The notes beneath the pieces are model-generated. The model searched no databases. It worked only from the letters and a program-made list of their open reading frames with translations, and was not told where the DNA came from. 50,779 nucleotides of DNA, taken from positions 1 to 50,779 of the forward strand of contig CANKBS010000027.1 in NCBI GenBank assembly GCA_947480015.1, given 5' to 3'. Source of the stretch: Sphingobacteriaceae bacterium (GTDB taxonomy: Bacteria > Bacteroidota > Bacteroidia > B-17B0 > Aurantibacillaceae). The translations under genes were made by a program, and so were the position numbers. The first letter of the stretch is position 1. Each line of letters begins with the position of its first letter. Of the stretch, positions 1 through 50,779 are shown one piece after another.

Positions 1-62
1 TCAAGTACACCAATAAAAACACAAAAACTATGGAAGAACTATTATACCAAAAAAAGTACATT

Positions 63-149
63 TGTAAACCAATTACAGGATTAACTATAAACTGTAAACT
101 TAAGTCAGGATTAATTAAATAAACTGTAAACTTTTTTCAGGACGAGTCA
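63..149. mobile_element. Probable terminal end of an IS21-like insertion sequence
   Basis: Three copies of TGTAAAC-N6-CAGGA stand in the same orientation at 63-80, 93-110 and 125-142, spaced 30 and 32 bases apart; the last continues as CGAGTCA to 149. Multiple short terminal repeats of this kind are a known property of IS21-family ends. The orientation suggests that the element body lies to the left, outside the window, and that the outer tip is near 149. No transposase can be identified in bases 1-62, so the family assignment is inferred from repeat architecture only. Confidence 0.5.
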
Positions 150-228
150 TTTGTATAATAATTGTTGGCTGAAGCGGCTTTCCCGCCTAAGCGGGAAAGC
201 CCCTGCAAGCCTACAATTATTGCAAATG
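148..228. repeat. Large imperfect inverted repeat with a perfect inner hairpin
   Basis: Outer arms 148-170 and 208-228 are complementary over about 20 bases with small mismatches (both arms read CATTTG...AATAATTGT.GGCT on their own strand). Inside lies a perfect 11-bp stem, GGCTTTCCCGC at 176-186 against 191-201, with a CTAA loop. The structure adjoins the probable IS end at 149. It lacks a T-run, so it is not a plain terminator. It could be a cruciform, a small MITE-like element or a dispersed intergenic repeat. Confidence 0.6.
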
Positions 229-248
229 GCAAGCGAGGCTGAAGAGAA

Positions 249-264
249 GGCCCGCCCGGGCGCC
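249..264 (-). repeat. GC-rich dispersed intergenic repeat, copy 1
   Basis: On the minus strand this reads GGCGCCCGGGCGGGCC and matches 14 of 16 bases of 11571-11586 on the plus strand. It contains the perfect palindrome CGCCCGGGCG at 253-262. The GC content is far above that of the surroundings. It lies between the large inverted repeat and the terminator of the first gene. Confidence 0.45.
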
Positions 265-316
265 ACAATAAAAAGAAAACGCATGAGTGATTCTAATTAT
301 CCAAAATTACAAGCAT

Positions 317-348
317 AAAAAAAGCGGAAAACAGTTCCGCTTTTTTTT
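317..348 (-). terminator. Rho-independent terminator (usable on both strands)
   Basis: The stem AAAAAAAGCGGAA / TTCCGCTTTTTTT has a 5-base loop and is flanked by an A-run on one side and a T-run on the other. On the minus strand it lies just downstream of the stop codon of the deoxyhypusine-synthase family gene. Confidence 0.8.
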
Positions 349-362
349 ATTTCATAAATTAG

Positions 363-1355
363 TTACCAACCTAAAATCCAGGCAAACATTAGTGGAGCCA
401 CAATAGTGGCATCACTTTCTACAATAAATTTAGGAGTATGTATGTCTAATTTACCCCAGGTAATTTTTTCGTTAGGCACGGCTCCCGAATAAGATCCGTA
501 AGAGGTAGTTGAATCGGAGATCTGACAGAAATAACTCCAGAAAGGAATGTTATGCATGCCCATATCCTGATACAACATCGGCACCACACAAATTGGGAAG
601 TCGCCTGCAATACCGCCACCAATTTGGAAAAAGCCTACACCTTTACCACCACTGTTTTTCGGGTACCAGTCGGCTAACCAAGCCATGTATTCAATACCAC
701 TTTTCATGGTGCTTGCTTTAATTTCATTTTTAATCACATAGGAAGCAAAAATATTTCCCATGGTGCTGTCTTCCCAACCCGGCACTACTATTGGTAAATT
801 GCGTTCGGCTGCTGCCAGCATCCAGCTGTCTTTCGGATCAATTTCGTAATACTGTTTTAATTCGCCGCTTAATAAAATTTTGTACATGTATTCATGCGGA
901 AAATAACGTTCGCCGGCTGTATCAGCATCTTTCCAGATCTTGTAAATGTGTTTTTGTAAACGACGGAATGCTTCTTCTTCAGGAATACACGTATCGGTTA
1001 CACGGTTATAATGGTTTTCCAATAAGTCCCATTCTTCTTGTGGCGACAAATCACGGTAATTAGGTACACGTTTGTAATGCGAGTGCGCTACTAAGTTCAT
1101 GATGTCTTCTTCCAGGTTAGCACCGGTACACGAAATAATATCAATTTTACCCTGACGGATCATCTCTGCTAAGGATTTTCCTAACTCCGCAGTACTCATG
1201 GCTCCGGCAAGGGTCACCATCATTTTTCCGCCTTCGGTTAAATGGGTTTCGTAGCCTTTGGCCGCATCCATCAAGGCAGCCGCGTTAAAATGTTTATAAT
1301 GATGTTCAATGAAATTAGAAACAGGTCCTTTTTTTGAAATAGTCGTATTTGGCAT
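363..1355 (-). CDS. Deoxyhypusine synthase family protein
   Basis: A protein of 330 residues related over its full length to deoxyhypusine/homospermidine synthases, NAD-dependent enzymes that move an aminobutyl group from spermidine to an acceptor. Near the C-terminus SGAVPNEKITWGK (Lys302) aligns with the human SGARPDEAVSWGK segment that carries the catalytic lysine, followed by a VESDATIVAPL stretch like the eukaryotic VYADASLVFPL. Glycine-rich stretches around residues 50-80 and 230-245 fit the NAD-binding core. Bacteria lack eIF5A, so the acceptor is unknown; a polyamine such as putrescine (homospermidine formation) is one possibility. It is cytosolic, with no signal peptide, and is transcribed alone from a TATCTTTG box upstream to a strong terminator. 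The family call is firm and the substrate is not. Confidence 0.9.
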   Translation of the reverse strand: MPNTTISKKGPVSNFIEHHYKHFNAAALMDAAKGYETHLTEGGKMMVTLAGAMSTAELGKSLAEMIRQGKIDIISCTGANLEEDIMNLVAHSHYKRVPNYRDLSPQEEWDLLENHYNRVTDTCIPEEEAFRRLQKHIYKIWKDADTAGERYFPHEYMYKILLSGELKQYYEIDPKDSWMLAAAERNLPIVVPGWEDSTMGNIFASYVIKNEIKASTMKSGIEYMAWLADWYPKNSGGKGVGFFQIGGGIAGDFPICVVPMLYQDMGMHNIPFWSYFCQISDSTTSYGSYSGAVPNEKITWGKLDIHTPKFIVESDATIVAPLMFAWILGW

Positions 1356-1371
1356 GTTGTTTTTTTTGTTG

Positions 1372-1379
1372 CAAAGATA
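1372..1379 (-). promoter_or_regulatory. Bacteroidota -7 promoter element (TATCTTTG)
   Basis: On the minus strand the sequence reads TATCTTTG, a full match to the Bacteroidota -7 consensus TANNTTTG, 16 bases before the ATG of the deoxyhypusine-synthase family gene. A clear -33 TTTG is not seen at the usual distance. The untranslated leader would be very short. Confidence 0.5.
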
Positions 1380-1417
1380 AAGTTTTTGCCTGAATGCCGG
1401 CTAAAATGTTCATTGCT

Positions 1418-2143
1418 TTAATTCGCCATGATATCATGCAAGGCGTGGCGATAATCCTTGCGCGTATAGCCGTAAAATTTAATTTCGCGGTAAGTCTGTC
1501 TTACGTCGAGCCATAAACCGAATGAGTAATAAAGTCCATTAAAATCAACGTTAACATTTTTATCAAGCACTAATCTGTAGCCCCCGGTGGCGCTAAGTCC
1601 AATCCAGCGAAAAGGTTTTAAAACGAATTGCAAACCAGCACCAGTTGGAACAATCACGCCCGACTGATTTAAAATAATAGTACCGTTATCAGCATCCACT
1701 TGTTTGTTTTTAAACTTACCTAATCCAATCTCAAAGGGCACATCAATTTCCAAAAAACGTTTATCCAACATCACATACTGGTAAAACACCGTAGCGTAGT
1801 TAAGCAATAAATAACGATCAATGGTGCGGGAATCGTTAAAGCGTCTTGAGGCTCTCTGAGCATTTGGAGTCATGGTATAATATCCCAGGCCAAACACGTG
1901 GTATTCTTTAAAAATAAAACCTATTTGTCCGCCCTGAAAGTTAACCGGTCGGTTTTTGATGAAGGAGTTTCGGTTATCGATGTTAGCGTATGGGCGGTAA
2001 CGGTTAAATTTGAAAATGCGCGCGGAGTCGGCTTTAAATTTGATTGTCAACGAATCGATTTTTCTTTTTTTGACAGAATCGTTTTGTGAAAATGCTTGTC
2101 GCGCAAAAAGGCCTGATAAAATGAAGGTCAAAAAAAATCGCAT
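1418..2143 (-). CDS. Putative outer-membrane beta-barrel protein
   Basis: A protein of 241 residues. An N-terminal signal peptide (MRFFLTFILSGLFARQAFSQ, cleaved after about residue 20) is followed by a Lys/Asp/Ser-rich linker and then alternating hydrophobic/aromatic segments such as GQIGFIFKEYHVFGLGYY and GLYYSFGLWLDV that look like beta-barrel strands. No enzymatic motif is visible. It is probably exported to the outer membrane. It is monocistronic as far as can be seen, with a TACCTTTG -7 box about 55 bases upstream of the start. The function is unknown; outer-membrane location is an inference from the signal peptide and strand pattern. Confidence 0.7.
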   Translation of the reverse strand: MRFFLTFILSGLFARQAFSQNDSVKKRKIDSLTIKFKADSARIFKFNRYRPYANIDNRNSFIKNRPVNFQGGQIGFIFKEYHVFGLGYYTMTPNAQRASRRFNDSRTIDRYLLLNYATVFYQYVMLDKRFLEIDVPFEIGLGKFKNKQVDADNGTIILNQSGVIVPTGAGLQFVLKPFRWIGLSATGGYRLVLDKNVNVDFNGLYYSFGLWLDVRQTYREIKFYGYTRKDYRHALHDIMAN

Positions 2144-2199
2144 GATTACTTAGACGAATATAAAGTATAAAAGATTAAACAGTTCAAAAATTTATTATA

Positions 2200-2207
2200 C
2201 AAAGGTA
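2200..2207 (-). promoter_or_regulatory. Bacteroidota -7 promoter element (TACCTTTG)
   Basis: On the minus strand TACCTTTG matches TANNTTTG, about 55 bases upstream of the start of the outer-membrane protein gene. No convincing -33 box was found. Confidence 0.4.
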
Positions 2208-2254
2208 ACAGGATTATTTAATAGAAGGGTTTTGATGCTTGTTGATGTTGAATG

Positions 2255-2713
2255 TCAAACCAGACTCAGGCGGAGTGCCTCGCAAGCGTTATAAACCAAT
2301 TGAAAGGCGGCTTCAAAATCCTTTTCCGATCCGTAATAGGGGTCCGGCACTTCTTTGTTCTGATTCGGAAAAACCACATCCAACAAAAAGCGCACTTTGG
2401 CATGGTGCTGTTTTTGATCGCTAATGCTTAATACATTCCTGTAGTTACTCGTATCCATCACATAAATACGATCAAAGTCCTCAAAATCTGAAACCTGAAA
2501 TTGCCTGGCTCTTAATTTAGAAAGATCAACCCCGTTTTTGGCGGCATTGGCAATAGTGCGGTGATCGGGAGCCTCACCAATGTGATAATGAGCCGTACCC
2601 GCCGAATCGATCTCCAAAGGCAGACCGTGTTTTTCTTTCAGATGCAACATAATGCCCTCGGCCAATGGCGAGCGACAAATATTACCCAGACAAACAAAGA
2701 GAATTTTTTGCAT
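2255..2713 (-). CDS. Low-molecular-weight protein-tyrosine phosphatase
   Basis: A protein of 152 residues, the normal length for this family. The P-loop signature is at the extreme N-terminus, FVCLGNICRSP, with nucleophile Cys8 and phosphate-binding Arg14 (CX5R). The general-acid loop is DPYYG with Asp124 near the C-terminus. The enzyme hydrolyses phosphotyrosine or related phosphate esters in the cytosol; bacterial members often act on tyrosine kinases of polysaccharide export, but no such kinase is in this window. The gene has a possible TAGTTTTG -7 box (2728-2735) with a TTTG 16 bases upstream of it, overlapping the terminator of htrA. Function class is certain; the physiological substrate is unknown. 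Confidence 0.93.
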   Translation of the reverse strand: MQKILFVCLGNICRSPLAEGIMLHLKEKHGLPLEIDSAGTAHYHIGEAPDHRTIANAAKNGVDLSKLRARQFQVSDFEDFDRIYVMDTSNYRNVLSISDQKQHHAKVRFLLDVVFPNQNKEVPDPYYGSEKDFEAAFQLVYNACEALRLSLV

Positions 2714-2740
2714 AAAAAATGATGAGGCAAAACTAAAATA

Positions 2741-2768
2741 AAAAAGCGAATCAAATGATCCGCTTTTT
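2741..2768 (-). terminator. Terminator downstream of the htrA-like gene
   Basis: The AAAAAGCG / CGCTTTTT stem (2741-2748 with 2761-2768) encloses an ATC/GAT inner pairing, with A/T runs on both sides. On the minus strand it lies about 20 bases after the protease stop codon and before the phosphatase gene, separating the two transcription units. Confidence 0.65.
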
Positions 2769-2788
2769 AAAAATTTGTTCCGGCTATT

Positions 2789-4249
2789 TTACAAACCAAA
2801 ACTATACGAAGCCCGCATGCCATTGGCATAAAAGCCTTCAATGAGTACCATGCCTTTTTTGTTCGACAAACTATTCTCAACGTCTTTTAGTGTCAGCATT
2901 TTTTTCTTATCAATGCTCGTAACAATAAATCCTTGTTGAATGCCTACCTGTGATAATATGCCCGGATTTAATTTTTCAATTCTGATCCCGTTTTCTAAAC
3001 GTAAGGCAGCTAAATCATCGTTGTCAACCTCTGCAAACTCAGCGCCCAGGGCATTTACCGTTTTGGCAGGCATCTCCGATTTTTTTACCAGCTTGGTGGT
3101 ATTGTCATATGTTTTTAATGTTACCGGTAAATTCAAGTCGTTGTTATTACGAACTATTTCCACTTTAATTTTATCACCCGGACGGTAACGGCTAATTTGT
3201 TCTTGCAATTCACTCACCGACCTTACCGGCACATCGTGAATAGCCGTGATCACATCGCCCTCTCTAATACCGGCATCCTGTGCACTTCCACCTTCATTAA
3301 TGCTACTGACGTAAATTCCTTTTAAGTTTTTTAAGTTTTTATCAGCAGCCAGTTTTGAATCAATATCGAGTAAACTCACACCAATGTAAGCGCGTTGCAC
3401 GGCGCCAAATTCAACCATATCGCTCACCACTTTTTTTACAATGTTAACCGGTACTGCAAACGAATAACCTTGGAAGGCTCCGTTACTGGATGCAATGGCG
3501 GTGTTAATGCCTATTAATTCACCTTCGGTGTTTACCAAAGCTCCACCACTATTTCCGGGATTAACTGCGGCATCTGTTTGTATAAAGGATTCAATGGGAC
3601 TTTTGTTTCCGTTCAAAATATTATTCCTTCCTTTTGCGCTAATGATGCCTGCCGTAACGGTACTGTTCAAATTAAAAGGATTACCCACAGCCAAAGCCCA
3701 TTCGCCTACCTTTACGCCATCGCTATTGCCATAATTTAAAAAAGGCAAACCATGTTCTTTAATTTTTAAAAGTGCCACATCCGTGCTGGCATCGGCACCA
3801 ATAACTTCGGCTACGTAAGTACGCTTGTCGTTTAATACCACTTCAATTTTGTTAGAACCGGCTATCACGTGATTATTGGTTACAATAAAGCCATCTTCAC
3901 TAATTATAACCCCGCTGCCACTGCCTTGTTGAACAAAATTCTGTTGTCTTTTTTGTGGTCCAAAAAATAATTCGGCAAATGGATCATATGCTAAATTATT
4001 TACTTGTTCACTCACGGTCATAATGTGAACGACCGAATTCACCGACTTTTCAGCAGCCATCACAAAATCGCTAGGTGCTGTGCCTGAGCCGCTGCCATCA
4101 TAACTGGTGAATTTATACGGCGTTGAAGTGTCAGGATGTCTAACCTGGTCATTGGCCTTAGGACTATTCCCGAATAGGAAATGCGAAGCGGCCAGTGCCA
4201 CAAATCCACCAAAACAAGCCACAAAAACGGTTGAAACTATTTTTTTCAT
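2789..4249 (-). CDS. htrA: HtrA/DegP-type periplasmic serine protease
   Basis: A protein of 486 residues. An N-terminal hydrophobic segment (about residues 4-26) acts as signal peptide or anchor. The trypsin-like domain (about 60-255) has the triad His127 (TNNHV), Asp157 (STDVAL) and Ser234 (NPGNSGGA). The first PDZ domain spans about 275-380 and a second, more divergent one about 395-486. HtrA proteins degrade or refold damaged envelope proteins, with PDZ domains controlling oligomer state and substrate binding. The gene is divergent from the 4393-9528 run across 143 bases and ends at a terminator. All catalytic residues are present. It could be called DegP, DegQ or DegS-like; the two PDZ domains favour the DegP/DegQ type. 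Confidence 0.95.
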   Translation of the reverse strand: MKKIVSTVFVACFGGFVALAASHFLFGNSPKANDQVRHPDTSTPYKFTSYDGSGSGTAPSDFVMAAEKSVNSVVHIMTVSEQVNNLAYDPFAELFFGPQKRQQNFVQQGSGSGVIISEDGFIVTNNHVIAGSNKIEVVLNDKRTYVAEVIGADASTDVALLKIKEHGLPFLNYGNSDGVKVGEWALAVGNPFNLNSTVTAGIISAKGRNNILNGNKSPIESFIQTDAAVNPGNSGGALVNTEGELIGINTAIASSNGAFQGYSFAVPVNIVKKVVSDMVEFGAVQRAYIGVSLLDIDSKLAADKNLKNLKGIYVSSINEGGSAQDAGIREGDVITAIHDVPVRSVSELQEQISRYRPGDKIKVEIVRNNNDLNLPVTLKTYDNTTKLVKKSEMPAKTVNALGAEFAEVDNDDLAALRLENGIRIEKLNPGILSQVGIQQGFIVTSIDKKKMLTLKDVENSLSNKKGMVLIEGFYANGMRASYSFGL

Positions 4250-4392
4250 ATTGCTAATTGTTTACTAATTACTTGTTGAACGTAAAATTAATAAGCTTGT
4301 TACTTCCTTCATTTGTTTTTAACAAACCTTAACCACACGGGGCTTCCGGCTGTTAAAAATTCAGAATTTTAATACAGGATGCCGCCTAAAAT

Positions 4393-5049
4393 ATGACTAA
4401 ATTTACATTAAAATTGATGAGATTGAAAAGGAAAATACCGACTTTTATTTTTGGCGTATCCATAGGTTTAATTATTGGAGCGGCTTTTTTTGTTTTCAAA
4501 ATAAACGATGTTTTTAACAAACTAAAAGACACTACCCGCGAACAAATTACTGTTATTGAACAACCCATTAAAAACGTTACATTAACCGAGCAAGAAAATA
4601 CTAGAAACCGCGAACGTTTTAAGATTAATTTAGGTAAAACTAAAAAAGTAGATTATCACGAAGCCGATAGTTTAATTCAGGAAGATTCGGATATTACCAT
4701 TGCCACCGATCAATTGCTGACTGTGAAGAATGTAAAATCAATTCTGATTGGTGACGACAATAAGGAAAAAGATTCCTTGGCGGCTCGCCTGGCTCATGTT
4801 ACAGAAACTAATTCCAATTTGTATTTTATCGAATTCTGGCGCACGCCTTTAAATTCAAAAGGCTACCGCTTTACTAAAAATAAAATTATTCTTTACGGCT
4901 TTGTTGATTTTAATAACGTGCTGCTTTATGAAGTAGATAATTCGTTTTACATCAAATGCTCTGATAAAGTATACAAATTATTTTACGGCGGCGACTTTAA
5001 GCAACTGGAGCGGGTTGTAGACACCGATCTCTTAGCCAAAATCAATTAA
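4393..5049 (+). CDS. Membrane-anchored protein of unknown function
   Basis: A protein of 218 residues that I do not recognise. A basic N-terminus (KLMRLKRKIP) precedes one transmembrane helix at about residues 16-36, and the rest, rich in Lys, Asp and Asn, is predicted to be periplasmic. The last 80 residues (YFIEFWRTPLNSKGYRF onward) look like a small beta-rich fold. The stop lies 9 bases before dapF, so the gene is probably the first of the dapF-mltG transcription unit. The start ATG gives a typical N-in signal anchor. No motif indicates an enzymatic role. Confidence 0.75.
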   Translation: MTKFTLKLMRLKRKIPTFIFGVSIGLIIGAAFFVFKINDVFNKLKDTTREQITVIEQPIKNVTLTEQENTRNRERFKINLGKTKKVDYHEADSLIQEDSDITIATDQLLTVKNVKSILIGDDNKEKDSLAARLAHVTETNSNLYFIEFWRTPLNSKGYRFTKNKIILYGFVDFNNVLLYEVDNSFYIKCSDKVYKLFYGGDFKQLERVVDTDLLAKIN

Positions 5050-5058
5050 TCTTTTTTC

Positions 5059-5853
5059 ATGCAGATCAAATTTCATAAATACCAGGGTACCGGTAACGAT
5101 TTTATATTGATCGATAACCGTCAAAATAACATTGAACTCAATACCCAACAGATTGCACAGTTGTGCGATCGCCGTTTTGGCATCGGAGCGGATGGATTGA
5201 TACTCTTGGAATTGGAACCGGGCTTTGATTTCAGAATGGTTTATTTTAATGCCGATGGCAATCAAAGCAGCATGTGTGGCAATGGCGGTCGCTGCATTAC
5301 AGCGTATGCGCAACACCTCGGCATGATTCAGAATTCTGCGCGCTTTCTGGCCATTGATGGCGCGCATGAAGCGCTTATAGCAGCTGATGGCATGGTGTCG
5401 CTGAAAATGCAGGAGGTTAAGCAGATAGAAGCCGGTGATGATTTTTTTTATTTAAATACCGGCTCACCGCATTACGTAAAAGCGGTGGAAAATCTAAAGA
5501 ATTACAATGTTTTTGAAGAAGGTAAAAAAATAAGATATAACGAACGTTTTGCCGAAGAGGGCACTAACGTAAATTTTATTGAAAAAACCGACGACACACT
5601 TTTTGTAAGAACTTACGAAAGGGGAGTAGAAGACGAGACCTTTTCATGCGGTACCGGGGTTACGGCTGCTGCTTTGGTGGCTGCGCTTACAGGCATTTCG
5701 ACGGGTAAAAACAATTGCCTCATTAAAACCCTGGGTGGCGATCTGGAAGTGACTTTTGAAAAAGTGCTCGACCGGAACTTTTACAACATCTGGTTAAAAG
5801 GTCCTGCTGTGATGGTTTTTGAAGGCAGTATCCCATTAGCAGAAATCATTTAA
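5059..5853 (+). CDS. dapF: Diaminopimelate epimerase
   Basis: A protein of 264 residues. It interconverts LL- and meso-diaminopimelate, the last step before meso-DAP enters lysine and peptidoglycan synthesis. The two catalytic cysteines are clear: Cys73 in MCGNGGRC and Cys197 in FSCGTG, one in each half of the pseudo-symmetric fold. The N-terminal KYQGTGNDFILIDN motif and GIGADGL are also typical. It follows the membrane-anchored protein by 9 bases and precedes the acetyltransferase by 19 bases. Grouping with mltG fits a cell-wall theme. Length and motifs match the family fully. Confidence 0.97.
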   Translation: MQIKFHKYQGTGNDFILIDNRQNNIELNTQQIAQLCDRRFGIGADGLILLELEPGFDFRMVYFNADGNQSSMCGNGGRCITAYAQHLGMIQNSARFLAIDGAHEALIAADGMVSLKMQEVKQIEAGDDFFYLNTGSPHYVKAVENLKNYNVFEEGKKIRYNERFAEEGTNVNFIEKTDDTLFVRTYERGVEDETFSCGTGVTAAALVAALTGISTGKNNCLIKTLGGDLEVTFEKVLDRNFYNIWLKGPAVMVFEGSIPLAEII

Positions 5854-5872
5854 TTTTTTTACATTTAGTGCA

Positions 5873-6403
5873 ATGTTCTTAAAAGGAGAAAGCATATTTA
5901 TTCGCGCCCTCGAGCCTTCTGATGCCAATATTCTTTATCAGTGGGAAAATAACATGGACCTCTGGCCAGTGAGTTTTACCCAAATTCCCTTCAGCCGTTT
6001 TATCCTCGAAGAGTTCGTGAATTCGGCGCATAACGATATTTACACCAGCAAACAATTGCGTTTAATGGTAAACAGTTTGCACGATAACAGCACCATCGGC
6101 ATCATCGATTTGTTTGAATTTGACCCCCAACATCTGCGCTGCGGATTAGGTATTTACATTCACGAAAGTTATCGTAAACAAGGTGCTGCTCATGAATGTA
6201 TCGACTTGATCAAAAAATATTGTTTTAACACCTTATTCTTAAAACAAGTGTACGTGCAGGTGAATACCTCTAACACAGCCAGTCTGGCCCTATTCGAAAA
6301 AGCCGGCTTCGAAAAGAACGGTTTAAAAAAATCATGGACCAAAACAGGCGTCGATAGCTATGAAGACGTTTGGTTTTTACAATGCATCAATTCGGGTGGC
6401 TAA
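5873..6403 (+). CDS. GNAT-family N-acetyltransferase (RimJ/RimL/SpeG-like)
   Basis: A protein of 176 residues with the order of a GNAT fold: N-terminal LKGESIFIRALEPSDA, an acyl-CoA binding loop around residues 95-110 (ESYRKQGAAHECIDL, in place of the usual Q/RxxGxG/A), and a C-terminal NTSNTASLALFEKAGFEKNG motif shared with RimJ/RimL and SpeG-type enzymes. It should transfer an acetyl group from acetyl-CoA to an amine; the acceptor cannot be told. It lies 19 bases after dapF. Its 3' end overlaps the reading frame of the downstream cytochrome by 44 bases if that frame starts at its first ATG. Confidence 0.9.
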   Translation: MFLKGESIFIRALEPSDANILYQWENNMDLWPVSFTQIPFSRFILEEFVNSAHNDIYTSKQLRLMVNSLHDNSTIGIIDLFEFDPQHLRCGLGIYIHESYRKQGAAHECIDLIKKYCFNTLFLKQVYVQVNTSNTASLALFEKAGFEKNGLKKSWTKTGVDSYEDVWFLQCINSGG

Positions 6404-8483
6404 AAGCACGAACATACTTTTTTTTCAGGCATGGGCTCGTTTCTTTTTCACTGATCCTGAGGGAAAGAAAACAAGTGGCTTAAGCATCGTATTTTTTTGT
6501 CTGTTGTTGACTGCTTGTAAAAATGAGGACCCGAAAAATGCAGAGTTAATTAAGCCTGTTGATTCTTTGGGTTATCTTAATCATGCCGATTCCGCCAGCT
6601 ATGTAGGTATGAATACCTGTAAACTCTGCCACCAGGATATTTATAACACCTTTATAAAAACCGGCATGGGCAAGTCTTTTGGCATTGCCACTAAACAAAA
6701 ATCAGCTGCTGATTTTCAATCCGCCTCCATTTATGATAAGATCGCCGATCTGCATTACAAGGCCTACTGGCAAAGGGATAGTTTGTATATCAAAGAATTC
6801 CGCTTAACTAAAAAAGACACCATGCACCTTCGGGTCGAACAGGTGAATTACATCATTGGCTCCGGTCAGCATACCAATTCGCATTTGCAAAGTAATGGAG
6901 GGTATATCAATCAAATGCCCATGACCTTTTACACACAAAAAAAACACTGGGATCTGCCACCGGGTTTTGAAAACGGTGTTAATACACGCTTCTCACGAAA
7001 AATTGGTTTGGAATGCATGAGCTGTCACAACGGCTATCCGGATTTTGTTTTGGGTTCTGAAAATAAATTTAAAAGTGTTCCGGGTGGTATTGATTGTGAG
7101 CGCTGCCATGGGCCGGGTAGTATTCACTTGGCCCAACGCCAAAGCGGCACTAAAGTTGACACGGCCCGTTACATCGATTATTCGATTGTCAATCCTTCCA
7201 AACTATCTATTGATGCTCAGTTCGATCTTTGTCAACGTTGCCATTTGCAGGGCAATGCCATATTAAAAGAAGGTAAATCCTTTTACGATTTTAAACCCGG
7301 ACAAAAACTGAGTGATTTTATTTCGGTGTTTTTACCCAAATATAAAAATGCTGATGAGGAATTTATCATGGCCTCTCACGCCGATCGTTTAAAACAAAGT
7401 GCTTGCTTTATTAAGTCCATCCAAAAGGTTCAAAATAAAACTAGTTTAAAGCCTTATAAAGAGGCCATGACTTGTATTACGTGTCATAATCCGCACATCA
7501 GTGTGCGCGAAACCAATAGCAATGTGTTTAACGATGCCTGTAAAAAATGCCATCAGCTGGATTTAAAGGCATCATCAGAACATGCTGCCATTGGAGGACC
7601 CATTTCGGAAACTTGTTTTAAAAAATCAAAAACACCCGATTGTGTGAGTTGCCACATGCCGCTTTCAGGTTCCATTGATATTCCACATGTTACGGTTCAT
7701 GATCATTACATTCGTAAACCCATCAGCCAAAAGGAAAAAGATAAAATAAAAACCTTTGTGGGTTTGTTTTCCATCAACGAAAAAAATCCCGATTACCTTA
7801 CCCGTGCAAAAGCCTATATTAACCAATACGATAAATTTGACGCCAATGCGTCTTACCTCGATTCAGCTTCCATTATTTTGGCCGTACACCAAGACACGTA
7901 TAAAAACCGTTACGCTTTAATTCAATTGTATTTTATTAAACAGGATTTTAAAAAGATCATATCGGTTTTAAATGAATTGGGCGAACAAGCCTGTTATGAT
8001 CAGTACTTTGTGGCTCAGTCATACGAAAACCTCGATGCCTGGGCTGCATACCGCATAGCCGAGGCTTTTCATTACACAGGCAATGCTCAAAAATCCTTAA
8101 AATGGTTTAAACGGGCTGTATCACTGGCGCCATCTAACCTTGATTTCAAAAACAAACTGGGTACTGCCTTAGCCGGTTCCAATGCTATAGCTGAAGCTAT
8201 GCAGCAATTCGAAGCAATCATCAAAGAAAATCCACGTTATGTGTCGGCCTACGCCAATTTGGGTTACTTAAAATTAGTACAGGGTGTTTCAGCCGAAGCC
8301 TTAAGATTATATAAAATCGGCATAAATTTAGATCCCGATAATGAGACACTTTTATTAAATTTAGCGGCTTATTATCTGTTTGTAAAAGATAAAAAAGCGG
8401 CAAAGGAACAAATTGAAAAGATCCTCAAAAAAGATCCAACAAACACCAAAGCAAAACAAGCCTTACATCAATTAAATGCTTAA
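6360..8483 (+). CDS. Seven-heme c-type cytochrome lipoprotein with TPR repeats
   Basis: A reading frame of 707 residues. Seven CXXCH heme-attachment motifs begin at residues 87, 219, 246, 291, 372, 394 and 428, the pattern of the cytochrome c554-like multiheme group. Residues of about 530-707 form TPR repeats (for example YVSAYANLGYLKLVQG). A lipoprotein signal, LSIVFFCLLLTAC, places the lipidated cysteine at residue 53, so the product is an envelope electron carrier or scaffold. The start is odd: the only ATG lies inside the acetyltransferase gene and leaves a 40-residue preamble before the signal peptide, with no ATG, GTG or TTG nearer. It sits between the GNAT gene and mltG in one tight run. 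The redox partner is unknown. Confidence 0.88.
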   Translation: MKTFGFYNASIRVAKSTNILFFQAWARFFFTDPEGKKTSGLSIVFFCLLLTACKNEDPKNAELIKPVDSLGYLNHADSASYVGMNTCKLCHQDIYNTFIKTGMGKSFGIATKQKSAADFQSASIYDKIADLHYKAYWQRDSLYIKEFRLTKKDTMHLRVEQVNYIIGSGQHTNSHLQSNGGYINQMPMTFYTQKKHWDLPPGFENGVNTRFSRKIGLECMSCHNGYPDFVLGSENKFKSVPGGIDCERCHGPGSIHLAQRQSGTKVDTARYIDYSIVNPSKLSIDAQFDLCQRCHLQGNAILKEGKSFYDFKPGQKLSDFISVFLPKYKNADEEFIMASHADRLKQSACFIKSIQKVQNKTSLKPYKEAMTCITCHNPHISVRETNSNVFNDACKKCHQLDLKASSEHAAIGGPISETCFKKSKTPDCVSCHMPLSGSIDIPHVTVHDHYIRKPISQKEKDKIKTFVGLFSINEKNPDYLTRAKAYINQYDKFDANASYLDSASIILAVHQDTYKNRYALIQLYFIKQDFKKIISVLNELGEQACYDQYFVAQSYENLDAWAAYRIAEAFHYTGNAQKSLKWFKRAVSLAPSNLDFKNKLGTALAGSNAIAEAMQQFEAIIKENPRYVSAYANLGYLKLVQGVSAEALRLYKIGINLDPDNETLLLNLAAYYLFVKDKKAAKEQIEKILKKDPTNTKAKQALHQLNA

Positions 8484-8484
8484 C

Positions 8485-9528
8485 ATGAGTAAAAAAGGGA
8501 AAAATAGTTTTTTAGTTTCTTTCGTCGTAATGGCTCTTTTGGCCTGGGGGGCTTATTACGCCTATCAAAAACTATTTGCATCGGTGCATCTAAAGGATAA
8601 GAACTACACTTTTATTTATATTGATCGTAACGATTCTTTTGATGATTTGATTAATGATATTAATGCCGAGAAAATTATCGACGATCAGGAAGCCTTTGAA
8701 TGGCTGGCAAAAAAAATGGATCTCGATAAGAACATGAATCCCGGTAAATACCGTATTCTTAACGGCATGACCATGCGTCAGATCATTAACTTGATTAAAT
8801 ACAACAAACAAGAAAAAGTAAAACTCACCTATAATTATCAGATCCATAATCTGGAAGAATTTGTCGCGTATACCGACGATAAACTCGAACTAACCGATTC
8901 GGAGTTGGAAGACTATTTAACTGATGAAAAAAAACTTGATGAAAATTTTAAGCTCGATCCCGATAATAGTTTCGCGTTATTAGTGCCAGGCGTATATGAA
9001 GTAAGTTGGGCCATTACGGCCGAAGATCTTATGGACATGATCAAAGAACGTTATAAACGTATTTGGAATCAGTCACGAACAGCACAGGCAAAAAAGCTAG
9101 GTTATCGTATTCCTGAAATTATTACGATGGCATCCATTGTGCAATCTGAAAGTAACATCGAAAGTGAACAGCAAAAAATCGCCGGCGTGTACTTTAATCG
9201 CCTAAATAAAAACATGCCCTTACAGGCCGATCCCACATTAAAGTTTGCCAACAAAACTTACGACATACAACGTATTTTAGATGGCGATAAGGATATTAAT
9301 TCACCTTATAATACCTATCGTTATAAAGGTCTGCCACCTGGACCCATTTGTTTGGTTAGCACTCAGGCTATTGACGCCACACTGAATTACAAAAAACATA
9401 ATTTTATTTTCTTTTGTGCCAAACCTCAGTTAAATGGTTTCTCCGATTATTCGGCAACCTATCAGCAACATCAAAAGTATGCCAGTGCCTATCAAAAGAC
9501 CCTGAATAAAATAGGAATTAACAGGTAA
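8485..9528 (+). CDS. mltG: Endolytic murein transglycosylase MltG
   Basis: The YceG/MltG family cleaves nascent glycan strands in the inner membrane and helps set glycan length. Counting from this ATG it has 347 residues; an alternative ATG nine bases upstream overlaps the cytochrome stop. One transmembrane helix lies at about residues 9-26, followed by a periplasmic LysM-like region and the catalytic domain with ITMASIVQSESNIESEQ, whose second Glu aligns with the catalytic glutamate of the E. coli KET motif, then GVYFNRLNKNMPLQADPT and LPPGPICLVS. The gene closes the dapF run. Length and motif order are normal. Confidence 0.95.
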   Translation: MSKKGKNSFLVSFVVMALLAWGAYYAYQKLFASVHLKDKNYTFIYIDRNDSFDDLINDINAEKIIDDQEAFEWLAKKMDLDKNMNPGKYRILNGMTMRQIINLIKYNKQEKVKLTYNYQIHNLEEFVAYTDDKLELTDSELEDYLTDEKKLDENFKLDPDNSFALLVPGVYEVSWAITAEDLMDMIKERYKRIWNQSRTAQAKKLGYRIPEIITMASIVQSESNIESEQQKIAGVYFNRLNKNMPLQADPTLKFANKTYDIQRILDGDKDINSPYNTYRYKGLPPGPICLVSTQAIDATLNYKKHNFIFFCAKPQLNGFSDYSATYQQHQKYASAYQKTLNKIGINR

Positions 9529-9535
9529 TAATTAC

Positions 9536-9543
9536 TAATTTTG
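9536..9543 (+). promoter_or_regulatory. Bacteroidota -7 promoter element (TAATTTTG)
   Basis: TAATTTTG matches TANNTTTG, just after the mltG stop and 51 bases before the kynA start, in the only non-coding gap between them. No clear -33 TTTG is present. Confidence 0.4.
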
Positions 9544-9594
9544 AAAACAATCAGAACTTCAAACGCTCTTGAATACTGAAAACACTTTGTTTCT

Positions 9595-10590
9595 ATGGAA
9601 AAAACGATAAACGAAAAAATAACATTACTCGAAGATAAGTATGCGCAAACGGGGCAGGATATTAGTTCTTACCTAGAAGGGCTCTTATTGTCGAATTACC
9701 TGACATATTGGGACTACACCCAGGTGGAAACACTACTCACCTTGCAAAATCCTAAAACCGATTATCCCGATGAATTAATTTTCATCATGTATCATCAAAT
9801 TACTGAACTCTATTTTAAATTGGCGCTTAATGAATTTGATCAGATCGCCAATAACGGAAAAATTATTTCGGCCAATGGAAAAGATGAAGGCTGGAAAGAA
9901 AAACTGGAAGTGGATTTTTTCGTGGAACGTGTTACCCGCATCAATCGCTACTTTGAAGCCCTTACCAAATCGTTCGAAATCATGATCGACGGTATGGATA
10001 AAGAACAGTTTTTACGTTACCGCATGGCCTTATTACCTGCCAGTGGTTTTCAGAGTGCACAATACCGCATGATAGAAATTTGCAGCACCGATTTTATTAA
10101 TCTGGTAGATAAAGAGGTACGCGCAAACTACGAAGGCAAAAAAACCGACATTGCTGAACTCTTCAAAAACATTTATTGGAACAAAGGGGCTACAGAACTG
10201 GCCACCGGTAAAAAAACACTCACCCTCGAACAATTTGAAAAAAAATACGGACAAAAATTCATTCAAATGGGTCGTGATAACGAAACTAAAAATGTCTGGC
10301 AAAAATACTTGAGTCTTTCCGATCAAGAAAAGCAAGATCCCAAAGTAATGAATACGCTCAAACAATTGGATGTGAACGTTAACATTAACTGGCCTTTGGT
10401 GCATTATAAAAGTGCGGTACGTTATTTACAGCAAAATACCGGTGATATTGCGGCAACCGGTGGTACCAACTGGCAAAAATATTTACCGCCCCGTTTTCAA
10501 AAACGTATTTTTTACCCTCAGTTATGGACTAGCGAAGAAATTGCTGATTGGGGTAAAGGATGGGTTGAAACAAATGTGTTTAAATCTTAA
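9595..10590 (+). CDS. kynA: Tryptophan 2,3-dioxygenase
   Basis: A protein of 331 residues. This heme enzyme opens the indole ring of tryptophan to N-formylkynurenine, the first step of the kynurenine pathway. Visible family features are MYHQITELYFK (His67 region), SGFQSAQYRMIE with the substrate-contacting Arg158, the NWPLVHYKS segment whose His270 corresponds to the proximal heme ligand, and ATGGTNW near the C-terminus. An insertion at about residues 185-250 makes it longer than the shortest bacterial forms. It probably has its own promoter. A formamidase-like gene that could act next lies 15 kb away at 24930. Confidence 0.92.
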   Translation: MEKTINEKITLLEDKYAQTGQDISSYLEGLLLSNYLTYWDYTQVETLLTLQNPKTDYPDELIFIMYHQITELYFKLALNEFDQIANNGKIISANGKDEGWKEKLEVDFFVERVTRINRYFEALTKSFEIMIDGMDKEQFLRYRMALLPASGFQSAQYRMIEICSTDFINLVDKEVRANYEGKKTDIAELFKNIYWNKGATELATGKKTLTLEQFEKKYGQKFIQMGRDNETKNVWQKYLSLSDQEKQDPKVMNTLKQLDVNVNINWPLVHYKSAVRYLQQNTGDIAATGGTNWQKYLPPRFQKRIFYPQLWTSEEIADWGKGWVETNVFKS

Positions 10591-10613
10591 TTATAAAGCC
10601 ATAAAATTCATTT

Positions 10614-10621
10614 TAAATTTG
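10614..10621 (+). promoter_or_regulatory. Possible -7 element (TAAATTTG) before gldA
   Basis: TAAATTTG matches TANNTTTG, 10 bases before the gldA ATG. If it is used, the transcript would be nearly leaderless. No -33 box is seen, and read-through from kynA is equally possible. Confidence 0.3.
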
Positions 10622-10631
10622 TTGCCATACT

Positions 10632-11534
10632 ATGTCCATTCTCGTTAACCATATCACCAAAACATACGGCAGTCAAAAAGCATTAAACAATGTTTCTTTT
10701 GAAGTTGGCGATAATCAAATCGTGGGTTTTTTAGGTCCCAATGGTGCAGGAAAAAGCACCATGATGAAAATCTTAACGTGCTATATTCCACCAACAGAGG
10801 GTGATGCCAAGGTTTGTGGTTTTGATATTTTAACACAAAGTCTGGAAGTCAGAAAACTCATCGGTTATTTACCCGAACATAATCCGCTTTACCTGGATAT
10901 GTATGTAAAAGAATTTTTAGAATTTGTAGGCGACCTTCACAAAATAAAACAAGTAAAAAACAGGGTCAATGAAATGATTGACATGACCGGTTTACAGCTC
11001 GAACAAAATAAAAAAATTGGCGCATTAAGTAAAGGTTACCGTCAGCGTGTAGGTTTGGCACAAGCCATGATTCACGACCCTAAAGTGTTAATTATGGACG
11101 AGCCTACGACAGGTTTGGATCCCAATCAGCTGGAAGAAATCAGGACTTTAATTAAATCGTTGGGTACTCAAAAAACAGTGATGTTAAGTACACATATTAT
11201 GCAGGAGGTTGAAGCCATTTGTGACCGAGTAATCATCATTAACAAAGGCGAAATTGTTGCTAATGATAGTACCCGCACTTTACAGCAAAACAGCACCAAA
11301 CAAATTATTACCGTTGAATTCGATGGCATAGTGGATGCAGCGCTATTAAAAACAATTCCTGAAATTGAGCAGGTGAAATTGGTTCAAAATAATATTTGGC
11401 AATTATCCACTACTTCTAAAAACGATGTTCGTAAAGAGATCTTTAATTTTGCTGTAGCCCACTCCATTGGTGTTCTCACCTTAAACAAGGAAGAACAAAA
11501 AATGGAAGATGTCTTTAAGGAGCTTACTAAATAG
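10632..11534 (+). CDS. gldA: GldA-like ABC transporter ATP-binding subunit
   Basis: A protein of 300 residues: an ABC ATPase of the type in the GldA-GldF-GldG complex, needed for gliding in Flavobacterium johnsoniae. Walker A is GPNGAGKST (residues 35-43), the signature is LSKGYRQR (132-139), Walker B is VLIMDEP (152-158), then the D-loop GLDPNQ and the H-loop in STHIMQEVE. The C-terminal 80 residues after the ATPase core match the GldA length of about 300. No membrane subunit is next to it; a GC-rich repeat follows. A generic ABC-2 exporter ATPase cannot be excluded, but the N-terminal HITKTYGSQKALNNVSFEV is very like GldA. Confidence 0.85.
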   Translation: MSILVNHITKTYGSQKALNNVSFEVGDNQIVGFLGPNGAGKSTMMKILTCYIPPTEGDAKVCGFDILTQSLEVRKLIGYLPEHNPLYLDMYVKEFLEFVGDLHKIKQVKNRVNEMIDMTGLQLEQNKKIGALSKGYRQRVGLAQAMIHDPKVLIMDEPTTGLDPNQLEEIRTLIKSLGTQKTVMLSTHIMQEVEAICDRVIIINKGEIVANDSTRTLQQNSTKQIITVEFDGIVDAALLKTIPEIEQVKLVQNNIWQLSTTSKNDVRKEIFNFAVAHSIGVLTLNKEEQKMEDVFKELTK

Positions 11535-11570
11535 TCAATCTTCAAAGTTTAAAATTACTCTAATTATTTG

Positions 11571-11586
11571 GGCGCCCTGGCGGGCT
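11571..11586 (+). repeat. GC-rich dispersed intergenic repeat, copy 2
   Basis: GGCGCCCTGGCGGGCT matches 14 of 16 bases of the minus-strand copy at 249-264. It opens a GC-rich stretch reaching to about 11654 that stands out from AT-rich flanks in the 285-base gap between gldA and the next gene. The stretch has no reading frame and does not fold as a tRNA. The rest of the gap (11655-11819) is AT-rich with nothing recognised. Confidence 0.45.
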
Positions 11587-11819
11587 GCGCTGGGCTCAAT
11601 GCACTGGCAGGCTCATCAAGGCACTTGCTTGCTGCCCTATCCTGGCGCTCGTGGAATGTTAAACTCATTTTTAATCGATTTATTTTAGTTTTTATAAAAT
11701 TTAAATCGACCGCATGTTAAATTAAAGAGCGATTTTCCTGCTATTTAAAACACATAGTATTTTCGCATCTCCTTATTCATCGATCTTATAGACTAATTGA
11801 GACTAGGCTAAATAAACAA

Positions 11820-12959
11820 TCATGGCTTATACTTCAAGTCATAAGGCAAGAATTCACCGGATTTCAGAGCCGAATCAAAATAAAATTTATCAAGTTTTTT
11901 AAGGATGGCTTCAATGCCTTGTTTTTCCTCAAGACTAAGCTTTTCGGCATGTATAAATTCAACTTTTTCTACTGCTTTGGCCGCATTGATCTTTAGTCTG
12001 ACTTCGAATGCCTTTGAGAGATGTTTTGATTCCAGAATTCCTTTAAGCTCTTTTACCAATGCTTTTTTACCGCCTTTATAGTGACAGGTAGCAATGGTGT
12101 ATACGTTTACTTGCATAGGTGAATTAGACAATGAGCCGTTTGTATTCATTGGACTGCCACCTGAATAACTGTAATTGAGACCAGGCGAAGAACTCGGTTG
12201 AGTAATGACTTGCTCAGGTACCTGACTAGTAGCCAAGGAAGGTGAAACCTCTGCCGTTTTTAATGCCTTACTTTTTTTAGAGGTGCTTTCAACCACTTCT
12301 GATTCTTCTTGCTTGGCTACTCTTTTAACGTCCGACTTATTGGTGCTCTGTTTCGTGTCTTCCAAAACCACCTCATCGGTAGCTATGGTTTCAACTTCCT
12401 GCAATTGTAAAGGAGCCTTTTCAACAGAGCTTGCCGCATCATCCGCTTCCTTATCTGCAGCCCCTGAGCCGGAAGACCGATAAACCGCATCTTCACTACC
12501 GCTAAGCAATCGGGGTTCAGTAGCCTGATGGTTTTGTTCGTGCACGACAGTTTTCACCGAAGTCTTTGCTTGCTCCGTAACCACGGTTTCGCTCGATATA
12601 GCAGGTTCTGGAGGCACTTGGGTTTTTGATTTCGGTTCTGCAAGAGCTAATTTGCGCTGTTCTTTTTCATTGTTTTGAAGGATAAATAAAACACTTAAAC
12701 CAATTACCAGTAATAGTCCGGCAGCCGCCATCCAATAGAATGGTGAGGACTTGCGCGATGATTTTGAAAACAATTCACGCTCAATTTTTGCATCCAATTG
12801 CGATTTTAAGGCAAAGGCTTCTTCTTCTGAGGCCAATTGATCAAAACCTTCTAAGGCCTCTTTTTCGAAGTCGTCCATAGTCTCCATGCCCTGACCTTTG
12901 GCCTTACCTAGCAAATCCTTCAGCTTATCCGGCTCTTTATGTTCGTCCTGTTTGTTCAT
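11820..12959 (-). CDS. Membrane protein encoded with a sigma factor (putative anti-sigma factor)
   Basis: A protein of 379 residues. A charged cytoplasmic region of about 70 residues, rich in Glu and Lys, precedes one transmembrane helix (about residues 73-95). A long low-complexity linker of Ser, Val, Glu and Thr follows (about 100-280), then a compact C-terminal domain (from ATCHYKGGKKALVKELKGI onward, about 95 residues). The start overlaps the sigma-factor gene by 23 bases, so the two are co-translated. This layout (sigma factor followed by a single-pass protein with a cytosolic N-terminus) is that of an anti-sigma factor, though no canonical ZAS or FecR motif is visible. The role is inferred from position and topology. 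The C-terminal domain is distantly reminiscent of TonB-like folds. Confidence 0.75.
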   Translation of the reverse strand: MNKQDEHKEPDKLKDLLGKAKGQGMETMDDFEKEALEGFDQLASEEEAFALKSQLDAKIERELFSKSSRKSSPFYWMAAAGLLLVIGLSVLFILQNNEKEQRKLALAEPKSKTQVPPEPAISSETVVTEQAKTSVKTVVHEQNHQATEPRLLSGSEDAVYRSSGSGAADKEADDAASSVEKAPLQLQEVETIATDEVVLEDTKQSTNKSDVKRVAKQEESEVVESTSKKSKALKTAEVSPSLATSQVPEQVITQPSSSPGLNYSYSGGSPMNTNGSLSNSPMQVNVYTIATCHYKGGKKALVKELKGILESKHLSKAFEVRLKINAAKAVEKVEFIHAEKLSLEEKQGIEAILKKLDKFYFDSALKSGEFLPYDLKYKP

Positions 12960-13566
12960 TTTCTAAGGCTTCCATTTTTAACTTGAGATTGCGTTTACCA
13001 TTTTGAATATAACTTTTTACGTCGTTTGAACTGAAGCCAGTTATTGCTGTTATTTCGGCATACGACTTGTTTTCTAAATAAAACAAGCTAATGCATACTT
13101 TTTGACTCTCATTTAGCAATAAAATTGCCTGCTCAAGTAACACCATCTGTCTTTCCTTTTCCTTGAGATGTTCAGGATCCGACAAATCCATAAACAAATG
13201 GCTGTTTTCTCTAAGTTCAAGCTCTTTTTTGAGCTTACTCTGGCGTTTACGCAATGCCATTAAACAAAAGTTTTTACTGTATACATACAGCCAACTTTTA
13301 AAATACTCTATTTTATACTTTTTGAGATCACTCAATAATTTGCTGAAAATCTGAATCACCGCATCCTCTGCTTCGCCCCTGTTTTTAAGGTATTTGAGAC
13401 ATAAACCCAGCACCAAATGACCGTGTCTTTTATAGAGTATGCCTACAAAAGTAGTGTCCCCAAGTTGCAAATAATTGTTAATGAGCTCCTGGTCGGAATA
13501 ATTATTGTATTTGTCGTTATAAACCAATTCAATAACGAAAATAGTTCTATTTAATAAAATAACCAT
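12937..13566 (-). CDS. ECF-type RNA polymerase sigma factor
   Basis: A reading frame of 209 residues. Region 2 is recognisable at about residues 45-110 (FVGILYKRHGHLVLGLCLKYL, then GEAEDAVIQIFSKLL), and region 4 at about 145-200 (LLNESQKVCISLFYLENKSYAEIT followed by the helix-turn-helix TGFSSNDVKSYIQNGKRNLK). It directs RNA polymerase to a small regulon and is probably held by the overlapping downstream membrane protein. The true start may lie after the first ATG, because residues 1-20 are unlike the family. The gene is divergent from the YfiR gene, with only 7 bases between the annotated ends. Target promoters are unknown. Confidence 0.9.
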   Translation of the reverse strand: MVILLNRTIFVIELVYNDKYNNYSDQELINNYLQLGDTTFVGILYKRHGHLVLGLCLKYLKNRGEAEDAVIQIFSKLLSDLKKYKIEYFKSWLYVYSKNFCLMALRKRQSKLKKELELRENSHLFMDLSDPEHLKEKERQMVLLEQAILLLNESQKVCISLFYLENKSYAEITAITGFSSNDVKSYIQNGKRNLKLKMEALENEQTGRT

Positions 13567-13572
13567 TATTAA

Positions 13573-13602
13573 TTTGGCATTTCAAATCAAATATTATCTT
13601 TG
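13573..13602 (+). promoter_or_regulatory. Complete Bacteroidota promoter (TTTG-N18-TATCTTTG)
   Basis: A -33 TTTG (13573-13576) lies 18 bases from a perfect TANNTTTG box (13595-13602). This is the best promoter match in the window. It faces the YfiR gene and overlaps the first codons of its longest reading frame, so it argues that translation starts further downstream. Confidence 0.65.
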
Positions 13603-14152
13603 TAAGATTCATTTTAAACTGCACAAGGTCTATAAATATTTAACCATTCTTTTGGTCCTGATTTCTTTCGGATTTCAGCAACCAAATTCCTATGATGTGA
13701 ACTCCAAATTCAAGGCGGTTTTCCTATATAGCTTTACCCGTTATTTCGACTGGCCGGATGAAAAAAAGACCGATGCTTTTGTGATTTATGTGGTGGGTAA
13801 GAACGACGCACTGGTCGCAGAATTAAAAAAGAATCTTTCAGGTAAAAAAAAGGTGGGAAATCAGGAAATAGAAATAAAAAACTCGCCTGCTTTTGATCCT
13901 TCCATTACCTCTAACATTATTTATTTTGCCCCCGATGCTTTAAAACCGGTTACCGATGCAGCATCAAAAAATAAAAAGAAAGGTGTGCTTATAGTGGCTG
14001 AAGCACCCGGCGCCTGCAAGTCAGGAGCAAGCATCAACTTTATCTTTCTTGAAAATAAATTAAAATTTGAATACAGTAAAAACGCCGCAGTGAAAGCGGG
14101 TTTGAAAACGAATGAGGACTTTAAAGCTTTGGCAGAAATAAATATTGATTAA
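13574..14152 (+). CDS. YfiR-family periplasmic protein (DUF4154)
   Basis: The reading frame has 192 residues from a TTG. The family pattern is clear: KFKAVFLYSFTRYFDWP, a central FVIYVVGKND, and the C-terminal GASINFIFLENKLKFEYS with KNAAVKAGLKTNEDFKAL. In Pseudomonas, YfiR is a periplasmic repressor of the membrane diguanylate cyclase YfiN. Here a signal peptide with core YLTILLVLISFGFQQ (about residues 22-36) exports it. The start is uncertain: the TTG lies inside a promoter, and between that promoter and the signal core there is no ATG, GTG or TTG, only ATT (13607) and CTG (13619). The gene leads a four-gene run with a membrane phosphatase that could be its partner. Confidence 0.85.
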   Translation: MAFQIKYYLCKIHFKLHKVYKYLTILLVLISFGFQQPNSYDVNSKFKAVFLYSFTRYFDWPDEKKTDAFVIYVVGKNDALVAELKKNLSGKKKVGNQEIEIKNSPAFDPSITSNIIYFAPDALKPVTDAASKNKKKGVLIVAEAPGACKSGASINFIFLENKLKFEYSKNAAVKAGLKTNEDFKALAEINID

Positions 14153-14168
14153 CTTTAATCTAGATAAA

Positions 14169-15092
14169 ATGTGCAGCTTGCGCCAACATATTAAATACTT
14201 GCTTCTAAGCCTACCCATGCTTATAAGTGTGAGTGTACTTGCACAAGAGGATAAGCTAGTTAGAGCGCAACAGTTGTTGCGTAACAAAGAAACAGAAGCC
14301 GCCATTAAAGCAATCGATTCAGTAATCGTTCATCCTCAAACCCGCCTTGATTTTATAAGCTGGACTACCCGCGCCTATATTTATTTTGATTTCTACAAAC
14401 GCTCCGGTGAAAAAGCGCTACTTAACTCACGACTGCGCGATACGATTGTATCTTCTCTTCTTGCTTCGAATAAACTTAAACCCGATTCACATTATTTGGT
14501 TCAAAATAAGAACCTGCTATCTAATTTATCTGTTAACTATTTTAATTTGTCTAAAAAACTGCTCGAAGACTCAGTTAACGAGCAGCGTAGTTTAATTGCT
14601 TACAATCGATTTAAAGAACTTAACCGTGTTGTTAATCCTAACGTTGATCTTAGTTCATACGATATAGCCTATAATGTCGCATTAGGTAGCATCTTCTCTG
14701 ACCGTTTCATTAAAGATAATAGCGATATCAAGTCACAAGAAATAGCTAAAGTAGCCCTATTAAAAGTATTGGAAGTTCAGCCTGAAAACCCGACTGCTAA
14801 TATTAATATGGGCTTAATGTTTTACAACCATGCGGTGTTCTTAAGTAAATCGCTCGATTATGGAGCCGATTTCTCACAAATTGATATTGTTCAAGAAAAC
14901 ATGGTGAAGCTGGCCAAACAAAGTGAACAGTTTATTTTAAAAGTTTACAGTAACGATAATAAGAACACCAAAGCTATTCAAGCTTTATTCTATATTTACC
15001 GCATGCTGAATGAAATTCCTAAGTCGGATGATTTTAAGAAAAAGGGTGAATTACTGGGTTTAAAGTTCTCAGATCAAGAAAACGAAAAATAA
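14169..15092 (+). CDS. Secreted TPR-like protein
   Basis: A protein of 307 residues from the ATG at 14169, chosen because it gives a clean signal peptide (CSLRQHIKYLLLSLPMLIS followed by VSVLAQ); a TTG 24 bases upstream is less likely. The mature part is alpha-helical with TPR-like pairs (VRAQQLLRNKETEAAIKAID near the start, ALLKVLEVQPENPTANINMG near residue 205). It starts 16 bases after the YfiR gene and ends 6 bases before the phosphatase gene, so the three form one transcription unit. Likely a periplasmic protein-binding scaffold; no catalytic motif is seen. Confidence 0.78.
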   Translation: MCSLRQHIKYLLLSLPMLISVSVLAQEDKLVRAQQLLRNKETEAAIKAIDSVIVHPQTRLDFISWTTRAYIYFDFYKRSGEKALLNSRLRDTIVSSLLASNKLKPDSHYLVQNKNLLSNLSVNYFNLSKKLLEDSVNEQRSLIAYNRFKELNRVVNPNVDLSSYDIAYNVALGSIFSDRFIKDNSDIKSQEIAKVALLKVLEVQPENPTANINMGLMFYNHAVFLSKSLDYGADFSQIDIVQENMVKLAKQSEQFILKVYSNDNKNTKAIQALFYIYRMLNEIPKSDDFKKKGELLGLKFSDQENEK

Positions 15093-15098
15093 CAAAAA

Positions 15099-16880
15099 AT
15101 GAAAATGAAATTTACCATAGGCAGAAGGATAGGATTGGGGTTTGCCATTTTTATTTTGTTAACCGTTATTGCATTTATACTAACAGTTGTAATTCTTGAC
15201 GAAAGTAAAAATCGCACCGAAACTGTTGTTGGACAGGTAACGCCAAGTGTTGCGGAATTGAAAGAATTAAACCTTTTATTACAACGCTCGCATACCGACA
15301 TTTCAAAATGGTATTACAACAAAAGTTTTAATGACATTGATTTCAGAGATGAACTCAAAAAAATTATTTCTACAGATTATCCTAGGAAAAAAGCTATTTT
15401 GAAAGAGTTCTCTGGACTTTGGACGGACGAAGAGAAAAAACAGTTGGATGTAATTTTTACACGTGTTGAGGATCTTTTTGATTTGTATCAAACCCAAATC
15501 ATTAATGCACTCAATAGCCCAGAGGCCTATGATGATCCAAATATTTACATGTTGGCCCTTATACCTTATGAGGAATCAGACGGTAGTATTAAAATTATTT
15601 ACAAAAACCTGAATTCCTTAATTACATTAAAACAAAAGTTCGCCGCAAAAACGACCAATGAAATGTTTGTGTCAATTAATTTTCTTCAAACCTTCGTGCA
15701 ACTTTTAGGTATTACCTTAGTCATCGGTGGAATTCTAATTGCCTTCTTTACTACACGCAGCATTACCATCCCAATTCAGGTCCTAAAAAAAATGTTATTG
15801 TCAATGGGGCTTGGTATATTACCGAAAGAGCGGGTGAGTGCCACTAAGGATGAAATAGGTGAAATGGGTAATGCGCTTAACGACCTCATTCGGTCGATGC
15901 AGCATACCACCGATTTCGCTAAAGAAACCGGGGCAGGTAATTTTGAAGCTTCTTATACACCTTTAAGTAAAGACGATTCATTAGGTCACGCGTTATTAAA
16001 GATGAGGGAGGATTTGGCCGAGAATGAACGTGTTCTCGAGCAAAAAGTTATCGAACGTACCGAAGAAGTTGTTCGTCAGAAATCGGAGATTGAAAATAAA
16101 AATGAAGAACTCGAAATCTTATACAAACAGGTTACCGATAGTATTCATTATGCAAAACGAATTCAAGATGCTATTTTACCTACTAGCAATATTGTAAAAC
16201 AAATGCTTCCCGATTCGTTTATATTATTTAAACCCAAGGACATTGTTAGTGGCGATTTTTACTGGATAGAGAAAAAAGAAAATTTGGTTTACTTTGCAGC
16301 TGTCGATTGCACCGGACACGGTGTGCCGGGCGCCTTCATGAGTTTGGTAGGCCATAATATTTTAAAAGACATTATTAATAATACGTCGGCCACTCAGCCT
16401 TCACACATCCTCGATCGTTTAAGAGAAGGAGTTGTAAATACCTTGCGGGTGGATGATTCGGGTAAACAAGCTAAAGACGGCATGGATATGACGCTTTGCG
16501 CCATTAATTACGACGCAATGGAATTACAGTACGCTGCCGCCTTTAATCCACTCTATATTATCCGTAAAGGTGAATTGATTATGCACCCTGCCAATAAATT
16601 CCCAATCGGTTCGTTTATTGGAGAAAAAACAAATTTCGACAATCATGTGATTCAACTCGAAAAAGGAGATCAAATATTTATTTTTAGTGATGGATATGCC
16701 GATCAGTTTGGTGGTCCAAATGGAAAAAAATTCATGGTTGGTAACTTCAGGAAATTATTGACTCAAATAGCTGCACTTGATTCTGTATCCCAAAAAGAAA
16801 AACTGGATGAGACCCTGCTTAAGTGGCAAGGCGTACAGGAGCAGGTGGATGACGTTCTCGTAATAGGAGTAAAGGTTTAA
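15099..16880 (+). CDS. Membrane sensor with HAMP domain and SpoIIE-type PP2C phosphatase
   Basis: A protein of 593 residues. Transmembrane helix 1 (about 11-33), a helical periplasmic sensor domain (about 34-195), transmembrane helix 2 (about 196-218), HAMP (about 219-272), a coiled coil (about 300-350) and a SpoIIE/PP2C domain (about 370-593). The metal-binding acidic motifs are DIVSGDFYW (Asp381, Asp386) and AVDCTGHGVPGAFMS (Asp403); the late motif IFIFSDGYADQ is also present. It should dephosphorylate a serine/threonine phosphoprotein, classically an anti-anti-sigma factor, in response to a periplasmic signal. No STAS protein or kinase is encoded nearby. A second ATG lies two codons downstream. 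The coupling with YfiR is an inference from position. Confidence 0.92.
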   Translation: MKMKFTIGRRIGLGFAIFILLTVIAFILTVVILDESKNRTETVVGQVTPSVAELKELNLLLQRSHTDISKWYYNKSFNDIDFRDELKKIISTDYPRKKAILKEFSGLWTDEEKKQLDVIFTRVEDLFDLYQTQIINALNSPEAYDDPNIYMLALIPYEESDGSIKIIYKNLNSLITLKQKFAAKTTNEMFVSINFLQTFVQLLGITLVIGGILIAFFTTRSITIPIQVLKKMLLSMGLGILPKERVSATKDEIGEMGNALNDLIRSMQHTTDFAKETGAGNFEASYTPLSKDDSLGHALLKMREDLAENERVLEQKVIERTEEVVRQKSEIENKNEELEILYKQVTDSIHYAKRIQDAILPTSNIVKQMLPDSFILFKPKDIVSGDFYWIEKKENLVYFAAVDCTGHGVPGAFMSLVGHNILKDIINNTSATQPSHILDRLREGVVNTLRVDDSGKQAKDGMDMTLCAINYDAMELQYAAAFNPLYIIRKGELIMHPANKFPIGSFIGEKTNFDNHVIQLEKGDQIFIFSDGYADQFGGPNGKKFMVGNFRKLLTQIAALDSVSQKEKLDETLLKWQGVQEQVDDVLVIGVKV

Positions 16881-16892
16881 TGACCAAAAATA

Positions 16893-18425
16893 ATGAAAGT
16901 ACTTCCTGCAATAATTTTTTCGTGCGGTAGTCTGTTTTTTTGTGCCCATGCTCAAATGCAACCAAGAAGTGTAAAAATAACCACAACCGCTATTGGTATT
17001 TCTGCCATTAGTATTAATACCATTGTGGCTAAAACCTTTAATTTCAACTTTCCTGTTTTTAATTGCAAAAAAGATTCTTTAACAAAACAACTTTTTGTTT
17101 CGGCCCGCCAACGTGGCGACGCAGCAGGAAATTTATATTTGAGTCGTGGTTATTTTATGGGAATAAGTTGTACCGGTGACACCGTTAACTGGTTAAACGA
17201 ATCGAGTTTATTTAATGTATTGGTTTCGGGTACTAACCTTCTTGTATCAAACGATGAAAAAACGGTACGATATAATAAATTGCATGGTTACGATGAGATT
17301 CGTTATGACCATAAAATTATTTATACGCCGCCAAAATTCAATAAAGGATTAATGTATAGCAGCACCGCTAATGATGTACTTCATGGCGTAAGTCTTGCCA
17401 CAGGAATCAGCTCATGGTCTTGCAGCATACCACGTAATGAAGATTGGGTGGACATGCAGTATTTGAACGATTCGGTATTACTTGTGGCAGCAAATGGACT
17501 TCATGCCATCAATATCCGTTCAGGGTTAAAATGGACTTTCCCATTATCTACTTCTGCCAAAACAAGCCGTTCATTAATTTATTCTTCAGCAAAATATAAA
17601 ACCATTCAAAAAATCAGTACTGTATTAAAAACTTCCAGCGAAGAAAATCAAGTCACTCAACTAGCATCCAATATTCTGAAAGATGATAAATTGATTTATT
17701 TTTCTTCTAAAGAAAAACTCATTGCTGTAAGCCACGAAGGGCAGCTGGCATGGGAACTTGACCTGAAGAATTATCCGGTTTCGAAAATGTATATTTCTAA
17801 AAGCGACTCTTCCCTCACTTTGGTTAATTTTGGACTGGCTACGCACAGTAATAATTTCGTTACTTGGGGCAAACCGTTTATTTTAAGTATTGATCCACAA
17901 AGTGGGCGCATCATGAGTCAATTCGATTTGAGCGATATTGATAATCTGGCCGATTTTGTTAAAACGAATAATTCCCTTGTCTTTGCTGCTAAAAACTCTA
18001 TTCTTGAAGCCAAACTCGGCAGCAACAGTTTGAAAACCGTTATAGCCATGAATGGCCATAAATACGGTTCTTTTTCCGAGTTTATTAATGGAAACGACTA
18101 TTACATCCTAAAAGAAGGTTATTTTGTACCGCTTAATTTTATTAATGATAACCTTGTTTATTTTAAAGCCGATAACAACAAAATTTACGGCTTGGATTCA
18201 ACCAATTTGGTTTACGAATACCATTTTAATGAGTTGTATAAACTCGATAGAAAATTTGAAAACAAAACTGTTTTGATAAATGATGAAAAAACACTCATAA
18301 CCAATAACACCTTCGAATTACTTTTCACTTTAAATACGACAGCCGAAAGTATAATTCTAAACGACCGGATCTATTTTATAGAAGATTACAAAATTCACAT
18401 GGTTTTATTTAAAGACCTGAAATAG
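16893..18425 (+). CDS. Secreted beta-propeller-like protein
   Basis: A protein of 510 residues. A signal peptide (MKVLPAIIFSCGSLFFCAHA) is followed by repeated blade-like segments such as KGLMYSSTANDVLHGVSLATG, DDKLIYFSSKEKLIAVSHEGQ and NKIYGLDSTNLVYEYHF, which resemble PQQ- or WD-type beta-propeller blades. No catalytic residues are evident. It starts 12 bases after the phosphatase stop, so it is probably the fourth gene of the YfiR run and may provide a ligand-binding surface. The gene on the other side is convergent. Propeller fold is likely; function unknown. Confidence 0.65.
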   Translation: MKVLPAIIFSCGSLFFCAHAQMQPRSVKITTTAIGISAISINTIVAKTFNFNFPVFNCKKDSLTKQLFVSARQRGDAAGNLYLSRGYFMGISCTGDTVNWLNESSLFNVLVSGTNLLVSNDEKTVRYNKLHGYDEIRYDHKIIYTPPKFNKGLMYSSTANDVLHGVSLATGISSWSCSIPRNEDWVDMQYLNDSVLLVAANGLHAINIRSGLKWTFPLSTSAKTSRSLIYSSAKYKTIQKISTVLKTSSEENQVTQLASNILKDDKLIYFSSKEKLIAVSHEGQLAWELDLKNYPVSKMYISKSDSSLTLVNFGLATHSNNFVTWGKPFILSIDPQSGRIMSQFDLSDIDNLADFVKTNNSLVFAAKNSILEAKLGSNSLKTVIAMNGHKYGSFSEFINGNDYYILKEGYFVPLNFINDNLVYFKADNNKIYGLDSTNLVYEYHFNELYKLDRKFENKTVLINDEKTLITNNTFELLFTLNTTAESIILNDRIYFIEDYKIHMVLFKDLK

Positions 18426-18439
18426 AAGGCCATTCAGCA

Positions 18440-18862
18440 CTACTTCTCGTATGCCTCAATACACTGGCGCCAAGAGTGTGGAACGGGTATGCTCATGTTT
18501 TGAATGTAATCGCTTGCCACTAAAACGCCAATGGCATCGGCACAAGCTAAAAGCTGGGTTTTTTCTTTGCGCAAAAGGGTGTTTTTAATGGTTATACTTT
18601 TTGTGCCGACTTTAAAAATCTTGGTGCAACAAAAAATTTCATCTTCAAGAAATATTGGCAAAATATGATTAATCTCGGTACGTGCTAGTACAAAACCTTG
18701 TTTGTCCCATTGCACGTGGCCTTTTAATATTTCTCCAAAATAGGTAACCCTCCCAAGTTCAATGTAATTATGATAACACGCATTGTTTACATGGTCCAAT
18801 CGATCAATATCACTAAATCGGATTTGCACAGGAATGATGTGTTTATAGTCCTGATACTGCAT
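18440..18862 (-). CDS. Hotdog-fold acyl-CoA thioesterase (YbgC/4HBT type)
   Basis: A protein of 140 residues, the normal size of a single hotdog domain. The active-site segment IRFSDIDRLDHVNNACYHNY carries the acidic residue and HVNN pattern of 4-hydroxybenzoyl-CoA thioesterase-like enzymes; ELGRVTYF follows. It hydrolyses acyl-CoA thioesters in the cytosol; the chain length is unknown. Its start codon shares one base with the stop of the polyprenyl synthetase (TAATG), which indicates translational coupling within the rfbA-polyprenyl-thioesterase run. Confidence 0.9.
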   Translation of the reverse strand: MQYQDYKHIIPVQIRFSDIDRLDHVNNACYHNYIELGRVTYFGEILKGHVQWDKQGFVLARTEINHILPIFLEDEIFCCTKIFKVGTKSITIKNTLLRKEKTQLLACADAIGVLVASDYIQNMSIPVPHSWRQCIEAYEK

Positions 18863-19875
18863 TATATTTGACGGTTTAAAAGTTCAAGTGCAAAATTTTT
18901 CAATTTTTCTTTTTTTGATTTGCCGGCATTTACCTTCATTAAATAGTCAATGGCAATAGCGGTGTGTTTATCGGCTTGGTTTAAGCATAATTGTTGAACG
19001 CAAAGCTCTTTGTAGAGCTTCATGGTTCCCTTTATTTTTTTGGATGCTTCTTTGGCTGGAAGTTTTAGTAATTTACTCAACCGATCCTTCTGTTCCTTAT
19101 TCGCTAGTTCCAAGGTTTTAAGAAGTAAGAATGTTTTTTTATTAGCAACAATATCCCCACCTGGTTTTTTGCCGAATTTCTCAGTGTCCTGTGCAAAAGC
19201 ATCAAGCATATCATCCAGCAATTGAAAAGCAATTCCTAAATGTTTACCGAATTCATACAAATAAGCCTGGTCTTTTTTTCCGGCAGAAGCATTGATGGCG
19301 CCCATTTTTAAACTGCAACCCAATAATACGGCGGTTTTAAAGGTGATCATGTGAAGGTAGTCGGAAACCGTTACCGATTTACTGCTTTCAAAATTCATGT
19401 CCAGTTGTTGACCTTCACAAACCTCGGTAGCAGTGGCACTAAAAACGATATTTAATTTCTTATACTGCGAATTTTTGTAAAGTTCTAATACCTGAAAAGC
19501 TTTAACCATCATGACATCTCCACTCAAAATAGCAATATTGGTATTCCACTTCACGTGCACCGTTTCTTTATTTCGGCGTAACGGTGCTGCATCTAAAATG
19601 TCGTCATGTATCAACGAAAAGTTGTGAAACAATTCAACGGCCATGGCCGAATGTAAGGCCAACTTAGGTTCTTTGTCAAATAAATCACAGGCTACCAAGG
19701 CTAATAACGGGCGCAAACGTTTACCGCCAAGCGATAAAATATAATGCTCGGGTTCATACAGTTCCTTGGGTAATTTACCCGATAAACCAGCTTGGTGTTT
19801 TTCTAAATGATTTAAAAATAATTCTAAAAGATGCTTGTAGTCTTTCACTTGAAAGGTATTAAGAATTTTTCGCAA
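18862..19875 (-). CDS. Polyprenyl (isoprenyl) diphosphate synthase
   Basis: A protein of 337 residues. Both aspartate-rich motifs are intact: DDILD (Asp91, 92, 95) and DDMLD (Asp221, 222, 225), with GGKRLRPLL (50-58) binding isopentenyl diphosphate. The enzyme extends allylic diphosphates for quinone or undecaprenyl side chains. The small residues before the first motif would decide chain length, but this cannot be read reliably by eye. Its start overlaps the end of rfbA by 17 bases, and its stop is fused with the thioesterase start. The length is normal for the family. Confidence 0.93.
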
Positions 19876-20725
19876 GCTCCAGTAAATAATTACCGTAACC
19901 GCTTTTGGTTAAGGGTTGAGCTACTTTAATTAATTGTTCTTTGTTTATGTAACCCATGTTAAAAGCTACCTCTTCAATACAACCTACTTTTAAACCCTGA
20001 CGTTCTTCAATCACCTGAACAAACTGACCGGCTTGCATCAGCGATAAAAAAGTACCGGTGTCTAACCAAGCAGTTCCTCTATCCATAATCGACACTTTAA
20101 GATTTCCTTGTTTTAAATATTCTTTATTGACATCAGTTATTTCGTATTCACCGCGAGGACTAGGCTTTAAATTCTTCGCAATTTCTACCACGTTATTGTC
20201 ATAAAAATAAAGTCCAGGTACTGCGTAATTCGATTTTGGCACAGTAGGTTTTTCTTCAATAGAAAGAACTTTGTTGTTTTTATCAAAATCAACGACACCA
20301 TAGCGTTCGGGGTCACTCACGTGGTAAGCAAAAACAACGCCTCCCTCCGGATCATTAATTTGTTTGAGCGCTGATCCTAACCCTACACCGTAAAAAATAT
20401 TATCACCTAAAATAAGGGCCACTTTTTCTTTTCCAATAAATTTCTCACCTATTACAAAAGCCTGTGCTAAACCATTTGGTACTTCTTGAACAGCATAAGT
20501 AAAACTGCAGCCTAAATTTTTACCATCACCCAGCAAGCGCTCAAAGTGAGGTAAGTCGTGCGGTGTAGAAATGATTAAGATGTCTTTTATACCAGCCATC
20601 ATAAGCACCGAAAGGGGATAATAAATCATAGGCTTATCGTAAATAGGCATCATTTGCTTACTAACTGCCAGTGTAAGTGGATGCAAACGGGTTCCCGAGC
20701 CTCCTGCTAAAATTATTCCTTTCAT
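19859..20725 (-). CDS. rfbA: Glucose-1-phosphate thymidylyltransferase
   Basis: A protein of 288 residues, the usual RmlA length. The nucleotide-binding signature [11 protein letters not shown] (residues 8-18), the [12 protein letters not shown] segment and [10 protein letters not shown] (Asp108) are present, along with [21 protein letters not shown]. It makes dTDP-glucose from dTTP and glucose-1-phosphate, the entry to dTDP-rhamnose and other deoxysugars of surface polysaccharides. The other rml genes are not in the window. It leads a three-gene minus-strand run that may start from a TAATTTTG box at 20805-20812. Confidence 0.96.
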
Positions 20726-21066
20726 GCTTTTTTTTTAATGGTTTACGTGTTTTGCCTGACTTGTTTCTATAAAACTAAGTTTGTTAGGCAAGGAGCCGAA
20801 GATACAAAATTATTAAAATCAAAAAGACCCATCTGGATTTATCCCATTTTTTTTATGGTTTTTTAATTGACGCTCCTGGGAAGTCGTTTCGGCATGATAC
20901 TTTTAGTGGACTAAAAACCTACAAAACGCTATACAATTTAGAGATTGAGGCTAAATTTAAGGCTTCTGATTTTTTTTCAACAGCTAATTTGTAAAAATTA
21001 AGGATATGACTGAGTAAAATATCCCTTTCAGTTATTGAATTATTCGAATATTCCTCGTATTTTTAA
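20726..21066. other. Intergenic region between rfbA and the type B surface protein
   Basis: This AT-rich gap holds a possible minus-strand -7 box (TAATTTTG, 20805-20812) for rfbA and the upstream part of the plus-strand promoter at 21067. A short open stretch around 20875-20990 without a start codon has no recognisable product. No RNA gene or repeat was seen. Confidence 0.4.
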
Positions 21067-21074
21067 TACTTTTG
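21067..21074 (+). promoter_or_regulatory. Bacteroidota -7 promoter element (TACTTTTG)
   Basis: TACTTTTG matches TANNTTTG immediately upstream of the 980-codon reading frame. With this box the transcript would begin near 21080, which makes the third possible start (ATG at 21087) the most likely. Confidence 0.45.
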
Positions 21075-21086
21075 TTTATGTTAATT

Positions 21087-24014
21087 ATGAGGACTCTCAA
21101 AAAACTGATTTTCACGGCCATTATTTCACTTTTTTTGCATCAACGTGCATTTGCTCAACCGCCTATAACGGTTGGAACATTTACAGCTTGTCCAAATCAA
21201 ACAGTTACCGGTTGTGCTACTTGGAACAATGTGGGAAGCGCTACTTATACTATAGTGCAACCTACAGGAAGTACTCCCACCTTCACAAACATGGGTTCGA
21301 ACAATTGTTTTGCATTAAGCAATGCAGGCCCTGGCCCTTCAGTTGCTAACTTTACTATTTACGGTTCGGGTATTTATGCCAACGCACCTATCACTGCATC
21401 TGCAATTATAGTAGTTAGCATTCAAAGCCCTCCTGTTCTTACTATCACTAATCCGGGATATTTTTGTTTTGGCAGTAATGCAACATTTACTGCTGATATA
21501 GGTGGAGCTAATTATCTTGTTACTGGCCCATATCCCAATGTGAATTCACCTTCAAATATCATCAATTTCGGTCCTTTGGGCCTAGGCCATTCAGGGAATT
21601 ATACCGTAACCTCAGTTATTAGTGGCTGTACAGTTACCGGCGTTACCTCGGTAAATATTTCACCCAATAATCAAATATCAGTGAATAGTACCAGTAATAT
21701 TTGTCAAAGTACTTCAGCAATAGTTACTTTAAGTGCTAGCCTTCCAAGCGGTGGCAGTTATCAATGGAGCGACCCCTATGGTACGCCATTAACACCAGGA
21801 AATATTGTGAATGTTGGCGGGTTTCCTTCTGGCATAACGCCAACTAACAGTGGTGTTTACACGGCAACAGCTTGTTTAAATTATAATGGTTTGTGTTGCC
21901 CTCGTACCGCAAGCACTCAAATTAATGTGGTTGCTACCAATCCTGTTCTAACTGCAGCTTCTCCGGCAGCACTTTTATGTCAGGGTAATAGCTTAAATTT
22001 ATCAGCGTCCGCTGGGGGTGCCAATACTTGGTCGTGGGTTGGGCCAGGTTCTTTTGTGTCCAGTGTTCAAAACCCTGTCATTAATCCAGCAACGCCTGCA
22101 GCCACTGGTATTTACTCAGTGACAGCGTTTTTTGTTGGCTCTTTTATCACTTGCTCGGTAAGTTCTCAAATTAATGTTCAGGTTGTTCCTGTAAACCTTC
22201 CAATTATTACCATGCCTAACAGTGTTTGCCAAAGTAATAATATAGGTCTTAACTTTTCAGTTTTAGCGAGTGGCGCCAATCAATTTATATGGACCGGTCC
22301 AGGCTCATTCAGTAATACCGTGCAAGGTGCACAGCAAACTATTAGCGCACCACAACCAAGTAATTCAGGTACTTATTATGTTACGGCTAAATTTGGCGGT
22401 AATTTATGTTCATCCACCTCTTCAGCTCAACTCAATGTGGTTCCGGTTAATACGGTGTCGGTAGTACCTCCGGGTATTATTTGTGAGCCAACCAATGCAA
22501 ATTTACAGGCCAATGCTACAGGAGCAAATTTGTTTACCTGGGTGGGGCCAAATAACTTTTCTTCACCGGGCGCCAATGTTATTGTTTACTATCCAACACC
22601 TGCAGCTAGTGGTGTTTATACCGTTACGGCTTACTTTGTAGATATTAATTTAACCTGTAAAAACACTAACACCCTGTTACTCACGGTTTATCCGGTGATG
22701 CATTTTACACTCATTCCACGACAACAAACCTGCTATAAGGTACCTATTACAATTACCGGTCCATCTGGCGCCACTTCGTATACTTGGACAAGTTCTACCG
22801 GTTTTATCTCGCATTCAAAAGATGTTTTCATTGCGTCAGTAGAGCCTAAAAATAGCGGTACCTATACACTTAATGTGTCATTAGGTCCATGTATCTCCGG
22901 CGCTGAAACAAGTATAGAGGTAATCTCACCTATTCAATTTACGTTAACACCCAAAAGCCGCAGCATTTGTAGAGGCGATACCATTGTGCTTGAAGGTGGC
23001 GTGAGTGGCGGTACTCAGAATTACGCTTACGGTTGGAATCCGGCTGTCTATCTTCCTTCCTCTACAGGCTCTATACAAACGGTGGTGCCATTAGGAAGTA
23101 TTGCATATAATTTAATTGTACACGATATTGCTTGCCCTAATTTTTCCTTAACACATAGTTTTGATATTACGGTAAATCAACCACCAAATCCTGTGGTTCA
23201 ATTAAAAGCCGGTGAAGGGTGTTCCCCACTTGATTTTGTAGTGAATACCAAAACGCAAAAAGAAGCTTTTGTAACTACTTTCGATTTTGGTGGATTAATG
23301 AAATATCAAAAAGTATTTGCGGGTACGGATACTGTGTTTCAACATTTTTTGAATGCTGGAACGTATACCCTAAGTATTTATTCGGTGGGTAAAAATGGGT
23401 GTAGTGGTACATATGTGTACCCATATCCAATAAAAGTACATGAAAAACCAGGGGCTGATTTTTATACCGACCCTGAAAAACCAACTTCTACAGATGATAT
23501 TAGTTTTATTGCCACTACCAAATACCAACCCATTACTTATTATGGTTGGAGTTTCCTAGGCGGTAAAACTCCAGGTGATACGAATGTGTATTCAGCTGCA
23601 CCCGATACCTTTAATTTGCCTGTTGCACACCGCAGTTATGAAAATGCTGGTAAATATCCGGTATTACTCATGACTGAAACCGACTTTGGTTGCAGAGATA
23701 CTGTGGTTAAATACATAGATGTGATTGACGACATGCACCTTTATATACCAAACACCTTTACCCCAAATGATGATGGTGTAAATGATGTGTTTTTCGTAAA
23801 AGGCATGGGAGTTAAAACAGAAGGTTTCAGTATCGAAATTTCTGACCGTTGGGGTAATGTTATTTTTTATACCAAAGACATCAATGAAGTTTGGGACGGT
23901 AGTGTTAAAGGTGTAAAAGCCAAAGACGGGGAGTATATTTACCGGATAAAAGCCATAGGCTTAAATGGAGAAGGCCGTAAAGAGATTTCGGGCTTTGTGA
24001 CCATTTTAAAATAA
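21087..24014 (+). CDS. T9SS type B surface protein with Ig/PKD-like repeats
   Basis: A protein of 975 residues from ATG 21087; a TTG (21072) and an ATG (21078) lie just upstream. Signal peptide MRTLKKLIFTAIISLFLHQ then RAFAQ. The middle consists of about eight Ig/PKD-like repeats of 80-90 residues, with recurrent W(V/T)GP.(S/N)F and SG.Y.VTA motifs. The C-terminal 90 residues carry the gliding-motility-associated (CHU_C) domain, LYIPNTFTPNDDGVNDVFFV through DRWGNVIFYT to a short FVTILK end. That domain is the type B secretion signal of the T9SS in known Bacteroidota. It is followed by a strong terminator, so it is its own unit. Function: probably adhesion or display on the cell surface. Confidence 0.9.
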   Translation: MRTLKKLIFTAIISLFLHQRAFAQPPITVGTFTACPNQTVTGCATWNNVGSATYTIVQPTGSTPTFTNMGSNNCFALSNAGPGPSVANFTIYGSGIYANAPITASAIIVVSIQSPPVLTITNPGYFCFGSNATFTADIGGANYLVTGPYPNVNSPSNIINFGPLGLGHSGNYTVTSVISGCTVTGVTSVNISPNNQISVNSTSNICQSTSAIVTLSASLPSGGSYQWSDPYGTPLTPGNIVNVGGFPSGITPTNSGVYTATACLNYNGLCCPRTASTQINVVATNPVLTAASPAALLCQGNSLNLSASAGGANTWSWVGPGSFVSSVQNPVINPATPAATGIYSVTAFFVGSFITCSVSSQINVQVVPVNLPIITMPNSVCQSNNIGLNFSVLASGANQFIWTGPGSFSNTVQGAQQTISAPQPSNSGTYYVTAKFGGNLCSSTSSAQLNVVPVNTVSVVPPGIICEPTNANLQANATGANLFTWVGPNNFSSPGANVIVYYPTPAASGVYTVTAYFVDINLTCKNTNTLLLTVYPVMHFTLIPRQQTCYKVPITITGPSGATSYTWTSSTGFISHSKDVFIASVEPKNSGTYTLNVSLGPCISGAETSIEVISPIQFTLTPKSRSICRGDTIVLEGGVSGGTQNYAYGWNPAVYLPSSTGSIQTVVPLGSIAYNLIVHDIACPNFSLTHSFDITVNQPPNPVVQLKAGEGCSPLDFVVNTKTQKEAFVTTFDFGGLMKYQKVFAGTDTVFQHFLNAGTYTLSIYSVGKNGCSGTYVYPYPIKVHEKPGADFYTDPEKPTSTDDISFIATTKYQPITYYGWSFLGGKTPGDTNVYSAAPDTFNLPVAHRSYENAGKYPVLLMTETDFGCRDTVVKYIDVIDDMHLYIPNTFTPNDDGVNDVFFVKGMGVKTEGFSIEISDRWGNVIFYTKDINEVWDGSVKGVKAKDGEYIYRIKAIGLNGEGRKEISGFVTILK

Positions 24015-24033
24015 AACATTCAAAACTTTTAAT

Positions 24034-24066
24034 AATCCCCTTGTAATAACACAAGGGGATTTTTTA
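24034..24066 (+). terminator. Rho-independent terminator of the type B surface protein
   Basis: A perfect 11-bp stem, AATCCCCTTGT / ACAAGGGGATT, has a 6-base loop and is followed directly by a T-run. It lies 20 bases after the stop codon. Confidence 0.9.
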
Positions 24067-24109
24067 TTTTTATGCCTAGGGCAACAAGGCCCATTGAAAA
24101 ATATAGCGA

Positions 24110-24904
24110 ATGAAACAGTATGGCGATTTAATGCAACATGTTTTGGATGTTGGCACATCTAAAACAGATCGAACCGGTACCGGCACACTGAGTGTGTTTG
24201 GATACCAGATGCGTTTTGATTTGAAACAAGGTTTCCCTTTATTAACCACAAAAAAATTACACACAAAAAGCATTATTCACGAATTGCTTTGGTTTTTAAA
24301 AGGCGACACCAACATTAAATATTTAAAAGATAATGGGGTAAGTATTTGGGATGATTGGGCAGATGCAAACGGTAATCTGGGTCCGGTTTATGGTTACCAG
24401 TGGCGTAATTGGCCAACACCAAGTGGCGGGCACATAGATCAAATTACTCAAATTATTGAGATGATTAAAAAAAATCCCGATTCACGCCGATTAATTGTAA
24501 GCGCTTGGAATGTGGCGGATATTAATAACATGAAATTACCTCCGTGTCATGCCTTTTTTCAATTTTATGTGGCTAACGGAAAATTAAGTTGTCAGTTATA
24601 TCAACGTAGTGCCGACATTTTTTTAGGAGTGCCATTTAACATGGCTTCTTATGCTTTATTAACCATGATGGTAGCTCAAGTCTGTGATCTTGAAGCGGGT
24701 GAATTTATCCATACTTTAGGTGATGCGCATTTATATTCGAACCACCTCGATCAGGCACGTTTGCAACTAAGTCGCGATTACAGAGCTTTGCCAACCATGA
24801 AAATTAATCCGGCGGTTAAGTCAATTTTTGATTTTAAATTCGAAGACTTTGAATTAGATAATTACAATCCGCATCCGCACATTAAAGCGGCTGTGGCGGT
24901 TTAG
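24110..24904 (+). CDS. thyA: Thymidylate synthase
   Basis: A protein of 264 residues, the same length as the E. coli enzyme. It methylates dUMP to dTMP using methylene-tetrahydrofolate. The nucleophile is Cys146 in [12 protein letters not shown]; the N-terminal [12 protein letters not shown], the [11 protein letters not shown] segment, the [20 protein letters not shown] dUMP-binding motif and the C-terminal PHIKAAVAV are all intact. It follows the terminator by about 45 bases and precedes the cyclase-family gene by 25 bases. No dihydrofolate reductase is adjacent. Confidence 0.98.
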
Positions 24905-24929
24905 TAATCCATTACCAAATCATCATCTT

Positions 24930-25682
24930 ATGATAGCTACCATATTTCACTTAGGCAGAGAATTTAAAGTTGATTTTTTTAAGCCTATTGATATTTCGAT
25001 TCCCTTATCGGCGAGTAACGACTGTGCTAGCGCCTGGTATGTGGAGCCTATGAAATTAGAGCCTGTAGTGATGGGCAACTGGGTAGGTGACGTAAATAAA
25101 GGAGGAAGTGTCAATTTTCGAACCATTACCTTCAATCCTCATGGAAATGGAACACATACCGAATGTGTTGGTCATATAAGCAAAGAGTTTTATACCATCA
25201 ACCAAAACTTAAAGCGTTTTTTATTTTTGGCCGAATTGGTTACCATTTTACCCTATGAACGCGAAAATGGCGATTTTGTCATTACCCGCAAACAGTTTGA
25301 AGAACTATTGGGAGATCTTGCAAAGCCCGAAGCCATTGTTATTCGCACGCTTGGCAATGGTAAAAGCAAACTCAGTACCAATTACAGTAATACAAACCCA
25401 CCTTATATTTTAAAAGAGGCCATTGATTATTTGAATGAAATTGGGGTTCAACACCTTTTAATTGATATGCCAAGTATCGATAAAGAAGTGGATGGTGGTG
25501 CATTAGAAGCCCATCATGCCTTTTGGAACTATCCCCAAGACACACAATTACATAAAACCATTACTGAATTTATTTATGTGTCAAATGAAATCACTGATGG
25601 AACCTATATACTTAATCTGCAAATAGCTCCCTTCGAAAACGACGCCAGTCCCAGTAAACCAATCTTATATCAGGTTTATTAA
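24930..25682 (+). CDS. Cyclase family metal-dependent hydrolase (kynurenine-formamidase-like)
   Basis: A protein of 250 residues of the cyclase family (PF04199 type). The metal-binding motif is NPHGNGTHTECVGH, with His71, His76, Glu78 and His82, and IDMPSIDKEVDGG near residue 180 is the second conserved block. Family members include kynurenine formamidase (KynB), which hydrolyses N-formylkynurenine, the product of the KynA encoded at 9595. KynB activity is therefore plausible but not proven: the family also contains other amide and lactone hydrolases. It probably shares a transcript with thyA. Confidence 0.82.
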   Translation: MIATIFHLGREFKVDFFKPIDISIPLSASNDCASAWYVEPMKLEPVVMGNWVGDVNKGGSVNFRTITFNPHGNGTHTECVGHISKEFYTINQNLKRFLFLAELVTILPYERENGDFVITRKQFEELLGDLAKPEAIVIRTLGNGKSKLSTNYSNTNPPYILKEAIDYLNEIGVQHLLIDMPSIDKEVDGGALEAHHAFWNYPQDTQLHKTITEFIYVSNEITDGTYILNLQIAPFENDASPSKPILYQVY

Positions 25683-25685
25683 AAT

Positions 25686-26642
25686 TTATTTTTTATCAAA
25701 ACGCTCGTCGCTTAAACTCAACATAAAATTCTCTAAGTCCTTTTTTTCGTTTTCGCTTAATCCTAAAGGTTTACTTAACAACGAATCGCGGTTAATCGAA
25801 TTGGGAACAAGTTTATCAGGTTCGTTATAGTAATCAATTACCTCACGTAGGGTCTTAAACATACCGTTATGCATATAAGGTGAAGTTTGTGCAATGTTAC
25901 GTAAACCCGGCGTTTTAAAGGTTCCCAGATCTTTGCTTTTACCGCTAATTTTAGAGCGGCCCACATCGTTTAAATTTTTTCCGTTGTATAAACCTATACT
26001 TTTAAACTGATCGCTTCCGGTAAAATCAACCCCAAAATGGCAATCAAAACATTTGCCTTTGTTATTAAAGATAGTCAATCCGCGTTTGGCGCTTTCGCTG
26101 AATAAAGTGGTATCGGTACCTTTCATGTATTTGTCAAACGGACTTTTATCGGTTTCTAAGGTTCGTTCAAAGGCTGCAATGGCCTTGGCTAGTAATTCGC
26201 GTGAAGGAGCCTTGCCATATACATTCATAAATGCGGCGTAATACATTTCGTTTTTTAATAAACGGTGTATGGCCAACGATAAAGGCAGATCCATTTCAAC
26301 GGGATTTTCGATCGGCCCCATGGCTTGTTCCTCTAAAGTTTCGGCTCGGCCATCCCAAAAATAAAAATTGCGATTTGTTTGGTTCATGGCGCTTGGAGTA
26401 TTACGCCCGCCTTTAAAATGAAACACGCCGGTACTTACCGGTGAATCATCGGCAAACGCATGCTCGGGCTTATGGCAACTGGCGCAACTTACCGAACTGT
26501 CGCGCGATAAAATGGTGTCAAAAAACAGTTTCTCGCCTAATTTGGCTTCGGTATAAATGTCACTGGTTTCTGGTCCTGAATCACAGGCATTAAACACCAC
26601 AAGGCTGCCGATGCATAAGGTTGAATAAATAAACTTTTTCAT
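25686..26642 (-). CDS. Di-heme cytochrome c peroxidase (CCP/MauG family) lipoprotein
   Basis: A protein of 318 residues. A lipoprotein signal (FIYSTLCIGSLVVFNAC, Cys20) and two heme motifs, CASCH (53-57) and CFDCH (198-202). The HAFADDSPVSTG, GRNTPSAMNQTNRNFYFWDG and FKTPGLRNIAQTSPYMHNG segments are typical of bacterial cytochrome c peroxidases, which reduce hydrogen peroxide in the periplasm with electrons from small cytochromes. MauG-like oxidation functions cannot be excluded. The gene is convergent with the cyclase gene (3 bases between ends) and divergent from the CPBP protease gene. Confidence 0.93.
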   Translation of the reverse strand: MKKFIYSTLCIGSLVVFNACDSGPETSDIYTEAKLGEKLFFDTILSRDSSVSCASCHKPEHAFADDSPVSTGVFHFKGGRNTPSAMNQTNRNFYFWDGRAETLEEQAMGPIENPVEMDLPLSLAIHRLLKNEMYYAAFMNVYGKAPSRELLAKAIAAFERTLETDKSPFDKYMKGTDTTLFSESAKRGLTIFNNKGKCFDCHFGVDFTGSDQFKSIGLYNGKNLNDVGRSKISGKSKDLGTFKTPGLRNIAQTSPYMHNGMFKTLREVIDYYNEPDKLVPNSINRDSLLSKPLGLSENEKKDLENFMLSLSDERFDKK

Positions 26643-26738
26643 AATTTTTTAACTTGTCTAATCAGCGTGATTCAAATAAAAAGCGATACTTTTAAGCACC
26701 ACTAAATTAATAAATTTAAAAGAATTTAACCGGCTTTA

Positions 26739-27713
26739 ATGAACGAAACCAACCAGGAGGAAAATCAAGTTAAACTGCCCTTTAATAATCTTTATTTAAT
26801 ATCAGGATTGGTGCATGGTCTTAACAAGGCTTGGATGTACTTTTTGACCATTCTTTTTCTTATTAGCGGCTACGTGCTTTTTCAGGCCATTATAGCCATG
26901 CCACTCATTGCCATACTACTTCAAAATGGGTATACCACCCAGGATATGACTGATAATGCAAATTTGCTATTTGATAGTACCGCACTAAAAATGGATCGCA
27001 ATTTGGTATTATTGATGGAAATGGGAATGTTTGTGTTTGCATTCATCGGCTTCTTTATCGGTTTAAAATACATTCATTTGAAGAGTCTTACCAGTGTTGT
27101 TACAGGTTTTCAAAAATTCAGATTAAAAAGATTCTTTTTTGCCTTTGGAGTTTGGGGAAGTTTACTTGTATTAACCGTTTTATACGATTTACTGGTTGAA
27201 CCTGGAAGTTTAAAGATGAACATTAATTGGACAGGATTTATTATTTCTTCACTTATTATGATTGTATTGATGCCGGTGCAAACGGGCATTGAAGAGGTTT
27301 TCTTTAGGGGCTATTTGTTACAGGGACTGTCGCAGGTGTTTAAAAATGGCTACTTACCGCTTATCATCACCTCCTTGCTCTTTGGTTGGGCTCACATGAG
27401 TAATCCTGAAGTAAAAGAATATGGCCGGCCAATCATGTTAACCTATTATACTTTTTTCGCCTTGTTTATGGGCTCCCTGACGCTTTTGGATGAAGGCTTG
27501 GAATTGGCATTTGGCATACATTTTGCAAATAATATCATAAGTAGTATTTTAATTTGCCCCCAACATTCGGTTATCAAAACCTATTCCATCTTTGAAAGCA
27601 CAAGCGAAAATCCTTACACCGAAATTTTTGTTTGGTTAGTTATGGCCATCATTACTTTTACCGTGTTTTGGTTCAAATACCGTTGGAATAATTTCAAACT
27701 CATTTTAAAATAA
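26739..27713 (+). CDS. CPBP-family intramembrane metalloprotease
   Basis: A protein of 324 residues with about eight hydrophobic helices. The CPBP/Abi motifs are intact: EEVFFR (Glu185, Glu186, Arg190), WAHMSN (His219) and the third motif IHFANN (His261), which together form a membrane-embedded zinc site as in Rce1. Substrates are unknown. The stop lies 3 bases before the M61 peptidase gene, so the two are co-transcribed. Confidence 0.93.
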   Translation: MNETNQEENQVKLPFNNLYLISGLVHGLNKAWMYFLTILFLISGYVLFQAIIAMPLIAILLQNGYTTQDMTDNANLLFDSTALKMDRNLVLLMEMGMFVFAFIGFFIGLKYIHLKSLTSVVTGFQKFRLKRFFFAFGVWGSLLVLTVLYDLLVEPGSLKMNINWTGFIISSLIMIVLMPVQTGIEEVFFRGYLLQGLSQVFKNGYLPLIITSLLFGWAHMSNPEVKEYGRPIMLTYYTFFALFMGSLTLLDEGLELAFGIHFANNIISSILICPQHSVIKTYSIFESTSENPYTEIFVWLVMAIITFTVFWFKYRWNNFKLILK

Positions 27714-27716
27714 TTC

Positions 27717-29576
27717 ATGAAACATTTCGCCTTTATTTTCCTTTTTCTAATCTCAACAAAGTTTCTGGCTGATGAGGCTTATCATTACAAAGTTGATCTC
27801 ACCAAGCTTTCAAACGATCGGCTTTTGGTTGAATTGAGTCCTCCCGATAATTTAAAGGAAAGAGAAATTGATTTTTGTTTTCCTGCCATGGTGCCCGGCA
27901 CTTACGAGGTGTATAATTTTGGGAGGTTTGTTTCTAATTTTAAAGTCACCGGTAAAAACGGAATCCTCATCAAGTTCAAAAAAATCGATAGTAATACCTA
28001 TCGCATTTCTCCCGCCGACCAAATCGAAAAAATTACGTATGAGGTAGATGATACCTTTGATAAATGTGACCTTCCCGGCACAAAAGACAAAATTGTATTT
28101 GAGCCGGCCGGTACAAATTTTGAAGCGGATAAAAATTTTGCACTCAATACACATGGCTTATTTGGTTACATAAAGGGTTATAGTCAGCGGTTGTTCGTAC
28201 TTGAATTTCAAAAACCAAAAGGCTTTTATGCAGCCAGCGGTTTGTCGGATATTAGCAGTGGCGAAATTGCCGACGTGATTAAAGTGTTTGATTATCACGA
28301 TTTGGTAGATGGGCCCATCATGTTCTTTCGTCCTGACACAACAACGATTCAGGTAGGAGATTCAAAAATTCTGGTAGCCTGTTATTCACCCAATAAAAAA
28401 ATTAGCGCTTCTTATATTGCATCTAACTTAAATGAATTGCTGCAAGCGCAAGGCCAATACTTGGGTGGCGAGTTACCGGTAAAAAAATACGCCTTCCTTT
28501 TTTATTTTTCAGATAAAGCATCCTTATCCGGTTCAAACGGAGCTTTAGAACATTCGTACTCCTCCTTTTATGTAATGCCTGAAATGGACAGCACACTCAT
28601 TCAACAGCAAATTAGAGATATAGCCGCGCACGAATTTTTTCACATTGTTACTCCCCTCACTATTCACGCAAAAGAAATCGGGGACTTCGACTTTAATGCA
28701 CCCAAAATGAGCGAGCACTTATGGTTGTATGAAGGAATGACAGAATACGAAGCCCATCACGCGCAGTTAAAAGCCGGACTCATCGACATCAATCAATTTA
28801 TGAATGTGATGATGCAGAAGTATGAAACGAGTCTCGATGGTTTTAACGACAGCATGAGCTTTACATATATGAGTAAGCATGTGCTCGAACCAAAAATTCA
28901 CATCCAATACAATAACGTTTATGAAAAAGGTGCGGTAATTGGCATGTGTCTTGATGTTTTATTACGCGATGAAAGTCATGGTAAATACGGCACACAGAAC
29001 TTACTGAAAGATTTGGCAAAAAAATACGGAAAAAATAAATCGTTCGATGATACGGATCTTTTTAGTGATATTGAAAATTTGACTAGTCCCACAATTGGAA
29101 AATTTTTAAAAGACCATGTTGGTGGCGGTAAACCCTTACCAATGATTGACGTTTTTGATAAGATTGGTATTGAATTTGTAAAAGAGAATGTGGTTTACGA
29201 ATTTTCTCTTGGTAATCCGGATTTGAGTTTTAATGAAACCACGGAACGTATAAAAGTTGAAGGAACAAAAGATTTGGATGAATTTGGAAAGGAGTTAGGG
29301 TATAAAAAGGGGGATGAGTTTTATAAATTAAATGGGAAGGTCATAAAAATTGCTTTGCTAAAAGAGATGATTGCGACCTATTACAGCGCATTAAAAGAAG
29401 GGGAGGTGGTTACTGTAGATGTTTATCGTCCCAAATTCAGAAAAGGGCATTATAAACATATAAAACTAAGCGCCAAGGCTCGAAAAATTAAAATGACGCG
29501 AAAAAATCAGATTTCATTAATGAAGGATCTTAATGATCAACAAAAACAAACGTTCCGAACATGGTCAGGCCTTTAA
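27717..29576 (+). CDS. M61-family (glycyl aminopeptidase-like) peptidase with PDZ domain
   Basis: A protein of 619 residues. Signal peptide (about residues 1-18), the M61 beta-rich N-terminal domain, then the catalytic domain with GALEHS (275-280), the zinc motif HEFFH (305-309) and LWLYEGMTEY with the third ligand Glu339. A PDZ-like domain occupies about 480-590 (ELGYKKGDEFYKLNGKVI). It is likely a periplasmic or secreted zinc aminopeptidase or endopeptidase. It follows the CPBP protease by 3 bases, making a two-protease unit. All catalytic residues are present. Confidence 0.92.
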   Translation: MKHFAFIFLFLISTKFLADEAYHYKVDLTKLSNDRLLVELSPPDNLKEREIDFCFPAMVPGTYEVYNFGRFVSNFKVTGKNGILIKFKKIDSNTYRISPADQIEKITYEVDDTFDKCDLPGTKDKIVFEPAGTNFEADKNFALNTHGLFGYIKGYSQRLFVLEFQKPKGFYAASGLSDISSGEIADVIKVFDYHDLVDGPIMFFRPDTTTIQVGDSKILVACYSPNKKISASYIASNLNELLQAQGQYLGGELPVKKYAFLFYFSDKASLSGSNGALEHSYSSFYVMPEMDSTLIQQQIRDIAAHEFFHIVTPLTIHAKEIGDFDFNAPKMSEHLWLYEGMTEYEAHHAQLKAGLIDINQFMNVMMQKYETSLDGFNDSMSFTYMSKHVLEPKIHIQYNNVYEKGAVIGMCLDVLLRDESHGKYGTQNLLKDLAKKYGKNKSFDDTDLFSDIENLTSPTIGKFLKDHVGGGKPLPMIDVFDKIGIEFVKENVVYEFSLGNPDLSFNETTERIKVEGTKDLDEFGKELGYKKGDEFYKLNGKVIKIALLKEMIATYYSALKEGEVVTVDVYRPKFRKGHYKHIKLSAKARKIKMTRKNQISLMKDLNDQQKQTFRTWSGL

Positions 29577-29632
29577 AACTTGTGTAAAATTATTCTAGAA
29601 ACTAAGTAAAATCTTAAAAATTTAATTGTTTT

Positions 29633-29660
29633 TTTGATGAAGTTTAAAGCAGTATATTTA
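29633..29660 (+). promoter_or_regulatory. Possible promoter (TTTG-N16-TATATTTA)
   Basis: TTTG at 29633-29636 lies 16 bases from TATATTTA at 29653-29660, one base off the TANNTTTG consensus and 16 bases before the ATG of the OmpA-family gene. The match is weak. Confidence 0.3.
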
Positions 29661-29676
29661 ATCAAAATCTAAACCA

Positions 29677-31665
29677 ATGCAATTAAAAAACACCAAAATT
29701 GTTTTACTGATACTTGTACTCATCAGTTCATTATTTAACGTCAAGGCACAAGAATCTTTAATGCCGGGCGAATATACCAGTACGAACAAAAAAGCGATTA
29801 AATTTTACGAGGAAGGTAAACGTTATTACGATGTGCGACAGGATAAACGTGCCGAAGAGTTGTTATTGAAAGCCATTGACGAAGATAAGAAGTTTATGGA
29901 ACCGCATGCAATTTTAGCTGTATTGTGTTTAGAACAGAACCGTTTAAAGGACAGAGAAGTGCATTTGCTGGCAGCCACAAAAATTGCACCACGACTTTAT
30001 GTTGAAAATTATTTTTTCTTGGCAGAAACCCAGTTCGACTTGGATAAATTTGAAGATGCAAAAATGAATTATAACACCTTCTTATCGTTTAGCCGAATTA
30101 ATCCAAATGAAAAAGAGGAAGCTGTTTTTAAATTAAAATGTGCTGACTTTGCCATGGAAGCGAAGAAGAATCCAAGCCCTGTTAAATTCTCAAACATGGG
30201 CGCAGCTATTAACTCACCACAAAACGAGTATTTCCCTTCAATGACTGCTGACGAAAATTATTTTTTATTCACCCGTCATTTGCCTTGCGCCGATTGTATT
30301 AGCAAGTACCAAGAAGATTTGTTCATTTCGAAAAACTTGGGAGGTAACTGGTCTGAATCAAAAATGATTGAGGAACTCAGCAGCCGAGGTAACGAAGGTG
30401 CGCCAAGTATTTCTGCCGATGGTAATTATATGTTTATTACCATTTCTCAGGAAATAGATGGACGTTACATGGGCGGTTTAGCACAAGGTTTAGGTAGTTG
30501 CGATATTTTCTACACACAAAAAGTAGATGGCCGTTGGATTAAGCCGGTTAATTTGGGTTCAAAAGTGAATTCAGCCATGTGGGAAAGTCAACCTAGTTTT
30601 AGTAGCGATGGTAAGACTTTATATTTTGTAAGAGGAACGCCGCAAAGAAACGGCACCATTAAAGGCATTGATATTTATTGTTCGGTAATTGATAAGGACG
30701 GTAAGTTTGGTCAAGCTGTTCGTTTACCCTCTAATATTAACACAAGCAAAGATGAACAGTCGGTATTTATTCACCCCGATAATCAAACTCTTTATTTTTC
30801 GAGTGAAGGTCACGTTGGCATGGGAAGAGCTGATATTTTCATGTCACATAAAAAAGCCGATGGTAGCTGGGGTAATCCGGTAAATTTAGGGTCTCCAATA
30901 AACTCATCCGACGATGAAAATAGTTTATTGGTTTCTGCTTCCGGTCGTATGGCTTATTTTGCATCTGATCGTGACGGTGGTTTAGGTGGATTGGATTTGT
31001 ATCAATTTGAAGTGCCTGCTTCGATGAAACCTGAAAAAATTACTTATGTGAAAGGAAAGGTATTTAATGCCAAAACAAAACAACCTTTGGAAGCTAATTT
31101 TGAATTGGTGGATTTAGGAACCTCAGTAGAAGTAACCAAGTCCTATTCACAAAGAGACGGTGAGTTTTTAGTAACCTTAAATGCCAATAAAAATTATTTG
31201 GTGAATGTGAATAAAGATGGCTTTTTGTTTTATAGCGATAACTTTAGTTTAAAAGATGTTGAAGCCGATTTTAATAAGCCCTTTCTGCTGAATATACCCC
31301 TGCAACCCATTGATACCGGTAGTGTGGTGGAATTAAAGAATGTTTTTTTTGAGGTAAATAAATGGGACTTAAAACCCGAAAGTAAAAGTGAGTTAGATAA
31401 ATTGGTTTCTTTTTTAATGAAAAACCCTTCTCTAAGAATTGAATTAGGTGGACATACCGACAATACGGGTGATAAAAAAGCCAATGTAACCTTATCTTCA
31501 AACCGTGCTAAAGCAGTTTACGATTATTTAATTACTAATGGTAAAATTGCAGCTACACGATTAAGCTTTAAAGGATATGGTGATTCTAAACCAAAAGCAG
31601 CGAATGATACTGCCGAAAACAAAGCGAAAAACCGTCGTACCGAATTTAAGGTAATTGGAAAATAG
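29677..31665 (+). CDS. PorE-like protein: TPR, beta-propeller, carboxypeptidase-regulatory and OmpA domains
   Basis: A protein of 662 residues. Signal peptide ending VKAQ (about residue 24), TPR repeats (about 30-165), a five-bladed PD40/WD40-like propeller (about 175-450; blades marked by SMTADENYFLFT, SISADGNYMFIT, SFSSDGKTLYFV, FIHPDNQTLYFS and LVSASGRMAYFAS), a carboxypeptidase-regulatory-like domain (about 457-540) and an OmpA C-terminal domain (about 545-662: GGHTDNTG, NRAKAVYDYL, NRRTEF) that binds peptidoglycan. This is the domain order of PorE, a T9SS-associated envelope protein. Similar proteins also occur in other roles. A small barrel gene follows directly. No lipobox is visible, so the anchor is the OmpA domain. 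Confidence 0.88.
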   Translation: MQLKNTKIVLLILVLISSLFNVKAQESLMPGEYTSTNKKAIKFYEEGKRYYDVRQDKRAEELLLKAIDEDKKFMEPHAILAVLCLEQNRLKDREVHLLAATKIAPRLYVENYFFLAETQFDLDKFEDAKMNYNTFLSFSRINPNEKEEAVFKLKCADFAMEAKKNPSPVKFSNMGAAINSPQNEYFPSMTADENYFLFTRHLPCADCISKYQEDLFISKNLGGNWSESKMIEELSSRGNEGAPSISADGNYMFITISQEIDGRYMGGLAQGLGSCDIFYTQKVDGRWIKPVNLGSKVNSAMWESQPSFSSDGKTLYFVRGTPQRNGTIKGIDIYCSVIDKDGKFGQAVRLPSNINTSKDEQSVFIHPDNQTLYFSSEGHVGMGRADIFMSHKKADGSWGNPVNLGSPINSSDDENSLLVSASGRMAYFASDRDGGLGGLDLYQFEVPASMKPEKITYVKGKVFNAKTKQPLEANFELVDLGTSVEVTKSYSQRDGEFLVTLNANKNYLVNVNKDGFLFYSDNFSLKDVEADFNKPFLLNIPLQPIDTGSVVELKNVFFEVNKWDLKPESKSELDKLVSFLMKNPSLRIELGGHTDNTGDKKANVTLSSNRAKAVYDYLITNGKIAATRLSFKGYGDSKPKAANDTAENKAKNRRTEFKVIGK

Positions 31666-31698
31666 GTGATACTGATTTTGAAAAAAAATAAATGTGAG

Positions 31699-32343
31699 GT
31701 GAAAAAGATTTTATTACTATTTTTATTTCTTTCAGGAGCTTGTCTTCTTACGGCGCAATCTTTCCACAGAGGCGGGGTGGTCATGGACCTTAATTCGGGT
31801 ATCGAGTTTTATAATACCAGTTTAAATTACAACATCAACAATGCCATTAAGAATCGCGATACCTCATTAGTGAGTAAGGCTGCCAATGTTAACCTGGCTT
31901 TTGGTATTGAAGTGGGTATTAAGAAACATTTCGGCATAGGCTTAAGGGGAAAAGCCAATCTGTTTTTTAAAGAGTTGGATGCCGCATCCAAAAATCAATC
32001 CACTGTTAAATCAAGCGACCTTATTTTGTTTTTAAATCTTCATCCAATCGTTCGAAAAAAATTGGATTTGATTATTGGAACAGATTTGGGTTGGTCGACA
32101 CTCAACTTTAATGTTTACAGTTTTAAAAACAATCAAATTCAAGGTAGCGGGGCCTACCTTACAGCCTATGTGAACCCTCGGATCTACTTTAAACGCTGGG
32201 GATTTAACATTAAGGCGTACTTGCCTTTTGTAAGCTATACGAATTTAAACGCCGCTTCCGATAACCTCGATAAGTATATTCTTTCGACGTGGAAAGGAAA
32301 TGGCTTTGGTGTGAGTGTTGGCGTGCAGTTAAAACTTAATTAA
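31699..32343 (+). CDS. Outer-membrane beta-barrel protein paired with the OmpA-family protein
   Basis: 215 residues from a GTG at 31699, chosen because it gives a compact signal peptide (VKKILLLFLFLSGACLLTAQ); a GTG at 31666 and a TTG at 31678 are alternatives. The rest is built of alternating strands (AFGIEVGIKKHFGIGLRGKA, GAYLTAYVNPRIYFKRWGF) ending in GFGVSVGVQLKLN, like an outer-membrane barrel terminus. It follows the PorE-like gene almost directly. PorE-like proteins are often encoded beside PorP/SprF-type barrels, but this protein is shorter than those, so I do not name it so. Its stop overlaps that of asnB on the other strand. Confidence 0.75.
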   Translation: MKKILLLFLFLSGACLLTAQSFHRGGVVMDLNSGIEFYNTSLNYNINNAIKNRDTSLVSKAANVNLAFGIEVGIKKHFGIGLRGKANLFFKELDAASKNQSTVKSSDLILFLNLHPIVRKKLDLIIGTDLGWSTLNFNVYSFKNNQIQGSGAYLTAYVNPRIYFKRWGFNIKAYLPFVSYTNLNAASDNLDKYILSTWKGNGFGVSVGVQLKLN

Positions 32344-34256
32344 GCTTTAAATACTTTTTGCCAGCGGCTAAGTATAAACAGTTTAAAGAGTAAATTCGAC
32401 TGAAAGTTGTTATCTGTATTGATAGCATCCACTTGCTGCTTATTCACGAATTCAAAATCAGCTGCTTTTACTTCCGCTAAAAGTTGGGGTTTTAATTCCT
32501 GCATCCATTGTTTCATAGGCGTTTCAAATCCTTTTTTGTCGTACCGCGAATAAATTTCTTTTGGTAATTTATTTTTTACCGCTTCACGCAGAAGGTATTT
32601 AGAAATACCGTGTTTTATTTTTTTATTTCCATTAAATGAAAACAATAGTTTAATAAGATCAAGGTCATCACTAAAGGGTGTTCTGCTTTCAACACCGTGC
32701 CACATGCCACAACGGTCTTCACATTTTAAAAACGATTTTAAACGGGTTTTGTAAATATCGTGTTTTAATTGTTCGTTCACATCCGAGAAGTAAACAAAAG
32801 GATTTTTAACAGGATGACTGATTAAAAAATCGGTTTTTAAAAATGCAGAAAAATGTTTTTTATTAAAATAATATTTTTCTTTTAGATTTTCTTTCAAATA
32901 AAATGTAAACGCATTTGGAATGGTTTTATTGGCAAGTCGAATATCTTTAAACCCATCAATAAATTTTCCTTGTGAAAGGAGATTATTCCATTTAGCAATA
33001 AAGTGATGGTGGTAGCCGCCAAATAATTCGTCAGCCCCTTGTCCGTCTAAAACCACTTTTATGTTGTTTTCTGAAGCAAGTTGCATCACTTTGTATTGTG
33101 CGTAAGTACTGGTGCTCCAAATGGGCACATCTTGTGAATAAACCAAGGCATCAACATCATTCATAAAACCGCTTCGTTCAGGTTCAATTTTAAAATGATG
33201 GCCGTTTATTTTTTTTGTCACAAGGTCAGCAAAATGCTCTTCGTTAATGGATTGGTTTTTGAAAATGGCGGTGAAGCATGATAACGGTTCTTTGTTAAAT
33301 TCGGCAATACTAACGGCCAGCGCACTACTATCAATACCGCCACTCAAACACACGCCAACTTTCACATCGCTGCGCAATCTGAGTTTAATGGCGTTTTCGA
33401 GACTGTGACTTATTTTATCTATTAATTCCGCTTCACTTAATCCATCATTTATCTTACTCTCCTCGTCTTCAATATGAAAATAAGATTCTGTTCTAAATTC
33501 TTGTTTTTTAATATCATAATACAAATTATGACCCGGCCAGAGTTCGGTGATCGCATCAAAAAAATTCTGCGTACCAGTTTCAAGCAGGCCATTAACTAGG
33601 TAATTGTGTAAGGCTTCTTTATTTATTTTAGCATCTGCCAAGCCTGATTTAATAAATGCTTTTTGTTCACTGGCAAAAGCGAAGTAAGAAGTGTTATTTA
33701 TGTAGTAGAATGGCTTAACTCCAAGTCGATCGCGTGATGCGAAATACACGTGTTTTATCGAATCGTAAATACAAAACGACCACATGCCATTAAACTTAGT
33801 TACACAGGAAGTCCCCCATGCTTTATAGGCGCATAAAATAACTTCAGTATCACTTTCAGAAATAAAAGTATATCCCAGTGTTTTTAATTCTTCACGAAGT
33901 TCAATGTAATTATAAAGTTCGCCGTTGTAAGTAATCCAAATTGTGGTGTCCCCACTGCACATGGGTTGATGGCCACCCTCACTCAGGTCAATAATAGCGA
34001 GCCGACGATGCGCAAATGCAGTGTGCACACCATCACTGTTTAAGGGAAGTTTTGATTGTGGAATATAGGACAGGTCTTTTCTTTGGTAATTGTTTTGTAA
34101 CAAGTAAAAGTGTGCGCGAATTGAATCGTCGGTAACATTCATAAAGCCTTCACCGTCAGGACCTCTGTGACTCAATGCGTCACTCATAGCAACGAGTTTT
34201 TCATTGATATTAAATGATACCGATTGTTTTAAAATTATTCCCGCTATTCCGCACAT
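32340..34256 (-). CDS. asnB: Asparagine synthase (glutamine-hydrolysing)
   Basis: A protein of 638 residues. The N-terminal glutaminase domain begins with nucleophile Cys2 (MCGIAGI) and contains SHRGPDG, FAHRRLAIIDLS and YNGELYN. The ATP-pyrophosphatase domain has the PP-loop SGGIDSS (305-311) and GQGADELFGGYHHH. It converts aspartate to asparagine using glutamine and ATP; family members near polysaccharide genes may amidate other acids. Ten bases separate it from the TM2 protein gene upstream, so both are probably on one transcript. The length of about 630 is typical of the long AsnB form. Confidence 0.95.
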   Translation of the reverse strand: MCGIAGIILKQSVSFNINEKLVAMSDALSHRGPDGEGFMNVTDDSIRAHFYLLQNNYQRKDLSYIPQSKLPLNSDGVHTAFAHRRLAIIDLSEGGHQPMCSGDTTIWITYNGELYNYIELREELKTLGYTFISESDTEVILCAYKAWGTSCVTKFNGMWSFCIYDSIKHVYFASRDRLGVKPFYYINNTSYFAFASEQKAFIKSGLADAKINKEALHNYLVNGLLETGTQNFFDAITELWPGHNLYYDIKKQEFRTESYFHIEDEESKINDGLSEAELIDKISHSLENAIKLRLRSDVKVGVCLSGGIDSSALAVSIAEFNKEPLSCFTAIFKNQSINEEHFADLVTKKINGHHFKIEPERSGFMNDVDALVYSQDVPIWSTSTYAQYKVMQLASENNIKVVLDGQGADELFGGYHHHFIAKWNNLLSQGKFIDGFKDIRLANKTIPNAFTFYLKENLKEKYYFNKKHFSAFLKTDFLISHPVKNPFVYFSDVNEQLKHDIYKTRLKSFLKCEDRCGMWHGVESRTPFSDDLDLIKLLFSFNGNKKIKHGISKYLLREAVKNKLPKEIYSRYDKKGFETPMKQWMQELKPQLLAEVKAADFEFVNKQQVDAINTDNNFQSNLLFKLFILSRWQKVFKA

Positions 34257-34266
34257 AATGGTTCAC

Positions 34267-34701
34267 CTACTCAACCCACATAAAAACTTTATTATTATCG
34301 GCAAATCTATCGATATTCTTATCCAGTAACAATACAAAAAAGTCAACCAATGGCAAAACTCCAAATGCGCCACCCAAACTGGCAATATAAACTATCGGAA
34401 CATAGGGAGCAGTGCCGAGGTAAATGCGGTGAAGGCCTACAATGCCAAAGGGAAAAGGAAAAGCGAGTAGGGTAGCGGTGATTTTTTTGTTTTTAGATTT
34501 TTTCGAATGGAAACGCTTAAATAAAGGACTAGGTCTAGTAATGTCATTCAAATTTATTTCGCTAGGTGTTTCAAGAAGTGCGACAAGTGTATCCGAATCA
34601 TGTATAAAGATTATCTCTTTACAAGCAAAGCGCGCTTTTAAACTGTTTGTAAAAACAAACATGAGAATAATCACAACTGCAGATCGGATAAAGAATGACA
34701 T
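34267..34701 (-). CDS. TM2-domain membrane protein
   Basis: A protein of 144 residues. A hydrophobic N-terminus (residues 5-21) looks like a signal peptide or first helix, a polar stretch follows, and then comes a TM2 domain (about residues 75-130): KKITATLLAFPFPFGIVGLHRIYLG with the second helix VLPLVDFFVLLLD. The second helix segment and the G.HR.YLG motif are the family hallmarks. Function of TM2 proteins in bacteria is mostly unknown. It precedes asnB by 10 bases. Confidence 0.82.
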   Translation of the reverse strand: MSFFIRSAVVIILMFVFTNSLKARFACKEIIFIHDSDTLVALLETPSEINLNDITRPSPLFKRFHSKKSKNKKITATLLAFPFPFGIVGLHRIYLGTAPYVPIVYIASLGGAFGVLPLVDFFVLLLDKNIDRFADNNKVFMWVE

Positions 34702-34810
34702 CTATACTTGACGACGTAAGAGTACAATTAATTGCATCATCAAATGTATTAAATTGCTTAAAAAATCACAATTTTGTTTCCATAACCGCGATTTATTATT
34801 ACAGTATAAT

Positions 34811-34818
34811 TATCTTTG
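34811..34818 (+). promoter_or_regulatory. Bacteroidota -7 promoter element (TATCTTTG) before glmM
   Basis: TATCTTTG matches TANNTTTG and overlaps the first TTG of the glmM reading frame, which shows that translation starts further on. A -33 box at the expected distance is not clear. Confidence 0.5.
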
Positions 34819-34836
34819 CCAAGCAAAAAAAAAGCT

Positions 34837-36234
34837 TTGACTCTAATTAAAAGTATTTCTGGAATAAGAGGCACCATCGGCGGCAAACCCGATGCCGGAT
34901 TAACTCCTTTGGATGCAGTAAAATATGCATCTGCCTACGGTACCTGGATTATTGGTAACAACAAACAAATCTCTAAAGTTACAGTTGTTATTGGTCGTGA
35001 TGCTCGTATGAGTGGCGAGATGATTTCGAGTCTTGTAAGTAATACCTTGATAGGTTTAGGAATTAATGTGATTGACCTTGGATTGAGCACGACGCCAACG
35101 GTTGAAGTGGCTGTTACGGAACTTCAGGCTCAAGGCGGTATTATTTTAACTGCCAGTCATAATCCTAAACAATGGAATGCTTTAAAACTCTTAAATGAAT
35201 TGGGTGAGTTCATTAGTGAACAAGCCGGACAGCAACTTTTAAAAATTGCTGAATTGAGTGATTTTACCTATGCAGAAGTAAATGATTTAGGTAAGTATAC
35301 GTTAAATACAGATTTTCTCAACACGCATATACAAAAAATAATTGCCTTGCCTTATGTGGACTGTGAGGCCGTTAAAAAAGCGAATTTTTCTATTGTACTA
35401 GATGCAATTAATTCAAGTGGTGCTATTGCTGTACCTGCGCTGCTTAGGGTATTGGGCGTTGAAAAGATTACAATCATTCATGGAGAAACAACTGGTGATT
35501 TCGCACATAATCCCGAACCACTACCCGAACATTTGAGGGATTTGAGTCAAACAGTGGTGAAACAGCGTGCTCATATAGGAATTAGTGTTGATCCGGATGT
35601 TGACCGTTTAGCATTTGTGTGTGAAGATGGTGAAATGTTTGGTGAAGAATATACCTTGGTGGCAGTAGCCGATTATGTTTTAAACCATAACCAAAAAGGA
35701 AATACCGTTAGTAATCTTTCCTCTACAAGGGCTTTAAGAGACGTAACCGAATCTCAAGGCGGCGTTTATACGGCCTCGGCAGTTGGTGAAGTGAATGTTG
35801 TTGCAAAGATGAAAGAAACCAATGCGGTTATTGGAGGAGAAGGCAACGGAGGCATTATTTTACCGGAACTTCATTATGGGCGCGATGCACTAGTTGGGAT
35901 TGCCATTTTTTTAACGCACCTCGCAAAATATGGCAAATCGGTATCTATGCTGCGAACTACTTATCCCAATTATTACATCTCAAAAAACAAAATCGAATTA
36001 ACACCTCAGATTGATGTTGATAAAGTTTTAAACGACATTAAAGAAAAATATAAAAAACAACCCGTTAACACCACTGATGGTGTTAAAATTGAATTTGATA
36101 AAGAGTGGGTTCATTTGCGTAAAAGCAATACCGAACCCATAATTCGAATATATAGTGAAAGTCAGAGTTTATCTACCGCAGATAGTTTGGCCAAAAAAAT
36201 CATTAACGACATTATTGAAATAATTAAAAATTAA
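34837..36234 (+). CDS. glmM: Phosphoglucosamine mutase (GlmM)
   Basis: A protein of 465 residues from the TTG at 34837. It interconverts glucosamine-6- and -1-phosphate for UDP-GlcNAc synthesis. The phosphoserine loop is TASHNP (Ser107), the metal loop DPDVDRLAF, the sugar loop GGEGNGG and the phosphate loop RKSNTEPIIRIY. The first TTG at 34816 is inside a promoter box, and TLIKSISGIRGTIGG is the usual N-terminus, so the second TTG is chosen. A general phosphomannomutase/phosphoglucomutase role is the alternative. It is monocistronic. Confidence 0.92.
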   Translation: MTLIKSISGIRGTIGGKPDAGLTPLDAVKYASAYGTWIIGNNKQISKVTVVIGRDARMSGEMISSLVSNTLIGLGINVIDLGLSTTPTVEVAVTELQAQGGIILTASHNPKQWNALKLLNELGEFISEQAGQQLLKIAELSDFTYAEVNDLGKYTLNTDFLNTHIQKIIALPYVDCEAVKKANFSIVLDAINSSGAIAVPALLRVLGVEKITIIHGETTGDFAHNPEPLPEHLRDLSQTVVKQRAHIGISVDPDVDRLAFVCEDGEMFGEEYTLVAVADYVLNHNQKGNTVSNLSSTRALRDVTESQGGVYTASAVGEVNVVAKMKETNAVIGGEGNGGIILPELHYGRDALVGIAIFLTHLAKYGKSVSMLRTTYPNYYISKNKIELTPQIDVDKVLNDIKEKYKKQPVNTTDGVKIEFDKEWVHLRKSNTEPIIRIYSESQSLSTADSLAKKIINDIIEIIKN

Positions 36235-36353
36235 AAGTGATTGCGTTTTCGTTTGAAAATTACTGCTCTTTGATTTAATATGAGTACTAACTTTACGGAT
36301 TGTTTTATTAATACAAAAAGAACGTAACTTAACTATATCCTAACTCCTGTGTT

Positions 36354-36563
36354 TGCAAACCCCCGCAACAACAAAAGGATGGTAGTAATAAAATTTATTC
36401 TCTACATGAATCGGATGTGTATTGTATGGCTAAAGGTAAAGAGACTAAAACTTATTAATTTGGTTGCAAAGCCTCAGTAGTACTCACAAAAAGTACAGGC
36501 ATTATTGTTAGAGAAACAACCTTTGAAAAAACACAAACGATCTCTAAACACGTATGGGCCTTG
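36354..36563 (+). pseudogene. Decayed IS5-type DDE transposase fragment
   Basis: Reading in the frame of 36393 gives QQQKDGSNKIYSLHES, then DVYCMAKGKETKTY, a stop, then FGCKASVVLTKSTGIIV, which is unmistakably the KIYSLHEPDVYCI.KGK..K.YEFG core of IS5-type DDE transposases. The stop TAA at 36456-36458 replaces the GAA of the conserved YEFG motif. After about 36510 the similarity fades and another stop follows near 36563. The N- and C-terminal parts are missing, so it is a relic. It lies in the 495-base gap between glmM and the adhesin locus. Confidence 0.75.
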
Positions 36564-36651
36564 AAAAACGCAGTAAATCAAAAATGATACAAATACGACT
36601 TCTTTGAGTCAATGAAGACAGGAGACAATTAGTCTTTATAGGACAGAATGT

Positions 36652-36677
36652 AAATGGCAGAAATATTCTGCCATTTC
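36652..36677 (-). terminator. Hairpin downstream of the 727-residue surface protein
   Basis: The AAATGGCAG / CTGCCATTT inverted repeat with a short AT loop lies about 55 bases after the stop codon on the minus strand. The T-run is weak, so termination is plausible rather than certain. It could instead be a relic of the decayed IS nearby. Confidence 0.4.
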
Positions 36678-36729
36678 GAATTTTGAGATAGAGTTACCGA
36701 AAATTACGCGTTGAGATGCCCCCGACTTT

Positions 36730-38913
36730 TTATTCTTTAATGAATTTAGATTGTGCAAGCAGTTTGTTATCATCTAATAGCTTTACACAATAAACACCTT
36801 GTGAAAAAAGGCTTATGTTTAAACTAGTTTGGCTAGCTTTTAGAGTTTCAATACGGACCATCTCGCCAAGAGCATTGTAAATTTCGATGCGTCCATTCCC
36901 ACTTATAGAACTGGCACTTATTGTTACAAAATCTTTCGATGGGTTAGGATAAATAGTCATGATTGATGGATTGCCCTTTAGCTCCAAAACACCTACACAC
37001 TCGGTAACTTTTAATGAAGCTGTAGCTGTGTTTATGCAACCATTTGGGTCGGTGCCGCTTATTGTATAATTAGTGGTGATAGTAGGGGTAATGATAATCG
37101 CGAAGTTATTAGAACCTGTATTCCAGGTATAGGTTGTCGCTCCGCCGGCGGTTAGCACTGCTACCTGATTGTAACAAATGCTGGAAACAGTAGGACTAAT
37201 TGTAACGTTTGGTAGTGGATTTACAGTTACCCCCGAAACCATCGAGGCCTTGCAACCATTAGCACCAATGCCTGTAACGGTATAGTTGGTGTTAAGCGAT
37301 GGCATAACGGTTGCATAATTACCTGAGTAGCTATAGCTTAAAGCGTTCCCCATTGGAACTATGGTAAAACCCTTACCTGCGCAAATTGTGCCGCTGTTAA
37401 CAGTAAAAATAGGAGTCGGCTTAACAGAAATTGTAACCTGTGCAGAATTGCTGCAATTTGCACTGGTGCCTGTTACCGTATAACTTGTTGTAACCGTTGG
37501 GCTAAGTGTAATAACCTGTGTTTGCGGCCCGGTTGACCAATTATAGTTGTTGGCTCCATTAACCGTTAAGCTTGTAGTTTGCCCCGGGCAAATGATTATT
37601 AAGCCACTTAGCGTTAGCGAAGGAACCGCGTTGACTGAAACAGTAAGAGCAGTGGTATTGCTGCAAGGCCCGCTTACTCCAGTAAGGATGTAGTTGGTCG
37701 TTGAAGTTGGGTTGAGTGCTGCGATCTGAGCTATGGCGCCCGAGGACCAACTGTAAGTGCTTGTAGCACCATTGCCTGTTAAGTTAGTTGTTTGCCCGTT
37801 ACAAATTACTGTATTTCCGCTCACAGTAATGGTAGGAATCAGTGTAACATTGACCAATCTTACAACGCTGGCACTACAGCCATTTGCGGCCAGTCCAGTA
37901 ACACTATAGTTTGTGCTTACGGTTGGTGATACGCTTATAGTTGCCGTATTCGCTAAATTAATCCAGTTATAACTTAATGCCCCGGTTGCTGTTAAGGTAG
38001 TACTTGAGCCATTGCAAATAGCGGTATTACCCGTAACGGAAAGAGAAGCCGACAGAACAACAACTGTGGAAACAGCCCTGGCGATACAACCATTTGTACC
38101 GGCAGTGCTTACCGAATATTGACTTGTTATGGTGGGGCTTACAACGGCTGATCCACCCGTGTAGGTATAGGTTGTGCCGCCAGTTGGTGAAAATGTAAAC
38201 GAATAGCCATTGCAGATAGAGCCGCTGTTTACGACAAGCGTAGGGCTTTGTAACACTGTAATTGTAAAAGTTGAACCGGTTGGAGAAGGGCAACCATTAG
38301 GGGCAACACCAAATAGTGTATAAGTGGTTGTTACAGGAGGACTCACTGTGAACGAAGTACCTGTTAACGAATTGGACTCGCCCACCAGAAAATAATTCGA
38401 CGCTCCAGCTCCATTAACCGTATAGGTGTTGCCCGAACAAAGCGTTCCTGAGTTGGCACTAACAAATAGTGGCGCTGTAGTGGCCACTGAAAGTGTAATA
38501 GTTGCGAGAGAGCCGGCACCACTGCCATTTGAGGCTATTAGGGAAAGTGTATAGTTACCAGTACCTGTAAAGGTTAGCACCGGATTTTGTAAACTAGAGA
38601 CGAAGACACCATTTACACTGTATGACCAGGAAGTTGGTGTGTTGGAAGAAGTACTTGTGAGTTGAACTGTTTGATTAATGCAGGCCGGAGATACACTCAA
38701 GGTAAAATTAGAGGCGGGAGTTTGGGCCTTAGTTCCAGATGACATTAACACTAAAAGACCAAGCAAATTGACAAATTTGTTTGGTCTGAGGTTTAACAAA
38801 AAATTTACAAACGAATGGGATTCTTTTTTATTTTTTGAAGAGATAATTATCTTATCAATTCGCATAGAAGAGATGTAATTATTGCTGATTGTATACGCGA
38901 TGAATTTGGACAT
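36730..38913 (-). CDS. T9SS type A secreted protein with Ig-like repeats
   Basis: A protein of 727 residues; an internal ATG at residue 17 is an alternative start. The signal sequence is unusually late (FVNLLGLLVLMSSGTKAQ, about residues 47-64). One PKD-like repeat (about 65-145) and seven Ig-like repeats of about 70 residues follow (motif NSG.IC.G.SFT..P.G...YTY.GG...VSP..TT.YSVTG...NGC). The C-terminal 75 residues, MTIYPNPSKDFVTISA to GVYCVKLLDDNKLLAQSKFIKE, form a type A T9SS sorting tail. It is divergent from the 1969-residue protein and built from the same repeat family. Presumably a surface adhesin or matrix protein. Confidence 0.9.
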   Translation of the reverse strand: MSKFIAYTISNNYISSMRIDKIIISSKNKKESHSFVNFLLNLRPNKFVNLLGLLVLMSSGTKAQTPASNFTLSVSPACINQTVQLTSTSSNTPTSWSYSVNGVFVSSLQNPVLTFTGTGNYTLSLIASNGSGAGSLATITLSVATTAPLFVSANSGTLCSGNTYTVNGAGASNYFLVGESNSLTGTSFTVSPPVTTTYTLFGVAPNGCPSPTGSTFTITVLQSPTLVVNSGSICNGYSFTFSPTGGTTYTYTGGSAVVSPTITSQYSVSTAGTNGCIARAVSTVVVLSASLSVTGNTAICNGSSTTLTATGALSYNWINLANTATISVSPTVSTNYSVTGLAANGCSASVVRLVNVTLIPTITVSGNTVICNGQTTNLTGNGATSTYSWSSGAIAQIAALNPTSTTNYILTGVSGPCSNTTALTVSVNAVPSLTLSGLIIICPGQTTSLTVNGANNYNWSTGPQTQVITLSPTVTTSYTVTGTSANCSNSAQVTISVKPTPIFTVNSGTICAGKGFTIVPMGNALSYSYSGNYATVMPSLNTNYTVTGIGANGCKASMVSGVTVNPLPNVTISPTVSSICYNQVAVLTAGGATTYTWNTGSNNFAIIITPTITTNYTISGTDPNGCINTATASLKVTECVGVLELKGNPSIMTIYPNPSKDFVTISASSISGNGRIEIYNALGEMVRIETLKASQTSLNISLFSQGVYCVKLLDDNKLLAQSKFIKE

Positions 38914-39259
38914 TGTTTTTTTATGGTTGTTGTTTTTAGTGTGCTAAAAAAAATGTTTATCTAGCAGAATGAATTAATAAATCCTGCTGTTAATGCAGAG
39001 TCAAAAATAAAACATCTATTAAGGCAGCGTAAAACAAAACTCTTTATCACGTATTAAACCAAATGTAATCAATTTCAGAATAAAATTATGGTAAATGCGA
39101 TTTATTTGTAATTCACTTAGAAGTGGAGTGAATTGAATGAGAATTTACAGAACCAGTTTCAGCTAAATCTAATAATTAAAGTAAAGTATTCTTTTTTTAC
39201 TGATCGAAACTGGGTAACACCCATCTTTTTTACAACTTGAATTAAAGCAAAAAACGACT
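38914..39259. other. Intergenic region between the divergent surface protein genes
   Basis: AT-rich and without a recognisable gene. It contains a perfect 8-bp hairpin, AATTCACT (39110-39117) with AGTGAATT (39127-39134), and an inverted pair CCAGTTTC (39153-39160) / GAAACTGG (39206-39213). It must contain promoters for at least one of the two flanking giant genes, but no clean TANNTTTG box was found. Confidence 0.35.
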
Positions 39260-39436
39260 ACCTTTTAAAAATAGCCGGTTTTATATGGGAGGACTCATTT
39301 AGTAAACGCTTTGTGTCAAATTGGTTATAATTCAAATGTAAATATTGGAACAACAATTATTGATGCAAGCAATCAAATCTGCGGCTTGCTATTTGTTCAA
39401 ATCAAAAAAGGTTTAGAGTCAAAAAGCTTAAATTGA
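39260..39436 (+). pseudogene. Possible IstB-like ATPase remnant
   Basis: An open stretch without a start codon reads GRTHLVNALCQIGYNSNVNI and continues with DASNQICGLLFVQIKKGLESK to a TGA at 39434-39436. Just upstream, in another frame, LLKIAG is read. Together they resemble a P-loop region (IAGPTGTGKTHLVNAL) with the loop damaged by an indel, as in IstB of IS21 elements. The similarity is from memory of the motif only and is weak beyond the first 20 residues. Confidence 0.35.
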
Positions 39437-39614
39437 TAAAAGCCTAATTATTTGTTATTAGTGAACGGCGGTTGATTTTTATCCGCTTTTTTTCGGTTTA
39501 ATTCTAAATCGATTTAGGGGATTTTAAGGATTTGTTCGTCTTAAAACTTTTTTTTATATATTTACTTGGTGCTTAACTAGAAGTAATCCAAATAAGACAC
39601 AACAATAAAAAAAC

Positions 39615-42600
39615 ATGACTAGATTATTCCAAATTCAGAAAACGATAATGCTTTCTCTTTTTGTGCTTAGTTTGCACCGCACTGCTTTCGCACAGGAGTG
39701 GACTTGGGTAAAAGGCGCCAACACAATTAATGCCATTGGCGTTTATGGCACTCAAGGCACACCGGCTACGTCTAACTTACCAGGTTCGCGCGAAGGTTCC
39801 GCAACATGGACGGACCTTAGTGGAAATTTATGGTTGTTTGGTGGAAATGGCTTTTCTTCTTTGTTATACGGACGATTAAACGATTTATGGAAATTAAATC
39901 CTACTACACATCAGTGGACTTGGGTTAATGGTCCAAATAATACTAATCAGTCGGGTTTATATGGCACTTTGGGAACTCCAAGTAGCACCAATAACCCAGG
40001 GGCCAGATCCTATCCGGTTACTTGGACCGACGATACTGGTAATCTTTGGATGTTTGGTGGTTTAGGTTATGACGCTTTTGGAAGTAATGACAACCTAAAT
40101 GATTTATGGAAATATAGTGTGGGTACAAATCAATGGACCTGGATGGGTGGAAGTAATTTGAGTGATCAGATAGGTATATATGGAACACAAGGGGTCCCTT
40201 CGGCAACTAACATACCGGGTGCCAGAAGATTAAGTAATGGCTGGAAAGATAACAGTGGAAATTTATGGCTTTTTGGAGGTTATGGTTTTGATGCAAGTTC
40301 GGGTCAGTCGGCATTGAGTGATCTTTGGAAATTTGATCCTAGTGCTAACACATGGACCTGGGTAAAAGGAGCTAGTGCACGCGATGATTATGGAATTTAC
40401 GGAACACAAGGCGTTCCAACTTCGGGCAATTACCCCGGTTCACGATATGGTGCCACTTCATGGAAAGATAACAGTGGTAATTTATGGTTGTTTGCCGGTT
40501 ATGGTAAAGACGCTGTGAATAATTCAACTTACTTAAGTGATGTTTGGAAATACACGGTTTCAACCAATCAGTGGGCTTGGGTGAAAGGTTCGAATGTGGG
40601 AAATGCTGTTTCAGTTAATGGTACACAAACTATTCCCGCATCGGCTAATCATCCTGGTGGCAGATACCAATGCACGAATTGGGCGGATAACAGCGGTAAC
40701 TTAGTCCTTCAAGGTGGATTTGGTATAACTAATAATGCCGGTGGCCCACATAATTTAAATGAAGTTTGGAAATTTAACGTTACTACTAATCAATGGTCAT
40801 GGATTCGTGGCGTTTATAATGAAATAGCAGGTGCTTATGGCACACAGAGTGTAACGGCACTTTCAAGTGATCCAGGTTCAGGATATTTTCGTGTAAGTTG
40901 GAAAGACGCCTCCGGTAAATTTTGGTTATTTGGAGGATATGGTTTCGATGTAAATGCTAATCATAACGTATTAAGTGAATTATGGGTGATGGATCCTTGC
41001 CCTGCTGGAGCCCCTATTAATGTTGGCGCTTGGTCAACATTAAATATTTGTAACGGAAACAACACCACATTGTTTGCGGTAAGTGGCACAAATACCGTGA
41101 GTTGGTATGCTAATGCAACCACCACCACTGCGCTGGCTACCGGTACAAATTATACGACGCCAAACCTTTCAACCGGTTCGTATACTTATTTTGCTGCAGC
41201 AACCAATACCTGTGGCGCGAGTTTTGTTAGGTCGCCACTAATTGTAATTTCTAATAATGTTAACCCAACAGTAACAACCGGCCCTAGTCAGTTTACAGTA
41301 AACTATGTGATAGGAAGTGGACAAACAATTAATTCCAACTGGAGTCCATGGAATTTTACATTTACCGATCCATTACCACTTGGCGCTATCATTACTGGTG
41401 TTGATCTCACTTGTGATGGAGTGGATCAAGGATGGGGCGGCACAGGATATAATGCTGATTTTCAGTTGGCAGGAACAAGAATTGGTTATGCGAGCTATCA
41501 ACATTATATTCAAACTTTTAATATTAGGAGCACGAAGCCATTTCCGAATTATATTTATGGTGGGACAAATGTTTTTCAAATGTATTTTGCGGGTTGGGGT
41601 GGATGGCAAGGTTTTATTTACAACGCAACACTCCATATTCGTTATCAAACGAAAACACCGGCGGCCATTACAGCCTGCCAGAATAGTAGTTTAACGCTTA
41701 AGGCTTATGGCGCAGTAACCTATACTTGGTCAGGCGGAGTTACGGATAATGTATCGTTTCCATTAACAACATCACAAACTTATACCGTTACCGGGGCTAA
41801 TATTTTTGGCTGTGTGAACACCGCTACTCAACAAGTGAATGTTATTTCTGCTCCAACCTTGGCCTTAAGTGGAAACACCTCGGTTTGCTTAGGAAACCCA
41901 ATCGCAGAGGCCGTAACCATTTCGGGAGCCTCCACTAGTTTCTCATGGAATACTGGTTCAACTTCTCTAACCATTAGTGCTACCCCAAGTATTAGTACTA
42001 CTTATTCAGCTATTGCACAAAATTCAATAACCGGTTGCTCGCATTCTGTAATAAGAAAATTAATTGTTAGTGCAAGTCCAGTACTCAGTGTTTCTGCCTC
42101 CAGTTCCATTATTTGTTCCGGTCGATCCACTACTTTGTCGGCCAGTCAACTCATTGCCTCTTATGGATTAAATTTTGATGGCCTTGATGATTATGTAGAA
42201 ACAAACGCCAATATTACCGAATTGGCTCAAGGTGATTTTTGCATTGAAGCATGGGTTAAAACAACGGGTTACTCCCTAGGTATTGTAAATTGCGCCAATT
42301 CCAACACAACTTGGGAACCGGGTGAAAAATCGTTGTATCTTGATGCAAGTGGAATACCAACTTTTGTAGGCTGGGGAAATAATTATATTCCGGGTAATAT
42401 TGTTATTAATGATGGTACCTGGCATCATGTGGCAGTGGTTTGGAACTATGGCGCCGGTGCAGTAAATGTTGGTAAAATGTATGTAGATGGCGTGGATCAC
42501 ACAGGTAGTGTAAGTTACACCCCTAATCAAACGAATCTGGGTACTTTTAAAATAGGCTTGGCTAATTATTGGGTTGCAGAAGCTCCTAATAACTTTACCG

Positions 42601-45524
42601 GAACAATTGATGATGTGAGAATTTGGAATGTGGCCAGAACGTCAACAGCTATTGCGGCTGACATGAACAGTTGTTTATTAGGTAACGAACCCGGTTTATG
42701 CGCATATTATAAATTTGAAGACGGCCCTGGTAATAGTAGCTCAGCCGACTTGTCTTATAATGATTATCATGGTGTGTTAACAAACATGAACACAGCTGCT
42801 GCTTGGGTAAATGGAATGACTAACTGTACTGCTAGTTACAGTGGTTTTTCATGGTTGCCCGGTGGGATAACAACATCAACCATTTCTGTTTCTCCTGCAG
42901 TAAGTGCTGTTTATACGCTTAATGTCAGCAATAATTTTGCTTGTTCGTCGGCAATAACAAAACCCATTACTGTTAATCCAACCCCAACTGTAACGGTTGG
43001 TAATGGAACTATTTGTATCGGTAGTTCATTTACCCTTGTTCCTTCAGGTGCTTCAAGTTATTCTTATTCAAGCGCCTCTGCAGTGGTTAATCCAACTATC
43101 AGCAGCTCCTATTCAGTAGCTGGTACCAGTTTATTAGGATGTGTTTCGAATGGGCCGGGTATTTCCAACATAACGGTTAACAGCTTGCCTGTTTTATCCA
43201 TCAGCGGACCAAGCGCAGCGTGTAACGGCTCATCAATAACCCAAACTATTTCTGGCGCTAGCGTTTATTTATGGAGCACAGGTTCTACCAATTCTGTTGT
43301 AACCATTACCCCTACTGTTGGAGCTACTTATAGTGCTTTAGGAACCAATACTATTACAGGTTGTATAAATACTGTTTCAAAATTAATTGTTGTCGGTAAC
43401 TTACCTGTGATATCCGTGAATAGTGGAAATATTTGTGCCGGTTCATCTTTTACCATGTTACCAAGTGGAGCCGCCACCTATTCCTATTCCAGCGGAACCA
43501 ATGTCGTATCACCTTTGGTTAATACCAGTTATTATGTGACTGGAACAAGTGCCTTGGGTTGTGTTTCAACCGGCTCCGCCATTTCAAATGTTATTGTAAA
43601 TGCTGCGCCTGTAATTGTTGTGAATAGCGGTGCCATTTGCGCAGGTAAATCTTATACCATTGTGCCTGGAGGAGCGGCTACATATACCATTTCTGGTGGT
43701 TCCTATGTGGTGTCCCCACTAAGTAACACTAATTATTCGGTAACAGGCACTAACGTTTTGGGTTGTATTTCTTCAGTGCCGGGTGTTGCATCTATTTCAG
43801 TAAATCCATTGCCGCTTATTGTTGCTTCCAATGGTAGCGTGTGTTCTGCTAGTAGTTTTACCATTAATCCTTCTGGTGCTTTAACTTATACATATTCCTC
43901 AGGTTCTAACACAGTGGCACCACTTGCTAACTCTAATTATTCGGTAACAGGAACAAGTTCTTTAGGATGCGTTTCTTCTAACACTGCAGTGATAACCGTT
44001 TCAGTGCTAGCTCAACCACTTGTCAGTATTAACGGAGGCACGGTTTGTTCGGGTTCAATATTCGTTTTATCACCCACTGGCGCGCTTACTTATACCTATT
44101 CCGGTGGAACAGTGAATGTAAGTCCACTTGCAACAACAAATTATTCTGTTACTGGAACTAACGCTTTGGGTTGTGTTTCGTCAAACACTGCGGTTGCTAC
44201 AGTAACGGTTATAAGTTCACCGATCATTTCGGTTGCTAACGGTTCTGTTTGCCCGGGGAATGTGTTCACATTATCACCAAGTGGAGCAATCACTTATACT
44301 TATTCTAGTGGATCACAAACCGTAAGTCCTTTAGTTAACAGCTCATACGCTATTACAGGGTCAAATAGTTTCGGCTGCATGTCATCAAATACCGCTGTTG
44401 CAGCGGTTGTCGTGGGTTCAAATCCAATATTAACCATTGCGGGTAATACAACGCTTTGTATTGGTCAAACCGCAAATTTAATTGCCGGTGGAGCCTCCAC
44501 GTATACTTGGAATACCAATGCAAATGGTCCATTCTTGAATGTCAGTCCTGCCACAACCAGTAATTTCTCTGTAATAGCTACCGCTGCTAATGGCTGTAAT
44601 GCCCAGTCTGTAATTCTAATAACCGTAAATAGTTTACCAACCATTTCGGTTAATTCAGGAAGCGTGTGTCCTTACAGCTCATTCGCTATTATTGCATCAG
44701 GTGCAATATCGTATACGTTTTCTGGTGGAACCAATATGGTTAGTCCTGCTGTAACTTCCACGTATTCAGTTTATGGCACTAATGCTAATGGTTGTGTGTC
44801 GGCATTGGCAGCAGTTTCTACGGTAAGTGTAAAAAACAATGTAACAATTGCGGTAAGTGGCACCAGTTTGGTTTGTTCAGGAAGCGCAGCTAGTCTTTCC
44901 GTTTCCGGTGCAAATTCATATTCATGGAGTACCGGAAGTTTCACCACGACAACCGTAGTTACACCTAGTATTTCAACAACTTACTCAGTTATTGGTGCAA
45001 CGGGCACTTGTGCCGATACAAGTTATTTTATGGTAACTGTAAATCCATTGCCAAGTTTAACCATAACAACATCTGACAATTTACTATGCGTCGGTAAAAG
45101 CGCTACCATTACTAGCAGCGGTGCAAGTTCCTATACTTGGCACGACGGTTCAAATACAGCAGTTATTGTAGTTAGCCCGTTACGTACAACGAATTATACG
45201 CTTACCGGTATGGATAGTCATGGTTGTACGAATACCCTTGCCATTACCCAAAGTGTAAGTACTTGTGCTCATGTCGATTATTTGTGGGAAGAATTAACTT
45301 CACTCATCACAATTTTGCCCAACCCTAACAATGGTGATTTTGTGATTAAAACAAGCAAAGGAGTTAACATAAAAATTTCTAATTCATTGGGTCAAATTGT
45401 TTCAGAACTGGAATTGCTTGAAGGTGAAAATCAGTTCCATCTGAACGAGTATAACAATGGAATTTATTTTGTGAGTTTTTATGCAAACAAACAATTTAAG
45501 ACTCTAAAGATTATTAAACAATGA
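39615..45524 (+). CDS. Giant T9SS type A surface protein: kelch, LamG and Ig-like repeats
   Basis: A protein of 1969 residues. Signal peptide ending TAFAQ (about 27). Six kelch-like repeats of about 73 residues (28-465), each with WTWVKG, YGTQG.P, PG.R, W.D.SGNLWLFGGYG and L.DLWK. Next, a beta-rich domain of unknown type (about 555-680), two Ig-like repeats and a third interrupted by a LamG-like domain (about 850-1075: YGLNFDGLDDYVETN, DGTWHHVAVVW, GTIDDVRIWN). Eleven more Ig-like repeats of about 68 residues follow, then a type A sorting tail (ITILPNPNNGDFVIK to KTLKIIKQ). Likely a cell-surface adhesin or carbohydrate-binding protein. No enzyme motif is seen. Confidence 0.92.
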   Translation: MTRLFQIQKTIMLSLFVLSLHRTAFAQEWTWVKGANTINAIGVYGTQGTPATSNLPGSREGSATWTDLSGNLWLFGGNGFSSLLYGRLNDLWKLNPTTHQWTWVNGPNNTNQSGLYGTLGTPSSTNNPGARSYPVTWTDDTGNLWMFGGLGYDAFGSNDNLNDLWKYSVGTNQWTWMGGSNLSDQIGIYGTQGVPSATNIPGARRLSNGWKDNSGNLWLFGGYGFDASSGQSALSDLWKFDPSANTWTWVKGASARDDYGIYGTQGVPTSGNYPGSRYGATSWKDNSGNLWLFAGYGKDAVNNSTYLSDVWKYTVSTNQWAWVKGSNVGNAVSVNGTQTIPASANHPGGRYQCTNWADNSGNLVLQGGFGITNNAGGPHNLNEVWKFNVTTNQWSWIRGVYNEIAGAYGTQSVTALSSDPGSGYFRVSWKDASGKFWLFGGYGFDVNANHNVLSELWVMDPCPAGAPINVGAWSTLNICNGNNTTLFAVSGTNTVSWYANATTTTALATGTNYTTPNLSTGSYTYFAAATNTCGASFVRSPLIVISNNVNPTVTTGPSQFTVNYVIGSGQTINSNWSPWNFTFTDPLPLGAIITGVDLTCDGVDQGWGGTGYNADFQLAGTRIGYASYQHYIQTFNIRSTKPFPNYIYGGTNVFQMYFAGWGGWQGFIYNATLHIRYQTKTPAAITACQNSSLTLKAYGAVTYTWSGGVTDNVSFPLTTSQTYTVTGANIFGCVNTATQQVNVISAPTLALSGNTSVCLGNPIAEAVTISGASTSFSWNTGSTSLTISATPSISTTYSAIAQNSITGCSHSVIRKLIVSASPVLSVSASSSIICSGRSTTLSASQLIASYGLNFDGLDDYVETNANITELAQGDFCIEAWVKTTGYSLGIVNCANSNTTWEPGEKSLYLDASGIPTFVGWGNNYIPGNIVINDGTWHHVAVVWNYGAGAVNVGKMYVDGVDHTGSVSYTPNQTNLGTFKIGLANYWVAEAPNNFTGTIDDVRIWNVARTSTAIAADMNSCLLGNEPGLCAYYKFEDGPGNSSSADLSYNDYHGVLTNMNTAAAWVNGMTNCTASYSGFSWLPGGITTSTISVSPAVSAVYTLNVSNNFACSSAITKPITVNPTPTVTVGNGTICIGSSFTLVPSGASSYSYSSASAVVNPTISSSYSVAGTSLLGCVSNGPGISNITVNSLPVLSISGPSAACNGSSITQTISGASVYLWSTGSTNSVVTITPTVGATYSALGTNTITGCINTVSKLIVVGNLPVISVNSGNICAGSSFTMLPSGAATYSYSSGTNVVSPLVNTSYYVTGTSALGCVSTGSAISNVIVNAAPVIVVNSGAICAGKSYTIVPGGAATYTISGGSYVVSPLSNTNYSVTGTNVLGCISSVPGVASISVNPLPLIVASNGSVCSASSFTINPSGALTYTYSSGSNTVAPLANSNYSVTGTSSLGCVSSNTAVITVSVLAQPLVSINGGTVCSGSIFVLSPTGALTYTYSGGTVNVSPLATTNYSVTGTNALGCVSSNTAVATVTVISSPIISVANGSVCPGNVFTLSPSGAITYTYSSGSQTVSPLVNSSYAITGSNSFGCMSSNTAVAAVVVGSNPILTIAGNTTLCIGQTANLIAGGASTYTWNTNANGPFLNVSPATTSNFSVIATAANGCNAQSVILITVNSLPTISVNSGSVCPYSSFAIIASGAISYTFSGGTNMVSPAVTSTYSVYGTNANGCVSALAAVSTVSVKNNVTIAVSGTSLVCSGSAASLSVSGANSYSWSTGSFTTTTVVTPSISTTYSVIGATGTCADTSYFMVTVNPLPSLTITTSDNLLCVGKSATITSSGASSYTWHDGSNTAVIVVSPLRTTNYTLTGMDSHGCTNTLAITQSVSTCAHVDYLWEELTSLITILPNPNNGDFVIKTSKGVNIKISNSLGQIVSELELLEGENQFHLNEYNNGIYFVSFYANKQFKTLKIIKQ
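39693..41004 (+). repeat. Six tandem kelch-like repeats (about 219 bases each)
   Basis: Within the 1969-residue protein. The units begin with W(T/A/S)W and end with a WK or W plus linker; units 3 and 4 are closest to the consensus, and units 5 and 6 have drifted (YGTQG is degraded to NGTQT in unit 5). Six units would fit one six-bladed propeller. Confidence 0.8.
42160..42838 (+). repeat. LamG-like domain nested inside an Ig-like repeat
   Basis: The LamG-like segment begins after ICSGRSTTLSAS, the first strands of an Ig-like repeat, and ends just before SYSGFSWLPGGITTSTISVSP, the remainder of the same repeat. The halves join into a normal repeat if the segment is removed. Confidence 0.6.
42980..45270 (+). 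repeat. Eleven tandem Ig-like repeats (about 205 bases each)
   Basis: Two classes alternate irregularly: a YTYSSG class (SVNSGSVCPGSSFTLSPSGA type) and a W class (YSWSTG type). Each unit has one Cys near strand B (C.G) and one near the end (GC), probably forming a disulfide. The same repeat family occurs in the genes at 36730 and 45762. Confidence 0.8.
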
Positions 45525-45601
45525 TAACAATCATTTTAGTTACACGAGCATTTGAATAATGCAATGTTTCTGAAATGATTAACTTGTTAAAGCCTTCTTG
45601 C

Positions 45602-45632
45602 GGCATTGCTAAAGGGTAATGCAGCCTTTTTT
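45602..45632 (+). terminator. Probable terminator of the 1969-residue protein gene
   Basis: A GCATT/AATGC-centred stem (45603-45607 with 45618-45622, extended imperfectly) is followed by a T-run. It lies about 80 bases after the stop codon. Confidence 0.5.
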
Positions 45633-45761
45633 ATTCGGTTTAAAAAAAAGCATAAAAAGGAAAAACTTTTTTTTTAGAATTTAACGTATGAAATTCACAG
45701 CATAGTTGCTTGTAGGGTTTCTGTTTTTTTACTAATTTTAATATATCAATCCCCCAACGAT

Positions 45762-48700
45762 ATGAAGAAAACATGCTTAGTGATCTTAATGGTAGCCTTA
45801 AATGCCTCGGGTAATTTTGTTAATGCTCAGTCTGAATTATGGGGTTTGACCGCCAATGGTGGTGATGGATTCGGTACAATTTATAGTTTACCAACAGGAA
45901 GTACGGGTATTGCAACTCAATATAGTTTTACTGGAAGTCCTGGTGCAAATCCACAATTTAGTAAATTAGTTTCCAATGGAAATTCAAAACTTTATGGGTT
46001 AACCAATGCCGGTGGAGTAACTAATGTTGGTGTGTTGTTCGAGTATGATACTGCAACGAACATTTACACGCGTAAAATAGAATTGAGTTCTACAATGGGA
46101 TCCAACCCTAAAGGTTCTCTCATAAAAGCTAATAACGGGAAGTTTTACGGTATGACTCAATTAGGAGGTTCGGGCAACTTGGGTGTTATTTTTGAATACG
46201 ACCCTGCAAGCAATACGTATACAAAAAAGGTTGACTTCACCGGAACAATTGGAACGGCCATTGGTGCTCAGCCATTTGGAACCTTAATGGAAGATCCATC
46301 GAATACCGGGAAGTTATATGGTGTTACACGTTTTGGTGGAGCTAATAATGTGGGTGTTGTTTTTGAATATAATTATTCTACGAATACCTATACTAAGAAG
46401 GTCGATCTTACAGGAATTGGCGGAGCAGCTTCTGGATCAAGTCCGTTTGGGCAACTAGTAAAAGTAGGTCTTAAGTTATATGGATTAACAAGTTCAGGTG
46501 GCGCAAATAATTTAGGGACAATTTTCGAATACGATCATATTAATGATGTGTTTGTAAGTAAAGTTGATTTGACCGGAACTACCGGTGCTAATATTGGTGC
46601 TAATCCGCAAGGCTCAATGATTTTGGCCAGCAATGGTAATTTATATGGAATGACAGCACAAGGTGGTGCTGCAAACGTTGGGGTTGTTTTTCAATACAGT
46701 ATAAGCACTAACGCTTATCTTAAATTAATGGAGTTTACCAGTGGTGTTGGCGGAACGGGCGCTAATCCAACCGGGGATCTACTTCAGGCGACGAATGGTA
46801 AATTCTATGCAATGCTTAGATCAGGCGCTGCAGGCAATGTTGGGGCTTTGTTTGAATACGATTTGAGCGGGCCTACGTATACTAAAAAAATTGATTTGGT
46901 TAGCGCAAGTACAGGTGGTTTGCCTTTAGGTTCTCTGATTCAGGTGTCGACAGGCAAATTATATGGGATGACACAAAATGGCGCAGCTACCAACGCTGGC
47001 GCTTTGTTTAATTATCAGATTTCCACCAATGCGTTTGTTAAGAAAGTTGATTTTAATAGTTCTAATGGTGGGTTTCCAAATGGGCATTTGATTCAAGCAA
47101 ATAATGGAAAAGTATATGGTTTAACCTCTGTAGGGGGTCTCAATAATTTGGGTGTGCTTTTCGAATATGACAAAGCCTTAAGTACCTATACAAAAAAAGT
47201 TGACCTAAGTAGCACAAATGGTAGTTCGCCTTTTGGTTCATTGGTGCAATCGAGTTTAACCGGAAAATTATATGGCTTAACTTCGGCAGGAGGTAACAGT
47301 GCCTTGGGTACATTATTTGATTATGATATTTCAACCAACACCTATACAAAACGTGTTGATTTCACTGGCGCTGCAGGACTTGCGCCTGGTGGCGTTCCTT
47401 ATGGTTCACTGGTTGAATTTAGCGGGAATAATAAATTGTATGGCTTGACAAGACAAGTTATTAGCGGCAGCAGTGTATTATTTGAATTTGACCCTGCAAC
47501 AAATACTTATACAAAAAAGATAGATTTGTTAGCGGCGAGTGGCTATAGTGCTTATGGCTCCTTAGTTGAGTCCTCAGGTAAATTATACGGCATGACAATT
47601 GCCGGCGGTACAAATAATTTGGGTGTGATATTTGAATATGATCCAAATTTAAATAGCTTTACTAAAAAAGTTGATTTTACCGGAACGGCCGGTGTTGCCC
47701 AAGGAAGTCAACCTTCAGGATCGTTGGTTCGGACGCCTACTGTTGGAATTTTATATGGTATGACAAAAACAGGTGGAGCCAATGATTTGGGTGTCATTTT
47801 TGAATACAATGTATCACTCAATACCTATACTAAAAAAGTTGACATGGTAGCCTTAACTGGTAGTTTGCCTTTAGGTTCGCTCATTCGCACAGTAAATGGT
47901 AATTTATACGGTGTAACTTTTTCCGGTGGATCTAATTCGTTGGGTGTATTGTTTGAATATAGCATTGCTACAAATACGTACACAAAAAAGTTTGATTTTA
48001 TTGGAACGAACGGTAGTTTACCTGCGTATACTCAATTGCTCGAAATTTGCGCAAGACCAAGTGCACCGGGTGCTATTTCATCTACTACAAATGCCATTTG
48101 CCTTGGAAATGCTTCTACGCAAAATTATAGTATTTCAGCCATAGCAAGTGCAACTTCGTATGCATGGACTTTGCCTGCGGGCTCATCAACTGTTTCAGGC
48201 GCCACATCCACTAATTTCTCGGCAAATCTTTCAGGAGTTGCTGTTGGCGTTTATACGTTTGGCGTTGGTGGGGTTAATATTTGTGGTACAGGTGCCTTGG
48301 GTATTTCTAGTATTACTGTAAATGCACTGCCTAACATTTCGGTTAACAGTGGAATGGTTTGTGCCGGGCAACCTTTTGTTATTAGCCCAAGTGGCGCTAA
48401 TACGTATTCCATATCCGGTAATAATTTCACTGTTTCCCCATTAATTGGCACTAATTACACAGTTACTGGCCAAAGTGTTTACGGTTGCCCTTCATCCAAT
48501 ATGGCTATTTCCAATGTAGTTGTAAATGCCCTGCCTTTGGTTACTGCTAACAGCGGTTCTGTTTGTTTCGGTAGTTCTTTCACCATTGTTCCAATTATGG
48601 CGCCCACAGCAGCTGCTAGCTATACCATTAGTGGTAATTTATTTGTCGTGACTCCCGCAAGTAGTAGTAATTATTCTATAACAGGTACCGATGTAAATGG

Positions 48701-50779
48701 CTGTGTGTCATCAAATGTTTTTGTAGCGAATGTTGCAATTAACCCATTACCTGTTATTTCAGTCAACAATGCAAGCTTGTGTGTTGGTAATAATGTTGCG
48801 CTTAGTCCAAGCGGTGCAGGAGCTTTGGCTACTTATACCTTAGGAGGCACACCTGGTGCAGGTCCTTTTGTTCTTTCACCATTAAGCACTACAAACTATA
48901 CAGTTGCAGCCACTAATTCATTAGGTTGTATTTCATCCAACACACCGGTTGCTGCTGTTACAGTTTATACTTTACCAATACTCTCCGTAAATAACCCAAC
49001 CATGTGCGCCGGACAAACGGCAACCATTATTCCTTTCGGCGCGGGTGTTCTTGGAACTTATACGGTTGGTGGAATTCCGGGATCTGGCCCTTTTTTAGTT
49101 TCTCCGCCTATTAGCACGAATTATAATGTAACAGGAACCAGTGCTCAGGGTTGTTTGGGAACTAACACAATTATTTCGGCGGTAGCGGTCTACACGACGC
49201 CTATTATAAGTGTCAACAGCGGCTCTTTATGTTTCGGAGGCTCATTTACGCTGTCACCTTCAGGAGCAGGCGCCGGTGGTTCATACAATGTTCTACCAAG
49301 CGGTATGTTTACAGTTAGTCCATTAGCAAATACCATTTATTCGGTATCAGGAACGAATTCATTGGGATGTGTGTCAACAGCTCCGGCTTTGGCCAATCTC
49401 TTAGTGATTGCCTTACCAACCATCGCGGTTTCAAGCGGATCGATTTGTGCAGGGAAAGTATTTAGTCTCAATCCAACCGGTTCGGGAGTAGGCGGCACCT
49501 ATACAGTTGTACCGGGTGGACTTGTCAATGTAGTTCCTGCGGCCAATACGACATATACGGTTATGGGAAGGAATGCACTTGGTTGCACCTCATCATCACC
49601 TGCTTTTGGAACGGTGACTGTGATTGCATTACCTGTAATTACGGCTACAGGCGGTGCTATATGTTATGGCGATGTTTTTACAACAACCGTTAGCGGCGCT
49701 TCAACCTATACTTACAATAACGGGGTGAATTCATATAATGCACCCGGTTCTATTACCTTGAGCCCATCTGGAACAATATCCTATTCTATTACCGGTACTA
49801 ATCCGGTTGGTTGTCGGTCAACCGTGCCAGCTATGATTGTGGTGAATGTAAATCAACTTCCTCTGGTATCCATTGTTGGAAATTCTGTTTTATGTTCTGG
49901 TCAAAGTGCGGTGTTAACAGCAACCGGCGCTAATACGTATACCTGGGGTGCTTCAGCGACTTCGAGTATTAGTATTACACCTTCTACAACAACTAATTAT
50001 AGTGTTATTGGCACCGATTTATACGGCTGTTCAAATACCGCTTTTGTGATTCTTACTGTAAATCCATTGCCAACAATTACCGTTATTAGCGGGGCCGTTT
50101 GTCCGGGTAATTCATTTACCTTAACACCGGGAGGCGCAACTAGCTATACGTATTCATCGGGATCAAATATTGTAACCCCTGTTTCTACTAGTAATTATAC
50201 AGTTACAGGAACAAGTGCACAAGGTTGCGCGGCTCTTTTACCTGCCGTGGCTACGGTAAGTGTGGTGAATATTTTAACGGTAACAATCAATGGAAACACT
50301 TCTACATGTGTAGGTGGATTAATTACACTAACCGCTAATGGCGCTTCAAATTATAATTGGAGCAATGGTGTAAATACAAATACAGTCATTCTTGCTCCAA
50401 CAGTAAGCACAACCTATACGGTTATTGGAAGCTCAGGAACCTGTAATAGTGCAGCATCTGTTTTAGTAACTGTAAATCCATTGCCTAATGTAACTATTGC
50501 TTCACCATCTTCTGCCGTTTGTATCAATGAAACCGTTAAATTAGTTGCAAGTGGTGCTAATTCATACACCTGGAATACAGCACAAACCGGAACAAGTATC
50601 GTCGTTAGTCCAACGCTTACCACAACTTATACCGTTCAAGGCATTGATCAAAATGGTTGTGTAAATCAAGGCTCGTTTGTTTTAAATGTAAGTTTATGTT
50701 TGGGTGTCGATAATTATTCAAGTAATGGCGCTCGTTTGTTAATCTATCCTAATCCATCTCATGGGGAATTTGTGATTGA
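45762..50779 (+). CDS. Giant T9SS type A protein with GloVer and Ig-like repeats (3' end outside the window)
   Basis: An open frame of 1672 codons from ATG 45762 to the window end, which falls inside the sorting tail (LLIYPNPSHGEFVI). Signal peptide MKKTCLVILMVALNASGNFV then NAQ. Residues of about 25-750 hold 14 repeats of the Gloeo/Verruco (GloVer, TIGR03803) type: KLYG(M/L)T..GG.NN.GV(I/L)FEYD...NTYTKK(V/I)D(F/L). About 12 Ig-like repeats follow (about 765-1645), homologous to those of the upstream giant. Only the last part of the type A tail is missing. It lies 237 bases after the 1969-residue protein and its terminator, so it probably has its own promoter (a TAATTTTA box at 45733-45740). 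Likely a surface adhesin. Confidence 0.9.
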   Translation, partial: MKKTCLVILMVALNASGNFVNAQSELWGLTANGGDGFGTIYSLPTGSTGIATQYSFTGSPGANPQFSKLVSNGNSKLYGLTNAGGVTNVGVLFEYDTATNIYTRKIELSSTMGSNPKGSLIKANNGKFYGMTQLGGSGNLGVIFEYDPASNTYTKKVDFTGTIGTAIGAQPFGTLMEDPSNTGKLYGVTRFGGANNVGVVFEYNYSTNTYTKKVDLTGIGGAASGSSPFGQLVKVGLKLYGLTSSGGANNLGTIFEYDHINDVFVSKVDLTGTTGANIGANPQGSMILASNGNLYGMTAQGGAANVGVVFQYSISTNAYLKLMEFTSGVGGTGANPTGDLLQATNGKFYAMLRSGAAGNVGALFEYDLSGPTYTKKIDLVSASTGGLPLGSLIQVSTGKLYGMTQNGAATNAGALFNYQISTNAFVKKVDFNSSNGGFPNGHLIQANNGKVYGLTSVGGLNNLGVLFEYDKALSTYTKKVDLSSTNGSSPFGSLVQSSLTGKLYGLTSAGGNSALGTLFDYDISTNTYTKRVDFTGAAGLAPGGVPYGSLVEFSGNNKLYGLTRQVISGSSVLFEFDPATNTYTKKIDLLAASGYSAYGSLVESSGKLYGMTIAGGTNNLGVIFEYDPNLNSFTKKVDFTGTAGVAQGSQPSGSLVRTPTVGILYGMTKTGGANDLGVIFEYNVSLNTYTKKVDMVALTGSLPLGSLIRTVNGNLYGVTFSGGSNSLGVLFEYSIATNTYTKKFDFIGTNGSLPAYTQLLEICARPSAPGAISSTTNAICLGNASTQNYSISAIASATSYAWTLPAGSSTVSGATSTNFSANLSGVAVGVYTFGVGGVNICGTGALGISSITVNALPNISVNSGMVCAGQPFVISPSGANTYSISGNNFTVSPLIGTNYTVTGQSVYGCPSSNMAISNVVVNALPLVTANSGSVCFGSSFTIVPIMAPTAAASYTISGNLFVVTPASSSNYSITGTDVNGCVSSNVFVANVAINPLPVISVNNASLCVGNNVALSPSGAGALATYTLGGTPGAGPFVLSPLSTTNYTVAATNSLGCISSNTPVAAVTVYTLPILSVNNPTMCAGQTATIIPFGAGVLGTYTVGGIPGSGPFLVSPPISTNYNVTGTSAQGCLGTNTIISAVAVYTTPIISVNSGSLCFGGSFTLSPSGAGAGGSYNVLPSGMFTVSPLANTIYSVSGTNSLGCVSTAPALANLLVIALPTIAVSSGSICAGKVFSLNPTGSGVGGTYTVVPGGLVNVVPAANTTYTVMGRNALGCTSSSPAFGTVTVIALPVITATGGAICYGDVFTTTVSGASTYTYNNGVNSYNAPGSITLSPSGTISYSITGTNPVGCRSTVPAMIVVNVNQLPLVSIVGNSVLCSGQSAVLTATGANTYTWGASATSSISITPSTTTNYSVIGTDLYGCSNTAFVILTVNPLPTITVISGAVCPGNSFTLTPGGATSYTYSSGSNIVTPVSTSNYTVTGTSAQGCAALLPAVATVSVVNILTVTINGNTSTCVGGLITLTANGASNYNWSNGVNTNTVILAPTVSTTYTVIGSSGTCNSAASVLVTVNPLPNVTIASPSSAVCINETVKLVASGANSYTWNTAQTGTSIVVSPTLTTTYTVQGIDQNGCVNQGSFVLNVSLCLGVDNYSSNGARLLIYPNPSHGEFVI
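45837..48015 (+). repeat. Fourteen tandem GloVer repeats
   Basis: Units of about 50-57 residues share KLYGMT.AGG.NNLGVIFEYDP.TNTYTKKVDF. Unit 1 (LWGLTANGGDGFGTIYSL) and unit 7 (KFYAMLRSGAAGNVGALFEY) have drifted, and unit 11 lacks the GG.NN.G core. They are expected to form beta-propeller blades. Confidence 0.8.
48050..50700 (+). repeat. About twelve tandem Ig-like repeats
   Basis: Same family as in the two neighbouring surface proteins: (L/T)P.ISVNSG..C.G..F.L.PSGA with YSVTGTN.LGC.SS. Several units carry an extra GAG(A/V)(G/L) insertion that is absent from the 1969-residue protein, and the last units are of the W class. Confidence 0.75.

Follow-up and report, generated by a model that had tools for sequence, protein, structure and literature searches.

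A conserved YfiR-TPR-HAMP/PP2C operon in Bacteroidia as a candidate envelope-to-cytoplasm phospho-switch

Between positions 11,820 and 18,425 of the window (the whole stretch of 50,779 nucleotides that was analysed) are six genes at the positions and in the order given by the preliminary description, together with a promoter serving the four that are read rightward:

11820-12959, reverse strand: putative anti-sigma factor with a single transmembrane segment, its gene overlapping that of the sigma factor
12937-13566, reverse strand: ECF-type sigma factor, divergent from the operon
13573-13602, forward strand: Bacteroidota-type operon promoter, TTTG - 18 bases - TATCTTTG, with the -7 element in relatives
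13607-14152, forward strand: protein of the YfiR/DUF4154 family with a signal peptide judged by eye, presumed to be periplasmic, of uncertain start
14169-15092, forward strand: TPR-like all-helical protein, likewise presumed to be periplasmic with a signal peptide judged by eye, starting at ATG 14169 within an ORF that runs from TTG 14145
15099-16880, forward strand: HAMP-PP2C membrane phosphatase, with transmembrane segment, four-helix bundle, transmembrane segment, HAMP, coiled coil and PP2C domain in that order
16893-18425, forward strand: propeller-like exported protein with a weak PQQ_2 match, seen in the same genus only

The promoter was identified with what we take to be the Bacteroidota consensus, its TTTG being at 13573-13576 and, after the spacer, TATCTTTG at 13595-13602. 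Among 58 relatives, a count that leaves aside the separately read window sequence, 57 have TAnnTTTG and 25 the full promoter, where base shuffles lead one to expect 13.5 and 0.4, and a sigma-70 hexamer scan gave no excess over shuffles. The strong promoter that the four genes were proposed to share is thus borne out, as is their close spacing of 6-16 bases: if the TPR gene begins at ATG 14169, the yfiR, TPR, phosphatase and propeller genes are separated by 16, 6 and 12 bases. The mere seven bases said to separate them from the sigma gene are an artefact of ORF calling. The listed yfiR start, TTG 13574, falls within the promoter, later in-frame candidates are ATT 13607 and CTG 13619, and since yfiR would start after the promoter and the sigma gene may begin at TTG 13527 instead of ATG 13566, the divergent gap is nearer 80-90 bases; the short spacing was rejected as a sign of tight coupling. 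Across the window's family the median distance between the yfiR and sigma ORF ends is 134 bases.

With 83.6 bits against DUF4154 (PF13689; curated cut-off 24.9), the first protein of the operon is a member of the YfiR family. Its score against the P. aeruginosa-type equivalog NF053586 is 17.1 bits (cut-off 85) and its match to NF053591, at 82.3 bits, is under the cut-off of 125, so that by sequence it is far from Pseudomonas YfiR. Comparison of its profile with PDB sequences yielded no convincing match, only Cps2A (0.0066) falling under 0.01. The TPR assignment of the second protein is drawn from a sub-threshold TPR_17 match in Pfam, profile matches to consensus TPR proteins, weak Foldseek matches that are mostly TPR-type, and an all-helical AF2 model with a pLDDT of 91.4.

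The membrane phosphatase (P0003) matches SpoIIE with 67.8 bits and has sub-threshold matches to 4HB_MCP_1 (24.2; cut-off 27) and HAMP (18.8; cut-off 25), with a periplasmic four-helix bundle at about residues 37-194 and a PP2C domain at about residues 338-593. Its best NCBIfam match is SiaA, at 200.9 bits far under the equivalog cut-off of 700 and with the alignment covering residues 264-592 only. Its profile finds 6K4E with an E-value of 1.6e-52, the next being 1.8e-5, and comparison of the PP2C fold also favours SiaA (VIA, Z 31.6, rmsd 2.1 over 244; next Z 22.8). Active-site residues of SiaA given in the part of PMC7647112 available are D457, D474, G477, D600, G601 and D653, and the residues that align with them are all present in the window phosphatase and invariant across 37 sequences. 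On sequence and modelled fold together the PP2C domain is of SiaA type, being far nearer SiaA than RsbU, RssB or SpoIIE on both counts. The predicted sensor superposes on the ligand-binding bundle of MCP2201 (Z 16.1, rmsd 2.2 over 144) and on LytSN of the XylFII-LytSN complex (Z 15.9, rmsd 1.7 over 122), keeping in mind that helical bundles match widely.

Within the family to which the window belongs, 57 of 59 loci have an unbroken yfiR-TPR-HAMP/PP2C triad, its median gaps being 10 and 3 bases. In 21 further Bacteroidia families the same holds for 59 of 60 loci, where the median gaps are 1 and 21 bases. Both counts go by the best label per ORF, with an iterated YfiR profile that also takes up fused YfiR-phosphatase. 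The own-order loci examined represent 59 of the 79 other genomes with a TPR match, the window apart, and the class loci 60 of the 92 other strong genomes. One own-family TPR relative (L062) without YfiR or PP2C is a true exception and not a loss at a contig end. Of the module originally put forward, then, the order of these three genes is kept in related genomes as anticipated, and the propeller and the sigma pair are outside the core unit. The propeller, whose PQQ_2/BamB-like match is under the cut-off, accompanies the triad in 21 of 32 fetched same-genus loci and in 0 of 27 loci from other genera of the family, and was rejected as a core component for this restriction to one genus.

Of 217 genomes, at least six, which belong to five families and include the window genome, also have YfiR and a SpoIIE phosphatase in one frame. 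In the four fused frames that were read the architecture is YfiR-TM-coil-PP2C; neither a four-helix bundle nor a HAMP domain was recognised in them, and so their coupling differs from that in the operon. Both YfiR genes of the window genome are tied to SpoIIE phosphatases, one in the operon and the other by fusion. The conserved order and the natural fusions make the proposed tie between YfiR-type input and a membrane PP2C phosphatase well supported. The three genes could instead encode merely co-expressed envelope functions, the partner of YfiR being the TPR protein or an outer-membrane component rather than the phosphatase, and a mirror-tree comparison over 72 genomes, of YfiR distances with those of TPR, sensor, catalytic domain and HAMP, is consistent with this in giving no specific YfiR-sensor signal (partial correlation 0.22, not above the 0.33 of YfiR with the catalytic domain). 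The fusions and the near-invariance of the operon, however, make such an arrangement distinctly unlikely. Less likely still is the output first suggested, in which the phosphatase governs the divergently encoded sigma factor by way of the sigma's membrane partner. The sigma factor has Sigma70_r2 and r4_2 matches both over cut-off, and its gene is divergently linked to the triad in 42 of the 57 triad loci of the own family, in the one locus of family f6, and in 9 of the 13 loci of family f20, where the genes have no gap between them or are up to 2 kb apart. Relatives of the membrane partner in f20 and f6 have an anti-sigma-type zinc finger: zf-HC2 is found in 5 of 16 homologues, and HxxxCxxC is confined to five f20/f6 rows at the same place as the putative anti-sigma factor, no anti-sigma domain being recognised in the window protein itself. 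Against this, the sigma gene is beside the triad in 0 of 46 loci from 19 other families, and of 22 own-family genomes searched, 10 gave no match to the sigma factor at E<=1e-15 and three have the gene on another contig, with the triad kept in all 13. To our knowledge, moreover, ECF/anti-sigma pairs are not usually regulated by PP2C enzymes. On these distributions the sigma factor was rejected as the core output, and we read the sigma/anti-sigma pair as a neighbour specific to certain lineages.

Candidates for the target are found elsewhere in the genome. The window genome (G000) has one SiaC gene with an adjoining SiaB gene (C6:60126-60944), near another SpoIIE gene and outside the triad operon, and at E<=0.001 it has no match to GGDEF (PF00990), for which the control was positive in 8 of 14. 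Its SiaC retains the Y-x-N-T-S stretch around T68, roles for the residues of which are described in the part of PMC8457831 available. Over 396 genomes, and uncorrected for phylogeny, SiaC is present in 111 of 111 with a strong TPR match versus 82 of 285 others; among the genomes listed for family f5 the figures are 9 of 9 versus 4 of 8. RsbW-type HATPase_c_2 proteins (E<=1e-15) are likewise in all 111 strong-TPR genomes, and in about 159 of the 285 others (again uncorrected for phylogeny), with three matches in the window genome, and for that reason co-occurrence is compatible with an RsbV/RsbW target too. STAS proteins are the classical substrates of SpoIIE phosphatases, and a standard partner switch, with STAS antagonist and HATPase_c_2 kinase, could thus be fed by the phosphatase to free a sigma factor. 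We consider this improbable, as the PP2C domain is so much closer to SiaA and as RsbW, in about 56% of the genomes without a strong TPR match, is less specific to the strong-TPR genomes than is SiaC at 29%.

The reading we prefer, at a probability of about one half, is that the operon is an envelope-to-cytoplasm phospho-switch that functions without c-di-GMP, with YfiR/TPR input, a SiaA-type phosphatase and a SiaC target. From their signal peptides, YfiR and the TPR protein would be exported to the periplasm, where YfiR may act on the four-helix bundle of the HAMP-PP2C protein while the TPR protein modulates YfiR or serves as its scaffold. The state of the bundle would then set the activity of the cytoplasmic phosphatase, the most likely substrate of which would be a SiaC-type protein, with an opposing SiaB-type kinase encoded elsewhere. 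Unphosphorylated SiaC would act on an effector other than a diguanylate cyclase since the genome shows no GGDEF protein. Nine of its 10 SpoIIE proteins are SiaA-like, which speaks against taking specificity for the one SiaC for granted. A broader and more tentative proposal is of an ancient Bacteroidia envelope-sensing pathway in which Yfi and Sia, input modules that elsewhere serve c-di-GMP control, were joined without c-di-GMP. In it YfiR/TPR would gate a SiaA-type phosphatase, a small number of SiaC hubs would receive the signals of many phosphatases of this kind, and SiaC would switch a different effector with the face by which, in Pseudomonas, it binds the diguanylate cyclase SiaD.

The operon invites comparison with several known systems. 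As in YfiBNR of P. aeruginosa and others, a gene for a periplasmic YfiR-family protein is beside one for a HAMP-containing inner-membrane signalling protein. YfiR-YfiN-type systems have modular outputs that include histidine kinase, HPT, GGDEF-EAL and MCP, and PP2C phosphatase is absent from the outputs named in the part of PMC3375315 available. The sensor in the window is a four-helix bundle instead of the PAS of YfiBNR, and the operon has a TPR protein and no YfiB-type lipoprotein, none of the six locus proteins having a Pal-like YfiB domain among its Pfam and NCBIfam matches. With SiaABCD of P. aeruginosa it shares a HAMP-PP2C protein with SiaA-type catalytic domain and active-site residues, and the genome has the SiaB and SiaC homologues with the phospho-threonine stretch kept. 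It differs in the absence of SiaD as well as of any GGDEF match, in the addition of YfiR and TPR partners, in having nine SiaA-like phosphatases to a single SiaC, and in the distance of the window phosphatase from the SiaA equivalog cut-off. The PP2C fold and phospho-switch logic are common to RsbU/RsbV/RsbW, and the fold of SiaC resembles that of an anti-sigma-factor antagonist (PMC7647112, in the part available). The window phosphatase is nevertheless nearer SiaA than RsbU or RssB. XylFII-LytS differs from the proteins here in pairing a histidine kinase, LytS, with a protein that binds sugar, XylFII. Their complex (PDB 5XSJ) is nonetheless similar in that a periplasmic protein is bound to a helical periplasmic sensor, the one on which the predicted window sensor superposes.

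YfiR and SiaABC have so far been studied as controllers of c-di-GMP and biofilms. If the preferred reading is true, the same parts would work in a genome without a diguanylate cyclase, and the phospho-switch would then be separable from, and perhaps older than, the c-di-GMP output. The triad offers a concrete place to study the inward passage of envelope signals in Bacteroidia, and it raises the question of what SiaC binds in the absence of SiaD. A search of open-licence PubMed Central found no paper on YfiR with SpoIIE in Bacteroidetes, with PP2C, with a tetratricopeptide protein or in Bacteroidota, which is no proof of absence; DUF4154 turned up there in a single paper, on the Pseudomonas YfiB-YfiR structure.

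Of nine SiaC genes compared, N-T-S-S is kept in five; in the other four, all close to a triad, the residue at the T68 position is Ser. Within the fetched stretch SiaC is near the triad in 3 of 60 class loci (L207, L242 and L257), and a physical link between SiaB/SiaC and the triad was rejected, the loci being too few and their SiaC genes having Ser for Thr. SiaC is near the triad also in L157 and in L163, the latter matching the contig of L207, and SiaB accompanies the triad-near SiaC in L242 and L257.

The genome to which the window belongs (G000, the window being its contig C27) is 3.77 Mb in size and 99.99% complete, and the six genes of the preliminary description are indeed there, as six ORFs at 11820-18425 with the families that it gave:

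yfiR, operon strand: DUF4154 protein, 83.6 bits (Pfam)
second gene, operon strand: TPR-like protein
third gene, operon strand: SpoIIE/PP2C membrane phosphatase; 4HB_MCP and HAMP matches sub-threshold (Pfam)
fourth gene, operon strand: propeller protein, weak match
sigma gene, divergent: ECF sigma factor
sigma partner, gene overlapping the sigma gene: single-TM protein, no Pfam match

The gaps of 16, 6 and 12 bases between the operon's genes are as described, and a shared promoter, also proposed earlier, lies upstream of yfiR with TTTG at 13573-13576 and TATCTTTG at 13595-13602, a consensus that we take to be of the Bacteroidota type. Of 58 relatives, 57 have its -7 element, where base shuffles predict 13.5, and 25 of the 58 have the complete promoter, where 0.4 are predicted. 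The listed yfiR start, TTG 13574, falls within this promoter, so translation should begin later, with ATT 13607 and CTG 13619 as in-frame candidates, and the seven bases said to separate operon and sigma gene are an artefact. Just past the putative anti-sigma gene is GldA, a gliding-associated ABC transporter ATPase (10632-11534; 442.3 bits, cut-off 402.6), and a T9SS type B protein is encoded at 21072-24014.

The TPR protein is the most specific part of the triad that it forms with YfiR and the phosphatase. The order was covered by 87 genomes (one family, ten genera), of which 80 match it; of 396 genomes taken from the whole class, 111 (hereafter strong genomes) are among the matches listed with E<1e-38. 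Gene order was read in 59 other genomes of the window's family, Aurantibacillaceae, and, of the 92 strong genomes from elsewhere in the class, in 60, which represent 21 families. The genes for YfiR, TPR and PP2C succeed one another in this order, codirectional and with almost no gap, in 57/59 and 59/60 loci respectively, which settles in the affirmative whether the arrangement is kept in relatives; for the 79 strong genomes read (19 of the window's family, itself included, and the 60 others) the order is intact in 78. As for the exceptions, one sequence (locus L063) ends at the TPR gene, another (L062, from the 78% complete G001) has a TPR relative among different neighbours without YfiR or PP2C, and in the third (L226, from G093) YfiR and TPR are present and the sole PP2C match is upstream. 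When named genomes were scanned as well, 74 of 80 loci had the triad and six lacked a part; nearly all these records are Bacteroidetes assembled from metagenomes, and many coincide with contigs of the genome set (G) used above. One of them, L161 (CAJCJB010000130.1), has Candidatus Saccharibacteria in its title, but with the triad of Bacteroidia on it the label is probably wrong; its length and gene positions are identical to those of contig C130 of G066, an Aurantibacillaceae genome.

Neither the sigma pair nor the propeller belongs to the core; both are accessories. A divergently linked sigma gene is present in 42 of 57 Aurantibacillaceae triad loci, in 9 of 13 loci of a second Bacteroidia family, f20 (two at about 2 kb), and in the one locus of a third, f6; another 19 families, with 46 loci, showed none. 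Of 22 Aurantibacillaceae genomes searched for the sigma gene, ten have the triad but yield nothing at E<=1e-15 (G039, G020, G017, G007, G041, G006, G083, G043, G042 and G063, two of them <90% complete); G046, G047 and G060 carry a match with 50-54% identity on a different contig, and G002 has no more than a distant match (39%). Because of this distribution the neighbouring sigma factor is rejected as general output. Among 16 homologues of the sigma partner zf-HC2 matches five and TonB_C four, the individual members not being specified, and HxxxCxxC is in all five f20/f6 rows and in 0/11 of Aurantibacillaceae; the zf-HC2 matches and this motif suggest that the partner is, in all probability, an anti-sigma factor that has diverged. 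As for the propeller, 21 of the 32 loci from the window's genus have it, against 0/27 from other genera of the family. In family f16 a long exported protein, by eye possibly a propeller with a start unlike the window's, follows the phosphatase (L242:9884-11935, L248:9933-11975). In genus g9 a 237-aa ORF with a weak match (~100 bits) to the phosphatase profile adjoins the triad (L079:4297-5010 in G060, L081:3785-4498 in G066), and in its homologues at L156 and L161 only the HAMP/coil part of that profile is matched. Could it be a sensor without catalytic domain?

On profile and model comparison the phosphatase is of the SiaA type. With a profile built from 37 orthologues, SiaA-PP2C (6K4E) comes up at 1.6e-52 and the next structure at 1.8e-5, and the AF2 model (pLDDT 79.6, mostly 83-96 in sensor residues 51-190 and poor at ~270-340) superposes on 6K4E with Z 31.6 and rmsd 2.1 over 244 residues, the next best being 22.8. 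Active-site residues of SiaA, as given in PMC7647112, are conserved in the alignment. The sensor region (about 37-194) fits both the four-helix bundle of a chemoreceptor (Z 16.1, rmsd 2.2 over 144) and LytSN (Z 15.9, rmsd 1.7 over 122), Z below ~13 being possibly unspecific for helical bundles by the tool's own warning. G000 encodes ten SpoIIE proteins; nine have NCBIfam SiaA as their best hit, at 142-220 bits (below the equivalog cut-off of 700), and the tenth is RssB-like.

That YfiR acts on the phosphatase is best evidenced here by natural fusions. The second YfiR gene of G000 (L088:7153-8934) continues in frame into a SpoIIE domain, with a coiled coil and, by eye, one hydrophobic segment between the two, and near-full-length relatives are among the matches listed for G020, G251, G115, G245 and G281, so that at least six of 217 genomes searched, from five families, have it (frames read for four of the six). 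Coevolution does not demonstrate YfiR-sensor contact: in a mirror-tree comparison of 72 genomes, the partial correlation of YfiR was 0.22 with the sensor, no higher than the 0.33 with the catalytic domain. Earlier work (PMC3375315) describes a modular YfiR-YfiN core whose outputs include histidine kinase, HPT, GGDEF-EAL and MCP; the available part of that account names no phosphatase, the output proposed here. The preliminary description, its observation confirmed with corrections, is thus half right in interpreting the locus as YfiR-type input rewired to sigma output: gene order and fusions support the tie of YfiR to the phosphatase well, and the distribution speaks against sigma as general output.

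Elsewhere in G000 there is one SiaC gene with an adjacent SiaB gene, one gene past a 1098-residue propeller-Y_Y_Y-SpoIIE protein, and two further SiaB-like genes. The row (L271:3780-8957, on contig C6) consists of the propeller-Y_Y_Y-SpoIIE protein, a short exported one (by eye), SiaB and SiaC, and a DeoC/LacD-type aldolase gene comes next. A search of G000 for GGDEF, and with it for SiaD, gave no match; of the 14 genomes in the control search, 8 were positive. Counted with phylogeny ignored, SiaC is in 111/111 strong genomes vs 82/285 others (396 in all) and, among the genomes listed, in 9/9 vs 4/8 within family f5 and 1/1 vs 6/13 within f19; SiaB is in 192/396, and RsbW-type kinases at E<=1e-15, in 111/111 and ~159/285, are less specific than SiaC to strong genomes but may, with lower probability, be the kinases involved. 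YfiR, tuned by the TPR protein, both presumably exported, would gate the four-helix sensor, and the phosphatase would dephosphorylate SiaC, whose effector would be other than a diguanylate cyclase. With nine SiaA-like phosphatases of differing sensors vs one SiaC, G000 may have a single hub that collects many inputs; elsewhere in the class SiaC matches number up to ten per genome (the maximum scored).

The SiaC of G000 aligns with that of P. aeruginosa at E 9.7e-20, keeping Y-x-N-T-S around T68, residues which, according to PMC8457831, contact SiaD; phosphorylation of T68 is reported there to prevent the binding. N-T-S-S is found in five of nine SiaC genes compared (that of G000 and L267-L270), and the four near triads have Ser in the T68 position. 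At two f20-like loci (L207:1844-2251, L157:213-602) a SiaC gene, with Ser at that position, is on the same strand as, and a few genes past, the divergent sigma/anti-sigma pair.
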